Assembly (NCBI GenBank): GCA_902521995.1
Contig: CABYTO010000001.1
Coordinates: 98,149 to 162,148 of the forward strand
Direction: 5' to 3'
DNA from: an uncultured Prochlorococcus sp.
GTDB taxonomy: Bacteria; Cyanobacteriota; Cyanobacteriia; PCC-6307; Cyanobiaceae
DNA: 64,000 nt
The notes beneath the pieces were generated by a model. The model searched no databases. It was not told the DNA's origin and saw nothing but the letters and a program-made list of their open reading frames with translations. The position numbers and the translations under genes were made by a program. Below, piece after piece: positions 1-64,000 of the stretch (positions within the stretch are counted from its first letter, which is position 1; each line of letters opens with the position of its first letter).

Positions 1-26
1 CTTTTTATGAGAGGAAATGGGTTAAT

Positions 27-539
27 TTAATCAAAAAATAACAAACTAACCACTTTGCCCATTTCTTCAGCACATCTACAACTATTTAGCAAAGTTTCAC
101 TATCGTGAAAGGCAAAGCATATTAATTGATCGCACCTAGTAATAATTTCTTGATTACAAAGACTACTTGCAAGTGGCAAAGGTAATTCATCATTTTCACT
201 TTTTTCAACCAAATGCATAACCCTCTCAAGTTGGTCCTTTATTTCAGGAATTTGTCTATCAAGACTTTGTGGTAATAAAACAGTTAATAATGATGGATTA
301 ATATCTAAGACAGCTCGAATAACAGCTGCATTGACACCTTGAGATCCAGATGTAAGGATATTATGTCCTTCCTCTGCTAACGACCTTGCTATCAACTCAA
401 TTAAGTGGATATCTACAACCGGTACATGTCTACTACCTAAAAAAGCAATTCTCCTTTTCCCATTATCTTGGAGTTTTGCAAGTTCTTGAGCTAAGGCATC
501 AATACCTTCAGTTGCTGGTAGATCTAAAGAGCGACTCAA
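27..539 (-). CDS. conserved cyanobacterial Rossmann-fold protein (DprA/LOG-like nucleotide-binding fold)
   Basis: ORF with FLGSRHVPVVD / TSGSQGVNAAVI pattern typical of the SLOG/DprA-like fold. Confidence 0.6.
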   Translation of the reverse strand: MSRSLDLPATEGIDALAQELAKLQDNGKRRIAFLGSRHVPVVDIHLIELIARSLAEEGHNILTSGSQGVNAAVIRAVLDINPSLLTVLLPQSLDRQIPEIKDQLERVMHLVEKSENDELPLPLASSLCNQEIITRCDQLICFAFHDSETLLNSCRCAEEMGKVVSLLFFD

Positions 540-564
540 AATAATAAAGTTCCTATATTTGAAA

Positions 565-1674
565 TTAGCATTTATCTGAAAAATTGCAGGGAAAATCTAT
601 CTTTTCGAGAATTCTTTTTAGATTTACATGCTCTTGAACTAATTGAATAGCATAAGAAGCTTTAATTGATTCATGTATTCTGACATGACCAAAAGCTTGT
701 TCAATAATTTCCACGGAGGAAAGAGTATCTAATTCCACCTTTAAAATTGGCACCTCTAATTCCTCCGCTCTATGAATCAATTGTGACAAGGGATCTCCTA
801 AACCAGTTAAAATAAGACATTGAGTCGAAGCTTCCAAAGCAGCAAGTTGGATATCAGTTCTATCAGCTCCAGTAACTACAGCCATATTTCGTCTTCTCCT
901 GAAAAATTCCATTGCAGAATTTACCCCCATTGCACCAATGCTTAATGTTTCAACAAGCAATTGATCTTTTTCAGGGCAACAAATTACTTGGGCATCTAGT
1001 CTTCTTACAAGCTCGCCTACGGTGACGCTTCTAAGAAGCGGTGATTTAGGCATCACTCCAAACACTTCAATATCCAAATCTTTAAGGGAGGGTATTATTT
1101 CATTTTTTACTTTTTCGAGTTCTTGCGGCAAAACTCCATTTAGTACAACTCCAGCCAATTTCTCACCTAATTGTTTTTTCGCATCAAGCAATGCATCCAC
1201 ACTTTTACAATCTTCCCATAAATTCACAATTAAAACTTTCGCATCTAAATCCTCAGCTAGTTGTGGAAGACTTAAGCCATAAATCATACCCTCATGAAGA
1301 CTTCCTGCTGCCTCTAAAATGTTAAGACCTTCAAAATCATCATTAACCAATCCTTCAATCTGATCAAAACCTTTTCCTGGGAGTAAGTCTTTATTGAAGA
1401 TTCTTTTTTCAGCTGAGATATTATCCAATAACCCAACTGAAGAAATTAAATTCTCCTCTTCGATATTTAAGGTTGATCCAATAAACTTAACATCATCATC
1501 TATTAATCCCTCATAAGACATTGAGGGAAGATTTGTAAGTTCAATACAAGTTGCTAAAGGTTTTCCAATGCGTACTTTTTTTTTCTTCTGTAAAAGTTTT
1601 TTTGCTATCCCAAGAACCATTGCAGACTTACCACTAAATGGCTCACATGAGCCAATTAATAATATATCGCTCAT
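565..1674 (-). CDS. BioD-like / phosphotransacetylase N-terminal domain protein (P-loop + DRTGG-like region)
   Basis: ORF; N-terminal ILLIGSCEPFSGKSAMVLGIAKKL P-loop; later VVTGADRTDIQLAALEAS DRTGG-like segment. Confidence 0.7.
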   Translation of the reverse strand: MSDILLIGSCEPFSGKSAMVLGIAKKLLQKKKKVRIGKPLATCIELTNLPSMSYEGLIDDDVKFIGSTLNIEEENLISSVGLLDNISAEKRIFNKDLLPGKGFDQIEGLVNDDFEGLNILEAAGSLHEGMIYGLSLPQLAEDLDAKVLIVNLWEDCKSVDALLDAKKQLGEKLAGVVLNGVLPQELEKVKNEIIPSLKDLDIEVFGVMPKSPLLRSVTVGELVRRLDAQVICCPEKDQLLVETLSIGAMGVNSAMEFFRRRRNMAVVTGADRTDIQLAALEASTQCLILTGLGDPLSQLIHRAEELEVPILKVELDTLSSVEIIEQAFGHVRIHESIKASYAIQLVQEHVNLKRILEKIDFPCNFSDKC

Positions 1675-1828
1675 AATTTAGTAAATTATCTATTAATAGG
1701 TTTAAGATAATATTTTTTTCAGAACTAAACAAATATTTATTTATGAGTTTTAATCAAATAAAAAAATAAATAATCTTTTTTTGGTAAATTTATTTTAATT
1801 ATTTGGTATCTCATAAAAATCAAGCAAA

Positions 1829-2548
1829 ATGATAAATTCAACCAAAAACGAAAAAACCATAGGGATTACTGGAGCCTCAGGTGCGCTAGGGAAAGAATTA
1901 ACTAAGTTGTTTCGTCAAAAAGGATATAAAGTGATTGGATTTACTCATAGTAAAACTAATTATGAAATAAATCTTGAATCTCCAAATGAATGGATTAAAT
2001 GGGAATGTGGGAAGGAGTCGTTATTAAAAAAACAATTAGAGAATATAGACATTTTAATTTTGAACCATGGTATCTATGATTTGAGTAGAGAAAATTCTAA
2101 TTATGAAAGCTCAATTGAGATAAATGCATTAAGCAAATTCAAATTTTTAAATTTATTTGAAGATATTGCTCTAAGGAATGATTCACAAATAAAAAAAGAG
2201 ATTTGGATAAATACATCTGAAGCAGAAATATTACCCGCCCTAAATCCTTCATATGAGATTAGTAAATCCCTTATTGGTCAATTAGTTTCTTTCAAAAAAA
2301 ACCTATTGGACAAAAATACAAAGAAAAAATTAATAATAAAAAAAATTATCTTAGGGCCTTTTAAATCAGAATTAAATCCTCTTGGAATAATGAGTCCCAA
2401 ATTTGTTTCTAAAAAAATTTATGATTTAGCCAATTCAAAAAATTATTTAGTAATTATTAGTCCAAACCCTTTGACATATGTACTATTCCCATTGAAAGAA
2501 TTTTTTAATTTTCTTTATTGCCGAATTATCTATAAATATAAATCTTAG
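1829..2548 (+). CDS. short-chain dehydrogenase/reductase family protein
   Basis: N-terminal GITGASGALGKEL nucleotide-binding motif; NHG and YEISKS motifs. Confidence 0.7.
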   Translation: MINSTKNEKTIGITGASGALGKELTKLFRQKGYKVIGFTHSKTNYEINLESPNEWIKWECGKESLLKKQLENIDILILNHGIYDLSRENSNYESSIEINALSKFKFLNLFEDIALRNDSQIKKEIWINTSEAEILPALNPSYEISKSLIGQLVSFKKNLLDKNTKKKLIIKKIILGPFKSELNPLGIMSPKFVSKKIYDLANSKNYLVIISPNPLTYVLFPLKEFFNFLYCRIIYKYKS

Positions 2549-2552
2549 CGCC

Positions 2553-3392
2553 TTAAAAATCTCGATCTGTCAATATTTCAATGCCATCTTTTAAAACAAC
2601 TATTGTATGCTCCCATTGGGCCGATAGTTTTCCATCTTTTGTTATTACGGTCCATCTATCATTTAGTGTTTTGCAAAATTTAGTCCCTTCATTAACAATC
2701 GGTTCCACCGCTAATGTCATTCCTTCGCGAAGGACGACGTTAGGCAATTCTTTGGTCCGAAAATTAAATACTGATGGTTCTTCATGAAGATTTCGTCCCA
2801 CTCCATGACCTGTATAGTCTTCTACAACACTAAAGCCATTTTTTACAACAACGTCTTCAATTTCCCCAGCCACATCTAGAAGTGTATTCCCTGCCTTGAT
2901 TTTCGAAAGCCCCGCATACAATGCTTTAAAAGCAATATCACTAAGTTTTTGAGCCTTTGGACTAACTTCTCCTACACAAATTGATATACAACTGTCTCCA
3001 TGGAAACCATCTAAATATGCCCCTGTATCAATTTTTACCAAGTCACCATTTTTAATTATTTTATTTTTACTTGGAATACCGTGGACAACCTCATTATTAA
3101 TACTAGAACAAATACTAGAAGGGAATCCATGGTAGCCCTTGAAACTTGGCACAGCTCCAAAACTTTTTATCCTCTTTTCTGCGAAATCATCTAAATCTTT
3201 TGTACTCATTCCAGGTTTAATTAAGTCATTAATTTCTCTCAAAACAGTAGCTACAATTCTGCTAGATTTTTTCATCAAATTTATTTCCCGTGAAGACTTT
3301 ATTTCGATTCCTCTTCTCCTCTCAATAAAAGGAACTTGATCATTAGCTTTTGAATTATTTTTATTTAACAAAAGATCTGCAAAATGTCTCAT
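2553..3392 (-). CDS. map: type I methionine aminopeptidase
   Basis: GYHGFPSSICSSINNEVVHGIP, DTGAYLDGFHGDS, GHGVGRNLHEEP, EPIVNEG motifs. Confidence 0.95.
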   Translation of the reverse strand: MRHFADLLLNKNNSKANDQVPFIERRRGIEIKSSREINLMKKSSRIVATVLREINDLIKPGMSTKDLDDFAEKRIKSFGAVPSFKGYHGFPSSICSSINNEVVHGIPSKNKIIKNGDLVKIDTGAYLDGFHGDSCISICVGEVSPKAQKLSDIAFKALYAGLSKIKAGNTLLDVAGEIEDVVVKNGFSVVEDYTGHGVGRNLHEEPSVFNFRTKELPNVVLREGMTLAVEPIVNEGTKFCKTLNDRWTVITKDGKLSAQWEHTIVVLKDGIEILTDRDF

Positions 3393-3487
3393 TGGAATAA
3401 ATAATAGTAATAGGTAAATATCTTCAAAATAGCCTTTATGATCTTGGCTATCTTAAATCTATCAATAACAATGGGGAAGAAACGAAA

Positions 3488-3796
3488 ATGAAAACTTTAT
3501 TTAATTCTAGGCAATTTCATAAGGCTTTGGCGCCTTGGATTTTTCTTCCATTATTTATATCTTCAATTACTGGTCTTCTTTATAGGGTTTCAAAAGATTT
3601 ACTGGGATACTCTAGAGAACAAGTTCATTGGTTAATGTCTCTCCATGAGGGCGAATGGCTTGGAAATAATGGAGAACTTATATACGTAATATTAAATTCA
3701 CTTGGAGTTTTATGGATGCTCGTCACAGGATTCCAAATGTTTTCAAAAACAATTTCATTTACCAAAAAGGTTACTAAAGGCGAGTCAAAAGGTTAA
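3488..3796 (+). CDS. small PepSY-associated-like membrane protein
   Basis: ORF with [24 protein letters not shown] and a second TM segment, as in PepSY-TM proteins. Confidence 0.5.
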
Positions 3797-3819
3797 GATA
3801 TAGAACTTGTAGGACAATA

Positions 3820-4299
3820 ATGACCAAAATGGCAAAAGAGAAACAAGAGAAGGATTTAGAAACCGGTATTAAAGCTGACGCATCAGTTGATGTACCAGTT
3901 GAACAAAAAGAAAAAAATACGGTTTCTGAGACTACGCAAACCTTAAGCGCATCAAATCTTATTAAGGAATTTGAGAACGAACAATTAAAAAAAGAATTAC
4001 CTGAAATATATGTTGGGGACACTGTTAAAGTTGGAGTGAAAATTACAGAAGGTAATAAAGAAAGAGTCCAACCTTATGAAGGCGTTGTCATAGCAAAAAG
4101 ACATGGAGGAATTAACCAGACTATTACAGTTAGAAGAATTTTTCAGGGCATAGGTGTTGAAAGAGTATTTATGCTACATAGTCCACAGGTTGCCTCTCTA
4201 AAAGTTGAACGTAGAGGTAAAGTAAGAAGAGCTAAGTTATTCTATCTGAGAGATAGGGTAGGAAAAGCTACTCGCGTAAAACAACGCTTTGATCGATAA
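3820..4299 (+). CDS. rplS: 50S ribosomal protein L19
   Basis: [52 protein letters not shown]. Confidence 0.97.
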
Positions 4300-4352
4300 A
4301 GTTGTAAATTAATCAACTTATTGGTCACAAAGACGCTTATAATTATTTAAAT

Positions 4353-4425
4353 GCGTCGTTAGTTCAGTTGGTAGAACGCAGGTCTCCAAAACCTGATGTC
4401 GGGGGTTCAAGTCCTCCACGACGCG
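4353..4425 (+). tRNA. trnW: tRNA-Trp (CCA)
   Basis: Cloverleaf: acceptor gcgtcgt/acgacgc, anticodon loop ctCCAaa, T-arm gggggttcaagtcctcc. Confidence 0.95.
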
Positions 4426-4460
4426 TTTGATCAACAATATGCAAATCATTTTTTCATAAG

Positions 4461-4655
4461 ATGGAGTTAGATCTTCAACCTGGGGACGTAGTTAAAGTCC
4501 TCGAATCAGCAGCATTAGGATGGGTTCGTGCAAGAGTTATCAGAGTTAAGTCTGGTGGGAGAGTTGTCGTACAAAGTGACCAAGGCAGAGAATTTACTGC
4601 TAGAGGCAATCAAGTTAGGTTGATAGAACCTGCTGGTTTTAGACCTCAAAAATAA
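4461..4655 (+). CDS. small conserved cyanobacterial hypothetical protein
   Basis: 64-aa ORF between two tRNAs with codon structure (DVVKVLESAALGWVRARVIRVKSGGRVVVQSDQGREFTARGNQVRLIEPAGF). Confidence 0.75.
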   Translation: MELDLQPGDVVKVLESAALGWVRARVIRVKSGGRVVVQSDQGREFTARGNQVRLIEPAGFRPQK

Positions 4656-4804
4656 ATAGTTGTTTACACTAAGGCAGTTAAAAAACTGATTATTTCTGTA
4701 AATCCTCAAATTAATAAATTTTTTTTATTACAACCCCATAAATTAAGTATTATGATCTGATAATTTTAAGAATGAAGTTCTAAATAAATTTAGAACAAAA
4801 CTCT

Positions 4805-4878
4805 GGGACCGTAGTTCAACTGGTTAGAGCACCGCCCTGTCACGGCGGAAGTTGCGGGTTCGAATCCCGTCGGTCCCG
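4805..4878 (+). tRNA. trnD: tRNA-Asp (GTC)
   Basis: Cloverleaf: acceptor gggaccg/cggtccc, anticodon loop ctGTCac, T-arm gcgggttcgaatcccgt. Confidence 0.95.
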
Positions 4879-4895
4879 TTTTTTCTAAAAGAAAT

Positions 4896-6326
4896 TTGGA
4901 AAAACGTTTAAGACTAGCACCGAGTCCAACGGGTTTATTTCATATTGGGACAGCGCGAACAGCACTATTCAATTGGTTGTATGCACAAAAAATAGGTGGA
5001 AAATTTCTTATCAGAATAGAAGATACAGATTTTCTTCGGTCTAAATCTGAATATACAAAAAATATATTAGAGGGCTTGAAATGGCTTGGACTTAAATGGG
5101 ATGAAGAACCTATAAAGCAAAGTGAAAGAATTTTGATTCACAAAAGTCATATCAAAAAACTATTGGAATGTGGAGCTGCATATAGGTGCTTTACATCAGA
5201 AGATGAAATATCTGAATTAAGAGAAGAACAAAAAAAGAAAGGATTACCTCCAAAGCATGACAATAGACACAGAAGTCTTTCAAAAGAAGAAATAGAAACA
5301 TTCATATCCCAAGGCCGGACTTCAGTAATAAGATTTAAGATTGATGAAAAAATTGATATTAAATGGGTAGATCAGATAAGAGGCGAAATCAAATGGCAAG
5401 GGAAGGATTTGGGCGGCGATTTAGTTTTATCAAGAAGGGCTAAGGGATATGAGATTGGTGATCCTTTGTATAATCTTGCAGTTGTAGTTGATGATAATTT
5501 CATGAATATTACTCACGTTGTAAGGGGTGAAGACCATATCTCAAACACTGCAAAACAAATATTGATCTATAAAGCATTAAATTTTAATTTGCCAACTTTT
5601 TCGCATACACCGTTAATACTAAATAGCGAAGGGAAAAAATTATCTAAGAGAGATTGCGTTACTTCAATCGACGAATTTAGAGAAATGGGATATTTACCTG
5701 AGGCCCTATCGAACTATATGGCATTTTTAGGTTGGTCTCCAAAATCTGCCGACAGAGAAATACTTTCACTTGAAGAGATATCTGAAATTTTTGACTTATC
5801 AGAAATAAATAAAGCTGGTGCAAAATTTAGTTGGGAAAAACTCAACTGGATTAATTCTCAATATATAAAAAATATGGAATCAATCAAGTTAATTGAGATC
5901 ATGAGAAAATACTGGGATGACAATGGTTGGGAGCCGCCATCTCAAGAATGGGCAAATAAATTAGCAATTTTGATTAAAGACTCTATGACTCTTTTAAAAG
6001 ATTCAATTGATCAATCAAAACCATTTTTCTTAATACCTACAATTCAAAAAGAAGGTCAAGATTTTCTTGAAAACCGGGAAAGCAAATTATCTTTAAAACT
6101 AATCTTAAATTATTTAATTGAGCAAAATACTATAAAACTAAATGAAGAGAAAGCTAAAGAAATAATAAACGAAATCTCAAAAAAGCATAATATTAAAAAA
6201 GGGATATTAATGAAATCATTGAGAGTAGCCTTTTTTGGATCTCTCAGTGGTCCAGATTTAATTCAAAGTTGGGAGCTTTTCGCAGAGAGTAAAACTGATA
6301 GAACTCGAATTGAAAGATGTCTTTAA
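4896..6326 (+). CDS. gltX: glutamyl-tRNA synthetase
   Basis: APSPTGLFHIGTARTALFNWLYA (HIGH) and GKKLSKRDC (KMSKS) motifs. Confidence 0.97.
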   Translation: MEKRLRLAPSPTGLFHIGTARTALFNWLYAQKIGGKFLIRIEDTDFLRSKSEYTKNILEGLKWLGLKWDEEPIKQSERILIHKSHIKKLLECGAAYRCFTSEDEISELREEQKKKGLPPKHDNRHRSLSKEEIETFISQGRTSVIRFKIDEKIDIKWVDQIRGEIKWQGKDLGGDLVLSRRAKGYEIGDPLYNLAVVVDDNFMNITHVVRGEDHISNTAKQILIYKALNFNLPTFSHTPLILNSEGKKLSKRDCVTSIDEFREMGYLPEALSNYMAFLGWSPKSADREILSLEEISEIFDLSEINKAGAKFSWEKLNWINSQYIKNMESIKLIEIMRKYWDDNGWEPPSQEWANKLAILIKDSMTLLKDSIDQSKPFFLIPTIQKEGQDFLENRESKLSLKLILNYLIEQNTIKLNEEKAKEIINEISKKHNIKKGILMKSLRVAFFGSLSGPDLIQSWELFAESKTDRTRIERCL

Positions 6327-7532
6327 TCAATCAAAATTATTTTTTTGGCCTAATTTAAGTCTATTTACCAAAGGTTTAGCTGAAAGTCCTTGTATTCCTA
6401 CTGTCATCAAAATAGTAAGGAAAACTAAACCTTGTAGACGGCCAGCCCCAAGGATACCAGCCTGCTCTAATCTGATAGAAAAAAGAGAAGCTACAGCTGC
6501 AGTAACAATACCTCTTGGGGCTAACCATGCTAAAAATATTTTTTCTTTTAAGTTCAAGTCTCTCCCTATAGTTGCTATCCAGATAGAAATAGGGCGAACA
6601 ATTACCATCAACATAAAAACGCAAACAACCCCTCCCCAGCCTAGCGGACTTAATTCACCCCAAGAAACGTCAGCGGCCAAAAGAGGGAAAAGAACTGTTA
6701 TTGCTAATTGAGCTAATTCACCTATTAGATTATCCAATCTCTCCTTATCTATAACTTCTCTTTTGCCTACAATAAAACCTGCAGCAACTGAAGCCGGCAA
6801 GCCTGATTCGGGTAAAAAATATTCGCAAATTCCATACACAAGGAAAATAAATCCAAGGGTAACTTGAAGCTCTATACCAAATGAGGCTTCATTCTTTATT
6901 CTTTTTAAAATTTCTGATAGTAACCATCCTGCACTTAATCCGATTAAAACTCCTCCCCCTAATCTTTGCATTAGTGCAATAAATACATCGTTAAACCCAC
7001 GAAGGTCCCCTAAAGTCAATTCTAAAAGAAGCAATGCTAGTACGGCACCAATTGGTTCAAGCAGCAATCCCTCAGCTTTTAAAACTTCCGAGAGTGGGGA
7101 AGCTAATTTTATTTGTTCCACTAATGGAGAGACAACTGTTGGTCCAGTAGCTAGAACTATGGCACTATAAATTCCTGCGACTTGCCATGAAAGGCCAGCC
7201 AGCCAATGAGCAATGAAAATTCCAGCTGATAATGAAATAAAAAGTCTCACCAATGAAATTTTTAAAACAGTATTTCTTACATTCCCCTCAGGCAGTTTTA
7301 AATTTAATCCCCCTTCAAAAAGAACCAAACAGACCAAAAGCCCCACAATAGTTTCAAGCCCTTGCCCGAGATCTAAAGGCTCAACAAGTCCCAATCCTGA
7401 TCTTCCAATTAATAATCCAGAAAGCAATAAAATAACAACACTTGGGAATCCTGTAAAAGAAGAAAATAATCGAGCGCAAGCACCTGCAAATACAGTTATC
7501 CCCCAAAGTAATCCAAGCCTTTCAGGCGTCAT
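6327..7532 (-). CDS. cation:proton antiporter (CPA1/NhaP-type)
   Basis: Multi-TM; FEGGLNLKLPEG, LATGPTVVSPLV, AWLAPRGIVTAAVASLF motifs. Confidence 0.85.
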   Translation of the reverse strand: MTPERLGLLWGITVFAGACARLFSSFTGFPSVVILLLSGLLIGRSGLGLVEPLDLGQGLETIVGLLVCLVLFEGGLNLKLPEGNVRNTVLKISLVRLFISLSAGIFIAHWLAGLSWQVAGIYSAIVLATGPTVVSPLVEQIKLASPLSEVLKAEGLLLEPIGAVLALLLLELTLGDLRGFNDVFIALMQRLGGGVLIGLSAGWLLSEILKRIKNEASFGIELQVTLGFIFLVYGICEYFLPESGLPASVAAGFIVGKREVIDKERLDNLIGELAQLAITVLFPLLAADVSWGELSPLGWGGVVCVFMLMVIVRPISIWIATIGRDLNLKEKIFLAWLAPRGIVTAAVASLFSIRLEQAGILGAGRLQGLVFLTILMTVGIQGLSAKPLVNRLKLGQKNNFD

Positions 7533-7694
7533 ATAAAATTATAAATAATAAAAACATTCATCATTTTGATTAAATCAATAATCTTATCTCTAGTCCAATA
7601 AAAAAAATACTTTTTAATTTAATTCATTGGCTGAACAAGCATATTTTAAAAAATTCTTTCAAAAATACTTTTAAGAAAATTAATTTTATTTCTG

Positions 7695-7871
7695 TTAAGA
7701 AAACTGACTTATTAAAGCAATAATTATAAAAATAATTCCTATACCAACAGTTGCCATCCTTCCATTCCATATTTCAGCTTGAGGGGTAAAACCTCTTTTC
7801 CACAAATTCAATTCCTCTTTATCAACGAAGTTTTTTGTCTCTTTAATCTCGATTTTAGGTTGTTTGTTCAT
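7695..7871 (-). CDS. hli: high light inducible protein (HLIP / SCP)
   Basis: 58-aa reverse-strand ORF not in the track: MNKQPKIEIKETKNFVDKEELNLWKRGFTPQAEIWNGRMATVGIGIIFIIIALISQFS; GFTPQAEIWNGRMA is the chlorophyll a/b-binding-like HLIP signature. Confidence 0.9.
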   Translation of the reverse strand: MNKQPKIEIKETKNFVDKEELNLWKRGFTPQAEIWNGRMATVGIGIIFIIIALISQFS

Positions 7872-7876
7872 TGAAA

Positions 7877-8947
7877 TTAGAAAGGAGGGTTTTCTTCATA
7901 AAGAGTATTTGCTTGTTCAATTGATAGTCTTGCTGCGACACCTAATTTAAGGGAACTTAAATGATCCTTAAATTTAATTCTGAACAACGCTGCCGCTCCA
8001 ATCATTGCCGCATTATCTGTACAAAGATCAAGAGGCGCTAAATGCACTTTAATAGATTTTTTACCAGCTTCACTAATCATCATTTTTCTTAATGTATTGT
8101 TAGCAGCCACTCCCCCAACCACAACAACATTATCCAAGCTATGATCTTCTGCGCATTTTATTGTTCTCTCTACCAAGACCTCTGCCACTACTCTCTCAAA
8201 ACTTGCAGCAATATCTGAAATTGGAACGGTCTTCCCAGTCAAATTTATATTCTCAACTAATCTTAATACGGCAGTTTTTAAACCACTAAACGAGAAATCA
8301 TATTTAAGAAATCCACCTTCTTTATCAGAGATCTTACATTTTGGTAAATTAAATTTCATTGGGTCCCCATTTTTAGCAATTTTTTCAATTGCCGGTCCTC
8401 CTGGATAACTAAGACCTAATAGTCTGCCAACTTTATCAAAGGCTTCTCCAGCAGCATCATCAAAACTTTTCCCAAGTCTTTGCATCCTCCTACTATCATC
8501 TACCTTTATCAATTCAGTATGCCCGCCGCTTACAAGTAATGTAAGAAAAGATTTCTTTGGATAGTTTTCTGAAAATAGAATTGAAGATAAATGCCCCTCC
8601 AAATGATGAATTCCCAAAAATGGTTTTGAATGTAACATGCAAAGTGATCTTGCAGTTATAGAGCCAACTCGTAAACAACCAACTAATCCAGGAGCTACGG
8701 TTGACGCAATATAATCGACTTCCTCAATTTTAATTTTTGCTTCTTCTAGAGCCTCATCTAAAACAAAAGGTAATAATTCTAAATGCTTTCTAGCTGCAAG
8801 TTCAGGGACAACTCCTCCCCATTTTGAATGATCTTCAATTTGAGAGGCAATTATATTTGAATGTATTCTGAAAGTATCACCAATATTAGAAACTATTGAG
8901 ACAGATGTCTCATCACAACTTGTTTCAATAGCTAAAACTTTGTGCAT
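7877..8947 (-). CDS. tsaD: tRNA N6-adenosine threonylcarbamoyltransferase
   Basis: AIETSCDETSVSIV, GGVVPELAARKHLELL, HLEGHL, VSGGHTEL motifs. Confidence 0.97.
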   Translation of the reverse strand: MHKVLAIETSCDETSVSIVSNIGDTFRIHSNIIASQIEDHSKWGGVVPELAARKHLELLPFVLDEALEEAKIKIEEVDYIASTVAPGLVGCLRVGSITARSLCMLHSKPFLGIHHLEGHLSSILFSENYPKKSFLTLLVSGGHTELIKVDDSRRMQRLGKSFDDAAGEAFDKVGRLLGLSYPGGPAIEKIAKNGDPMKFNLPKCKISDKEGGFLKYDFSFSGLKTAVLRLVENINLTGKTVPISDIAASFERVVAEVLVERTIKCAEDHSLDNVVVVGGVAANNTLRKMMISEAGKKSIKVHLAPLDLCTDNAAMIGAAALFRIKFKDHLSSLKLGVAARLSIEQANTLYEENPPF

Positions 8948-9012
8948 TTTTGATTCAACTTGTTCTATTTTAATATTAATTTCTTACTTAACACACTATA
9001 AGGAATTAAAGA

Positions 9013-9576
9013 TTGCAACTTATGAAATTCTTTTTTTCAATCATAACCTCAGTTTTTCTGTTCCTCGGAATTACTCCAATTGCTCTAGCTGCAAATGGGC
9101 CTGCCTTAAACGCAGATAGAGCTAGCACAGAATATACCGCTTCAGCTCTCACAAAATGCTCTGAAAATCCTAAATTCATTGAAAGAGCAAATTCTGCAAC
9201 TACTCAAAAAGACATAGCAAGATTTGAAAGATATGGAAAAGCATCATGCGGAGATGATGGTCTTCCTCATTTAATAATTGGACCTCCTCTTGAGCCATGG
9301 GGGGCGCTTCTAAATAGAGGTCATGAAGGAGATTTACTTATTCCCGGAGTATTGTTCATTTACATTGCTGGAATTATAGGTTGGTCAGGAAGAGAGTATC
9401 TCATTGAATCAAAAAAGACTAAGAATCCAGCAGATCTTGAGATCATTATTGACCTAGACTTAGCCAGAAAATGTCTTGTAAAAGGAGCCCAATGGCCTCT
9501 TCTTGCTAATAAACAAGGTAGAAATGGAGATTTAAGAGAGAAAGATAACAATATTACACTTAATGGTCCTCGCTAA
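9013..9576 (+). CDS. psaF: photosystem I subunit III PsaF
   Basis: Signal peptide, LTKCSENPKFIERA, RFERYGKASCGDDGLPHLIIGPPLEPWGALLNRGHEGDLLIPGVLFIYIAGIIGWSGR. Confidence 0.97.
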   Translation: MQLMKFFFSIITSVFLFLGITPIALAANGPALNADRASTEYTASALTKCSENPKFIERANSATTQKDIARFERYGKASCGDDGLPHLIIGPPLEPWGALLNRGHEGDLLIPGVLFIYIAGIIGWSGREYLIESKKTKNPADLEIIIDLDLARKCLVKGAQWPLLANKQGRNGDLREKDNNITLNGPR

Positions 9577-9604
9577 ACATCCTTAAAAAACTCTCATAAA
9601 ACAA

Positions 9605-9739
9605 ATGTTCAAAATTCTAAACACAAAATTTGTCAGATCTGCTCCTGTGGTTGCAGCAATTTGGCTAAGCCTTACAGCTGGAATAATTATTGAATTTAAT
9701 AGGTTTTTCCCAGATTTATTATTCCATCCAATGAGTTGA
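9605..9739 (+). CDS. psaJ: photosystem I subunit IX PsaJ
   Basis: 44-aa ORF not in the track, directly after psa[45 protein letters not shown]. Confidence 0.96.
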
Positions 9740-9748
9740 TAAATAGAA

Positions 9749-9784
9749 AATAATCAAGTTTTTATTAACTTGATTATTTTTTTT
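9749..9784. terminator. rho-independent terminator for psaFJ, inside the 3' end of convergent gmk
   Basis: Perfect 12-bp inverted repeat AATAATCAAGTT...AACTTGATTATT followed by a T run on + strand. Confidence 0.85.
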
Positions 9785-10308
9785 GCTGTTTCATCAACAT
9801 TGTGATTTGTTAATGCAAAATCAAATTCATTTGATACTGAAATCTCATAATTAGCCCTTGAGAGTCTTTTTTTAATTGCCTCTTCTTTTTCAGTACCTCT
9901 ATTTCTTATTCTTCTCTCTAACTCTTCTTTATCAGGAGGAAGTAAAAATATTGACTGTGAATTAGGAAACTTATTTTTTATTTGCCTTGCACCCTCTACT
10001 TCAATTTCAAGTAGTACGGTAAATCCACTTTTAATTTTCTCATTAACAGAAGACAAAGGCGTTCCATAGTAGTTTCCAGCAAATTGAGCCCATTCAAGGA
10101 AAAGGTTTTGTTCAATCATTTCTTTAAACTTTTCTTGGTTTAAGAAATAATAATTTTCTCCGTCCTTCTCTCCCTTTCTAGGTTCTCTAGTAGTTGCAGA
10201 TATTGAAAGCCAAAAATTTTTTTCTTTACCTAATATTTCTTTAACAACTGTTCCTTTACCTACCCCGCTGGGTCCAGTAAGGATAATAAGTTTTTTTTGA
10301 TTTTTCAT
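9754..10308 (-). CDS. gmk: guanylate kinase
   Basis: ILTGPSGVGKGTVVKEIL, SISATTREPRKGEKDGENYYFL. Confidence 0.97.
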   Translation of the reverse strand: MKNQKKLIILTGPSGVGKGTVVKEILGKEKNFWLSISATTREPRKGEKDGENYYFLNQEKFKEMIEQNLFLEWAQFAGNYYGTPLSSVNEKIKSGFTVLLEIEVEGARQIKNKFPNSQSIFLLPPDKEELERRIRNRGTEKEEAIKKRLSRANYEISVSNEFDFALTNHNVDETAKKIIKLIKT

Positions 10309-10357
10309 ATTAAATTTTTTACAGTAAGATAGTCATCCTGTGAATTAAAAAGGAATA

Positions 10358-12082
10358 ATGCAAAAAGGTGTTCCACAGATAATGGATATTACATCTATTA
10401 GATCTGTCTTGCATTATTTGACAAAGAACATCTTACCTACAAAGTTTGAGACTGCCCAACAACCAGAACCTAATACAATTCAATTATGTTTCAGAGGTGT
10501 TGATTCTCAAACATGGTTAGAAGTTTCATGGAATGGAGACTCTCCAAGAATACTAAAGATAAATAAGCCAGAAAAGATTGGGAGAGAAAGCACACTTTCC
10601 AAACAAATAAGATACGGATTAAAGTATATGGCTTTAATTTCGATTGATCAAGATGATTTCGAGAGAGTTATAAAATTTAGTTTTGCGAAAAAACCTGGAG
10701 ATGAAATTAATAAGTATTTAATTTTTGAATTGATGGGAAAACATAGTAATATTTTTTATCTGGATAATAAACATAAAATAATTGCCGTTGGTAAACAAAT
10801 TAAATCAAGTCAATCTAGTTTTAGAACAATTTCAACAGGATCAATTTATTCTGGCCCTCCAGTCAATCTCAAAAAACAACCTAGAGAAGATGAGTCTTTT
10901 CAATCATGGAAAGACTCAATTTCAATATTACCTGAGTCTTTGAAATACTGTTTAATAAATACCTATCAAGGAGTAAGCCCTATACTCACAAAACAACTAG
11001 AGGTTATTAGCGCAACTGTTAATTCAGAAATAATGGAAAAAAATATTGATTTCATTAGCAACTCAGACTTAAAAGAGATATTTAAAAATTGGAAGATTTG
11101 GATAAACAGGTTTAAAAACAATAACTTTAACTTTTCCACATTCAACAAAGATTTTTATTGCGTTTGGTTTTTTGATAAGGAAATTAATTGCAAAAATAAA
11201 ATAGATTTATGCACAAGCTTAGAGAATTATTATGATTATCATCTGAAACAAAAAAAACTTGAATTATTGGAAAAGAAAATTGAAGGGATAATTTTTAAAC
11301 AGACCAATACTGAGAAAAAGAATTTAAATATTCAATATGATCTTCTGACAAAATCAGAAAACTACGAGATATATAAAGAAAAAGCTGATATTATATTTTC
11401 TTCACATGAAATAAAAAACCACGACATTATAAAGGGGCAAAAATTATATAAAAAATCAAAAAAACTAAAGAGATCTAGAGAATTAATAAAAGAAAGATTA
11501 AATATTTACAAAACAAATATAGATAGATTAGACGAATTCACTACGCTTCTAGAAAATTTAAATTCTTTAAATCATGAAAAACTTTCTATGAGAATCAAAC
11601 TACTAGAAGAAATTATGGAAGAAATTTGTAACGAGTTTAATATCAACATCAAGAAGCAAAGAGTAGATCAGAAAAGTACATATGAGATAGAGTCTTCACC
11701 AATTCAAGTTAACACTCCCACAGGATTAAAGCTTCAGGTGGGGCGAAATATGAGGCAGAATGATTTAATAAGTTTTAAGTTCTCAAAAAAAGGCGATTTA
11801 TGGTTTCATGCACAGGAATCACCAGGCAGTCATGTGGTTTTGAAGTCTTCATCTCAAGTAGCATCTGAACAAGATCTTCAAATAGCTGCAGATTTAGCTG
11901 CTTTATTTAGTAAGGCAAAAAGAAACATTAAAGTTCCAATTAATTTAGTAAAGATTAAAGATTTGCAAAAAATCAAAAACGGAGGACCGGGTTGCGTTTC
12001 CTTTAAAAATGGAGAAATTATTTGGGGAAATCCTACAAGAGGAGAAGATTACATTAAAAAAAATCTTAAAATAGTAATTTAG
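10358..12082 (+). CDS. Rqc2/NFACT-family protein (RqcH-like, formerly FbpA fibronectin-binding)
   Basis: NFACT-N architecture, coiled coil, C-terminal NDLISFKFSKKGDLWFHAQESPGSHVVLK NFACT-R motif. Confidence 0.88.
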   Translation: MQKGVPQIMDITSIRSVLHYLTKNILPTKFETAQQPEPNTIQLCFRGVDSQTWLEVSWNGDSPRILKINKPEKIGRESTLSKQIRYGLKYMALISIDQDDFERVIKFSFAKKPGDEINKYLIFELMGKHSNIFYLDNKHKIIAVGKQIKSSQSSFRTISTGSIYSGPPVNLKKQPREDESFQSWKDSISILPESLKYCLINTYQGVSPILTKQLEVISATVNSEIMEKNIDFISNSDLKEIFKNWKIWINRFKNNNFNFSTFNKDFYCVWFFDKEINCKNKIDLCTSLENYYDYHLKQKKLELLEKKIEGIIFKQTNTEKKNLNIQYDLLTKSENYEIYKEKADIIFSSHEIKNHDIIKGQKLYKKSKKLKRSRELIKERLNIYKTNIDRLDEFTTLLENLNSLNHEKLSMRIKLLEEIMEEICNEFNINIKKQRVDQKSTYEIESSPIQVNTPTGLKLQVGRNMRQNDLISFKFSKKGDLWFHAQESPGSHVVLKSSSQVASEQDLQIAADLAALFSKAKRNIKVPINLVKIKDLQKIKNGGPGCVSFKNGEIIWGNPTRGEDYIKKNLKIVI

Positions 12083-12111
12083 TTTATAATGAAAAAAATT
12101 TTTAAATCTAA

Positions 12112-12372
12112 ATGTTTGATTTTCTTTTAGGCACTCATGAATTTTTAGGAAATCATAGTTTTCCAGAATTTATTGTTGGATATCTATTTGGTGCTGCATT
12201 AATAATTGGAGCTCCTACTGTTTTTTTACTACTTGCCTTCGTAAGCGCTTTAATGAAAACAAATGGGAAAATGGGTGGATATAGAGAATATGAAACTTAT
12301 GGTGAATCATCTTTAAATGATGCCCCTCCTTTCTTATTACCAGATCCAACAAATCCTAAATTAAGCAAATAA
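12112..12372 (+). CDS. conserved small membrane protein upstream of tatC
   Basis: 86-aa ORF with one TM segment; intact coding frame. Confidence 0.65.
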   Translation: MFDFLLGTHEFLGNHSFPEFIVGYLFGAALIIGAPTVFLLLAFVSALMKTNGKMGGYREYETYGESSLNDAPPFLLPDPTNPKLSK

Positions 12373-12452
12373 TCAAGTTTATCGAAAAATAAATTGGACT
12401 TTGACAATAGTAGTTTTAAACCTTTTTCTTACACAATTTTTATCACATAATA

Positions 12453-13211
12453 ATGAGAGGCACAGGTCAAAGTGAAAAAAAATTATCAGATTCGATGACT
12501 TTTAGTGATCATTTAGAGGAGCTTCGTCAAAGGATACTAAACTCAATTTACTCAATACTTATTTCAATATTCTTTAGTTTTCTCATCATAAAGCCATTAA
12601 TATCTTTTTTAGAAATTCCAGCTGGTGATATTCATTTACTACAACTTGCTCCAGGAGAGTTTTTATTTGTCGCCATTAAAGTTGCAGGTTACAGCGGATT
12701 GATAGTTTCTATGCCTTATATTTTTTATCAAATAATATTATTCATTACTCCTGGTTTAACAAAACAAGAAAAAAGCCTTATCTTACCTGCAGTTTTTGGT
12801 TCAGGTCTTCTATTTTTTTTAGGATTAATTTTTTCATGGTGGATATTAGTACCTGCAGCAATAGATTTCTTTATAAGTTTCGGTGCTGATATTGTTGAAC
12901 CAACTTGGTCGATAGAAAGATATTTTGATTTTGTTCTCTTATTAATGTCTAGCACTGCAATAGCTTTTCAATTGCCAGTATTACAATTTATTCTTGGTTC
13001 TCTTGGAATAATCACAACAGAAAAAATGATTTCGAATTGGAAGTTAGTTGTAATTTCCTCTGCAATATTATCTGCAGTGATTACCCCTTCAACTGACCCA
13101 TTGACTATGTCATTGCTATCTATATCGATTGTGTTTTTATTTTTTGTGGGGACTGGATTAACTTATTTATCAGAAAATCTTAAGTCAAAAACTCTTTCAT
13201 CTTCTCATTAA
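12453..13211 (+). CDS. tatC: Sec-independent translocase subunit TatC
   Basis: MTFSDHLEELRQRIL, multi-TM, SAVITPSTDPLTMSLLSIS. Confidence 0.95.
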   Translation: MRGTGQSEKKLSDSMTFSDHLEELRQRILNSIYSILISIFFSFLIIKPLISFLEIPAGDIHLLQLAPGEFLFVAIKVAGYSGLIVSMPYIFYQIILFITPGLTKQEKSLILPAVFGSGLLFFLGLIFSWWILVPAAIDFFISFGADIVEPTWSIERYFDFVLLLMSSTAIAFQLPVLQFILGSLGIITTEKMISNWKLVVISSAILSAVITPSTDPLTMSLLSISIVFLFFVGTGLTYLSENLKSKTLSSSH

Positions 13212-13497
13212 TATCTAATTGCAAGCTGACAGCTCTACCTAACCTTGGCTTAGCATTGACTTTCTTTAGCCATTCCCTTACTTCTTCTGAATATCCACAT
13301 CTATTTAAAATCTCGATTTTATCAGCTATCGATTTTTTATATTCATCTTCACTTAAAGGGAATGATTCCTGTCCAAGAAATCCCCACATCATTTGAAAAT
13401 AAACGAATTTTCCTCTCCTAAAGAGTCTAAAATCATATTTTTTCCCCCAGCGATGAATCAAATAATGTATAACTTCATCTACTAGCAATGGGTTCAT
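13180..13497 (-). CDS. DUF3067 family protein
   Basis: VDEVIHYLIHRWGKKYDFRLFRRGKFVYFQMMWGFLGQESFPLSEDEY; 3' end overlaps tatC. Confidence 0.8.
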   Translation of the reverse strand: MNPLLVDEVIHYLIHRWGKKYDFRLFRRGKFVYFQMMWGFLGQESFPLSEDEYKKSIADKIEILNRCGYSEEVREWLKKVNAKPRLGRAVSLQLDINEKMKEFLT

Positions 13498-13619
13498 TTA
13501 AATCAATAATTAAGACTTCATAAACTTTTACTTTAAATTATTAAAAGTCCTATCTATTTGCAACAGAAATTGAACAATTTGCTCCATAATAACTAATAAA
13601 TAACAGAACCAAGTAGCGA

Positions 13620-14156
13620 ATGACTCAATTAAGTTCCAATGATGTCCCTTCTATGGGTCGAAGGCAATTTATGAATCTTCTTACATTTGGTACTGCAACT
13701 GGTGTAGCTTTAGGAGCCCTTTACCCAGTAGCAAATTATTTTATGCCTTTAAGAGCAGGCGGCGGTGGAGGTGGAACTTCTGCTAAAGATGAATTAGGGA
13801 ATCCAATAACTAAGACAGGTTGGTTAGCTACCCATCAAGCAGGAGACAGAAGTCTAGTTCAGGGTCTAAAGGGAGATCCAACTTATTTAATAGTTAATGA
13901 GGGCGGTGAAATAGGAGAATTTGGTTTAAATGCAATTTGTACTCATTTAGGTTGTGTTGTCCCATGGGATAGTGGTGCTAATAAATTCATATGTCCTTGT
14001 CATGGCAGTCAGTACGATACTAACGGGAAGGTAGTAAGAGGGCCTGCCCCTTTATCTTTAGCTCTAGCTCATGTCGATATTGAAGATGATGCTGTACTCG
14101 TTAAACAATGGTCAGAAACTGACTTTAGAACTAATGAAAATCCATGGTGGGCATAA
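13620..14156 (+). CDS. petC: cytochrome b6f Rieske iron-sulfur protein
   Basis: [10 protein letters not shown] and CPCHGSQYD Rieske motifs. Confidence 0.98.
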
Positions 14157-14160
14157 AAAA

Positions 14161-15114
14161 ATGAAAGGTCTTAAAAATCAAATTATGAAAAAAACAAGTT
14201 TATTTATTTGTACTCTGCTTTTCATTTCAAGCATTTTATTTTATCCAGAGATCAGTTTTGCTTATCCATTTTGGGCTCAACAAAACTACGAATCCCCAAG
14301 AGAAGCCACAGGTAAGATAGTTTGTGCAAATTGTCATCTAGCTCAGATGCCTACAATTGCAGAGGTTCCACAATCTGTTGGAGCAGACAGTGTTTTCAAA
14401 GCTGTAGTCAAAATACCCTACAAAAATGATTTAAAAGAGATAGGGGCTGATGGTTCCGAAGTCCCATTACAAGTTGGTGCTGTTGTAATGCTGCCTGATG
14501 GCTTTAAACTTGCTCCAGAAGAAAGATGGACTGAAGAAATAAAAGAGGAAACAGAAGGGGTTTATTTTACTAATTACAGCGAAGAGAAAGATAATATCAT
14601 TATTGTCGGACCTTTACCCGGCGATACCAATAAAGAAATCGTTTTCCCTGTACTTTCCCCTGACCCATCCACTAATAAAGAATATCACTATGGGAAATAC
14701 TCTTTACATATTGGAGGCAATAGAGGTAGAGGCCAGGTATATCCAACTGGAGACAAGAGCAATAATGTAGTATTCACTTCTTCCACCGCAGGAACTATAA
14801 ATTCAATAGAAACAATTGAAGATGGTAGCTATCAAGTCAATATAGAAAACGAAAATGGTGAAATAACTACTGAAACAGTGCCTGTTGGTCCTCAACTTAT
14901 CGTAAAAGCGCAAGACAAAATTAATGTAGGTGACCCTCTTACTAATGATCCCAACGTTGGTGGCTTTGGGCAATTAGATGCTGAGGTTGTGCTTCAGAGC
15001 CCTTATAGAGTTATTGGATTGATTGCATTCTTCATTGGTGTAGGCTTAACTCAAATACTTTTAGTATTAAAGAAAAAACAAGTAGAAAAAGTGCAAGCAG
15101 CAGAGGGTATCTAA
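14161..15114 (+). CDS. petA: cytochrome f
   Basis: [28 protein letters not shown]; start set at 14161 (MKGLKN...) instead of track start 14071, which lies inside petC. Confidence 0.96.
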
Positions 15115-15124
15115 CTTTCTCTAA

Positions 15125-16018
15125 ATGCTTATACTTCAAGCTTTTATACAATCTCCCGGAGAAACTTTTTTAAATTTAGGATTTTTAACTATTAGATGGT
15201 ACGGACTTCTTATTTCGGTTTCAGTTTTAATAGGCCTATTTGTCTCTAAAAAACTAGCAAAGGCAAGAAATATTAACCCAGAGTATATTAGTGAAATACT
15301 TCCATCATTAATAATCTGTTCAATAATTGGAGCTAGGGCTTATTACGTAATTTTTGAGTGGAGGCAATATAGCGGAGTGAACTTTTTTACTTCTTTTGAA
15401 CTATTCAATAACATCATTCAAATACCTTCTTTTCTTGCAGTTTGGGAAGGAGGCATAGCAATCCATGGAGGTCTAATTGGAGGATTAATATCTATTATCT
15501 ATTTCTGTAAGTCGAAAAAAATTAATTTAAAAACCTTTATAGATATATTAATACCCTCGATTATTCTTGGACAATCAATAGGAAGATGGGGAAATTTTTT
15601 CAATAATGAAGCCTTTGGAGTTCCTACAAATTTGCCTTGGAAATTATTTATACCTATCCAAAATAGGCCTTTAGAATTTATTAATTATGAATTTTTTCAT
15701 CCTACATTTCTCTATGAATCATTGTGGAATCTTTTGATTTTCATCATCCTTATTATTACCTTTAATAAACAAAATAAAACAGATTTTTTCAGGCCTGGCT
15801 TTATTAGCTGTCTTTATTTAATAAGTTATAGCTTTGGACGATTCTGGATTGAAGGTTTAAGAACTGACCCACTATGCATTGGTGGACTTCCACCTTTCTG
15901 TGATGGCGGTATAAGAATGGCTCAATTTATAAGTATTTTTCTATTTTCTTCTGGATTAATTGGAATATTTTTTTTAAGATTGAGAACATATAGTGGGAAA
16001 AATAGAAAGAATGGATAA
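15125..16018 (+). CDS. lgt: prolipoprotein diacylglyceryl transferase
   Basis: [29 protein letters not shown]. Confidence 0.95.
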
Positions 16019-16766
16019 CAAAATATCCTTTATTGGTGTTGGTCCAGGCGATCCAGAATTATTAACTTTAAAAGCATTAAAAAAGATAAAAATTGCAGAT
16101 GTCATTATTTGGACTGATTCTCTAATTCCTGAAAAGATTCTAGATTCTGCTAAAGAAGGTTCTGAAAAAATAAAAACGAGTTCACTTAATTTAGAGCAAA
16201 TCACCTCAATTATGATAGAAAAATTTCAGGCAGGGAAAACTGTTGTAAGGTTGCATGATGGAGACCCTTGCCTTTTTGGAGCAATTAGAGAGCAAATCGA
16301 AATTTTAAAAAACGAAAAAATTGAAATCGAGGTTATTCCTGGAGTAAGTGCTTTTCAAGTTGCTGCAGCATATCATGAAGTTGAGTTAACCATCCCTGAC
16401 GTAACGCAAACAATAATTTTGACTAGAGCAGGAGGTCGAACAGGGATGCCCGAAAAAGAATCTCTGAAAGATCTTGCGAAACACAATTCCTCTATATGTC
16501 TATATCTAAGTGCTAGGCATGTGAAAATGTCTCAAGAAACTTTACTAGAGTTTTACCCTCCAGAGACTAAGGTGATTGTTGGATTTAGGGTATCTTGGGA
16601 TGATGGTTGGACATCATTAATAGAATTAAAAGATATGGAAAAATTTTCTATTGAGAAAAAACTTATTAGAACAACCATTTACATAATTAGCCCAGCAATT
16701 AGTAATTTTCAAAAAAGATCTAATCTTTATAATCCAACTTATAAGCATCTCTTTAGGAATAAATAA
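15993..16766 (+). CDS. cobM: precorrin-4 C11-methyltransferase
   Basis: [49 protein letters not shown]; alternative start at 16011. Confidence 0.92.
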
Positions 16767-16821
16767 TCTTAAAGTTGATAGAAAAATATTAATTACTATA
16801 ATTAGTAAAAATTAATTTGCT

Positions 16822-17316
16822 TTGAAAGAAATAAAATCTGTTTCGGGAATCAACAATAAAGGAGGAGATTCCTCTTTAAAGAGTATCGGAAATTTCATTA
16901 AAGAGGCTAGGTTAAGTAAAAATCAATCAATTGAAGAATTGGCTTCTGATTTAAAAATTGGGGCACATCAACTTGAAGCCATAGAGGAAGGTAATGAAGA
17001 AAAACTACCTGAAAAAGTATTTATCAAAGCAATGATTAGACGGATTTCACAGAAGCTAAAACTTGATACAGAATTTTTAATGGATGAATTCAAGACAGAG
17101 AGAAAAGAAGTGAAAATTGAAGAAATAGTTGAAGAAGTTTCCAAAAAAAATTATAAATCTAGGCAATCTAATAATTTTAATCCACTAGGATTCCTAATAT
17201 TTATTTTAATTTCAGGCTTTCTCGGACTAATAGCCTCCTCCTTAATTTTCAATTTATTTTCAGATTCTTCTCAGAATCAAATTCCAAAACAAGAACTTTT
17301 AAAAAAAACTAAATAA
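16822..17316 (+). CDS. helix-turn-helix + TM protein (RodZ-like)
   Basis: IGNFIKEARLSKNQSIEELASDLKIGAHQLEAIEEGN HTH_25 pattern followed by single TM; TTG start. Confidence 0.75.
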   Translation: MKEIKSVSGINNKGGDSSLKSIGNFIKEARLSKNQSIEELASDLKIGAHQLEAIEEGNEEKLPEKVFIKAMIRRISQKLKLDTEFLMDEFKTERKEVKIEEIVEEVSKKNYKSRQSNNFNPLGFLIFILISGFLGLIASSLIFNLFSDSSQNQIPKQELLKKTK

Positions 17317-18904
17317 CTTTTAATTCCAAATTCTTTAGTTCTTTTACTACATTACGGCATAATCCTAAGTTCCATTTTTCAAGAAGAAGATCATGCTTTC
17401 TATCTAAAGGTAAAAGTTGAAATCTAAGATTATTTTCCTGCAATTTTATTTGAACTGAGGAGATTACCTTGTCAGGTCTTTGATCAAGAGCTGCTGCTAG
17501 TCTCAGGATTAATGACATTTCAAGAACTAATGTTTTATCTTCTTTGGATATTAAATTTTGCCAAGACTCATGTCTTTTCTTGGGTAGAGTCTTTCTATGG
17601 TACCTAGCAATTGAAGCAATAATATTTGTTTCTGATTCAGAATATCCCAACAACTCACAATTTTTTATTAAGTACCATGAGTGTTTGTGATATGAACCAA
17701 CATTCACGTATTTTCCACAATTATAAAGATTAGAAGCCGCCCAAAGAAGTTCTTTGGCTTTAGGGTCATTATCGCTATGAAAGATATTTTTAGTCTGATC
17801 ATAGATTTGAAAGGCAATATCGATAACTTTCTCAGCTCTTGTGCTATCAACTCTAAACTTTCTGGCCTGATGAACTATGGTTGTTTTTCTAATATTGCTT
17901 TGAATATTTAACTCGTTTTTTATTATCCCTTTACGAAGCATCCAATCAACAACTAATCCCTCTCTGAGCGCCCTCTCACTTATAGTTAATTCATTAAAGT
18001 TCAACATCTCCATTGCGGTGTTTAATATCAATGCTCCTGGAACAATTATTTCTGCTCTTCTCTCACTTAATGAAGGTATTTTCTTAATTTCCGAAACTGG
18101 CAATTTAATTAGTTTTTCCAATACATTTTGTAAATTTTCCCTTTTAAATTTATAACCATGCAACTTTTGTTTAGATTCTCCCAAATCATCTGCAATCAAA
18201 TTTCCTAATGAGGTTGCAGTGCCACTGGTTGCAATCATAGATAAAGTTTTATCTCCCTTAGATCTACTCTTTATTTTTCGAACAGATGGTTCTAAAGATC
18301 CTTTAATAAAAGTATTTAGAAAACTCGATCTTTCTGAATTTATAGACTCTTTATTTAAAAAATCATTTTTAAGTCTTACCGCCCCAATTCTCGAACTGGT
18401 AAGAGCTATAGCATCTTTTTTATCAGCAAGTATTAATTCTGTAGATCCTCCTCCAATATCTATTATTACAAAAGACTGATCTTCAAAAGCCATACCAGAA
18501 AGAACACCAAGATAAATTAATCTGGCTTCCTCAGAACCACTTATCATTTCTATTTGAATATCAGTTTCATCAAGAACTCGTCTAATAAAATCTTGACCAT
18601 TTGGAGCTTCCCTAACTGCACTTGTTGCTGCTGTTAATATTTGTTTTACTCCATTACTTTTGCAATATTCCTTAAATCGCTTAAGAGTAACTAATGCTCT
18701 TTGGATTGATTCTTCAGTAAGATTACCCTCCTCATCTCTTTCTCCAAGACGAGTGGTTGATTTATCAGTGAATTTTATTGAAAATGATTTTAATTCTTGA
18801 TTAATTTCTGCTACCAAGAGATGTGTAGAGTTAGTTCCAATATCTATAGAAGCTACTAAAATTTGCTTTTCTTGAAAATATCTTAAATCTTGTTTCAGTA
18901 TCAT
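17309..18904 (-). CDS. ppx: Ppx/GppA exopolyphosphatase
   Basis: SIDIGTNSTHLLVAE, IDIGGGSTELIL, C-terminal HD-like region. Confidence 0.95.
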   Translation of the reverse strand: MILKQDLRYFQEKQILVASIDIGTNSTHLLVAEINQELKSFSIKFTDKSTTRLGERDEEGNLTEESIQRALVTLKRFKEYCKSNGVKQILTAATSAVREAPNGQDFIRRVLDETDIQIEMISGSEEARLIYLGVLSGMAFEDQSFVIIDIGGGSTELILADKKDAIALTSSRIGAVRLKNDFLNKESINSERSSFLNTFIKGSLEPSVRKIKSRSKGDKTLSMIATSGTATSLGNLIADDLGESKQKLHGYKFKRENLQNVLEKLIKLPVSEIKKIPSLSERRAEIIVPGALILNTAMEMLNFNELTISERALREGLVVDWMLRKGIIKNELNIQSNIRKTTIVHQARKFRVDSTRAEKVIDIAFQIYDQTKNIFHSDNDPKAKELLWAASNLYNCGKYVNVGSYHKHSWYLIKNCELLGYSESETNIIASIARYHRKTLPKKRHESWQNLISKEDKTLVLEMSLILRLAAALDQRPDKVISSVQIKLQENNLRFQLLPLDRKHDLLLEKWNLGLCRNVVKELKNLELKVI

Positions 18905-19008
18905 TTCTTTTTATAAGATGCAGATATCTTTAGTCCATTAATAAATATACCCAACATTGATTATTAAATAATAGAAATCATTTTATCCTAGTAAGACTAT
19001 TTAAAGAT

Positions 19009-19917
19009 ATGAAATATACAATAGGTCATATGAAAAATAAAAATCGACAAATTAAATTAAGTACTATTTTTGAATTATTAAGGTGGAATAAGCCAACTGG
19101 AAGAATGATCTTACTTATTCCTGCTGGATGGAGTTTATATTTAACCCCAGATGCTAATCCAACATTTTTAATGTTGCTAAGAATAATACTGGGAGGACTT
19201 CTAGTAAGTGGATTAGGCTGTGTGGTTAATGATATTTGGGACAAAAAAATTGATCAAAGAGTTGTTAGGACAAAAAATAGACCTCTAGCTGCAAACAAAA
19301 TCGGTCTTAAAACAGCGTATTCAATTCTTTTCTTTTTAATTTTATGTAGCTTCTTTTTAACTTTGTCACTACCTCAGCCTGGAAGAATTCTTTCCATTTC
19401 ACTTGCTTTTTTAGCTTTACCTATCATTTTAATTTATCCTTCTGCCAAAAGATGGTTTAAATATCCTCAATTAATCTTATCCATATGCTGGGGTTTTGCT
19501 GTCTTAATTCCCTGGGCCGCAAATGAAGGCAATTTAAATAGTATTGTTTTATTATTTTGCTGGCTAGCTACCATTTTTTGGACTTTTGGCTTTGACACGA
19601 TTTATGCTTTGGCAGATAAAAAATATGATATAAAAATTGGGATAAATAGTTCCGCTGTTAACCTCCAGAACAATACAAGAATAACCATTCAAATTTGTTA
19701 TTTTTTAACTTCTTGTTTTCTCGCAATATGCGGATTTATTAATCAAATGGATTTTATTTTTTGGCCAATTTGGCTTGCAACGTCAATCTTAATGCAGAGA
19801 GATATACTAAAAGTATTTCCTGAGGAAAAGCAATCAATAAAAAATATCGGGAATCACTTCAAAAATCAATCAATTTATGGAGGAGTCATTCTATTAGGAA
19901 TTATTATTGCCTCATAA
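19009..19917 (+). CDS. ubiA: 4-hydroxybenzoate polyprenyltransferase (UbiA family)
   Basis: LRWNKPTGRMILLIPAGWSL, GCVVNDIWDKKIDQRVVRTKNRPLA. Confidence 0.92.
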   Translation: MKYTIGHMKNKNRQIKLSTIFELLRWNKPTGRMILLIPAGWSLYLTPDANPTFLMLLRIILGGLLVSGLGCVVNDIWDKKIDQRVVRTKNRPLAANKIGLKTAYSILFFLILCSFFLTLSLPQPGRILSISLAFLALPIILIYPSAKRWFKYPQLILSICWGFAVLIPWAANEGNLNSIVLLFCWLATIFWTFGFDTIYALADKKYDIKIGINSSAVNLQNNTRITIQICYFLTSCFLAICGFINQMDFIFWPIWLATSILMQRDILKVFPEEKQSIKNIGNHFKNQSIYGGVILLGIIIAS

Positions 19918-19926
19918 ATTCTAAAT

Positions 19927-20796
19927 ATGGTTTTTATTTTAAAAAAAGGCGATTTAATTGATATTTTAGCTCCAGGCTCCTTTATTGATGAAGAGGAAAA
20001 TTTTCAAAAAGGCATAGAAATCTTAAAGAACTGGGGTTTGGAAATTAATGAAAATAATTCTTTATCAAAAAAATTTGGTTATTTTGCAGGCGATGATCTA
20101 ACTAGATTTGAAGAACTGGAAAAAGCACAAAATAGTAAGTTAATCATTTTTGCAAAAGGAGGCTGGGGTTCAGCAAGACTTTTGGAAAAAGAACCTTCTT
20201 GGCAGAATGGTTTAATGCTTGGATTCTCAGATACATGTTCTTTATTACTATCTAAATATTCTCAAGGATTTATAGGTTCTATTCATGGCCCAATGGTTAC
20301 TAGCCTTTTCAAAGAGCCAGAGTGGAGTCTCGAGAGGCTAAGAAATTTACTTTTTGAGGGATATGTTGAGGACATAAGAGGAATTCCTTTAAGAGCTGGA
20401 AAAGCTAAAGGAGAAATTATTGTTTCTAATTTAACTATTGCTACTTTTTTAATTGGTACTAATCACTTTCCAGATTGCAAAGGAAAAATAATAATTTTTG
20501 AAGATATAAATGAAGATATTTATAAAATTGATCGTATGTTGACTTACCTCAGAATGACTAAAATACTTTCTGAAATTGCTGGTATTGGATTCGGAAGTTT
20601 TTCTAATGATTCCTGCGACATTGAATGGAAAAACTTACTAAAAAAATGCATTATTGAAAGACTCCAAGAGTTCGATTTTCCTATTCTTTTTGATCTCCCA
20701 ATAGGACACATATCAGGGAATGCATGCATCCCGTTAGGGTACCAAGCCACCTTAAATGGTGACAACGGCATTCTTAGTATTGATAAATCTTTTTAA
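19927..20796 (+). CDS. ldcA: LD-carboxypeptidase (muramoyltetrapeptide carboxypeptidase)
   Basis: AKGGWGSARLL, GFSDTCSLLL, GSIHGPMVTSL S66-peptidase pattern. Confidence 0.88.
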   Translation: MVFILKKGDLIDILAPGSFIDEEENFQKGIEILKNWGLEINENNSLSKKFGYFAGDDLTRFEELEKAQNSKLIIFAKGGWGSARLLEKEPSWQNGLMLGFSDTCSLLLSKYSQGFIGSIHGPMVTSLFKEPEWSLERLRNLLFEGYVEDIRGIPLRAGKAKGEIIVSNLTIATFLIGTNHFPDCKGKIIIFEDINEDIYKIDRMLTYLRMTKILSEIAGIGFGSFSNDSCDIEWKNLLKKCIIERLQEFDFPILFDLPIGHISGNACIPLGYQATLNGDNGILSIDKSF

Positions 20797-21468
20797 CTAG
20801 GAGTTCTTCACAAAAAGTTTTGCTATTTTCAAATCTATAGGAGATGTAATTTTTATATTTGAATAAGTTCCTTCAATAATCTTCACTTTCCAATTAAGCA
20901 TTTCGAATAGAGAAGCATCATCTGTGACTTTCCAGTTTTTATCAATTGCCATCTTATGAGCTTTTTTTAATCTATCTACTAAAAAGCCCTGAGGAGTTTG
21001 CGCTGCCCATAAATAATTTCTGTCTGGTGTTTCTTTAATAAAACCTTCATTATCAACAATCTTTATAGTGTCTGTTATCTTTGTAGCCAAAATTACAGCT
21101 TCATTTTCATCTAATTGCTTGGCACAAAGGTCTATCAATTCAGGATTAATTAGACATCTAGCGCCATCATGTATTAAAACTTTTTCAGCATCTTTTGGTA
21201 ACGCTTTTAAACCATTAAAAACTGACTGTTGTCTGGTGTCACCACCATTAATCCAATGAACTTTATGGGCAAAATCCTTAGCTGAATTTAATAATAAGTT
21301 TTTATCTTTAGGTTGCCCAATCATTCCAACCCAATTTGTTGAGCTTGCAGAAAATACAGATTTAAGTGTCCAATAAATCAAAGACTCTCCCTCTAAATCA
21401 ATAAGTAATTTATTTTTTCCAGCTTTCATTCTGCTACCGCTCCCTGCAGCTGGTATTAAAAAGTGCAC
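20797..21468 (-). CDS. ispD: 2-C-methyl-D-erythritol 4-phosphate cytidylyltransferase
   Basis: LIPAAGSGSRMKAGKNKLL, VLIHDGARCL, LWAAQTPQGF. Confidence 0.95.
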   Translation of the reverse strand: MHFLIPAAGSGSRMKAGKNKLLIDLEGESLIYWTLKSVFSASSTNWVGMIGQPKDKNLLLNSAKDFAHKVHWINGGDTRQQSVFNGLKALPKDAEKVLIHDGARCLINPELIDLCAKQLDENEAVILATKITDTIKIVDNEGFIKETPDRNYLWAAQTPQGFLVDRLKKAHKMAIDKNWKVTDDASLFEMLNWKVKIIEGTYSNIKITSPIDLKIAKLFVKNS

Positions 21469-21561
21469 AATAGAAGGTCTTAATATTTTCTAGACAATTA
21501 TAAATAAAAGCAATATCTTTACACAAATAGTACTACGATTGAAAATTATAAAAATTTCATA

Positions 21562-22311
21562 ATGTCCAATAAAGATTCATTATCAGGAAAAATTGCTTTA
21601 ATCACTGGAGCTAGCAGAGGAATTGGTAAAGAAATTGCTTTAGAACTAAGCCGATTGGGAGCAGAAGTTTTTATTAATTACTCTTCTTCTGATGAAAAAG
21701 CTGAAGAAGTTGTAAATTTAATAAAAAATTCAGGAGGTAAAGCTCATAAATTAAAATTTGATGTTTCAAAAGAGGATTCTGTCAGTTCAGCTTTTGAAGA
21801 AATCATCAAAATTAATGGCAACATTGATATCCTCATTAACAATGCTGGAATTACTAGGGATGGACTATTGATGAGAATGAAATCGGCACAATGGGATGAT
21901 GTACTAAATACAAACTTAAAAGGGGTTTTTCTTTGTACAAAATATGCTTCAAAATTTATGATGAAAAAAAGAAGTGGTAGCATCGTAAATATTTCATCTG
22001 TTGTTGGCATAATTGGTAATCCTGGACAAGCAAATTATTCTGCAGCCAAAGCTGGAGTTATTGGATTTACCAAAACTTGCGCTAAAGAATTTGCCTCAAG
22101 AGGTATAAATGTTAATGCAATAGCTCCAGGCTTTATAGAAACAGAGATGACTGAAAAACTTAATACAGAAGAGATTCTAAAAGTTATTCCTTTAGGGAAA
22201 TTAGGAAGTTGTACTCAAATTGCAAACTTAGTCTCATTTTTAGTTTCAAGTGATGCAGGAAGTTACATTACAGGGCAAACAATCAGTATAGATGGGGGTA
22301 TGAGTATTTAG
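21562..22311 (+). CDS. fabG: 3-oxoacyl-ACP reductase
   Basis: LITGASRGIGKEIAL, NNAGITRDGLLMRM, YSAAKAGVIGFTK. Confidence 0.96.
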   Translation: MSNKDSLSGKIALITGASRGIGKEIALELSRLGAEVFINYSSSDEKAEEVVNLIKNSGGKAHKLKFDVSKEDSVSSAFEEIIKINGNIDILINNAGITRDGLLMRMKSAQWDDVLNTNLKGVFLCTKYASKFMMKKRSGSIVNISSVVGIIGNPGQANYSAAKAGVIGFTKTCAKEFASRGINVNAIAPGFIETEMTEKLNTEEILKVIPLGKLGSCTQIANLVSFLVSSDAGSYITGQTISIDGGMSI

Positions 22312-22491
22312 TTATGTACTTTCATAAGGCTGGCCTAATTCATCTCTCAACCTTCTAATTTTTTGTAAAAGTTTTAGTCTTCGACTTCTAGCAGTTAATG
22401 TTAAGAAAAATCTTAAAGGAAAGTATATAAGTGTCATAGCAATCGCGAGGATTGCGGTAAGAGTAAAAATAAGATTATTTGTTTCTTCCAT
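22312..22491 (-). CDS. small conserved membrane protein
   Basis: 59-aa ORF not in track: MEETNNLIFTLTAILAIAMTLIYFPLRFFLTLTARSRRLKLLQKIRRLRDELGQPYEST; stop abuts fabG stop. Confidence 0.65.
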   Translation of the reverse strand: MEETNNLIFTLTAILAIAMTLIYFPLRFFLTLTARSRRLKLLQKIRRLRDELGQPYEST

Positions 22492-22622
22492 AACTTAAAG
22501 ATACTCTTATTTTAGTTAATTTGTATGTCCTATTAAAAGAAATTCGGCTTTCCCCACTTAATTAAATATCCCTTAAAAATGATTCTATGGGAGATTAGAA
22601 TAAGATAAAAGATCGAGTAAAC

Positions 22623-24368
22623 ATGGCTAAACAGTTAAGTTTTTCTAATGAATCAAGAGAAGCGCTAGAAAAAGGTGTGAATTTCGTAGCTAATGCGGTA
22701 AAGGTTACTATTGGACCGAAGGCAAAAAACGTTGTAATAGAAAAGAAATTTGGTTCACCAGATATAGTAAGAGATGGATCTACAGTTGCTAAAGAGATCG
22801 AGATTGAAAACCCTATTTCTAATTTAGGTGCGAAATTAATAGAACAAGTTGCATCCAAGACAAAAGAGAGTGCTGGTGATGGAACAACAACAGCAACCAT
22901 TTTGGCTCAGAAGATGGTTCAAGAGGGATTAAAAAATATTGCTTCTGGCGCCAACCCTATGGAGTTAAAAAAAGGTATGGAGGCAGGCCTAGCTTTCGTC
23001 TTAGAAAAATTAAGTTCCAGAAGTATTTCATTAAGTGGTTCTGATATCCAAAAAGTTGCAACAGTTAGTGCTGGAGGTGATGAAGAAATTGGATCTATAA
23101 TTTCGAAAGCCATGGATATTGTTACTTCAGATGGTGTAATAACTGTCGAAGAATCTCAATCACTAGAAACAGAATTAGATATAACTGAAGGTATGTCTTT
23201 TGATAGAGGTTATAGTTCTCCATATTTCGTAACCGACCAAGAAAGACAAGTTTGTGAACTTGAAAATCCTAAAATATTAATAACTGATCAAAAAGTCTCA
23301 ACTTTAGTTGATCTAGTTCCAATACTTGAAGAAATTCAGAAGTCAGGCTCACCTTTTCTAATTCTTGCTGAAGATATTGAAGGAGAGGCTTTAACCACTC
23401 TGGTTTTAAATAAGAATAGTGGGGTTTTAAATGTTGCTTCCGTAAGAGCTCCGTTATTTGGTGAGAGAAGAAAAGCTGCCCTCGAAGATATTGCAATTCT
23501 TACAGGGGCTAAGTTAATTAGCGAAGATAAATCGATGACACTTGATAAAGTATCGATTAATGATTTAGGAAAAGCAAAAAAAATAACTATCACAAAGGAT
23601 AAAACTACCATTGTTGCCTTCGAAGACACTAAAGATTTAGTTAAAGCGAGAGTAGAGAAATTAAAGAGAGAAGTAAATATAACTGAATCTGAGTATGACC
23701 AGGATAAAATCAATGAAAGGATAGCCAAACTAGCCGGAGGAGTAGCTCTTATCAAAGTAGGAGCTGCTACAGAAACAGAGATGAAGTATAAAAAGTTGAG
23801 AATCGAAGATTCCCTTAATGCTACGAAAGCTGCTATTGAAGAGGGTGTCGTTTCTGGAGGAGGACAAACTTTAATTGAAATATCAGATGACCTTACAAAT
23901 ATAAGTGAAACATCTTCAGATGATTTAAGAACAGGGATAAATATAGTCAAAGAAGCACTTTTGGAACCCACCAAACAAATAGCAAAAAATGCTGGTTTTA
24001 ATGGAGATGTAGTTGTCGCTGAAATTAAAAGACTTAACAAAGGCTTTAATGCTAATTCAGGAAAATATGAGGATTTAAAAGATTCAGGAATATTAGATCC
24101 AACCAAAGTAATAAGATTAGCTCTTCAAGATTCAGTATCTATTTCAGCTATGCTCCTCACAACAGAAGTTGCGATGGCAGACATTCCAGAGCCTGAAGCC
24201 GCCGCCCCTGGAGGACCAGGCGGAGATCCAATGGGAGGGATGGGTGGCATGGGAATGCCAGGAATGGGTGGCATGGGAATGCCAGGAATGGGTGGCATGG
24301 GAATGCCAGGAATGGGTGGTATGGGAATGCCAGGAATGGGTGGCATGGGAATGCCGGGTATGATGTAA
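22623..24368 (+). CDS. groEL: chaperonin GroEL (solo copy, no adjacent groES)
   Basis: GroEL sequence throughout ([13 protein letters not shown] etc.) with Met/Gly-rich C-tail; upstream gene is not groES. Confidence 0.96.
24240..24359 (+). repeat. 5 x 24-bp tandem repeat encoding MGGMGMPG at the GroEL C-terminus
   Basis: atgggtggcatgggaatgccagga repeated five times with minor third-position changes. Confidence 0.95.
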
Positions 24369-24391
24369 AAGCTAACTAGCTTTTTTATCGT
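24368..24391. terminator. groEL rho-independent terminator
   Basis: AAAGCTAACTAGCTTTTTTA stem with T run directly after the groEL stop. Confidence 0.75.
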
Positions 24392-24800
24392 TGTTAATCC
24401 ACTTTCTTAAATTTTTAATATAAGGTAGGGGTAATTTTGGGGTTTCAGTAAATTTATTTATTTTATTATAATTTTTATTTTTGCTAGATATTTCATTGCT
24501 GCTAGAAGTTTCCAGGCCATTTGATTCCCACATTGTTTCTTCAATATTTTCAAAAGTTTTAGATAATTCAAGCTTAATTTGTTCTTGATTTTCTTCATGC
24601 ACTTCATCAATTAAAGAGATCTGTTCTTGATTTTCTTCATGCTGATTTTCTTTTTGTAGTGAACTATGGATTAATAAATCATTTAATGAATCAATCCCAA
24701 ATCTATGGACCCACTTAAGAACAACATTTTCTTTAAGCAAAAAATTATTTTCTAAAGAGGCTTGTTTAAAAACTTCTATTAAATGATTTTTTAAAAGCAT
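24372..24800 (-). CDS. hypothetical protein with internal EENQEQI repeat
   Basis: 142-aa ORF convergent with groEL; 21-bp direct repeat inside. Confidence 0.65.
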   Translation of the reverse strand: MLLKNHLIEVFKQASLENNFLLKENVVLKWVHRFGIDSLNDLLIHSSLQKENQHEENQEQISLIDEVHEENQEQIKLELSKTFENIEETMWESNGLETSSSNEISSKNKNYNKINKFTETPKLPLPYIKNLRKWINNDKKAS

Positions 24801-24807
24801 AAAATTT

Positions 24808-25632
24808 CTAATTTAACTTTCTATTTAACAGAGGCCTAATAATAATCAAGGAAAAAACTGTTAAAGAAAATAAAATTGAGATACAACTCTTACAAGTTAA
24901 ATCACCATATGGGGCATGTAAAGCCACTAATTCTAAATCCATAGTTTGTGTATAGGCAGTCCTAATAGGTTCAATAGCAAAAGTTAATGGATTTAATGAA
25001 GCTAACCAGCCGAGCCAATTTGGCATAAAAGAGATTGGAGCTAAAGCAGTACTCGCAAATAGAAGAGGTAAATTTATTACGAATATAAGAGCAATTAATT
25101 CAATATGTCCAGGCAAAACAAACGCTAAACATAAACTTATTGATGTCACAAAAAGAACTAATAAAATTAGTGTTGTAAATACAATTCCTAAACCATATAA
25201 GTTGGGCCATCCATAACCCAAAATGTATGAAACAATCATTATTACAACACTCTGAATAAAGCTCAAGATTGTTATGTAAAAAAAAGAAGATAAAACTATG
25301 GATAATCTACTTGTTAAAGGAGCCACAAGTAATCTATTAAGAAATCCAAACTCTCTATCAAACATTAAAGGGAGACCAGAGTTTAGGGCTCCGCTAAAAG
25401 CAGTAAAAACAATAAGTCCTGCTCCTAAAAAATTCCCATAAGAATCGACACCTGGTAAAAAACCTTCAGGAGCTTTAGAGAATAATGCTCCAAATAAAAA
25501 AAGCCAAATTATTGGTTGTAATATTCCTGCTAAAAGAGTTGATGGTCTTCTTTTTAATTGAATAAATAATCTCTTTGTTAAGGCAAATGTTTCTTGATAT
25601 AAAAAAAATAAATTATACTGTTGTAATTCCAT
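24808..25632 (-). CDS. ABC-2 type transporter permease
   Basis: Six-TM ABC-2 pattern: RRPSTLLAGILQPIIWLFLFGALF, MFDREFGFLNRLLVAPL, NPLTFAIEPIR. Confidence 0.88.
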   Translation of the reverse strand: MELQQYNLFFLYQETFALTKRLFIQLKRRPSTLLAGILQPIIWLFLFGALFSKAPEGFLPGVDSYGNFLGAGLIVFTAFSGALNSGLPLMFDREFGFLNRLLVAPLTSRLSIVLSSFFYITILSFIQSVVIMIVSYILGYGWPNLYGLGIVFTTLILLVLFVTSISLCLAFVLPGHIELIALIFVINLPLLFASTALAPISFMPNWLGWLASLNPLTFAIEPIRTAYTQTMDLELVALHAPYGDLTCKSCISILFSLTVFSLIIIRPLLNRKLN

Positions 25633-25680
25633 AATTAGCAGTAATTAGTATTCATTATAGTTAGTTAACCAAAAATTTTT

Positions 25681-26700
25681 TTATCGCATGGATTGCTTTG
25701 ATTCTTTTTTTAGGTCTCTTTTCCCTGCCATATAAATTTCAGCATCCAATAATGTTTTCCCAGTTGCCTGAAGATATACATCATCCAAGCTTGGCTGACT
25801 TTGGGTAAGAGAAAAAATTTCAAACTTTGAGAAGGCTAATTCCACTTTTAGCTTCGTAAGTAAATCTTTTTGCTTATCTGCTACGAAATTTATAGAGAAA
25901 CCTTGAGCTTCATTTATGATAATCTGACTAATTCCATCTATTGAAGATAAAATTTTAGATATATTATTTGCTTCTTCCTGATTACTAAATTCTCTTACTT
26001 TCAAAGTTACTCTATCTCCTCCTAATTTATTTTTGAGCTCAGCAGGAGTTCCTTTTGCTATAACTCTTCCATCATCAATTATCACTAATCTGTCTGCCAA
26101 TTTATCTATCTCATCAAGATAGTGACTACTTAAAATAATGGTCATTCCATTATTTCTCAAATCTTTCAAAAGTTGCCATATAATATTTCTACTTTCAATA
26201 TCTAAACCAACTGTAGGTTCATCCAAAATTAATACTTGGGGCAAATGTAAAAGTCCAGCTGCCAGATCTATTCTTCTTTTCATTCCCCCTGAATAAGTTC
26301 CACACTTACGATCAATCCAATCATTCATTTCTAATTGATCTATTAATTTATTTATCCTTTCAAATTTTTTATTTTTATTGATGTGATATAAATCTGATTG
26401 AAAATCCAAAAGCTCTCGTCCAGTTAATATTTTATCAAGTGCAATGTCTTGGGCAACATAACCAATTAATTCTCTAATTTTCCTTGAATTTTTTATCAGG
26501 TTAATATTATTTATAAAAACTTCTCCACTATCAGGCTCTATTAAAGTAGCGAGTATTTTTATCAGTGTTGATTTGCCAGCACCATTTGGACCTAGTATTC
26601 CGAATAATGTGCCAGCTTCAATTTCCATCGATAAATTTTTTAATGCATTGATATCTGAATAAGATTTTGAGAGCCCTTTAACTTTTATATAATTCATCAA
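25681..26700 (-). CDS. ABC transporter ATP-binding protein (DrrA/CcmA-like)
   Basis: GPNGAGKSTLIKIL Walker A, YSGGMKRRIDLAAGL signature, LILDEPTVGLD Walker B. Confidence 0.93.
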   Translation of the reverse strand: MMNYIKVKGLSKSYSDINALKNLSMEIEAGTLFGILGPNGAGKSTLIKILATLIEPDSGEVFINNINLIKNSRKIRELIGYVAQDIALDKILTGRELLDFQSDLYHINKNKKFERINKLIDQLEMNDWIDRKCGTYSGGMKRRIDLAAGLLHLPQVLILDEPTVGLDIESRNIIWQLLKDLRNNGMTIILSSHYLDEIDKLADRLVIIDDGRVIAKGTPAELKNKLGGDRVTLKVREFSNQEEANNISKILSSIDGISQIIINEAQGFSINFVADKQKDLLTKLKVELAFSKFEIFSLTQSQPSLDDVYLQATGKTLLDAEIYMAGKRDLKKESKQSMR

Positions 26701-26736
26701 ACTTACTATTTATTTAAAAAACATTTTACATCTAAT

Positions 26737-27738
26737 TTAATTACTAAGCAGGGATACAATAGATAAAAATATTTGCATAGATTGCTGCTCAAATTCTACT
26801 GATAGTTGGGTTCTGGAAATTAATAACAAAAGACAAATGCCAAACATGTAGAGAATAGACCACCTAAAAAGAGACTTTGCTCTAGAAAGATCATCAGGAG
26901 ATTTCTTTAATTCATTTATTAATTGCAAAAGTCTTCCATTAAACGGCAATAACATAATTCCGTATAAGAGACCCCCTTCAGGTAGAGCAAAGACTCCCAT
27001 AATACTCATTAAAACTGTTGCCCATCCGTAATGGGAAATCGCTTTAGCAGTAAAAACAGATCCTTTAACAGAAGGGAGCATAGGAATACCAACAGATGCG
27101 TAATCATCCTTCAACAAAATTGCAAGTGCCCAAAAATGAGCTGGGGTCCATAACATTACTAAACAAAACAACCACCAACCACTAAGACCTACATGCCCTG
27201 TGGCAGCAGACGCTCCAACTAAGGGTGGTATCGCACCAGCAACTCCTCCGAAAACAATGTTTTTGGTTGTACGAGGTTTCAAAATAACTGTATATAAAAT
27301 TACGTAGCTAAATAAACCAAGAAGAGTTAAACCCGCAGCCAAATAATTTACACCACTTACTAAAAGCATCGAAGCTGCCAAAGTACATGATACGGCGGCT
27401 AAAAATACAGTCTCAGATGACAACTTTCCTGCTGGCAAGGCTCTTTTGCTAGTTCTTGTCATCCTTTTATCTAATTCCATTTCCCACAAGCAATTAAGAG
27501 CTCCTGCTGCTGCAGCTGCCAAAGCGCCTCCTCCTAAAGTGCAGATAAGTTTCGGGGAAGACAAAGGCCATTCTTCTGTTAAAGCCATTCCTCCCAAAGT
27601 TGTGGCCAGTAAAAGTGGGATTAATCTAGGTTTTGCTACTTCAAGCCAAGGCGGCAAAGTTAGTCTTTTTCTTGAAGGGACAACTTCATCCCTAATTGAA
27701 GATTTATAGTTCAAGTTTCCTAAGTTACTACTGTTCAT
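26737..27738 (-). CDS. ctaB: protoheme IX farnesyltransferase
   Basis: UbiA-type fold; [23 protein letters not shown]; position in cox cluster. Confidence 0.94.
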
Positions 27739-28709
27739 GAGTTGATACCGACCGTTTGAGGATTAAGGGAGTGGTTTAGACCTTTTTTGGTAAAAGGATT
27801 TCTAAAAATTAATGTTGTTAATATCGCAATAAATAAAGAGGCGTTAAGTTGATGACAAATAATAAAAATAGGTTCATTCAAATTTGTTTTAAGACTTAAA
27901 ACACCCAAAGTAATTTGAGAAAACAAGAGAAAAATAAGTTTTGTGAGATATTTCCAATTTTCATTAAGCAAACTTCTCTTATAAATTGCAATAGAAATAA
28001 TCAAAAAAATTGAGAAAGCAATTGGAAAAGCAAATAATTTATGTGTATCTAGAATTAGACATTTTTTATTAAAAGATAAGCAAATATGTGCTGACCAGGT
28101 TGATGAAAGCCTTACGCCAATAAAAGATTGAATCAGAGTAAGTAAAAGAGGAACAAAAAATAATAATCTCCACCAAATGAATGGCTCTTCAATGTCGTCA
28201 TTTTCTAAATTTTGATTTATTGAAATTGTTGTAATGAGAAGTAGAAAAGCTATTAAAAGATGGCCAGTAACAGTATATGAATCAAGCAGGTTTATTACTG
28301 TTAAAGCTCCAAAGGATCCTTGGACAATAACGAGAAAAAGTAATAATGAATAAGTTTTAGGTAACCAATTTGGAATTTCATTTTTCCAAATAATTGAAAG
28401 CGCAAATTTAGAGAGAATTAATATTCCAACAACAAAAGCATCTAGACGATGAAACCACTCTAGAAATACTCTTAGGTTCATATGTTTAAAAGGCAAAAAA
28501 GATCCATAACATAATGGCCAATCTGGACACGCAAGTCCCGCCTCCATGACTCTCGTAGCACCTCCAATTACGATTAGTGCGATAAGTGCAAATACACTAT
28601 GACTTCCCAACCTTTTAAAAATTGTCAGATATTTTGCTTTATATAATTGGTTATTAATCAAATGGATAAAACCTATTATTTTGCATAATAAATTAGATTC
28701 AAAAACCAA
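27735..28709 (-). CDS. ctaA: heme A synthase (CtaA/COX15)
   Basis: [36 protein letters not shown]. Confidence 0.93.
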
Positions 28710-28834
28710 ACATTAATTAAAAATTAATATGTTTAATTTAAAAAATAATTTACTAATTTAATCTTTTTTCCCTGACAATTAACTCTAAAAAGTTATTAAT
28801 AATACGCCTTTTATTTCATAAATCTTAAGAAGTT

Positions 28835-29728
28835 GTGAATTTAAATGTTTTTCTTTTAACAAAGGATGCAGGATTAAAAAAATTGAATATCTTGAGAATA
28901 TATATTCAAATATTTATAGATCAATTGTTAAATAAAAAAATTTATTTAATATTAATTATTTCACTCGTTTTTGCTATATCTTTTTGGATTGGTTTTAACG
29001 TAAATTTGCTTCCAGCGGAAGCAAGTATTAATGCACCAATTTACGATGAACTTTTTAAAATACTTTTCATCACTGGATTAATTATTTTTATAGGAATGAC
29101 AATAGCTGTTATTTATAGCTTATTTAAGTTCAGGAAAAGAAATGATCAGATAGGAGATGGTATTGCTTTAGAGGGGAATTTAAGCTTAGAAATTGTATGG
29201 ACAATTATTCCTTCAATAATTGTTTTGTTAATAGGTTTATATAGCTACAACATATACGATCGAATGGGAGGTATGAAAGAACTAAATCATAACCACGAAA
29301 TGATGAGTTCTAATTCTGAAAAAATATGGGCTGGAATAAGTCAAACTAATGATAATGAAATAGCAATAAATAATTTATCAATTGAAGTTTCAGCTATGCA
29401 ATTTGCGTTTCTATTCAATTATCCAAAGGGCAATTTCATATCAGGAGAACTACACGTTCCTGTTGATCAAAAAGTATCAATAAAAATGGAATCCAAAGAT
29501 GTCATTCATGCTTTTTGGGTGCCAGAGTTCAGAATTAAACAGGATATTATCCCTGGGCAACCTACTATTCTAAATTTCACTCCTACAAAAGTAGGAAAAT
29601 ATCCGATAATTTGTGCAGAATTATGTGGCCCATATCATGGAGGGATGAGAGCCTCCATAATTGTTGAAGAAGAATCTGTTTACAACGAATGGTTTAACAA
29701 AAATAAAAAACCAGAGGTAAATTTATGA
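28835..29728 (+). CDS. ctaC: cytochrome c oxidase subunit II
   Basis: IPSIIVLLIGLYSY, HAFWVPEFRIKQDIIPG, CAELCGPYHGGMRASI CuA motif; GTG start. Confidence 0.96.
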   Translation: MNLNVFLLTKDAGLKKLNILRIYIQIFIDQLLNKKIYLILIISLVFAISFWIGFNVNLLPAEASINAPIYDELFKILFITGLIIFIGMTIAVIYSLFKFRKRNDQIGDGIALEGNLSLEIVWTIIPSIIVLLIGLYSYNIYDRMGGMKELNHNHEMMSSNSEKIWAGISQTNDNEIAINNLSIEVSAMQFAFLFNYPKGNFISGELHVPVDQKVSIKMESKDVIHAFWVPEFRIKQDIIPGQPTILNFTPTKVGKYPIICAELCGPYHGGMRASIIVEEESVYNEWFNKNKKPEVNL

Positions 29729-31350
29729 CAATATCAATTGATCAACAAAAAACTAATAATGAAAGCCTTCAACCTAAAGGATGGCTTAGATACTTTAGTT
29801 TTAGCCTTGATCATAAAGTAATTGGGATACAATACTTAGTCTGCGGCTTTCTTTTCTATTTAATAGGAGGAACCTTAGCGAGCGCTATAAGAATTGAACT
29901 GGCTAGTCCAATGTCTGACTTTATGCCTAGAGATGTTTATAACCAAGTTTTAACTCTGCACGGAACAATAATGATATTCCTTTGGATAGTGCCTGTAGTT
30001 AATGGTGCTTTTGGAAATTATTTAATTCCATTTTATGTAGGTGCAAGAGATATGGCATTCCCAAGATTAAATGCTGTTGCTTTTTGGTTAATTCCTCCTT
30101 CAGGTTTGATGCTGGTAGCAAGCTATTTTGTTGAGGGTGCTGCTCAGGCTGGATGGACGGCTTATCCTCCTTTGAGCATAACTACTCCTCAATCGGGACA
30201 AATTATTTGGATTTTGAGCGTTTTATTACTTGGAGGCAGTTCTATATTTGGTGGAATAAACTTTATCGCGACCATTATCAAACTAAGAAGGCCTGGATTA
30301 AAACTTATGCAATTGCCAATGTATTGTTGGGCAATGCTTGGAACAAGTCTATTAGTTGTTTTGTCAACTCCTGTTTTAGCAGGCACTTTAATTCTACTAA
30401 GCTTCGATATCATCGCTAATACAGGTTTTTTCAATCCTGTTTTAGGTGGCAATGTCGTAGTTTATCAGCATTTATTTTGGTTTTATTCTCATCCAGCTGT
30501 ATACATTATGGTCCTTCCTGCCTTTGGTTTAGTTAGTGAAATACTTCCTGTACATGCTAGAAAACCACTTTTTGGATATACAACAATGGTTTTTTCAATA
30601 ATGGGGATAGTGGTTTTAGGTTTAGTTGTTTGGGCGCATCACATGTTTACGAGTGGAACGCCCCCTTGGATGAGATTATTCTTTACTATCGCCACAGCAT
30701 TTATTGCTGTTCCGACAGGTATAAAATTTTTCAATTGGGTTGCAACATTATGGGGAGGTAAAATTACCATTAATAGTGCTATGTTATTCTCTTGCGGATT
30801 TATTATAAATTTTGTTTTTGGAGGTATTACAGGAGTTGCTTTGGCGCAGGTACCCTTCGATATTCACGTACATGATACCTATTTCGTTGTAGCCCATTTT
30901 CATTACATAGTTTATGGTGGGACTGTTTTTATTATTTTCTCTTCCATTTATCATTGGTTCCCCAAAGTAACTGGAAAAATGCTCAATGAAAAATTAGGAA
31001 TTTTACATTTTATCATTACTTTTATTGGATTTAACTTGTGCTTTGCTCCTCAACATTGGCTTGGTTTAAATGGAATGCCAAGAAGAGTTGCAGAATATGA
31101 TCCTCAATTCCAGTTCGTTAATCAAGTTAGTAGCTTTGGGGCTCTTTTGATGGCTATAAGCACAATCCCTTTTTTAATTAACGTATTCCTTAGTGTGAGA
31201 AATGGAAAAAATGCTGGAGATAACCCTTGGAATGCTCTTACACCTGAATGGTTAACATCTTCTCCACCTCCAGTTGAAAATTGGGAAGGAGAAGCTCCAT
31301 TAGTTGAAGAACCATATGGTTATGGTAAAGAAATTTCTGAACAGAAATAA
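29725..31350 (+). CDS. ctaD: cytochrome c oxidase subunit I
   Basis: LTLHGTIMIFLW, HLFWFYSHPAVYIMVLPAFG, VVWAHHMFTSG, HDTYFVVAHFHY. Confidence 0.98.
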   Translation: MTISIDQQKTNNESLQPKGWLRYFSFSLDHKVIGIQYLVCGFLFYLIGGTLASAIRIELASPMSDFMPRDVYNQVLTLHGTIMIFLWIVPVVNGAFGNYLIPFYVGARDMAFPRLNAVAFWLIPPSGLMLVASYFVEGAAQAGWTAYPPLSITTPQSGQIIWILSVLLLGGSSIFGGINFIATIIKLRRPGLKLMQLPMYCWAMLGTSLLVVLSTPVLAGTLILLSFDIIANTGFFNPVLGGNVVVYQHLFWFYSHPAVYIMVLPAFGLVSEILPVHARKPLFGYTTMVFSIMGIVVLGLVVWAHHMFTSGTPPWMRLFFTIATAFIAVPTGIKFFNWVATLWGGKITINSAMLFSCGFIINFVFGGITGVALAQVPFDIHVHDTYFVVAHFHYIVYGGTVFIIFSSIYHWFPKVTGKMLNEKLGILHFIITFIGFNLCFAPQHWLGLNGMPRRVAEYDPQFQFVNQVSSFGALLMAISTIPFLINVFLSVRNGKNAGDNPWNALTPEWLTSSPPPVENWEGEAPLVEEPYGYGKEISEQK

Positions 31351-31356
31351 AAACAT

Positions 31357-31959
31357 ATGACAACACTAGATAGCTCAAAAGAAATTCAAAAAAATAATTC
31401 TGAAGTTAATGAAACACATGAAGACTTCAGAATGTTTGGTCTCATAACTTTCCTAATTGCGGACGGAATGACTTTTGCTGGATTCTTTGCTGCTTATTTA
31501 ACTTATAAAGCAGTAAATCCATTACCAGATGGTGCTATTTATGAATTAGAACTACCAATACCTACTCTCAATACAATTTTGTTACTTGTTAGTAGTGCAA
31601 CTTTCCATAAAGCAGGCAAAGCACTTTTAAAAGATAAAAACTCAGATTCCCAAAAATGGTTATTTTTTACTGCTTTTCTTGGAATTATATTTTTAATATG
31701 TCAATTATTTGAATATTTTCATTTACCTTTTGGATTAACCGATAATTTATTTGCAAGTACTTTTTATGCTCTTACTGGTTTTCATGGATTACATGTCACT
31801 TTAGGCACTTTAATGATTTTAATTATTGCATGGCAATCGAGAAGCAATGGCGGAAGATTAAACAGTCAAAATATGTTTCCATTGGAAGCTGTTGAATTAT
31901 ACTGGCATTTTGTAGATGGAATATGGGTTGTTTTATTTATTATTTTGTATCTTTTATAA
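31357..31959 (+). CDS. ctaE: cytochrome c oxidase subunit III
   Basis: LTGFHGLHVTLGTLMILIIA, VELYWHFVDGIWVVLFIILYLL. Confidence 0.95.
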   Translation: MTTLDSSKEIQKNNSEVNETHEDFRMFGLITFLIADGMTFAGFFAAYLTYKAVNPLPDGAIYELELPIPTLNTILLLVSSATFHKAGKALLKDKNSDSQKWLFFTAFLGIIFLICQLFEYFHLPFGLTDNLFASTFYALTGFHGLHVTLGTLMILIIAWQSRSNGGRLNSQNMFPLEAVELYWHFVDGIWVVLFIILYLL

Positions 31960-32056
31960 AAAACTTAATTTCAAAAATAAAATATATTTTTTATTAATTT
32001 ATATTGCCACGGTTCTAATTTTTAGTAAGAATAAAGAATTATGAATTTGTCAGATA

Positions 32057-32410
32057 ATGCTAGAAGGGAAAGAACTACTTGAAAAAGCAAAGTTATTAAG
32101 TAAAAAATCTGAAGATGAGATAGCAATAGGTTGTGGGTACGTAGGTCCAAGTGGAAGAATCTTAAGAAAAAGTTTTTATAGAGCGCTTATCGAAGCTAAG
32201 GGTTACAAAATAGGCAAGGGTAGGTATGGGAAAAATGGTAATAGAGCTTCAAGAGGCAGACAGACAGAATTCAAAACTAAAGTTCATGGCAATGGGAACC
32301 TATTAATTGGTCATGCCTACACCAAAAAATTAGGTCTAGAACCTGGTCAGGAATTTAAAATCGATCTTAAAAAAGAGTCAAAAACGATTTATCTGATTCC
32401 ATTAAATTAA
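32057..32410 (+). CDS. cyAbrB-family (AbrB-like) transcriptional regulator
   Basis: GKELLEKAKLLSKKSEDEIAIGCGYVGPSGRILRKSFYRALIEAKGYKIG is typical cyAbrB. Confidence 0.88.
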   Translation: MLEGKELLEKAKLLSKKSEDEIAIGCGYVGPSGRILRKSFYRALIEAKGYKIGKGRYGKNGNRASRGRQTEFKTKVHGNGNLLIGHAYTKKLGLEPGQEFKIDLKKESKTIYLIPLN

Positions 32411-32420
32411 AAAATATATT

Positions 32421-33074
32421 TTACCAACCGTTTTCTTTAAGCCACTCGGAAGAAATATTATTAGAAGAAAAATCTTGATTACTATTTTTATTAAATAAAA
32501 GTAATTTCTCTACATATTTAATTAGTGCATCTGCCTCAAGGTTTACGATGTCACCGATATTTAATTTATTCAGATTTGTGTTATGCCAAGTATGAGGAAT
32601 TATCGCAATAGTGAATATTTCTCCTTCCCGCTCATATTTTGCAATCGTAAGACTTATACCATTTACACAAATACTCCCTTTATTAACTACATATTTTGAA
32701 AAATTATTATTTTTCCACTTTATTGATAAGAGCCAAGATTTCGCTAATTTTTCTATATTCTCAACTGTTCCAAGGCCATCAACATGTCCGCTGACTATAT
32801 GCCCTCCCAGACGGTCAGACACCCTAAGAGCAGGCTCCAAATTAACAATCTGATTCAGGTTCGACTTTACTCCTAAAGTTGTTTTTTTTAATGTCTCCTC
32901 ACTAACATCAACAGTAAATTTATTTTGAAAAATCTCTTTAACTGTCAAACAAATTCCATCAACAGCTATGCTGTCACCTATTGCCATATCAAATAAATTA
33001 TCTAGAATTTCAATTTCTAAAATATTTTTTTCTTTATTTAGTTTTCCAACTGATTGAATTATTCCTGTAAACAT
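32421..33074 (-). CDS. ribE: riboflavin synthase alpha subunit
   Basis: MFTGIIQSVG, IAVDGICLTV, GHIVSGHVDGLG duplicated lumazine-binding fold. Confidence 0.95.
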   Translation of the reverse strand: MFTGIIQSVGKLNKEKNILEIEILDNLFDMAIGDSIAVDGICLTVKEIFQNKFTVDVSEETLKKTTLGVKSNLNQIVNLEPALRVSDRLGGHIVSGHVDGLGTVENIEKLAKSWLLSIKWKNNNFSKYVVNKGSICVNGISLTIAKYEREGEIFTIAIIPHTWHNTNLNKLNIGDIVNLEADALIKYVEKLLLFNKNSNQDFSSNNISSEWLKENGW

Positions 33075-33186
33075 AGCTTTAAGAAAAATATTTTTACAAA
33101 ATTTTGTATTTACTTTAATTTACTTTAAATGATTTTCAACTATAAATAAATTAAAGAGTAAATAAAAAGAAATTGATCATATTTAG

Positions 33187-34329
33187 ATGATTATTAATTC
33201 ACAAAAAAGATCATTTGGTAGAGGGGCGAAAGTGAGCTTATTCACTTTAGGGACAATGAGAGCAACTGAAAGTCTCGAAAAAATGTATGACATAATAAAA
33301 AATGCATATTATGTAGGAATTAACCACATAGAGACAGCACCCTCTTATGGTGATGCTGAATCACTTATTGGAAATTCAATAAAAAAACTAGCAATAGAAG
33401 AGAATATAAAAGAAAAAAATTGGGTGATCACTTCCAAAGTTTTACCAAAGGGTGATTTTGACTTTTTAAAAAATAATTTTAAAAAGTCTCTTAAAAATTT
33501 AAATCGCGAGAAAATTAATAATCTTGCAATTCATGGACTTAACTTAAAACAACATCTAGATTGGGTTCTTGCTGGAGAGGGTAAGAAATTCATATCTTGG
33601 ATACTTGAGAAGGAACTAGTTGATCAAGTCGGTTTTAGTTCTCACGGAAGTTTTTCACTAATTAAAGATGCAATTAACTGTGAAGTTTTTACTTTTTGTT
33701 GTCTTCATTTACATTATTTAGATCAATCTAAGATTGCTTTAGCAGAGGAAGCTATAAAAAAAGGTATGGGAGTTTTAGCCATATCACCTGCAGATAAAGG
33801 GGGTAGATTGTATTCTCCAAGTGATATTTTGATGGAGGCCTCTAAGCCTTTTCATCCATTAGAATTAGCGTATCGATTTCTTCTATCAAAAGGGATTACA
33901 ACTTTATCCTTGGGGGCGGCAAACAAAAAAGATTTTGAATTTGCGCATAAACTTAGAAACTCATTTGAGAAGCTTACAAAACTTGAAAAAAGCGCTCTTA
34001 ATAAAATTGAGGAAGTTTCTAATGAAAGATTAAACTCAACCAAATGTGAACAATGTAGATCTTGTCTTCCATGTCCAAATGAAGTGCCTATTCCAGAAAT
34101 ACTTCGTTTAAGAAATATATCTGTTGGTTATGGGCAATTAGAATTTTCAAAAGAAAGATACAATTTAATAGGAAAAGCTGGACACTGGTGGGAAGAAAAA
34201 AATTCCTCATTTTGTCAAGAATGTAATGAATGTGTTCCTAAATGTCCTAGTAAATTAGATATACCAAATTTATTAAAGGAAACTCATAACTTATTAATTG
34301 AAAATCCTACAAAAAGATTATGGGGATAA
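33187..34329 (+). CDS. aldo/keto reductase with C-terminal 4Fe-4S ferredoxin-like domain
   Basis: HIETAPSYGDAESLIG; CEQCRSCLPCP and CQECNECVPKCPSKLDIP. Confidence 0.88.
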   Translation: MIINSQKRSFGRGAKVSLFTLGTMRATESLEKMYDIIKNAYYVGINHIETAPSYGDAESLIGNSIKKLAIEENIKEKNWVITSKVLPKGDFDFLKNNFKKSLKNLNREKINNLAIHGLNLKQHLDWVLAGEGKKFISWILEKELVDQVGFSSHGSFSLIKDAINCEVFTFCCLHLHYLDQSKIALAEEAIKKGMGVLAISPADKGGRLYSPSDILMEASKPFHPLELAYRFLLSKGITTLSLGAANKKDFEFAHKLRNSFEKLTKLEKSALNKIEEVSNERLNSTKCEQCRSCLPCPNEVPIPEILRLRNISVGYGQLEFSKERYNLIGKAGHWWEEKNSSFCQECNECVPKCPSKLDIPNLLKETHNLLIENPTKRLWG

Positions 34330-35316
34330 GGACTCATTCCAGATATTTTTAAGATTAATTTTTTGTTCATTTGTTAAGACAGGGAAAGACCAACTATTTT
34401 CCCAACATTTCTCAGAAGGTCCTGAGATAGGGAGCATTTCAGTTTTATATTTACTTTGTAAATAATCACTATTGAATGGAAGATACCAACCCTGGCTTAC
34501 TAACTTATCTACTATTGATTTATTTTCTAAAGATTTAATCCATTTAATTAATATTGCATTATTTAGATTTGATCGACTAAGTAGAAAATGCCACATCAAA
34601 GGTACGCCTTGGCTTGGGAAAACTAAAGAAAGCCTTGGATCTATTTTTAAATATTTTGAACAAAGACTATATGGAACTATTGCGACAATAGCATCAGAAT
34701 TAATCAACCAATTGAGCATATTTTTATCATCAAATAACATTGCTTGGCTTTTGAGTTTTTTTAAAGAATTATATGAATTAATTTTTTGAGCAATTGACAA
34801 TATTATTCTTGGACTTTGTGGAAAAATAATTTTCCCAGTTAATTTTTTAGAAAGAAGAAAATCCCATGATATTCTTGCTGAATTTACTAATTCTTTATTA
34901 TTTTTAATGATAATTGTATAGGGTACTACGCCAATAGGAAATAATTTACTCCTCTGATTTCGATTAAAGCTTCCCAAAAAATCTATCGATCTCTTATCCA
35001 AATTTTCGAATAGTGCATATTCATTTATTTTTTCAAATTCTGAAAAATCTATACTAGAAATCCATCCATCATTTATTAAAGTAAAATCAGAATTGAAAAT
35101 TGTCTTTCTATTTTTTTGTAACCGAATATTTTCAAAATTAATTTTTTCTTGCTTCCAATCTTTCGGGATCGTATCTTTAAAAGATTTTGGATAAAAAGAA
35201 TTTTGTAATGCAATTTTTACTTTGTTAGGTAGATTACTGCAAGAGTTTAAGAAAAATAAAAGGGAAAGCTTACAACAATTCAAAAATTCTCTTCTGGTTG
35301 CAAATTTTGAAAACAT
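34318..35316 (-). CDS. putative ABC-transporter substrate-binding-like lipoprotein (polyamine/iron family-like), orphan
   Basis: Signal sequence ending LLFFLNSCSN (lipobox-like); DFTLINDGWISSIDFSEF and Bin-type periplasmic fold features; no permease nearby. Confidence 0.55.
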   Translation of the reverse strand: MFSKFATRREFLNCCKLSLLFFLNSCSNLPNKVKIALQNSFYPKSFKDTIPKDWKQEKINFENIRLQKNRKTIFNSDFTLINDGWISSIDFSEFEKINEYALFENLDKRSIDFLGSFNRNQRSKLFPIGVVPYTIIIKNNKELVNSARISWDFLLSKKLTGKIIFPQSPRIILSIAQKINSYNSLKKLKSQAMLFDDKNMLNWLINSDAIVAIVPYSLCSKYLKIDPRLSLVFPSQGVPLMWHFLLSRSNLNNAILIKWIKSLENKSIVDKLVSQGWYLPFNSDYLQSKYKTEMLPISGPSEKCWENSWSFPVLTNEQKINLKNIWNESLSP

Positions 35317-36474
35317 TCAGCAATCCTTCTCTAAAGAAATTTGACCTAGACACTTCATCATTTCCAGATTTTGTTGACACAATGAAACTATTTCTTCATT
35401 TTTAAATCCATCTAAGAAAGCAAGCAATGATATTCCACCAGCACCTACACCTTCTTTTACATGACCTAATTCATAATCCTTCAATTCTTTGTATTTTGAA
35501 GATTTGAAATTTAAAGGACTTGCTAAACCTAATAATTTGACATCAAATTTTTCATTAATTAGATTTACTAAATCATTTAGAGAATTATCTTTCACAAGCC
35601 ATCCAGTTGTCGCAATAAAAACATCTTCAATAAATGCATTTTTATTTTTTTCATCTAAAAATTCTAATACAAGCAAAATGACCGCTAACATCTGACTTCC
35701 TCCAGACAAAATTACAGGTTGTTTTGCTAACCTGGCACCAATCAGAAGACCCATTGAGAAAGCTTGGAAAGGATCACCAACCGCCGCGACAACATCAAAA
35801 GAGTCGAAATCAGCCTTGAAATTTGCATTGAAAAGTCCTCTTTCAACTACTTGTCTCCTTAATTCTCTTGGAGCTTTAAATAAACTACTCCCTATTAAAT
35901 TCGATACCTGCAAACCAAAAGCTTCCATTACTGCCTGAGCAGTTGTGGTGCCCCCCGGTACAGATTCAGCAATTAAAACTGTTTGTTTTAAAGATTTTCC
36001 TATCGCAAGACCTTTTTCATAGAGATTTAAAACTCTCTCTTTAGTCATCGATTTACCAGTAGTAAGACAATTTGATGGTCCCAAATTTCTATCTTCTACG
36101 ACCAAATGATTAAAATAAGGCTTAGCTCCTATTCCCAGAGGAACAATAACTGGATAAATATTTATAAGCTTTGAACAAACATGACTGATTAGGGCAGGAG
36201 TTACTCCTGCATTGAGAAGAGGCAATTTATATTTATGATCTTTTGAAGCACCCTCAAGCAAAAATTCGGCATCTGCGAGCGCAGTAGTTCTCCTTGATTT
36301 TGCATTAATGCCTGCTGCGGAAATTCCTGGGATTTGAGATGTATTAGTGCCAGCAATTATCAGAAATATTTTTAAATTCTTAATATTCTTTTTCAGTAAT
36401 TCTATCTTATTAAGTTGTCTTTTTTTATTGGATTCATTACCAAAAAAATTTATCCCAAATTCTGTACTGTACAT
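35317..36474 (-). CDS. CobT-like nicotinate-nucleotide phosphoribosyltransferase family protein (TIGR00303-like)
   Basis: GTNTSQIPGISAAGINAKSRRTTALADAEFL, LIAESVPGGTTTAQAVMEAFGL, GDPFQAFSMGLLIG. Confidence 0.8.
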   Translation of the reverse strand: MYSTEFGINFFGNESNKKRQLNKIELLKKNIKNLKIFLIIAGTNTSQIPGISAAGINAKSRRTTALADAEFLLEGASKDHKYKLPLLNAGVTPALISHVCSKLINIYPVIVPLGIGAKPYFNHLVVEDRNLGPSNCLTTGKSMTKERVLNLYEKGLAIGKSLKQTVLIAESVPGGTTTAQAVMEAFGLQVSNLIGSSLFKAPRELRRQVVERGLFNANFKADFDSFDVVAAVGDPFQAFSMGLLIGARLAKQPVILSGGSQMLAVILLVLEFLDEKNKNAFIEDVFIATTGWLVKDNSLNDLVNLINEKFDVKLLGLASPLNFKSSKYKELKDYELGHVKEGVGAGGISLLAFLDGFKNEEIVSLCQQNLEMMKCLGQISLEKDC

Positions 36475-36486
36475 TCTTACTTTTTT

Positions 36487-37125
36487 TTAATTATTAAAAT
36501 CAACTAAGTTATTTAATAATCTTGGAGGATCTGGGATGGTTAATTTAAATTTAGGAAACAGAGAATAGGCAACTACATGTACAGTTAAAACATAAACTAT
36601 TTCTTGAAAAATTATTAATAAAATTGCACCTATTTTTATACTCAAAATTGAGGGATATAAAGGTAAATTAAATAATCCAATCAACTTTTCTATTAGACCA
36701 TAACTCGCTCTTGTAATTAACACCCAAAGATTATCTCCAACCAACGTAGATAATGCTATTACTCTTATTAAGAAGCCAAGGGTTCCAATAACAACTCCCC
36801 CAGTCAAACTAAGATTCCAACTCTTTTCTTTAAACCAACACCAACCTAACCAAAAAGCCAAGATCCCATAAGGAAATAAAAATAAAGTTCCTCTAACAGG
36901 ACCCATAATTATGAATAAAAGTAGAAATTGTATTAAAAGTCCTTCCAATGCAACTTTAGTTCCTCTTCTCAAGTGCAACAAGATGATTGGGAGGGGTAAA
37001 ATTAACCTTAATAAAGCTCCCCCAATTGGCAGATAATATAATGCAACCCATAATAAAGACGAAAGAGATGCTAAATAAGAGGTCTCGACAATATTTAATG
37101 CTTCAGTTTTTGTTGTTATTTTCAT
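36487..37125 (-). CDS. DUF2232 family membrane protein
   Basis: Multi-TM ORF; YLPIGGALLRLILPLPIILLHLRRGTKVALEG. Confidence 0.75.
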   Translation of the reverse strand: MKITTKTEALNIVETSYLASLSSLLWVALYYLPIGGALLRLILPLPIILLHLRRGTKVALEGLLIQFLLLFIIMGPVRGTLFLFPYGILAFWLGWCWFKEKSWNLSLTGGVVIGTLGFLIRVIALSTLVGDNLWVLITRASYGLIEKLIGLFNLPLYPSILSIKIGAILLIIFQEIVYVLTVHVVAYSLFPKFKLTIPDPPRLLNNLVDFNN

Positions 37126-37145
37126 TTTTTGTTGAATATTTTTAA

Positions 37146-37649
37146 TTAATTTTTATTCATACTTTTACTTTTTGAATCTAGGATACGTTCAATCTTTTCT
37201 ATTTCAAAATTTACCTCAGAATTACTCAATATGGAACTCAACTCTTCAGTGGGATCTTTTGGATCTACATCTTTTAAAATGAATATTATTTTGTAAGATT
37301 GAAGCTCATTTTTTCTTTTTTTTGAAAGATTCTTAATTTTTTTATTTTTTTTATCATCAAAATTTTTGTTTTCTTTTTCTAAATTTATATCGTTTTTATT
37401 TTCTGGAACATTTTTTGGATTTTCTACTTTTTTAATTTTTTTACTTTTTTTATCATCAAATTTTTTGTTTTCTTTTTCTAAATTTATATCATTTTTATTT
37501 AAAAAGTTATTTTGTAAATCTTCATTTTTGCTTAATTTTTCTAAATCATTAAAACTACTTTCAAGAAAATTTCCAATCCTCCCTCCAGAGCATGATTGCA
37601 AGAAAATTAAAAAAATTAATAAAAAAAGTTCTTTTTTTTTTAAAATCAT
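37146..37649 (-). CDS. Lys/Asn-rich putative lipoprotein with internal duplication
   Basis: N-terminal LFLLIFLIFLQSCSGG lipobox; two copies of (E)NKNDINLEKENKxFDDKKxKKIK. Confidence 0.65.
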   Translation of the reverse strand: MILKKKELFLLIFLIFLQSCSGGRIGNFLESSFNDLEKLSKNEDLQNNFLNKNDINLEKENKKFDDKKSKKIKKVENPKNVPENKNDINLEKENKNFDDKKNKKIKNLSKKRKNELQSYKIIFILKDVDPKDPTEELSSILSNSEVNFEIEKIERILDSKSKSMNKN

Positions 37650-37657
37650 ATTTTTTT

Positions 37658-40264
37658 CTAACTATTCTTTTTCCTTGTAGTTTTTTTATTACTAATCTTT
37701 GTTTTTTTTAAAATTGTGCCTTTTTTATCTTTAAGTTTTTCTTCTAAAAGAGATACTGCTTTATCTATGGTAAATTTTTCTATGTCAGTATCTTTGGCAA
37801 TCGAAACATTAGTTTTTCCACATTTTAAATAGACGCCATATCTTCCATTTAATATTTGAATTTTTTCTTTAAATTCTTTCGGTTTTCCAAAGTCTTTAAG
37901 TACCTCTTGACCACCTCTACCCATTTTTGGCATCGCAAGAATTTCTAATGCTCGTTTAATATCAATTGTAAAAACATCATCCTCTTTCTTTAAGGATCTA
38001 TTTTCAGATTCATTTTCATTTTTAATCCATTTGATATAAGGGCCAAATCTTCCTCTATCAGCCTCAACAACTCCTCCTTCAGGATGAACTCCCAACAATC
38101 TAGGCAAACTTAAAAGTACAAGAGCCTCATCTAGAGTTAGATCATCAGTTTTCAACTCTTTGGGTAATGAAGCTCTTCTTGGTTTAGCTTTATCTTGATC
38201 ATTATTTCCTAATTGTACGTAAGGTCCATAAGGACCAAATCTTAAAAAGACTTTTTCCCCAGTTTTTGGATCAGTTCCAAGATCCGATGGGCCACTTAAG
38301 ATTTGATCAACTTGCTTTTTGTTTAGGTCTCCAGGAGTAATATCCATTGGAAGATTACCTTTCGCCTGAATTTCATTACCAGATTCATCAATTTTTGTAC
38401 CCTCTAGCCAAGGTCCGTTAGAGCCTATTCTGACTACACAAGGAAGGTCTTCGAAATCAACTTGTCTATAAGCTTTACCATCAATATCACCCTCTGTTTT
38501 CTGAACCTTTACCTCCAAACCATTTTTACCTTTATAGAAAGTTTCGAGGTAAGGTAGCCACTCAAGATTGCCTGAAGATATTTCATCTAATGAAGATTCC
38601 ATCTTTGCAGTAAAAGTAGTATCAACCAGATCAGGAAAGTGTTCTTCTAATAGAGCAGTAACAGCAAAAGCTGTAAACGTCGGGGCCAAAGTATTAGAAG
38701 ATATATTCGCATAACCTCTATCAACTATGGTCCCAATAATGCTGGCATAGGTAGAAGGTCTTCCAATCCCTTCTTTTTCAAGAACTTTAACTAATGCAGC
38801 CTCTGTATATCTTGCAGGAGGCTTAGTTTCATGAAAAGTAGATTCCTTGTTAGTAACTTCAAGACTTTTTCCAGTTGTTAAGTTTGGGAGAATAATTTCT
38901 TGTTGTTCAAGGGATGAACTTGGGTCATCACTTCCCTCGACATAAGCTCTGAAGAATCCTGCGAAATCAATACTTTTGCCGCTTGATTTAAATAATCCAT
39001 CCCCCACGCTAATTTCAGCATTAATCATTGTTAGCCTGGCTTCCGCCATTTGACTAGCTACAGTTCTTTTCCAAATTAAATCGTAAAGTGATAAGTCTCT
39101 ACCAGTTAGATTAGTTTCCTTTGGTGTTTTAAATACCTCACCTGCCGGCCTAATAGCTTCGTGTGCTTCTTGAGCATTTCTTGCAGTTGAATTAAATTGT
39201 CTTGGTGAGTTAGATAAATATTCTTTTCCATACATAGAACTAACACATTCTCTAGCTGCTCTTATGGCTTGTTCGGAGAGATGCACTGAATCAGTTCTCA
39301 TATATGTTATGAAACCTCTCTCATATAACCCTTGTGCACATCTCATAGTTTCTCTTGCAGATAAACGAAGCTTCCTATTTGCTTCTTGTTGTAATGTGCT
39401 AGTTGTAAATGGAGGAACTGGCTTACGAGTGGATGGCTTTTTTTCGATTTTTGAGACTAACCAATCCTCTGATGAAAAAGTCTTCAACAAATCATTTACT
39501 TGCTCTTCTCCAATTATTAAAGATTTGTTTCCTTCTTTTAATTTACCGGTTTGTTCGTCGAAATCGGAACCGTTAGAAATTCTTTGACCGTTTAAACTGA
39601 ATAATTTAGTTTCGAAAGTAATATTATCTTTTACTAGGGAAGCTTTAATCCCCCAGTAACTAGCTTTTTTAAAGGACCTTCTTTCTCTCTCTCTCCTAAC
39701 AAGAAGTCTTACAGAAACGGATTGAACACGACCAGCAGATAGTCGGGGGGCTACCTTCTTCCAAAGTAAAGGAGATAATTCATATCCAAAAAGTCTGTCC
39801 AAGATTCTTCTTGTTTCTTGAGCCTGAACAAGTTCCATATCAATTTCTCTTGTTTGGTCTAAAGCTTTATTAATTGCCTTTTTTGTAATTTCATGAAAAA
39901 CCATTCTCTTAGTTGGTATTTTAGGCTTAAGTATTTGCATGAGATGCCAGCTAATACTCTCTCCCTCTCTATCTTCATCAGTTGCCAGTAATAGCTGGGT
40001 CGCACCTTTTAATGCATCTTTCAACTCTTTAACAACCTTTTTCTTATCTTTTGGAACTATATATAGTGGTTCAAAATCTTCTGTTGTATTAACTCCTATC
40101 CTTGACCATTTTTCCTTTTTAACCGCAGCAGGTATTTCAGCAGCTCCTTTTGGAAGATCTCTTACGTGTCCCATTGAAGCGAGAACTTCATAGTTAGAAG
40201 GCAAAAACTTTCTTATAGTTTTTGCTTTAGTGGGACTTTCAACAATAACAAGTGTGTGATCCAA
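37658..40264 (-). CDS. topA: DNA topoisomerase I
   Basis: LVIVESPTKAKTIRKFL, ATDEDREGESISWHL, FITYMRTDSVHLS. Confidence 0.97.
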   Translation of the reverse strand: MDHTLVIVESPTKAKTIRKFLPSNYEVLASMGHVRDLPKGAAEIPAAVKKEKWSRIGVNTTEDFEPLYIVPKDKKKVVKELKDALKGATQLLLATDEDREGESISWHLMQILKPKIPTKRMVFHEITKKAINKALDQTREIDMELVQAQETRRILDRLFGYELSPLLWKKVAPRLSAGRVQSVSVRLLVRRERERRSFKKASYWGIKASLVKDNITFETKLFSLNGQRISNGSDFDEQTGKLKEGNKSLIIGEEQVNDLLKTFSSEDWLVSKIEKKPSTRKPVPPFTTSTLQQEANRKLRLSARETMRCAQGLYERGFITYMRTDSVHLSEQAIRAARECVSSMYGKEYLSNSPRQFNSTARNAQEAHEAIRPAGEVFKTPKETNLTGRDLSLYDLIWKRTVASQMAEARLTMINAEISVGDGLFKSSGKSIDFAGFFRAYVEGSDDPSSSLEQQEIILPNLTTGKSLEVTNKESTFHETKPPARYTEAALVKVLEKEGIGRPSTYASIIGTIVDRGYANISSNTLAPTFTAFAVTALLEEHFPDLVDTTFTAKMESSLDEISSGNLEWLPYLETFYKGKNGLEVKVQKTEGDIDGKAYRQVDFEDLPCVVRIGSNGPWLEGTKIDESGNEIQAKGNLPMDITPGDLNKKQVDQILSGPSDLGTDPKTGEKVFLRFGPYGPYVQLGNNDQDKAKPRRASLPKELKTDDLTLDEALVLLSLPRLLGVHPEGGVVEADRGRFGPYIKWIKNENESENRSLKKEDDVFTIDIKRALEILAMPKMGRGGQEVLKDFGKPKEFKEKIQILNGRYGVYLKCGKTNVSIAKDTDIEKFTIDKAVSLLEEKLKDKKGTILKKTKISNKKTTRKKNS

Positions 40265-40439
40265 GGTTTATTTCAAAAATTGGTGTTTTTGTTCAGTTAG
40301 GGCATATTATGATTATTTGAAGCTTTTTCAAGTAATTTCTTTTGAAAATTTCAAAAATCATACCCACAAATTATAATTAAGTTAAGATTAACTCTTAGAC
40401 TTCTACAATCAATCATCTAATTTAATCCAATTTAATAAA

Positions 40440-41960
40440 GTGCCCAACGAAATCTTTACAATTAACTTAAATGCTCAAGCCATTATTCCAGAGGCTTTTA
40501 TTTTACTAGGTATTGTTGGAACACTTCTTGTTGATTTAGCTGGAGAAAAAACTGCATCAAAATGGGCACCAATAATTTGCTATTTATCAATTGGAAGCTC
40601 TCTTCTTAGTTTGGCCTTGCAATGGAGTAATCCGGTAGAAAGCGCATTCCTTGGGTCCTTTAATTCAGATAATTTAGCAATAGCATTTAGAGCAATCATA
40701 GCTTTATCAACTTTAGTTTCTTTACTCATAAGCTGGCGTTATACAGAGCAAAGTGGAAGTCCTATTGGGGAGTTCGCAGCAATAGTTCTTTCGGCAACTC
40801 TTGGAGCAATGCTTCTGTGTGGATCTACTGACCTTATCAGTGTATTTATATCTCTTGAGACTCTATCGGTAGCGAGCTATTTACTTTCTGGTTATCTCAA
40901 AAGAGATCCAAGAAGTTCAGAAGCAGCTTTAAAATACTTACTTGTTGGATCAGCTGCTGCTGCAGTCTATTTGTATGGCTCCTCTTTTCTTTATGGATTA
41001 AGTGGTTCAACAAACTTGGCAACAATAGGTTTAGAGATTATCAATAAGCCATCCTTTATTACTTCTCTAGCTCTTGTATTTGTCCTATCAACAGTTGCAT
41101 TTAAAATTGCAGCTGTTCCCTTTCATCAATGGACTCCTGATGTATATGAGGGTTCACCTACACCTGTAGTAGCTTTTTTATCTGTTGGCTCAAAAACAGC
41201 GGGCTTTGCATTTGCAATAAGAATATTAAGCACAACTTTCTCTTCTTTTGACGAAGAATGGAAACTTTTATTTACCATTTTGGCCATATTGAGCATGGCT
41301 CTAGGAAATGTTGTAGCTCTAGCTCAAACCTCAATGAAAAGGATGCTAGCTTACAGTTCTATTGGACAGGCTGGATTTGTAATGATAGGGATAGTATCTG
41401 GCACACAAGATGGTTTATCATCTGCTGTTTTATATTTAGCTGCATATTTGTTTATGAATTTGGGTGCATTTTCTTGTGTAATACTTTTCTCATTAAGAAC
41501 TGGTTCTGACAGAATTCTTGATTACTCAGGACTTTACCAAAAAGATCCTCTTATTACCTTAGGATTAAGCCTTTGTCTCCTCTCTCTTGGAGGTTTACCT
41601 CCAATGTTAGGATTTTTTGGAAAGATATACTTGTTTTTTGCAGGTTGGGCAAACCATCAATATCTATTAGTAATAGTTGGATTAGTAACTTCAGTTATTT
41701 CTATTTATTACTACATTTCAGTGATAAAAATGATGGTAGTTAAAGAACCGCAGGAAGCCTCTGAAATAGTCAAATCATATCCTGAAATTAATTGGGGAAT
41801 TGTAGGATTACCTCCGTTGAGAATTGCTCTTTATACTTGCGTCGCAGTAACTGCTCTTGGAGGAATTCTTTCTAATCCTCTTTTTAAATTAGCTAATACA
41901 GCAGTTTCACAAACTCCTTTCTTACAAGATATTATTGCTACAGCAAACAATATTTCCTAG
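40440..41960 (+). CDS. ndhB: NAD(P)H-quinone oxidoreductase subunit 2
   Basis: [56 protein letters not shown] start. Confidence 0.96.
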
Positions 41961-41976
41961 AAGAATTCTTCAACAA

Positions 41977-42663
41977 ATGTCTGAGAAAGTCGCGAGTTTA
42001 GAAAATATAACTAAAACATATGGGAAAGAGGATTTAACTGTTAGAGCCTTAGACAACATAAATTTAGAAATTTATAAAGGTGATTATTTAGCTGTAATGG
42101 GAGCTAGTGGCTCAGGCAAAAGTACAGCTATGAATATTATTGGATGTCTAGATAGACCATCTGAAGGGATTTATAAATTAAATGGTATTCCTGTTGAAAA
42201 TTTATCTGATGATGAGCTCGCGGGAATTCGTAACCAAAAATTAGGCTTCGTTTTTCAACAATTTCATCTTCTTTCAGACGCAACTGCACTTGAAAACGTA
42301 ACTTTGCCTATGATTTATGCTGGTATTGATCCTGAACAAAGATTAGAGCGAGGTAAGAATGCCTTAAAAAAAGTTGGCCTTTCAGAAAGAATGAATAATC
42401 GTCCAAATCAATTATCTGGAGGTCAACAACAACGAGTTGCTATTGCGAGGGCTATTATCAATAACCCTGCAATTTTGCTAGCAGACGAACCTACTGGAGC
42501 ACTAGATTCAAAAACCACTGAAGATGTATTAGATCTTTTTGACAAACTGCATGAATCTGGAATAACTATAGTTTTGGTTACCCATGAAGATGAAGTTGCA
42601 AATCGCGCAAAAAAAATAGCCAAATTTAAGGATGGAAGAATAGTTGAATTAAAAGTTAATTAA
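41977..42663 (+). CDS. ABC transporter ATP-binding protein (LolD/MacB/DevA family)
   Basis: MGASGSGKSTAMNIIGCLDRPSEG, LSGGQQQRVAIARAI, LLADEPTGALD; start adjusted from 41935 to ATG at 41977. Confidence 0.9.
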   Translation: MSEKVASLENITKTYGKEDLTVRALDNINLEIYKGDYLAVMGASGSGKSTAMNIIGCLDRPSEGIYKLNGIPVENLSDDELAGIRNQKLGFVFQQFHLLSDATALENVTLPMIYAGIDPEQRLERGKNALKKVGLSERMNNRPNQLSGGQQQRVAIARAIINNPAILLADEPTGALDSKTTEDVLDLFDKLHESGITIVLVTHEDEVANRAKKIAKFKDGRIVELKVN

Positions 42664-42665
42664 AT

Positions 42666-43415
42666 TCAAAAACTTCTAATTACCTTCAGTTGAGTTTCAT
42701 TCTCAATTCTTAAATTCCCATTGGAATCAATATCTTTAATTTTCCATGTATGAGGACAATAACCAGTAGGTAAAAAACTTTTATTAAGAAACTTATTTGC
42801 AGATTTAATCACATATTCTTTCTTCTTATTACATTCCGTTGAATCATAAAAAGCTTTAAGAATTTTGGCTGTCCAATAATGTTGATTAATATTCTTAGTT
42901 TGAAGTACTTTTGATAATGAAATACCTTCCAATGGAGTGTAATTTAAAACATTCATGCCAATTCCTACTCTTACATAGATAATTTCATTGCCTCTTGTTA
43001 TCACCCTCGGTAAAAATCCAATCAACTTTTTTGAACCAAAAAAAATATCATTTGGCCATTTCAAACAAACATTTATATTCTCTTGTCTAAGCATTTCACA
43101 TAACTTAATACCTAAAGACAAATTAAATATTTGACATGCAAATTCTTTTGAAAATATTGGGTAAGCTGCACTTAACCAAATCCCGCCTTTTGGTGAAATC
43201 CAAGTTTTTGAATTTTGGCCAACCCCTGAGAACTGTTCTCTTGCGATTATAGCTAGAGGCTGATTTTTCTTTATTTCAGAATATTCAAGAAAGTTTGTTA
43301 GCTCATTTTCGGTACTTTTACATTTTATTTTGTAATGAAGTATCCAGGTTGGATTTTGACCCTGAATTTTTTTTAAATAAAAAACTGTCTTAGCTGCAGG
43401 TCCAATAACTTTCAC
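42666..43415 (-). CDS. birA: biotin--[acetyl-CoA-carboxylase] ligase
   Basis: AREQFSGVGQNSKTWISPKGGIWLSA, LKWPNDIFFGSKKLIGFL. Confidence 0.88.
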   Translation of the reverse strand: MKVIGPAAKTVFYLKKIQGQNPTWILHYKIKCKSTENELTNFLEYSEIKKNQPLAIIAREQFSGVGQNSKTWISPKGGIWLSAAYPIFSKEFACQIFNLSLGIKLCEMLRQENINVCLKWPNDIFFGSKKLIGFLPRVITRGNEIIYVRVGIGMNVLNYTPLEGISLSKVLQTKNINQHYWTAKILKAFYDSTECNKKKEYVIKSANKFLNKSFLPTGYCPHTWKIKDIDSNGNLRIENETQLKVIRSF

Positions 43416-43490
43416 AAATTTTTTATTAAAACAACGAGCATCTTTTTAAAGATTAGATTAACTTTAGTCTTAATAAGTAAATTTTACAAA

Positions 43491-43976
43491 TTGGACAAAA
43501 AGTATTTGCCAATAGTGAATAGAAGGAATCCACATCCATTAAAAATTTGTCTTGATAATTTCAAAAAATCCTGCGGAGACTTAGATAAACTCTCTAAAAT
43601 CAATGAAAATTGGAAGAACTTAATCGGCTCAGAACTATTTCAAGAATGTAAACCATTAAATATTGAAAAAAAAATACTTACTATTGCAGTAAATCATCCA
43701 CAGTGGCGCCAAGCTTTAATCTATAACAAGCATAAATTAAAAGAGAGAATCGAAAAAATCGGAATAACTTTGAATGAAATAAAAATAATACAAAATTATG
43801 AGATTAAAAATAAAAATATCAAAGCTACTAACGCAAAGATAGTTTGGGCAAAGCATCCAAGCAGAATCAATCAAAATAATATGTGCGTTTGTAATATTTG
43901 TAATTCCCCTACTCCTGAGGGAGAAATCAAAAGATGGGGAAAGTGTTCTTTTTGTTGGAGAAAAATAAAAAACTAA
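43491..43976 (+). CDS. DUF721 / DciA-like protein with C-terminal zinc-ribbon-like motif
   Basis: NWKNLIGSELFQECKPLNIEKKILTIAVNHPQWRQALIYNKHKLKERI; C-terminal CNIC...CSFC. Confidence 0.78.
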   Translation: MDKKYLPIVNRRNPHPLKICLDNFKKSCGDLDKLSKINENWKNLIGSELFQECKPLNIEKKILTIAVNHPQWRQALIYNKHKLKERIEKIGITLNEIKIIQNYEIKNKNIKATNAKIVWAKHPSRINQNNMCVCNICNSPTPEGEIKRWGKCSFCWRKIKN

Positions 43977-43981
43977 ATTCT

Positions 43982-44683
43982 TTATTTAACTAAAATTAGT
44001 ATTCCCATTTGCCCCACCAAAATAGTCCTATATTCAGCTTTTTTAAATCCAACTTCCTTAGCAATATTTATAAGCTCATTTTTCTTTGGAAAATTACTAA
44101 TACTTTTTTCAATATATGCGTACTCTGGACCTAAATCAAAAAGCCGCGAAATGGTTACTACAATTGTTCTTAAATAAATTTTCTGAAAAATATTGGATAA
44201 AGAATTTCTTGTTGAGTGATTAAAATCCAAAAATCCTGCCCTTCCCTTATCCTTCAAAAGATCAAAAACTTTTTTTATTCCTTCTTCAACATTATTTAAG
44301 TTTCTAAGTCCATATGACATGCAAATCCCATCAAAATTTTTTGAATAATCATTAATTTCTAATACATCTTTAATTTCCCACTTAATAAATTTATTTTTTT
44401 TAAGCTCTGATTTTTTTTTTGCAATATTTAAGATATCCTCTGCACTGTCAATACCAGTAATTGAACCCCTTGGACTAACTCTCTCAGAAATTAAGAATGC
44501 TAAATCTCCAGTTCCACAGCATAAATCAGCCCAATCTTCACCATTTAAAGGTTCCAATAAATTAACTAATTTCCTTTTCCATAATCTGTGCAGCCCAAAA
44601 CTTAATAGATTATTTAAAAAGTCATATTTATAAGAAATTTTATTAAATATATTTTTGACTTCGATAGTTTTTGTGAATTTCAT
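43982..44683 (-). CDS. ubiE: UbiE/MenG-family quinone methyltransferase
   Basis: YDFLNNLLSFGLHRLWKRKLV, DLCCGTGDLAFLI, SYGLRNL. Confidence 0.92.
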   Translation of the reverse strand: MKFTKTIEVKNIFNKISYKYDFLNNLLSFGLHRLWKRKLVNLLEPLNGEDWADLCCGTGDLAFLISERVSPRGSITGIDSAEDILNIAKKKSELKKNKFIKWEIKDVLEINDYSKNFDGICMSYGLRNLNNVEEGIKKVFDLLKDKGRAGFLDFNHSTRNSLSNIFQKIYLRTIVVTISRLFDLGPEYAYIEKSISNFPKKNELINIAKEVGFKKAEYRTILVGQMGILILVK

Positions 44684-44726
44684 TTTAAATTTTTAACTTA
44701 TTTTTTTTGGTATTAAATTAAATTTT

Positions 44727-45497
44727 TTATTCATATGGTCTAATTGGAAGTTTTTTTTCAATGAGAAAAGTCTTTATTTCTCTTAAAGAAAGTTTATTAT
44801 CATGAAGTAATGATGCTAAAAGTGCAGCAGATGCCCTGCCTTCATTGAAAACATCATAGATATCATCTAAACAACCTGCTCCTCCAGAGGCAATCACTGG
44901 AATATTAACAATATTGCTAACAGATTCAGTCAGATGTAAATCATATCCATTCTGCGTGCCATCACCATCCATTGAAGTAAGCAAAATTTCCCCTGCGCCT
45001 AACTCCTCAACTTTCTTTGCCCAACTTAAAACATCTATTCCAGTATTTTCTCTCCCTCCTTTTACATATAGCTCCCATTCATCAGTCTTATTAACTTTTC
45101 TTTTAGCATCAATTGCTATCACGATACATTGATTACCAAATTCTCTAGAACTTTTATAAATTAAATCTGGATTTCTAACAGCTGAAGAATTCAAACTCAC
45201 TTTATCCGCTCCAGCTCTTAAAAGATCATTAATTGAAGAAACAGAATCTATTCCTCCACCTACTGTAAATGGTATTTTTACTGATTTTGCGGTCCTAGAG
45301 ACAAGGTCAACTAAGGTATTTCTATTTTCTACACTAGCTCTAATATCTAAGAATACTAATTCATCTGCGCCCTCATCAGAATACCTACAAGCTAATTCAA
45401 CAGGATCGCCTGAGTCTCTCAAGTTAACAAAATTTACACCTTTAACCACTCTGCCATGGGCTACATCTAAACAAGGAATTAAACGAAGAGCAACCAT
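44727..45497 (-). CDS. hisF: imidazole glycerol phosphate synthase subunit HisF
   Basis: [42 protein letters not shown]. Confidence 0.97.
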
Positions 45498-45556
45498 TTT
45501 AGTAAAAATTGTCCAAATGCTGTTAATCTTGCATAATAGCTTCCATTTTACCTCTT

Positions 45557-45781
45557 ATGGCTGAAACAAAATTATTACCCAAAATTGGTAGTAAAATCAA
45601 AATTAACATTAACAAAGTAAAAGATAGACTACCAGCTAAATTAATCGATCAAATATCCTCGAATCCTAAAGCCGTAATAACAGGCTATAAAATGACAGAT
45701 GGCAGAAGTATTGGGATTACAGCAAAATTTCAGAATGGTGAGCAAAATTGGTTTTTCCCAGAAGAAATTGAGAAAGGTTAA
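45557..45781 (+). CDS. DUF2862-like small protein
   Basis: 74-aa ORF, GSKIKININKVKDRLPAKLIDQI...GYKMTDGRSIGITAKFQNGEQNWFFPEEIE; common upstream of chlG. Confidence 0.7.
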   Translation: MAETKLLPKIGSKIKININKVKDRLPAKLIDQISSNPKAVITGYKMTDGRSIGITAKFQNGEQNWFFPEEIEKG

Positions 45782-45789
45782 AGAGTAAA

Positions 45790-46737
45790 GTGAATGATCC
45801 AAAACAACTATTAGGAATTAAGGGTGCCTCTGAAACATCAAGTATATGGAAACTCCGTATACAGTTAATGAAACCCATAACGTGGATCCCTTTGATATGG
45901 GGAGTTATTTGTGGAGCAGCTGCAAGTGGGAATTTTGAATGGACATTTAGTAATGTTCTAGCTTCATTAGCATGTATGTTGATGAGTGGACCACTTCTGG
46001 CTGGTTATACCCAAACCATAAATGATTTTTTTGATAAAGAAATTGATGCAATTAATGAACCAAATAGACCAATTCCTTCTGGGAAAATTTCAATTAAAGA
46101 TGTAAAAATACAAATCTGGGTATTACTTATAGCGGGTTTAATAGTTGCTTTTCTATTAGATTTATATGCTAAGCACAGCTTTCCCTCTGTCTTACTTTTG
46201 GCATTAGGAGGTTCCTTTGTTAGTTATATATATTCTGCTCCACCACTCAAATTAAAACAGAATGGTTGGCTTGGAAATTATGCATTAGGAGCATCTTATA
46301 TAGCTTTACCTTGGTGGGCAGGACAAGCCTTGTTTGGGAAATTAACTATCGTGACGGCGATACTAACACTTGCTTATAGCCTCTCAGGACTTGGAATTGC
46401 TGTTATTAATGATTTCAAAAGTGTTGAAGGAGACTCAAAGCTAGGCTTAAATTCTCTACCAGTAGTATTTGGAATTAAAAATGCAAGTAGAATAAGTGCA
46501 GGACTGATTGACATTTTTCAATTAGCAATGGTTGTAGTATTAGTTATTATTGGTCAACATTTAGCCTCTGTAATTTTGGTTTTATTGGTAATTCCACAAA
46601 TTACGTTTCAAGATATGTGGTTACTAAGAGATCCTCTAAAGTTTGATGTCAAATATCAAGCAAGTGCACAACCGTTCCTTATAACTGGAATGTTAGTTAC
46701 AGCTTTAGCTATAGGACATAGTTTTTTAGTTGCTTAA
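45790..46737 (+). CDS. chlG: chlorophyll synthase
   Basis: LMKPITWIPLIWGVICGAAASGNFEW, NDFFDKEIDAINEPNRPIPSG. Confidence 0.97.
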   Translation: MNDPKQLLGIKGASETSSIWKLRIQLMKPITWIPLIWGVICGAAASGNFEWTFSNVLASLACMLMSGPLLAGYTQTINDFFDKEIDAINEPNRPIPSGKISIKDVKIQIWVLLIAGLIVAFLLDLYAKHSFPSVLLLALGGSFVSYIYSAPPLKLKQNGWLGNYALGASYIALPWWAGQALFGKLTIVTAILTLAYSLSGLGIAVINDFKSVEGDSKLGLNSLPVVFGIKNASRISAGLIDIFQLAMVVVLVIIGQHLASVILVLLVIPQITFQDMWLLRDPLKFDVKYQASAQPFLITGMLVTALAIGHSFLVA

Positions 46738-48508
46738 GGTGCAAAAGATTAAATTCAAATCTTTTGTTTTAATAATTCCAATATTAATTTTTTCTGGAAT
46801 ATCTTTTTATTTTTTTAGTCTAATATTTAGTACTTTAAAATTTGACTTATCTAAAAATAAAAAGTCTAGGGAAACCAAATATTCTTATGTAATATCATCT
46901 TCAGATAATAAGATAATAAGCAAATTAAGCCGCAAATTTGAAATAGATAATAGTTATCATAAAATTCCATTTTTTCTTAAACATTCTTTTATATCTTCTG
47001 AGGATAAAAGATTTTATAAACATAATGGAATAGATTTAAAAAGTATTTCACGTGCCCTTATTCAAAATATTAGAAGTGGTTATGTTAAAGAGGGAGGGAG
47101 TACGATTACACAACAAGTTGCTAGATTACTTTTTCTAAACAATGATTTAAGTTTTCAAAGAAAAATCAAAGAAATATTTATCTCACTCATAATTGAATTT
47201 AGATATGACAAAAATCAAATTCTAAAATTATATTTAAATAATATTTATCTAGGATCAGGAGCATACGGGGTAGACGAAGCTGCCCAAGTTTATTTTGGAA
47301 AATTTATAGAAGAATTGACATTATCAGAGATCGCATTAATTGCAGGATTAGCTCCAGCTCCATCGATTTATTCACCTTATCAAAATTTAGAACTAGCTAT
47401 TAAAAATAGAAATAAAGTTCTTGAATCAATGTATGTTGATGGATATATTTCTCTTGCAAATAAAAATAAGGCTATTAAAGAAAAAATAAAATTAAATTAT
47501 CAAACAGCTGATAATTTCTTAGATGATAAATTACTAATAAACTTTATTCTTAAGGAAACAGATAAAAGAGTTGGAAGTAAAAATGATTATAAGTTTTTAA
47601 GAATTAAATCTTCTATCAACAAAGATTGGCAAGAAAAAGGTCAAAAAATATCAAGATATGCTGGGCCTAAAGAACTTGAATTTGCTCTGTTATCTATCGA
47701 ATCAAATACAGGACTAATCAGGACAATGATAACCAGCAAAAATCCATCAATTAATGCATACAATAGAGTGATTTCATCTATAAGACCTTTAGGTTCTACT
47801 TTTAAAATAATTCCTTATGCTGCTGCATTAATAGAAGGAATAAAATTAAGCGATAAATTTGAAGACTTACCATTATGCTGGGAAAGTTATTGCCCAAAAA
47901 ATTTTTCAGAAGACTATAGAGGTTCAATATCTTTGATTGAATCATTTAAAAGTTCATCAAATATTGTTCCAATATCAATAACAAAAAAAATCGGCTTAAA
48001 AAATATTATTAATTTAGCAAATTCATTTGGATTAGGTTACGAGCAAGAGTTTGAGGAATTCCCATCATTAGCTATTGGCGCCTACGGAGATAATCTTTTA
48101 AACATCACAAATGCATATTCTGTAATAAACAATAATGGGAAGATTCAAAGCCCTGAAATCATAGAAAAAATAGAATCATTTAAGAAACAACCTATTTGGG
48201 AAAATAAATCTATTTCCAAGAAAATATTAGATTTAAAAATAAATAAGAAAATAAATAAACTTCTTGAAAAATCTGTAAAAGAAGGCACTTCAAAAGCAGC
48301 CTCTATAAAAGGAAAGAAAATTTATGGAAAAACAGGAACATCTGATGGTAATAAGGATCTTTGGTTTATTGGTTCCATCGATAACCTTACAACAGGGATC
48401 TGGATAGGTTACGACGATAACAAGGAATCTGAATTATCTAGTGGGAATGCAGCTTATTTATGGAAGAAGTTCATATCTGAAATTTATAAAATTCCAATTA
48501 AAAAATAA
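46730..48508 (+). CDS. bifunctional penicillin-binding protein (transglycosylase/transpeptidase)
   Basis: SSEDKRFYKHNGID, GGSTITQQVARLLFL, SIRPLGSTFK, KTGTSDGNKDLWFIG. Confidence 0.93.
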   Translation: MLKVQKIKFKSFVLIIPILIFSGISFYFFSLIFSTLKFDLSKNKKSRETKYSYVISSSDNKIISKLSRKFEIDNSYHKIPFFLKHSFISSEDKRFYKHNGIDLKSISRALIQNIRSGYVKEGGSTITQQVARLLFLNNDLSFQRKIKEIFISLIIEFRYDKNQILKLYLNNIYLGSGAYGVDEAAQVYFGKFIEELTLSEIALIAGLAPAPSIYSPYQNLELAIKNRNKVLESMYVDGYISLANKNKAIKEKIKLNYQTADNFLDDKLLINFILKETDKRVGSKNDYKFLRIKSSINKDWQEKGQKISRYAGPKELEFALLSIESNTGLIRTMITSKNPSINAYNRVISSIRPLGSTFKIIPYAAALIEGIKLSDKFEDLPLCWESYCPKNFSEDYRGSISLIESFKSSSNIVPISITKKIGLKNIINLANSFGLGYEQEFEEFPSLAIGAYGDNLLNITNAYSVINNNGKIQSPEIIEKIESFKKQPIWENKSISKKILDLKINKKINKLLEKSVKEGTSKAASIKGKKIYGKTGTSDGNKDLWFIGSIDNLTTGIWIGYDDNKESELSSGNAAYLWKKFISEIYKIPIKK

Positions 48509-48517
48509 ATTATATTT

Positions 48518-49834
48518 TTAAGATTTATAAGAAATTATTGCAGAATAAAATCCATCACCAGGATAATCCAAACAAGGTAAAATTTGCTTTTGGCTAACCA
48601 ATTTTAAAGTTTTGTTTTTTTCAATAAATCTTTCAATTAATAGATTATTTTCATCGGGACAAATAGTACAAGTTGAATAAACTAAAGTACCATCTTTTTT
48701 CAAAAGAGGAAAAATACTCTCCAAAAGTTTTTCCTGTAATAAAGTTAAAGATTTTATTTTTTCTTTACTTAAAGACCATCTAGAATCTGGATTCCTTGAA
48801 AGAGTTCCAATGCCTGAACATGGAGCATCTAATAAAATTTTATCAAAATAAGATATAAACTTAGGATTTAATTCAATCAAACTCGTAGCATCAGCCTTAA
48901 GGGTATTAACAGATTTCAAATTTAACCTTTCTAAATTTGATTGCAATATTTTCAATCTTTTTGCTGATCTATCTACGGCAATGATTTCAGCACTATCATT
49001 TGTTAATTCTGCAATGTGGGTAGACTTACTTCCAGGCGCTGCACAAGCATCTAAAATCTTTTCACCTTCTTTTGGATTTAAGAGCGGTGCTATCCACTGA
49101 GAAGATCTATCTTGAATTGTCCAAAGTCCATCACTATATCCTGGTAAATTTTTTATAGATCTTGGATTAGATTTTAAAGTAATTCCATTATGTAAATCTT
49201 TAATAATTTCAGCATCAATTTTATTTTCATGAAGTACTTTCAAAAAGTTATCTAAATTAGTTTTTAATTGGTTAATTCTCAAATCAATTGATGGTTTTTT
49301 ATTAAATGCCTTAATGATATTTTCACCCTCGCTATTGCCGACCCATTTATAAAGATCCTTAACAAGCCATAATGGAAATGATTCAAGATATGAAATTCTT
49401 TCTTTTCTATCAGAAGATAATTCCGGAAAGATTTTCTGTTCTAATTTTCTTGATGCATTTCTCAATATCGCATTTACAGTTCCCGCTAGACCATTTAAAT
49501 CTGTTTTTTTAGCTACTTCTACAGTGGTAGAAATAGCAGCCGGAAATGGGATTTTATCCATTTTCAAAAGTTGATACAAACCTATATGTAGAAGCCATCT
49601 TAACTTTGGAGGCTGCTTTTTATGAGTAATTTTTGATGTATGATCCGTCCAAAGATCAAGAAATTTTCTATACCTTATGCATCCAAAAGATAATTCCGTA
49701 ATAAAAGCTATATCAAGAGGATTAAATTGATAATTTTTTAAAACCTTTTCAAGAGCATGATCAGAAAAATCACCAGAACTTACTTTTAATAAAATTTCCC
49801 AAGCTGCCTTTCTTTGTAAATATCCTATGCTCAA
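48518..49834 (-). CDS. rsmB: 16S rRNA (cytosine-967-C5)-methyltransferase
   Basis: NusB-like N-term; ILDACAAPGSKSTHIAEL, LLDAPCSGIGTLSRNPDSRW, VYSTCTI. Confidence 0.95.
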   Translation of the reverse strand: MSIGYLQRKAAWEILLKVSSGDFSDHALEKVLKNYQFNPLDIAFITELSFGCIRYRKFLDLWTDHTSKITHKKQPPKLRWLLHIGLYQLLKMDKIPFPAAISTTVEVAKKTDLNGLAGTVNAILRNASRKLEQKIFPELSSDRKERISYLESFPLWLVKDLYKWVGNSEGENIIKAFNKKPSIDLRINQLKTNLDNFLKVLHENKIDAEIIKDLHNGITLKSNPRSIKNLPGYSDGLWTIQDRSSQWIAPLLNPKEGEKILDACAAPGSKSTHIAELTNDSAEIIAVDRSAKRLKILQSNLERLNLKSVNTLKADATSLIELNPKFISYFDKILLDAPCSGIGTLSRNPDSRWSLSKEKIKSLTLLQEKLLESIFPLLKKDGTLVYSTCTICPDENNLLIERFIEKNKTLKLVSQKQILPCLDYPGDGFYSAIISYKS

Positions 49835-49884
49835 AATATAATTTATTTTTTAAAGATAGCTTTAATATACAAAAATTTAAAAAT

Positions 49885-50028
49885 TTAAACTACTTTTTCA
49901 ATTGCAGAATTAAACAAAATAAAACCTAAGAAAGAAATAAGTGAAAGATTAAATCCAAAAAAAAGAAAAATATTTAAAGAATGGATTCTTTCCCGAAAAA
50001 AAATTTTTTTATCTTTTTGATACTTCAT
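49885..50028 (-). CDS. putative small membrane protein
   Basis: 47-aa ORF not in track: MKYQKDKKIFFRERIHSLNIFLFFGFNLSLISFLGFILFNSAIEKVV. Confidence 0.4.
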   Translation of the reverse strand: MKYQKDKKIFFRERIHSLNIFLFFGFNLSLISFLGFILFNSAIEKVV

Positions 50029-50061
50029 TATTAAATAAAAACTTATTCAGGAAAAACTTAT

Positions 50062-50241
50062 TCAGGATTTCAAACGGCAACCAATATTGATAGATCCTGC
50101 ATCAAGCATTCTGCCTAATTTAATTGCTATGGATTCCTCCAACCTAGTGAAATTAGATTGATGGGTAGTTATCCAATCTAATTCAGAAAAAGTGATGATT
50201 CCCGTCGAATTACTTTTTAAAAAAAGTGTTCCAATTTCCAT
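50062..50241 (-). CDS. small conserved-looking soluble protein
   Basis: 59-aa ORF not in track: MEIGTLFLKSNSTGIITFSELDWITTHQSNFTRLEESIAIKLGRMLDAGSINIGCRLKS. Confidence 0.6.
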   Translation of the reverse strand: MEIGTLFLKSNSTGIITFSELDWITTHQSNFTRLEESIAIKLGRMLDAGSINIGCRLKS

Positions 50242-50345
50242 TAGATAAATCTAATTTTTTTAAGTTAACATCAGTACTTAATATTTCTTCATAACATAAT
50301 ATTCTTTTAATTTTTCAAAGACAACTGTAGGTTATTACTTTTAAT

Positions 50346-51836
50346 TTATTGAATATCTCTTAAAAATTTATCGGCCTTTTTTAAGTGATTATTTAATTTT
50401 TCCTCTGACATTTTATCGAGATTTCTCGTTAACATTGCCAGACGATATTGCTTTCTAAAAAAGCTTTCATTATCTTTAATAAATTTCCAAAATAAGCCAT
50501 CCCATATTTCACACCATGGCCCACTTTTAAAATTAGACATTTTTTTTACATAATTAGAGCTTGATATATATGGCTTTGTTGAAAAGATACCACCATCACT
50601 AAACTGGCTCATTCCGTAAACATTTGGGACCATAACCCAATCATAGGAATCAATAAACATTTCCATAAACCATTTATAAACTTGGTTGGGGTGAATTCTA
50701 CATAGAAGCATAAAGTTGCCAACAATCATTAGCCGTTCAATATGATGACAATAACCAAATTTAATAATATTTTTTATAACAACATCTACTGGTTCAATTC
50801 CTGTATTTCCTTTATAAAAAGATTTTGGAATTGGCTTATCTTCAAAATTCCAAAAATTACTATTTCGCATCTTTGTTCCGTACTTTTTATAGACAAGGCA
50901 AATAAATTCTCTCCATCCAATAATTTGACGAATAAAACCCTCTAAAGAGTTAATAGGAACATTATTATTTTTTGCAAAAAGTAATGCTTTATTTACTACT
51001 ACATCTGGGGTTAATAAGCCGCTATTTAAAAGAGGAGAAAGTAAACTGTGCCATAAAAAAGAATTTTCTTTAGAAATAGCATCCTCATAATCTCCAAATA
51101 AGAAAAATCTATTTTTAAAAAAATCATTTAACCATTCATCTGCCTCTTCAAAATTAGTTGGATATAAAAAGTTAGTACTTTCTCCAATAAACTCAATATC
51201 AAAATTGGCTAATGACCTTTCTGCATTAACTACAAATTTATTTTTTTGTAATTTAGGTGTATCAGGTATATTTATTTTTTTGGGTAATTTTTTTCTGTTC
51301 ATTTCATCGAAACTCCATCTACCACCTTCAGGTGTATCATCAGGATTAACTAATATCTTTTGGCTCTTTCTTTGATTCTCATAAAATCTCCCCATAAGAG
51401 GTTTTTTTGCATTTGATGCAAATGAATTTTTTAAATCTTCACTGCTTATAAACATAGGAGAAGGTAAAATATTTAAAGCTAAATTATTACTTTCAACAAA
51501 ATTATTAATCCTCTTCATTATTAAAAAATCATGAGGGTCAATGACATTTATTTTCTGATATTTATTTTTAATAAATTCCGATAAGTAATCAACTGTAGAA
51601 ACATTATTCTTGTTTTCGATATATAAAACTTTAAAGCCAGATATTTCTAAATAATTTTTATAAGCGAGCATAGATGCTCTATGAAAAACTAACTTATTTT
51701 TATGGTTAATTAATTTATGAAATTTATCATTTCCAAAAAATAATGAGTCTTCCAAAATAAAAACTTCACAATTTATTTTTAAGATTGGGCTTTCTCTAAA
51801 AAGTTGATTCGGGAAAATAATTGATACTTGTTTCAT
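50346..51836 (-). CDS. cryptochrome/photolyase-family protein of the FeS-BCP (bacterial 6-4 photolyase-like, DPRP) group
   Basis: [79 protein letters not shown]. Confidence 0.9.
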
Positions 51837-51964
51837 CTTTGCGACTTTCTGTTACTGCATCTTTTTGAACAGTAGATAACATCATCCCAACAGTTTTTCC
51901 ATTTTTTACGCCACTCAAACGGCCTATTGCAAACAGGACAAGTTTTAGTAGAAAGATTTTTCAA
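51833..51964 (-). CDS. DUF2256 zinc-ribbon protein
   Basis: 43-aa ORF not in track (TTG start): [43 protein letters not shown]; four Cys pattern; ATGA overlap with the photolyase start. Confidence 0.88.
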
Positions 51965-51967
51965 AAT

Positions 51968-52204
51968 TTATAATTTTCTTTTATGCGTAGATTTAAATCT
52001 AGTTGAATCTTTAAGGGCCATATGTTTTGTATTTCTTCCCGAAACTCTCTTTCTCCAAACTTTGAAAGATTTGGGTTTAAGATTTTGACGCATAATTTTT
52101 ATCGCATCTTCCTCTTTTAAACCAAATTGATACTCGATAGCTTCGAAGGGTGTTCTATCTTCCCAACACATTTCTATTATTCTGTCTATGTCGATACTTT
52201 CCAT
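51968..52204 (-). CDS. DUF2805 / TIGR03643-family protein
   Basis: IDRIIEMCWEDRTPFEAIEYQFGLKEEDAIKIMRQNLKPKSFKVWRKRVSGRNTKH. Confidence 0.88.
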   Translation of the reverse strand: MESIDIDRIIEMCWEDRTPFEAIEYQFGLKEEDAIKIMRQNLKPKSFKVWRKRVSGRNTKHMALKDSTRFKSTHKRKL

Positions 52205-52206
52205 AT

Positions 52207-52611
52207 TTATTGTTCACATTGTGAGGTACAAAGTTTTTCAATATCGGATCTACCTGTAATTTGAAGTCTATATTTTGCCCAATATCTGTAAACCAATCTC
52301 AATAATGGAGATAAGAGCTTAATCTTCAAGGGATAATAAACCCAACCTAAACCAACTAATTCATAAGAATATGCAAGTACATCTAGTCCCTTAATAATTT
52401 CACCATTTCCAATAATCCCATGCAAGTTTGACATAGCTTCTGAATATGAGATGTCATTAAAAAGACTTTGATCATAATCCTTACTATTAATATCTATAAA
52501 TTTAATTTGATTTAAGGTATCTCTTTTTTTAAGAAAATTTGTTTCTCTCAAACAAAGAGGACAACCGCCGTCGAATAAAAAGGTTAGTTTATTTTTCATA
52601 TTTTTATTCAA
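52207..52611 (-). CDS. DUF393 (thiol-disulfide oxidoreductase DCC family) protein
   Basis: LTFLFDGGCPLCLRETNFLKKRD (DxxCPxC) motif. Confidence 0.88.
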   Translation of the reverse strand: MNKNMKNKLTFLFDGGCPLCLRETNFLKKRDTLNQIKFIDINSKDYDQSLFNDISYSEAMSNLHGIIGNGEIIKGLDVLAYSYELVGLGWVYYPLKIKLLSPLLRLVYRYWAKYRLQITGRSDIEKLCTSQCEQ

Positions 52612-52733
52612 ATATAGAAATTAAATAACTTTTTTGTGGAATAAAAATTTTTTTTTAGAGTACAAGCTTTATAAAGCCTTAATAATTGCCAGTTCTAATT
52701 TAGTAAAATTATATTATCTTATTAATTAATAAG

Positions 52734-52759
52734 CCATTGATCAAGGGATACATCAATGG
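52734..52759. terminator. possible stem-loop/terminator downstream of minus-strand gene 52777..52980
   Basis: Perfect 8-bp inverted repeat CCATTGAT...ATCAATGG; weak T tract. Confidence 0.35.
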
Positions 52760-52776
52760 TTTAAAACTATTTATGA

Positions 52777-52980
52777 TCAGTCATCAAGAAGATGAACTCC
52801 TTCTCCTACGTCAGGAGTGAATTTACAATATTTTTCAAAAATAAGTCCAACACTTCTCATTTTTTCTCCTAATTCATCATTAAATTTATTCCATTCTTCT
52901 GATTCACGATCAGGTAAATCCCACCCTTGTTTTTCTACCATACTTGTTATTACTGTATAGTCCCATTCTATGTACGCCAT
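52777..52980 (-). CDS. conserved small hypothetical protein
   Basis: 67-aa ORF MAYIEWDYTVITSMVEKQGWDLPDRESEEWNKFNDELGEKMRSVGLIFEKYCKFTPDVGEGVHLLDD. Confidence 0.65.
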   Translation of the reverse strand: MAYIEWDYTVITSMVEKQGWDLPDRESEEWNKFNDELGEKMRSVGLIFEKYCKFTPDVGEGVHLLDD

Positions 52981-53075
52981 TTAGTTAATTTAAACTACCA
53001 AATATTATAAACCAAGAGATTTAATAGGTAATCAATATTTTTTGAATATAATTTAAAAGTGTGAAAAAATTATAA

Positions 53076-53747
53076 ATGTCAATTTTGCTAAGAAGATTTG
53101 AACGAATCAAAAGTGTTTTAGATTGCAGAATGAAAAACTTGACTGTTTTAGTTGAGGATGTCAATAAACCACATAATTTATCTGCGATATTAAGGACTTG
53201 TGATGCAGCAGGAGTTTTCGAAGCAAATTTTATTAGCAAAACGAATGTCGTTAAGACTTTTAATAGTACTGCTCAAGGAAGTCAAAAATGGGTAAAACTG
53301 AATAATCATGAAAACACTATCAAGGCAATATCTGATTTAAAGAATAAGGGTTTTAAATTATATGGAACGACTCTTAATAGTGAATCAGTAGATTATAGAA
53401 ATTTTGATTATTCTCAAAACACATGTTTTGTTTTAGGAGCAGAAAAATGGGGACTAAGTAATGAACTTATATCAATGGTTGATCAATCAATTTTTATACC
53501 TATGAGAGGTATGGTTCAATCTCTGAATGTTTCAGTTGCTGCTTCTATATTATTATTTGAAGCTGTTCGCCAAAGAAAAAATAAAGGTATGTTGCCCGCT
53601 AATGGAGAAGGGTTAAATAGGGACGAATATCAAAAAACACTTTTTGAATGGTGTTACCCAGAATTAGCTGCGTTGTATAAAAAATCAGCTAAAGAATATC
53701 CAAAGTTAAATGATCAAGGAGAACTTGATCTCATTAAAGATAACTAA
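53076..53747 (+). CDS. trmH: tRNA (guanosine-2'-O-)-methyltransferase (SpoU family)
   Basis: VEDVNKPHNLSAILRTCDAAGV, FVLGAEKWGLS, IPMRGMVQSLNVSVAASILLFEA. Confidence 0.94.
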   Translation: MSILLRRFERIKSVLDCRMKNLTVLVEDVNKPHNLSAILRTCDAAGVFEANFISKTNVVKTFNSTAQGSQKWVKLNNHENTIKAISDLKNKGFKLYGTTLNSESVDYRNFDYSQNTCFVLGAEKWGLSNELISMVDQSIFIPMRGMVQSLNVSVAASILLFEAVRQRKNKGMLPANGEGLNRDEYQKTLFEWCYPELAALYKKSAKEYPKLNDQGELDLIKDN

Positions 53748-53749
53748 AT

Positions 53750-54595
53750 TTATTCAGAATTTTGACTATCAAAAATTTCTTCAAGGTCCTCTCCTAAAAA
53801 AGAAAGACCTAAAACTAAAAAAAACATTGCCAAACCTGGGAACAAAGCCGTCCACCAGATACCTGTAGGTAAAGCGGCAAGAGCCAGATTTAAATCACTT
53901 CCCCACTCTGGGACATCTGCAGGAACGCCAAGGCCTAAAAATCCTAAACTTCCTAATACCAAAACAGCATCTGCAGCATTTAGGGTAAGCAGAATAGGCA
54001 ATGGAGTTATTACATTTGGGAGAATATATTTAAAAATAATTTTTTTAACATCAGCTCCTGCAACTTGAGCTGCCTCCACATAAGTTTCGGATTTAACCAA
54101 TATTGTCTGATTTCTGATTAATCTAAAATATTGAGGAGAGTAAACAATACACAATGCCAAAGCTGCGTTAAGAATACCCTTACCCAATACAAAAGCCACA
54201 ACAACAGAAAGCAAAATCACAGGTATTGAAAAAATAGTATCCATTATTAGTGATAAGCATTTATCAAAAAAACCACCAAAATATCCACTTAATAATCCCA
54301 ATGGCAATCCCAAACTTAATGAAAAAAGAATAGCTAAGAATACAACTTCTATCGCTAATGATGATCCTTGCAAAGTTCTTAAGCAAACATCTCTTCCTAA
54401 TCTATCTGTGCCACAAAAATGATTAAGAGAAGGAGGGGCAAAGATATCATTGCTTATCATTGAAAATGAATAGCCAAAAAAATTGTTGGCCTCTAAAAAT
54501 TTCATTATTAAAACAACAAGAAGATAAAAAAGTACAATTAAAAATCCAGCTTTTCTGATATTTGCGCCGACACGATTAAATGAGTTAATATCCAA
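53750..54595 (-). CDS. ABC transporter permease (DppC/OppC family)
   Basis: GTDRLGRDVCLRTLQGSSLAIEV, YVEAAQVAGADVKKIIFKYILPNVITPL. Confidence 0.9.
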   Translation of the reverse strand: MDINSFNRVGANIRKAGFLIVLFYLLVVLIMKFLEANNFFGYSFSMISNDIFAPPSLNHFCGTDRLGRDVCLRTLQGSSLAIEVVFLAILFSLSLGLPLGLLSGYFGGFFDKCLSLIMDTIFSIPVILLSVVVAFVLGKGILNAALALCIVYSPQYFRLIRNQTILVKSETYVEAAQVAGADVKKIIFKYILPNVITPLPILLTLNAADAVLVLGSLGFLGLGVPADVPEWGSDLNLALAALPTGIWWTALFPGLAMFFLVLGLSFLGEDLEEIFDSQNSE

Positions 54596-54674
54596 AATCT
54601 TTTTTTAAAGATATAAATGAAATATACCCAATTCTTTTAAAAATAAATAGCTATGAATTTTAAATTGAAAGAAA

Positions 54675-56483
54675 TTACTGGTTTAATTTCAAGACTGCCA
54701 TAAAAGCTTCTTGGGGGACTTCAACTTTACCCATTGCCTTCATCCTCTTTTTTCCTTTGGCTTGTTTCTTTAAAAGTTTCTTTTTCCTAGAAATATCCCC
54801 TCCATAACATTTAGATAAAACATCTTTTCTCAAAGCACTTATGCTTTCACTTGCAATAATCCTGCTACCGATTGATGCTTGAATAGGTATTTTAAATTGT
54901 TGTTTTGGAATAAGTTCTTTTAATTTCTCAACTAAACTTCTGCCAATCCCATAAGCCTTATCTTTATGAACAATAGAAGTTAATGGATCTGCTCTTTCTG
55001 AATTTATTAGAACATCTAATCTAACAAGGTCATTTTTTCTATAGCCAATCAAATGATATTCCATTGATGCATAACCTTGGGTTCTACTTTTCATTTGATC
55101 AAAAAAATCTGTAACAACTTCTGCTAATGGAATTTCATAAATCAAGGTAACTCGATCTGTTGTTATGTATTTCATATCTATAAATACTCCCCTTCTTTCC
55201 TGACATAAACCCATTAATGTTCCATTAAATTCATTGGGAGCATAAATTTCCATTTTCACATAAGGCTCTTCTATTGATTCTCTAAGTTGTGGATCAGGAA
55301 TTGTAGAAGGATTATCAATAAAGATATGTTCCTGCTTACTTAAATTAACTTTATAAATAACTGATGGTGCTGTTACGATTAGATCCAAGTCGTATTCTCT
55401 TTCTAATCTTTCTTGAACAATCTCCATATGAAGAAGTCCGAGGAATCCGCACCTAAATCCGAAGCCCATTGCGCTACTGGTTTCGGGCTCATATTTTAAA
55501 GCTGCATCTGATAATTGTAATTTTTCTAGTGATACTCTTAAATCTGGGAATTGATCAGCATCAGTCGGGAATAAGCCACAAAAAACCATAGGATTTGCTG
55601 TCTTATATCCAGGCAAAGGATCATTGGCAGGTGAATTTAAAAGAGTAATCGTATCTCCCACTCTCGCATCAGCAACTGATTTTATAGAAGCAGCTAAATA
55701 TCCAACTTCTCCTGCATGTAATTCATCAACTTGCTGCTGATCAGGGGCCATTATTCCTATCTCATCTAGTTCATAATTTTTCTTACTTGCCATTAATAAT
55801 ATTTTTTCTCTCTTATTTAGAGACCCAGATATCACCCGGAAATAAACAATAACACCCCTGTACGGGTCATAATAAGAATCAAAAATCAGTGCCTTTGTAG
55901 GTAGTTTAATTTCATCTTGAGGAGGAGGTACTCTTCTTACGATTGCTTCCAAAATATCTTTTATACCAACTCCAGTTTTTGCTGAACAATTTATTGCATT
56001 AGATGTATCAAGTCCAATAATTTCCTCTATTTCTTGTTTTATTTTTTCAGCATCAGCCCCTGGTAAATCAACTTTATTTAAAACAGGAATTATTTCAAGA
56101 TTATTTTCTAAGGCAAGATAAACATTAGCTAAGGTTTGAGCTTCTACTCCTTGACTTGCATCAACAACAAGTAATGCGCCTTCACAAGCTTGAAGAGACC
56201 TACTAACCTCATAAGAGAAATCAACATGCCCTGGAGTATCTATTAAGTTCAAAACATATTCTTGGGAATCGTCAGCTTTATATTTCATCCTAGCGGCCTG
56301 TAACTTGATAGTAATTCCTCTCTCTCTTTCAAGATCCATACTATCCAAAAATTGTTCTTGCATATCCCTTTGCTGCACAGTACCAGTATCTTGAAGTAAC
56401 CTATCTGCAAGGGTAGATTTACCATGGTCAATATGAGCGATTATGCAGAAATTTCTTATTTTTGAAACCGATATATCAGTCAT
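54675..56483 (-). CDS. lepA: elongation factor 4
   Basis: [63 protein letters not shown]. Confidence 0.98.
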
Positions 56484-56538
56484 ATAGAACGAAAAATTCT
56501 CCTCTTATTACATCTTGTTTAATATTAGCTAATTAGAA

Positions 56539-58035
56539 TTATGGATGGAAACCAAAAATGGAATTATTTCTTTTTTTAATTTCTTTTATGAAGGTACTGT
56601 AATTTTCAGAGACTGATAGTTCTGGATGAATTAAGTCATTTATTTTTTTCTGAAGATTATGCTTATCGTTTAAAAATAAAACAGATTTTTCTAGAACCTC
56701 AACCATAATTGAAACCGCAGTACTTGCTCCAGGAGAGGCTCCCAACAAAGCAGATAATGATCCATCAGATGAATTTACAATCTCAGTTCCAAATTTCAAA
56801 GCACCACCACCTTTAGTTTTTTTAATTATTTGGACTCTTTGACCAGCATTCTTTAAATACCAATCAGAAGGATTAGCTGATGGCATCATATTCTTTAAAT
56901 TCTCAACTCTTGAGTTATGGTTCTTTAATGATTGTGATATTAGGTAATTAATTAAATCGTTGTTCTTGAAACCAACGTCTAACATAGAAAAAATATTATT
57001 CTTTTTAATTGAACTAAATAAGTCAAAGTATGAACTTTGTTTTAGAAATTTCGTTGTAAATCCAGCAAAAGGTCCATATAAAAGAAGTTTTTTATTATCA
57101 ATCCATCTAGTGTCTAAATGAGGCACAGACATTGGGGGCGATCCAATATCAGCTTTACCATAAACTTTTGAGTTGTGTTTTTCTGTTAGATCTTTTTTCT
57201 CGCAAATAAGCCATTTCCCACTAACAGGAAATCCACCATAACTTTTTGCTTCTGGAATTTTTGATTTTTGTAAATAATTAATTGTTTTTCCACCAGCACC
57301 AAGAAAAACATATCCCGTTCTAATTGAAGTTTTTCTACCTTCAGAACTGATTTCTAGTTCCCATTGTTTTTTATCAATTTTCTTTAAATCTTCTAATTCT
57401 GTTTTGTATCTAATCCCAATATTTTTGTTTAAAGAAACTAATGACAAATACTCTTTAGTTAAAGCCTCAAAATTAATATCAGTTCCTCTACCTATTCTGG
57501 TAGCAGCAATTTGAGTAGATGGATTTCTATTTTTTGTTATTAGAGGAGCCCATGATGAAATTTCATCAAAAGATGTAGAAAATTCCATATCGATAAATTC
57601 AGGATTTTCGGTCATTCTCTGAAATCTTTTTTTTAAAAAAGAAATATTATCCTGACCAGACACAAAGCTAATGTGAGGAATAAATTTTAGAAACTTCTTA
57701 ATATCAATTTTCCCTGCTTCATACAATGAGGCCCACAAAGACATGGATGTTTCAAAAGAACGATTTATTGAGAGCGCTTTATCTATTTTTAGATTTCCTT
57801 TTTCATCTAAAGGGGTATAGTTTAATTCGCAATTAGCCGCATGTCCTGTACCTGCATTATTAAAAGCGCCAGTACTTTCACTTCCTGGAGCATTTAATTT
57901 TTCTATAATAAGTATTTTTAAATCTGGTAAAACTTCTGAAATTAGGAGGGCTAAAGTACTACTCATTATCCCTGCTCCTACTAAGACTGCGTCAAAGTAG
58001 CTATTGTCATTAGTGGGATTTTTAGATGAAGTCAC
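56539..58035 (-). CDS. mqo: malate:quinone oxidoreductase
   Basis: [66 protein letters not shown]. Confidence 0.95.
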
Positions 58036-58105
58036 AACAGAAAATTATCTTTTTTGCAATTAATCAGATTTCTTTCTAGGCTTATTATAAAGTTAATCCA
58101 AAATT

Positions 58106-58351
58106 ATGAGTACTGAAACACTCTCGCTGACAAACGAAAATGTAGAAAAAGTCCTTGACGAGCTAAGACCTTTTTTAATTTCTGATGGAGGTAATGTAGA
58201 GATTGCAGAAATAGATGGTCCAATTGTCAAAGTCAGACTTCAAGGAGCATGTGGTAGTTGCCCAAGTAGCACTATGACTCTCAAAATGGGTATTGAAAGA
58301 AAGTTAAAAGAAACGATTCCTGAAATAAGCGAAGTTGTCCAGGTTTTATAA
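58106..58351 (+). CDS. NifU-like iron-sulfur scaffold protein
   Basis: [48 protein letters not shown]. Confidence 0.95.
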
Positions 58352-58373
58352 ACATTTTTAACTGAAATATTTA

Positions 58374-58631
58374 TTATTTAGTTTTTAATTCCTTCAACAA
58401 AGATGATTCCATATCAAGGCAATCAATTGGAAGTCCTTGACCAATAGCGATTAAAAGAGGTGCAAGAATTCCTAAAGTAAAAACTAAATTTGATTGGCTT
58501 ACATCATATTTACTCAAAGTAAAAGTTATCAAATAAATAATTGAAAAATAAGCATGTAGTGAAAAAAATTCTTTTGGCTTTAACACTGGCCACCTTAAAG
58601 TATTTCCCAAGAAATATAAAAAACCTGTCAT
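58374..58631 (-). CDS. small membrane protein
   Basis: 85-aa ORF with two TM segments. Confidence 0.6.
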   Translation of the reverse strand: MTGFLYFLGNTLRWPVLKPKEFFSLHAYFSIIYLITFTLSKYDVSQSNLVFTLGILAPLLIAIGQGLPIDCLDMESSLLKELKTK

Positions 58632-58781
58632 AAATAAATAGTTACATGAAGATTAAACCAAATATTAACATAAACCTTTTTAGAGACTATTTATGAAAAA
58701 ATTTACCTAAGATAATAATTAAAAAAACATTAAATCTTCGTTTCTATTTGTAAAAGCTAGACATGCAGTTAAAAATACGCT

Positions 58782-58787
58782 TATAAT
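58782..58787 (+). promoter_or_regulatory. putative -10 element (TATAAT) for the DUF4278 transcript
   Basis: TATAAT about 7 nt upstream of a predicted transcript start that begins with a hairpin. Confidence 0.45.
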
Positions 58788-58793
58788 AATTTG

Positions 58794-58886
58794 GTAGCAA
58801 TCGCTACTTTTTCGTTCACCCTCAATTGAGGGCGCAGTTCGAGTCATACCATGGAACGGGGGATGGCCGTGTTGTCACATCGAAAC
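58794..58886 (+). ncRNA. structured 5' UTR; candidate glutamine-II riboswitch (Downstream-peptide motif)
   Basis: Hairpin GTAGC-AATC-GCTAC at 58794-58807; P1-like CGTTC (58813-58817)/GAACG (58854-58858); P2-like CCCTCAATTGAGGG palindrome 58819-58832 followed by CGCAGTTC; located directly upstream of a short ORF in a picocyanobacterium. Confidence 0.65.
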
Positions 58887-59060
58887 ATGACTACTTTAAC
58901 TTACAGAGGTAAAAACTACGTTCAAAACAAAGAAGCTGCTAAAAAGCAACTTGTTGAACTTACCTACAGAAGAAACGTATACACCAACAGAATGGATGAC
59001 GCTTCTTCAAGTAATGAAAAAGCAGAATTAAATTATAGAGGTGTTAATTACACTAAATAA
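58887..59060 (+). CDS. DUF4278-like small protein
   Basis: MTTLTYRGKNYVQNKEAAKKQLVELTYRRNVYTNRMDDASSSNEKAELNYRGVNYTK; start moved from 58851 to ATG 58887 because the upstream extension lies in the structured leader. Confidence 0.8.
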   Translation: MTTLTYRGKNYVQNKEAAKKQLVELTYRRNVYTNRMDDASSSNEKAELNYRGVNYTK

Positions 59061-59078
59061 TTTAATTAAACAAATTAC

Positions 59079-59107
59079 AAGCCCCTTTTTCAGGGGCTTT
59101 TTTTTTT
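59079..59107 (+). terminator. rho-independent terminator
   Basis: AAGCCCC-TTTTTCA-GGGGCTT followed by a long T run. Confidence 0.92.
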
Positions 59108-59138
59108 GGCTATATTTATCAAGAGCCCTTTAAAAAAC

Positions 59139-59933
59139 ATGTCTGAAAGTTGCTGTAATACAAACACATCGAATAAAGCACTTAATCAATTCGATCATAA
59201 AAATGCGATTCAAGAAAGATATGGCTCAGCCGCACAAGAAAAAGAAAGTTGTCTTTGTACACCAGTTGGGTTTAATCCCGTTTTACTGGAAGCAATTCCT
59301 CAAGAGGTTATAGAAAGAGACTATGGGTGTGGTGATCCAACAAAATATGTTCAAAAAAATGATATAGTTTTAGATCTTGGAAGTGGTAGCGGCAAAAACG
59401 CTTTCATTTGTGCCCAAATTGTTGGGAAAGAAGGGAAAGTTATTGGAGTTGATCAGAATCCTGACATGCTTTCTTTATCAAGATCAGCCTCTAAAGAAGT
59501 TACAAAAAATATAGGTTTCAACAATACAGAATTTCTAGAAGGTTCAATTGAAAAACTTGATGAATTAGATAAAGATTTAAATCCATTAATCGCAGATAAA
59601 TCAGTTGATATTATTTTAAGTAATTGCGTTTTAAACTTGGTAAGTCCAGAATCTAGAAATAACCTTCTAAATAACATAAAAAGAGTTTTAAGTGATAATG
59701 GAAGAATTGCAATTAGCGATATCGTCTCTAACAAAAAAGTTCCTTTAAGATTGCAAAATGATCATGATTTATGGACAGGATGTATTAGTGGAGCATGGTA
59801 CGAGCCAGACTTCATAAGTGATTTTAAAGAACTAGGATTTAAAAATTTAAAATTTGCAGAAAGGAGTGCTGAACCTTGGAAAGTAATTGAGGATATTGAA
59901 TTTAGAACAGTAACTTTAGTGGGCAATATTTAA
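59139..59933 (+). CDS. ArsM-like SAM-dependent (arsenite) methyltransferase
   Basis: DYGCGDPTKYVQKNDIVLDLGSGSGKNAFICAQIVGKEGKVIGVDQNPDML; Cys-containing SNCVLNL and GCISGA motifs; start set to 59139 because the track start 59106 lies in the terminator T run. Confidence 0.8.
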   Translation: MSESCCNTNTSNKALNQFDHKNAIQERYGSAAQEKESCLCTPVGFNPVLLEAIPQEVIERDYGCGDPTKYVQKNDIVLDLGSGSGKNAFICAQIVGKEGKVIGVDQNPDMLSLSRSASKEVTKNIGFNNTEFLEGSIEKLDELDKDLNPLIADKSVDIILSNCVLNLVSPESRNNLLNNIKRVLSDNGRIAISDIVSNKKVPLRLQNDHDLWTGCISGAWYEPDFISDFKELGFKNLKFAERSAEPWKVIEDIEFRTVTLVGNI

Positions 59934-59969
59934 AAAAATTCAAGAGTTGAAAATATAATATAAATTTCC

Positions 59970-61145
59970 ATGAGAAATAATCTAAGAGATCAAATACCCG
60001 CATTAAAAAATAAGTATTATTTCAACTATGGCGGTCAAGGACCATTACCAAAATCTTCTCTAGAAGCAATAGTTAAAACTTGGGAAATTATCCAAGATTT
60101 AGGACCATTTACCAATGATATGTGGCCTTTTATTTACAAAGAAATATTGACCACAAAAAGAATCATTTCACAAAAATTAGGTGTCAATTCAAAGAATGTA
60201 GCTTTTACCGAAAATATCTCTTCCGGTATGATTTTGCCCTTTTGGGGTATAAAAGTAGAAGAGGGAGAAGAGTTGTTAATAAGTGACTGTGAACATCCTG
60301 GAGTAGTGGCTGCAAGTCGAGAATTTTGCAGAAGAAATAAATTAATATTCAAAATTTTGCCAATCCAAAAAATTAAAAATCTAAACGACGAAAATATAAT
60401 TTTTGAGATTTTGAAAAATCTAAATAGTAAGACTAAGATCCTAATTATTTCTCATATCTTATGGAACTTTGGGTATAAAATTCCTTTAAAACAAATTTCT
60501 ATCGAATTAAAAAATAATCGAGAAGATTCTTATTTACTTGTTGATGGTGCTCAAACCTTTGGGCACATAAATATTGAAAAAGAAGTTTTTTATTCTGATT
60601 TATATTCAATAACTTCTCATAAATGGGCATGTGGACCAGAAGGACTTGGAGCCATTTATGTCTCAGATAGATTTATTCATGAAACAGATCCAACAATAAT
60701 TGGTTGGAAATCATTAAAAAAAGAACAAGGCATTTATGATCCTTCAGATAATCTTTTTCATGATGATGCAAGGAAATTTGAAATAGCTACCTCTTGTATT
60801 CCTTTACTTTCTGGGCTCCGGAATTCTTTAGATCTTTTGGATAAAGACTCCCATGAAAAAGAAAAAAACAAAAATATCAAAAAATTAAGTGGAAAACTTT
60901 GGGATGAATTAAATCAATCAAAGGGTGTTGAACTAGTTTTAGAAAAAAAATATTTAAATGGGATTGTTAGTTTTAATATAGAAAATATTAAAGATAAGGA
61001 TAAATTTGTAAAGAAACTTGGAGAAAAGAAAATTTGGATTAGAGTTTTAGAAGATCCAAAATGGTTTAGAGCATGCGTACATCAAATGACTACAGAAGCA
61101 GAGATTGATTTACTTTCTAAGGAAATTAAAAAAATTATTAATTAA
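59970..61145 (+). CDS. class V aminotransferase (cysteine desulfurase-like fold)
   Basis: YYFNYGGQGPLPKSSLEA, LVDGAQTFGHINIE, SITSHKWACGPEGLGAIYVS PLP-lysine region. Confidence 0.88.
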   Translation: MRNNLRDQIPALKNKYYFNYGGQGPLPKSSLEAIVKTWEIIQDLGPFTNDMWPFIYKEILTTKRIISQKLGVNSKNVAFTENISSGMILPFWGIKVEEGEELLISDCEHPGVVAASREFCRRNKLIFKILPIQKIKNLNDENIIFEILKNLNSKTKILIISHILWNFGYKIPLKQISIELKNNREDSYLLVDGAQTFGHINIEKEVFYSDLYSITSHKWACGPEGLGAIYVSDRFIHETDPTIIGWKSLKKEQGIYDPSDNLFHDDARKFEIATSCIPLLSGLRNSLDLLDKDSHEKEKNKNIKKLSGKLWDELNQSKGVELVLEKKYLNGIVSFNIENIKDKDKFVKKLGEKKIWIRVLEDPKWFRACVHQMTTEAEIDLLSKEIKKIIN

Positions 61146-61222
61146 ATAATTAAAAGATTTTTTGGAGTGAGAGACTTGCATTTAATAAAAATAAAGGGAA
61201 TATAAAGAAAATATTAATTCCA

Positions 61223-61405
61223 ATGGAATCAATTAAACCCCCCAAAAGAATTATTAAGAAAAATCTTAAAAATGTTAATAAAGCAATTATTGAAATTTCA
61301 GAAATGAAATTTGAAAATATTGAAGAAAAAGAAGAAAAATTAGATGCGCTTATCTTTTTAAAAAATCAAATATTGAGGAAGGCCGAGAAGTTAGAAATTA
61401 AATAA
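61223..61405 (+). CDS. hypothetical small charged protein
   Basis: 60-aa ORF, Lys/Glu rich. Confidence 0.45.
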   Translation: MESIKPPKRIIKKNLKNVNKAIIEISEMKFENIEEKEEKLDALIFLKNQILRKAEKLEIK

Positions 61406-61433
61406 CTAAATAATTTTAGATAATGAATCTTTT

Positions 61434-61676
61434 CTATTTTGTATCAGCTACATTCTTAAAGAAATCACAATAAGCCATTAATTCCGATTCGGTTTCAATT
61501 TTGAGATTTAAATCATTAATTGCTTTCTCAGTATCAATTCTGTAGCCATACCAATCTAGACAAACTTCTCTCTGTCTTTGGGTATCAGAAATCTCAGGTG
61601 TATCTAATTTATTCGATGTATTGGTACAACCCCACATCAAAGCCATAAAGGGGATAAATAAAATTAAGCTTTTCAT
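61434..61676 (-). CDS. putative small lipoprotein
   Basis: Signal sequence with lipobox-like MALMWGC. Confidence 0.55.
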   Translation of the reverse strand: MKSLILFIPFMALMWGCTNTSNKLDTPEISDTQRQREVCLDWYGYRIDTEKAINDLNLKIETESELMAYCDFFKNVADTK

Positions 61677-61693
61677 TTTTTAATTGCAATAAT

Positions 61694-61984
61694 TTAATCA
61701 TTTGGTGAAGAAGTCCAAGACGATTCTTCCATGGTTGAAAGGTCAACTCTATGCGTTGCCATCCAGTCACCATTAGCTTCCACAAACTTTTGAACATTAC
61801 CTTCTGGAGCTTGATGAATAACAATAACTTTTTGAGGATCTTCCTTACTTACTCCTCTAAAAAGTGGCTTAATAAGAAATTCAGAATGTCTTTTATCAGC
61901 TTCCGCACTATCAAATATTGCTACCCATTCATCGAAAGTGCTTTCAATTTTAAAAGTAAAAACAGATGTTATAGAACAAGTCAC
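61694..61984 (-). CDS. DUF3764-like protein
   Basis: FTFKIESTFDEWVAIFDSAEADKRHSEFLIKPLFRGVSKEDPQKVIVIHQAPEG. Confidence 0.7.
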   Translation of the reverse strand: MTCSITSVFTFKIESTFDEWVAIFDSAEADKRHSEFLIKPLFRGVSKEDPQKVIVIHQAPEGNVQKFVEANGDWMATHRVDLSTMEESSWTSSPND

Positions 61985-62331
61985 AATAAAATATTATTTG
62001 TAGCCATAAAATAAATCTGTTTAATTAAGATGTAGTTAATTATTTTTAAAAGGAATTAAAACAGATTTTTTTTTAAAATTTAAGCCAATCTTTTTTTCTA
62101 GTTTTTTTTAACATTCTTAAATGAACATTACTATTGAAAAGAGTAAGTATTATTGCTAAAAAAGTATAAAACTTTTTAAAATATGGAGCTCAATACTTTT
62201 TTGCTTATCTTATTAGTCTTAGCAAATTTTTCAAATTTATATCTAACTCATTTCAAAAAAAAAAAAAGTATTTTGAATAAAAGTAAAAGTTATTCGTTTT
62301 CTTTTTTAATTCTTACAGTCTTTTATTATTC

Positions 62332-62653
62332 TTTGTTCAATCAAAATCTATATTACAAAATCCTATTCATATAATCTTAATTTCAATTCCATTAATAATA
62401 CAGACTCTTTTTATTTTTTATTGAACTGCTTTTTCAATGAAGTTTTTTTGGGCAAAAGTATTCTATTTCCTGTCCAGGCTCGATGATAGCCGCTTCAAAC
62501 TTTTTCAAACTTGTAGTGGCTCTATCGATAATTCTTTTTGGGATTAATTCAAGAGCTGCTTTAGCTACCATAGTTGGGGTACTAGTAGAAGTTCCTTTAA
62601 TGCTTTATTTAGTAAATATTTCTAAGTCTTCCAAAATATTATTTATAAAGTAA
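62332..62653 (+). pseudogene. 3' remnant of an ACR3-family arsenite efflux permease, frameshifted
   Basis: Frame with FVQSKSILQNPIHIILISIPLIIQTLFIFY* (62332-62424), then a different frame SFFGQKYSISCPGSMIAASNFFKLVVALSIILFGINSRAALATIVGVLVEVPLMLYLVNISK (62441-62653); order and motifs (IPLIIQ, ASNFFELAVA-like, AALATVVGVLVEVP-like) match the ACR3 C-terminus. Confidence 0.75.
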
Positions 62654-62743
62654 TTTTTCCTTCTTTAAGTTTTTTCTTTTTAAGCAATAGATCCTAACAA
62701 TATATATCAATTAGCTTTATTTAAAATGTAGATAAAATTTGAT

Positions 62744-63448
62744 TTACCAAGGAATCTCCGAGCTGTCCCATGCAATAAATTTTCCAGAAGATGCTGGAGT
62801 TTGATTTTTAATAATATTGATCAAAAATTGGGATGATTTTTCTTTACTAAATAATTTATTTTCTGGAACAAATTTATGAAAAGGTCTAGATAAATCAGTA
62901 TCTACTGTTCCTGGATGAAGCAATGTAATAGTAGCCTTTGGGAAACGTCTAGCCCACTCAATACTTAAAGATTTAAAAAACTGATTTTGGGCAGATTTTG
63001 CAGCTCTATATGAATACCAACCACCAGTTTGATTATCTCCAATACTTCCCACTCTTGCACTTATACTTGCAAAATTAAAATCAATATCTTTTGGTATAAA
63101 TTCTTCAATAGTTTTAGCTAACAAAATAGGAGAAAAGGCATTTATTGAAAAACTTTCCATCATATTTTTTTTATCAAGGTGTTGTAATCTTTTTTCTGGT
63201 TGAAGAGAATCACTATGAAGTCTGCCTGTAGCATTAATAACTAGTCTTAATTTTGAAGGATGATTTGGGATTTTATTTTTCAACTGCAAAAGTGATTCAG
63301 AATCCTCTATATCTAATTCCCAAAAAGAATTAAATTCGCTTTTTCTTCCACATAAAACAACATCTAAGTCTTTTTCACTCTCACTCAAATCTTTAGCTAT
63401 TTGCGTTCCAATTCCACCTGCGCCTACGATTAAGGCTAACCCTTTCAT
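62744..63448 (-). CDS. short-chain dehydrogenase/reductase (C-factor-like)
   Basis: LIVGAGGIGTQIAKDL, YSYRAAKSAQNQFFKSLSIEW, HPGTVDTDLSRPF. Confidence 0.88.
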   Translation of the reverse strand: MKGLALIVGAGGIGTQIAKDLSESEKDLDVVLCGRKSEFNSFWELDIEDSESLLQLKNKIPNHPSKLRLVINATGRLHSDSLQPEKRLQHLDKKNMMESFSINAFSPILLAKTIEEFIPKDIDFNFASISARVGSIGDNQTGGWYSYRAAKSAQNQFFKSLSIEWARRFPKATITLLHPGTVDTDLSRPFHKFVPENKLFSKEKSSQFLINIIKNQTPASSGKFIAWDSSEIPW

Positions 63449-63529
63449 CTTATTAAAAATTACTTAATTTATTCTAAGAAACTTTTCTTGTGATTTGCGT
63501 AAATATCTTTCTTATTTCATTAAGAAATT

Positions 63530-64000
63530 TTATTGAGATTTACTTTTTTCTTTTAATAATTTATAAGCTATTTTCCTATCATCAAAATCAATAACTTTAT
63601 CATTGAGAATTTGATAATCTTCATGACCTTTCCCTGCAATTAAAACAATATCTTCTTTATTAGCAAATTTGATAGATTCATTTATTGCTTTAAATCTATC
63701 AATATCAATTGTTATTTTTCCTTTTTTTTCTATACCCATCAAAATATCATTTACTATTTTTTGAGGTTCTTCTGATCTTGGATTATCTGAAGTTATAAAA
63801 ACGTGATCAGAAAACTCTTCAGCTATTGCTCCCATTAAAGGCCTTTTACTACGATCTCGATCTCCTCCACAGCCAAAAACTGTTATGAGTTTCCCTTCAC
63901 AAAGTTTTTTAATTGATTGCAGAACTTTTTTTAATCCATCAGGGGTATGGGCATAATCAACAACTACTGTTGGAAGTGATCTTGAAACTGCATTATTATC
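63530..64000 (-). CDS. murE: UDP-N-acetylmuramoyl-tripeptide synthetase MurE, 5' part outside the window
   Basis: Reverse frame open to window edge: VVDYAHTPDGLKKVLQSIKKLCEGKLITVFGCGGDRDRSKRPLMGAIAEEFSDHVFITSDNPRSEEPQ, GKGHEDYQ. Confidence 0.95.
   Translation of the reverse strand, partial: DNNAVSRSLPTVVVDYAHTPDGLKKVLQSIKKLCEGKLITVFGCGGDRDRSKRPLMGAIAEEFSDHVFITSDNPRSEEPQKIVNDILMGIEKKGKITIDIDRFKAINESIKFANKEDIVLIAGKGHEDYQILNDKVIDFDDRKIAYKLLKEKSKSQ

Follow-up and report, generated by a model that had tools for sequence, protein, structure and literature searches.

Glutamine Riboswitches and DUF4278 Genes

Type 2 glutamine riboswitches are restricted to marine picocyanobacteria, where they occur in multiple copies and mostly ahead of DUF4278 genes; in the Prochlorococcus example that was tested, glutamine switches expression ON (PMC6316151). 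Binding of L-glutamine is established for this Glutamine-II family (PMC6316151; PMC6698751). The leader was described earlier as the Downstream-peptide motif (PMC2864571) and the 33-aa version as Yfr6 (PMC1242208; PMC2518516). The pairing of riboswitch and DUF4278 gene is therefore known in kind.

The locus analyzed here lies in a 64,000-nt stretch of DNA from an uncultured Prochlorococcus sp. (the window). It shares with PMM1846 of Prochlorococcus MED4 the aptamer class, the P1/P2/pseudoknot layout, the DUF4278 product, the short single-gene unit and the promoter NtcA motif, which had been mentioned for PMM1846 (PMC6316151). Nothing essential differs between the two; the present work puts the NtcA box at about +1 to +14 and shows that it is conserved (102 of 111 loci). 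Like Yfr6 of Prochlorococcus MED4 and SS120, the window locus has a TATA element, a G start and a glutamine-II leader, and its short ORF opens some 97 nt into the transcript (PMC1242208); the product is 57 aa long with three repeats, against 33 aa for Yfr6. Another copy in the source genome, on contig C22, is Yfr6-sized (33 aa) with two repeats. Synechocystis gifB, which encodes IF17, resembles the model proposed below in its dual control by NtcA and glutamine and in its DUF4278 sequence (PMC6316151). It differs from the window locus in having a type 1 (glnA, RF01739) rather than a type 2 aptamer, an NtcA site centered at -7.5 rather than a box at about +1 to +14, and a longer product (149 aa) with an inhibitory part that the window protein does not have.

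Layout of the Locus

The 57-aa DUF4278 gene is a short, stand-alone monocistronic unit with the following features.

58758–58763, forward strand: -35-like promoter hexamer TAGACA, with an 18-nt spacer to TATAAT; the two match 11 of 12 consensus positions
58782–58787, forward strand: -10 promoter hexamer TATAAT, read from the sequence
58794–58807, forward strand: putative NtcA box GTA-N8-TAC, GTAGCAATCGCTAC, which could also fold as a 5-bp RNA hairpin; present in 102 of 111 homologous leaders
58810–58867, forward strand: Glutamine-II (type 2 glutamine) riboswitch aptamer, RF01704 at 66 bits (cut-off 33)
58813–58817, forward strand: pseudoknot 5′ strand CGUUC, pairing with 58854–58858 (pseudoknot helix of PMC6698751)
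58819–58832, forward strand: P1 hairpin CCCUC-AAUU-GAGGG, from the Rfam alignment, with compensatory changes
58833–58835, forward strand: linker-strand CGC, invariant in the comparison of 43 homologues; role according to PMC6698751
58843–58867, forward strand: P2, GUCAUACC (58843–58850) with GGGAUGGC (58860–58867), one A-G mismatch; Rfam alignment and covariation
58854–58858, forward strand: pseudoknot 3′ strand GAACG, from the sequence and the Rfam alignment
58887–59060, forward strand: 57-aa DUF4278 ORF (PF14105), stop included, with three Y-R-G/R repeats
59079–59107, forward strand: intrinsic terminator, an 8-bp stem (59079–59099) with five G-C pairs followed by eight T

Most of these elements had been picked out in a first-pass annotation of the sequence. 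Its TATAAT at 58782 is there, together with TAGACA at 58758, as are the GTAGC-AATC-GCTAC sequence near the transcription start (58794–58807), the CGTTC/GAACG complementarity (58813–58817 and 58854–58858) and the perfect palindrome, which is CCCTC-AATT-GAGGG at 58819–58832. The ORF it read from 58887 belongs to DUF4278 (PF14105, E = 6e-11), and its strong terminator corresponds to the stem at 59079–59099 and the eight T that follow.

The locus is flanked by a NifU-like gene on one side and an ArsM-like methyltransferase gene on the other, and synteny holds across this block in the six genus mates that were fetched (93–98% identity over about 2.1 kb). The ArsM-like arsenite methyltransferase gene lies directly downstream (window 59136–59933) and scores below the NCBIfam cut-offs. 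An unassigned 85-aa frame is found on the opposite strand at the NifU-like gene.

The Leader Is a Type 2 Glutamine Aptamer

When the whole window was searched with covariance models, RF01704 (Downstream-peptide, Glutamine-II) matched the leader with 66 bits, well above its cut-off of 33 (E = 1e-13), whereas RF01739 (glnA, type 1 glutamine) reached 22.2 bits and stayed below its cut-off of 35. The Downstream-peptide assignment, for which the first-pass annotation had proposed this covariance-model check, is thus borne out, RF01704 clearly passing and RF01739 failing. The window aptamer has the P1, P2 and pseudoknot helices, the invariant CGC linker and the GGAACGGG of the class. The annotation had also proposed a comparison of P1 and P2 across homologues: among 43 of them, 11 of the 13 P1/P2 pairs, including all P1 pairs, have changed on both sides with pairing kept. 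The homologous loci were collected with pseudoknot pairing as a selection criterion, so conservation of the pseudoknot among them is not independent evidence.

In the crystal structure of the class, the pseudoknot helix holds the ligand, and the CGC linker supplies a long-range C:G pair and a base triple at the ligand site (PMC6698751). The Rfam alignment and this structure identify CGUUC/GAACG as the pseudoknot helix and CCCUC/GAGGG as P1. The earlier assignment of CGTTC/GAACG to P1 is therefore replaced, and the pseudoknot that had been suggested between CCAT (58849–58852) and ATGG (58863–58866) falls outside the fold; it misreads the register of P2, in which 58843–58850 pairs with 58860–58867. 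By analogy with the family, these results support reading the window leader as glutamine-responsive.

The 5′ Hairpin as a Putative NtcA Operator

Upstream of the aptamer, GTAGC-AATC-GCTAC reads as a perfect GTA-N8-TAC, the recognition sequence of NtcA (PMC6316151). The same pattern lies within 45 nt before the aptamer in 102 of 111 distinct homologous leaders (about 1% in shuffled sequences), and in all 102 its distance to the aptamer is 3–9 nt, mostly 4–5. Over the whole window GTA-N8-TAC occurs 9 times against 6 expected, which is no enrichment, so the support for an NtcA box comes from its position and conservation and not from the match alone.

That position is fixed relative to the promoter (58794–58807 in the window). 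The most frequent place of a -10-like hexamer is 6–7 nt ahead of the box (74 of 102 loci), and transcription should therefore start at or next to the first G of the box. This assignment agrees with the mapped start of Yfr6, a guanosine after a TATA element with the ORF beginning at nt 97 (PMC1242208): with the box G counted as +1, the matching 33-aa locus has its ATG at nt 98 and the window gene at nt 94.

The same letters could instead act as an RNA element, either a stabilizer of the mRNA 5′ end or a part of the switch. A 5-bp stem can indeed fold at the inferred 5′ end, and the homologue L087 (GCAGC...GCTGC) has lost GTA/TAC but retains the five pairs. Across the loci, however, it is the GTA...TAC sequence itself that is conserved, beyond mere pairing. 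The two readings predict different outcomes only where one side of a pair has changed: in an RNA hairpin U-G is acceptable and C-A is not, but to a DNA site, which can be read from either strand, the two are equivalent. At the fifth, inner pair, 9 loci have C-A and 6 have T-G (6 and 6 when distinct boxes are counted); C-A is thus as common as T-G, which favors DNA binding over RNA folding, although the numbers are small. The element is moreover an exact copy of the published NtcA consensus, at the transcription start of a nitrogen-repressed family. We therefore regard an RNA element as unlikely, and the hairpin, which the first-pass annotation had treated as leader structure, is most likely an NtcA DNA operator that is not part of the switch, to judge from the retained GTA/TAC and the C-A combinations at pair 5. 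A terminator scan also lists the hairpin with its T-run (58793–58812) as an early terminator; this candidate was rejected, since most homologues are A-rich there.

The Synechocystis genes gifA and gifB are repressed through NtcA sites that overlie the core promoter (PMC6316151), and by analogy an NtcA site over +1 to +14 should repress in the same way. Yfr6 RNA falls on nitrogen depletion (PMC1242208). In the draft assembly (91% complete), no match to the NtcA gene reached the model cut-off; since 8 of 10 genus mates carry the gene, it probably lies in the missing part of the assembly.

The DUF4278 Protein

The 57-aa protein matches PF14105 at 42.9 bits (cut-off 25.3) over the full profile length (residues 2–55) and contains three (L)TYR(G/R)xxY repeats; its relatives have either two repeats (33 aa) or three (55–58 aa). 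It had no match in NCBIfam and none by sequence among solved structures, and no phage relatives of the protein or of the leader were found.

DUF4278 is the counterpart of the N-terminal part of IF17, a part that has been reported to be dispensable for inhibition of glutamine synthetase (PMC6316151). A profile search of the window protein found DUF4278 alone, the IF7-like inhibitory part of IF17 being absent. Thus a role as a glutamine synthetase inactivating factor, suggested by analogy, is conceivable, though its support is weak.

The original description of Yfr6 was of a non-coding RNA, and a type I toxin–antitoxin pair was once suggested for Yfr6/Yfr14 (PMC1242208; PMC2518516). By this precedent the window transcript could be a bifunctional or non-coding RNA with an incidental ORF, or half of such a pair. 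This is very improbable here, given that the ORF belongs to a Pfam family, that almost every collected locus has a DUF4278-like protein after the aptamer, and that changes among genus mates are mostly synonymous (the protein is identical or nearly so in six of them, with 1–3 synonymous and 0–2 non-synonymous changes). Translation from the AUG at 58851, within the aptamer, which is in frame with the DUF4278 ORF with no stop between and would give a 69-aa protein whose start codon the riboswitch covers directly, was rejected as having next to no likelihood, since this AUG is missing in 30 of 111 homologues, is in frame in just 24 of the 81 that have it (chance level; 8 of the 24 with an intervening stop), and nearly all DUF4278 starts align about 24–31 nt past the aptamer core.

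A Model with Two Nitrogen Sensors in Series

With a conserved putative NtcA box and a glutamine switch at one locus, the gene is probably gated twice. We consider it highly likely that the locus is a monocistronic DUF4278 microprotein gene under two nitrogen sensors in series, whose product is made in nitrogen excess. When nitrogen is scarce, NtcA bound to 2-oxoglutarate would occupy the start-site box (about +1 to +14) and block transcription, so that little RNA is made. When nitrogen is plentiful, NtcA would leave the box, and high glutamine would then permit expression through the type 2 riboswitch, the ON direction being taken from the literature. Given the conserved box at the start, 2-oxoglutarate and glutamine would be opposing signals on the same small gene. 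As for the expression platform, whose exact form we infer, glutamine would stabilize the pseudoknot helix and so free the start region for translation. The DUF4278 protein would accumulate in nitrogen excess and probably binds another protein of nitrogen assimilation; going by the analogy with IF17, the foremost candidate would be glutamine synthetase.

Pairing between the linker strand and the region before the start codon was considered as a universal OFF state and rejected. Matched partners pair slightly better than swapped ones (-5.8 vs -5.6 kcal/mol, p about 0.03 with relatedness ignored). Leaders of the UCGGACU and YWN types show strong pairing, but the commonest class does not, and neither does the window, where the locus's own linker/pre-start pairing is weaker than that with partners from other loci. 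With the aptamer clamped, the pre-start region opened in 48 of 111 leaders and closed in 3; forbidding pairs tends to produce opening by construction, so this outcome is not counted as evidence.

The window adds one more genome that confirms the published control design, in microproteins that belong to abundant marine phototrophs. What is added beyond the earlier report (PMC6316151) is that the 5′ hairpin is most likely an NtcA DNA site and that the box, at about +1 to +14, is conserved. The result is a sharper, testable promoter model for the DUF4278 gene.

Distribution and a Second Promoter Element

A second promoter element was found upstream of the NtcA box in other genera. GTA-N7-GAAC occurs 49–51 nt before the box in 59 of 111 leaders (L006 and 58 others; 0.13 expected from shuffles), and the consensus, TGTATC-N4-TGAAC-N-ACA, is centered near -40. 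The exact pattern has 21 occurrences in 121 genomes, and its reversed control has none. Fourteen of the 21 stand just before aptamers from the survey of family genomes; five of the remaining seven also have an aptamer after them, and two do not. Judging by these occurrences, the element appears almost confined to glutamine-II promoters. The window's genus has no recognizable copy, and a good -35 hexamer occupies that place; in the other genera an element ending in GAACnACA sits in the region of the window's TAGACA. As a tentative proposal, more doubtful than the two-sensor model, picocyanobacterial glutamine-II/DUF4278 genes may make up a small regulon in which three inputs are stacked. Two would be the NtcA operator at +1 and the glutamine riboswitch; the third, in genera other than the window's, would be a regulator not yet described that binds TGTATC-N4-TGAAC-N-ACA near -40.

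At least one Glutamine-II match is present in 126 of 201 genomes of the family. The source genome has four copies: the window's, one on C22 before the 33-aa DUF4278 gene, one on C4 with a short YRG-type frame after it, and one on C23. The C23 copy (L004) lacks an NtcA box, its linker strand, CGCAUGAAAU, resembles that of the crystallized RS01 aptamer, and the DUF4278 repeat is absent from the 56-aa protein that it precedes. In a distinct Glutamine-II group (L041–L046) the encoded 46-aa proteins have a single YRG repeat and a KRxHEAM tail; GTA-N8-TAC is absent before the aptamers of this group. Three further loci (L050–L052) have a Glutamine-II leader and an NtcA box before 56–58-aa proteins starting with MT(S/A)LYWNG, which are possibly divergent relatives of DUF4278.
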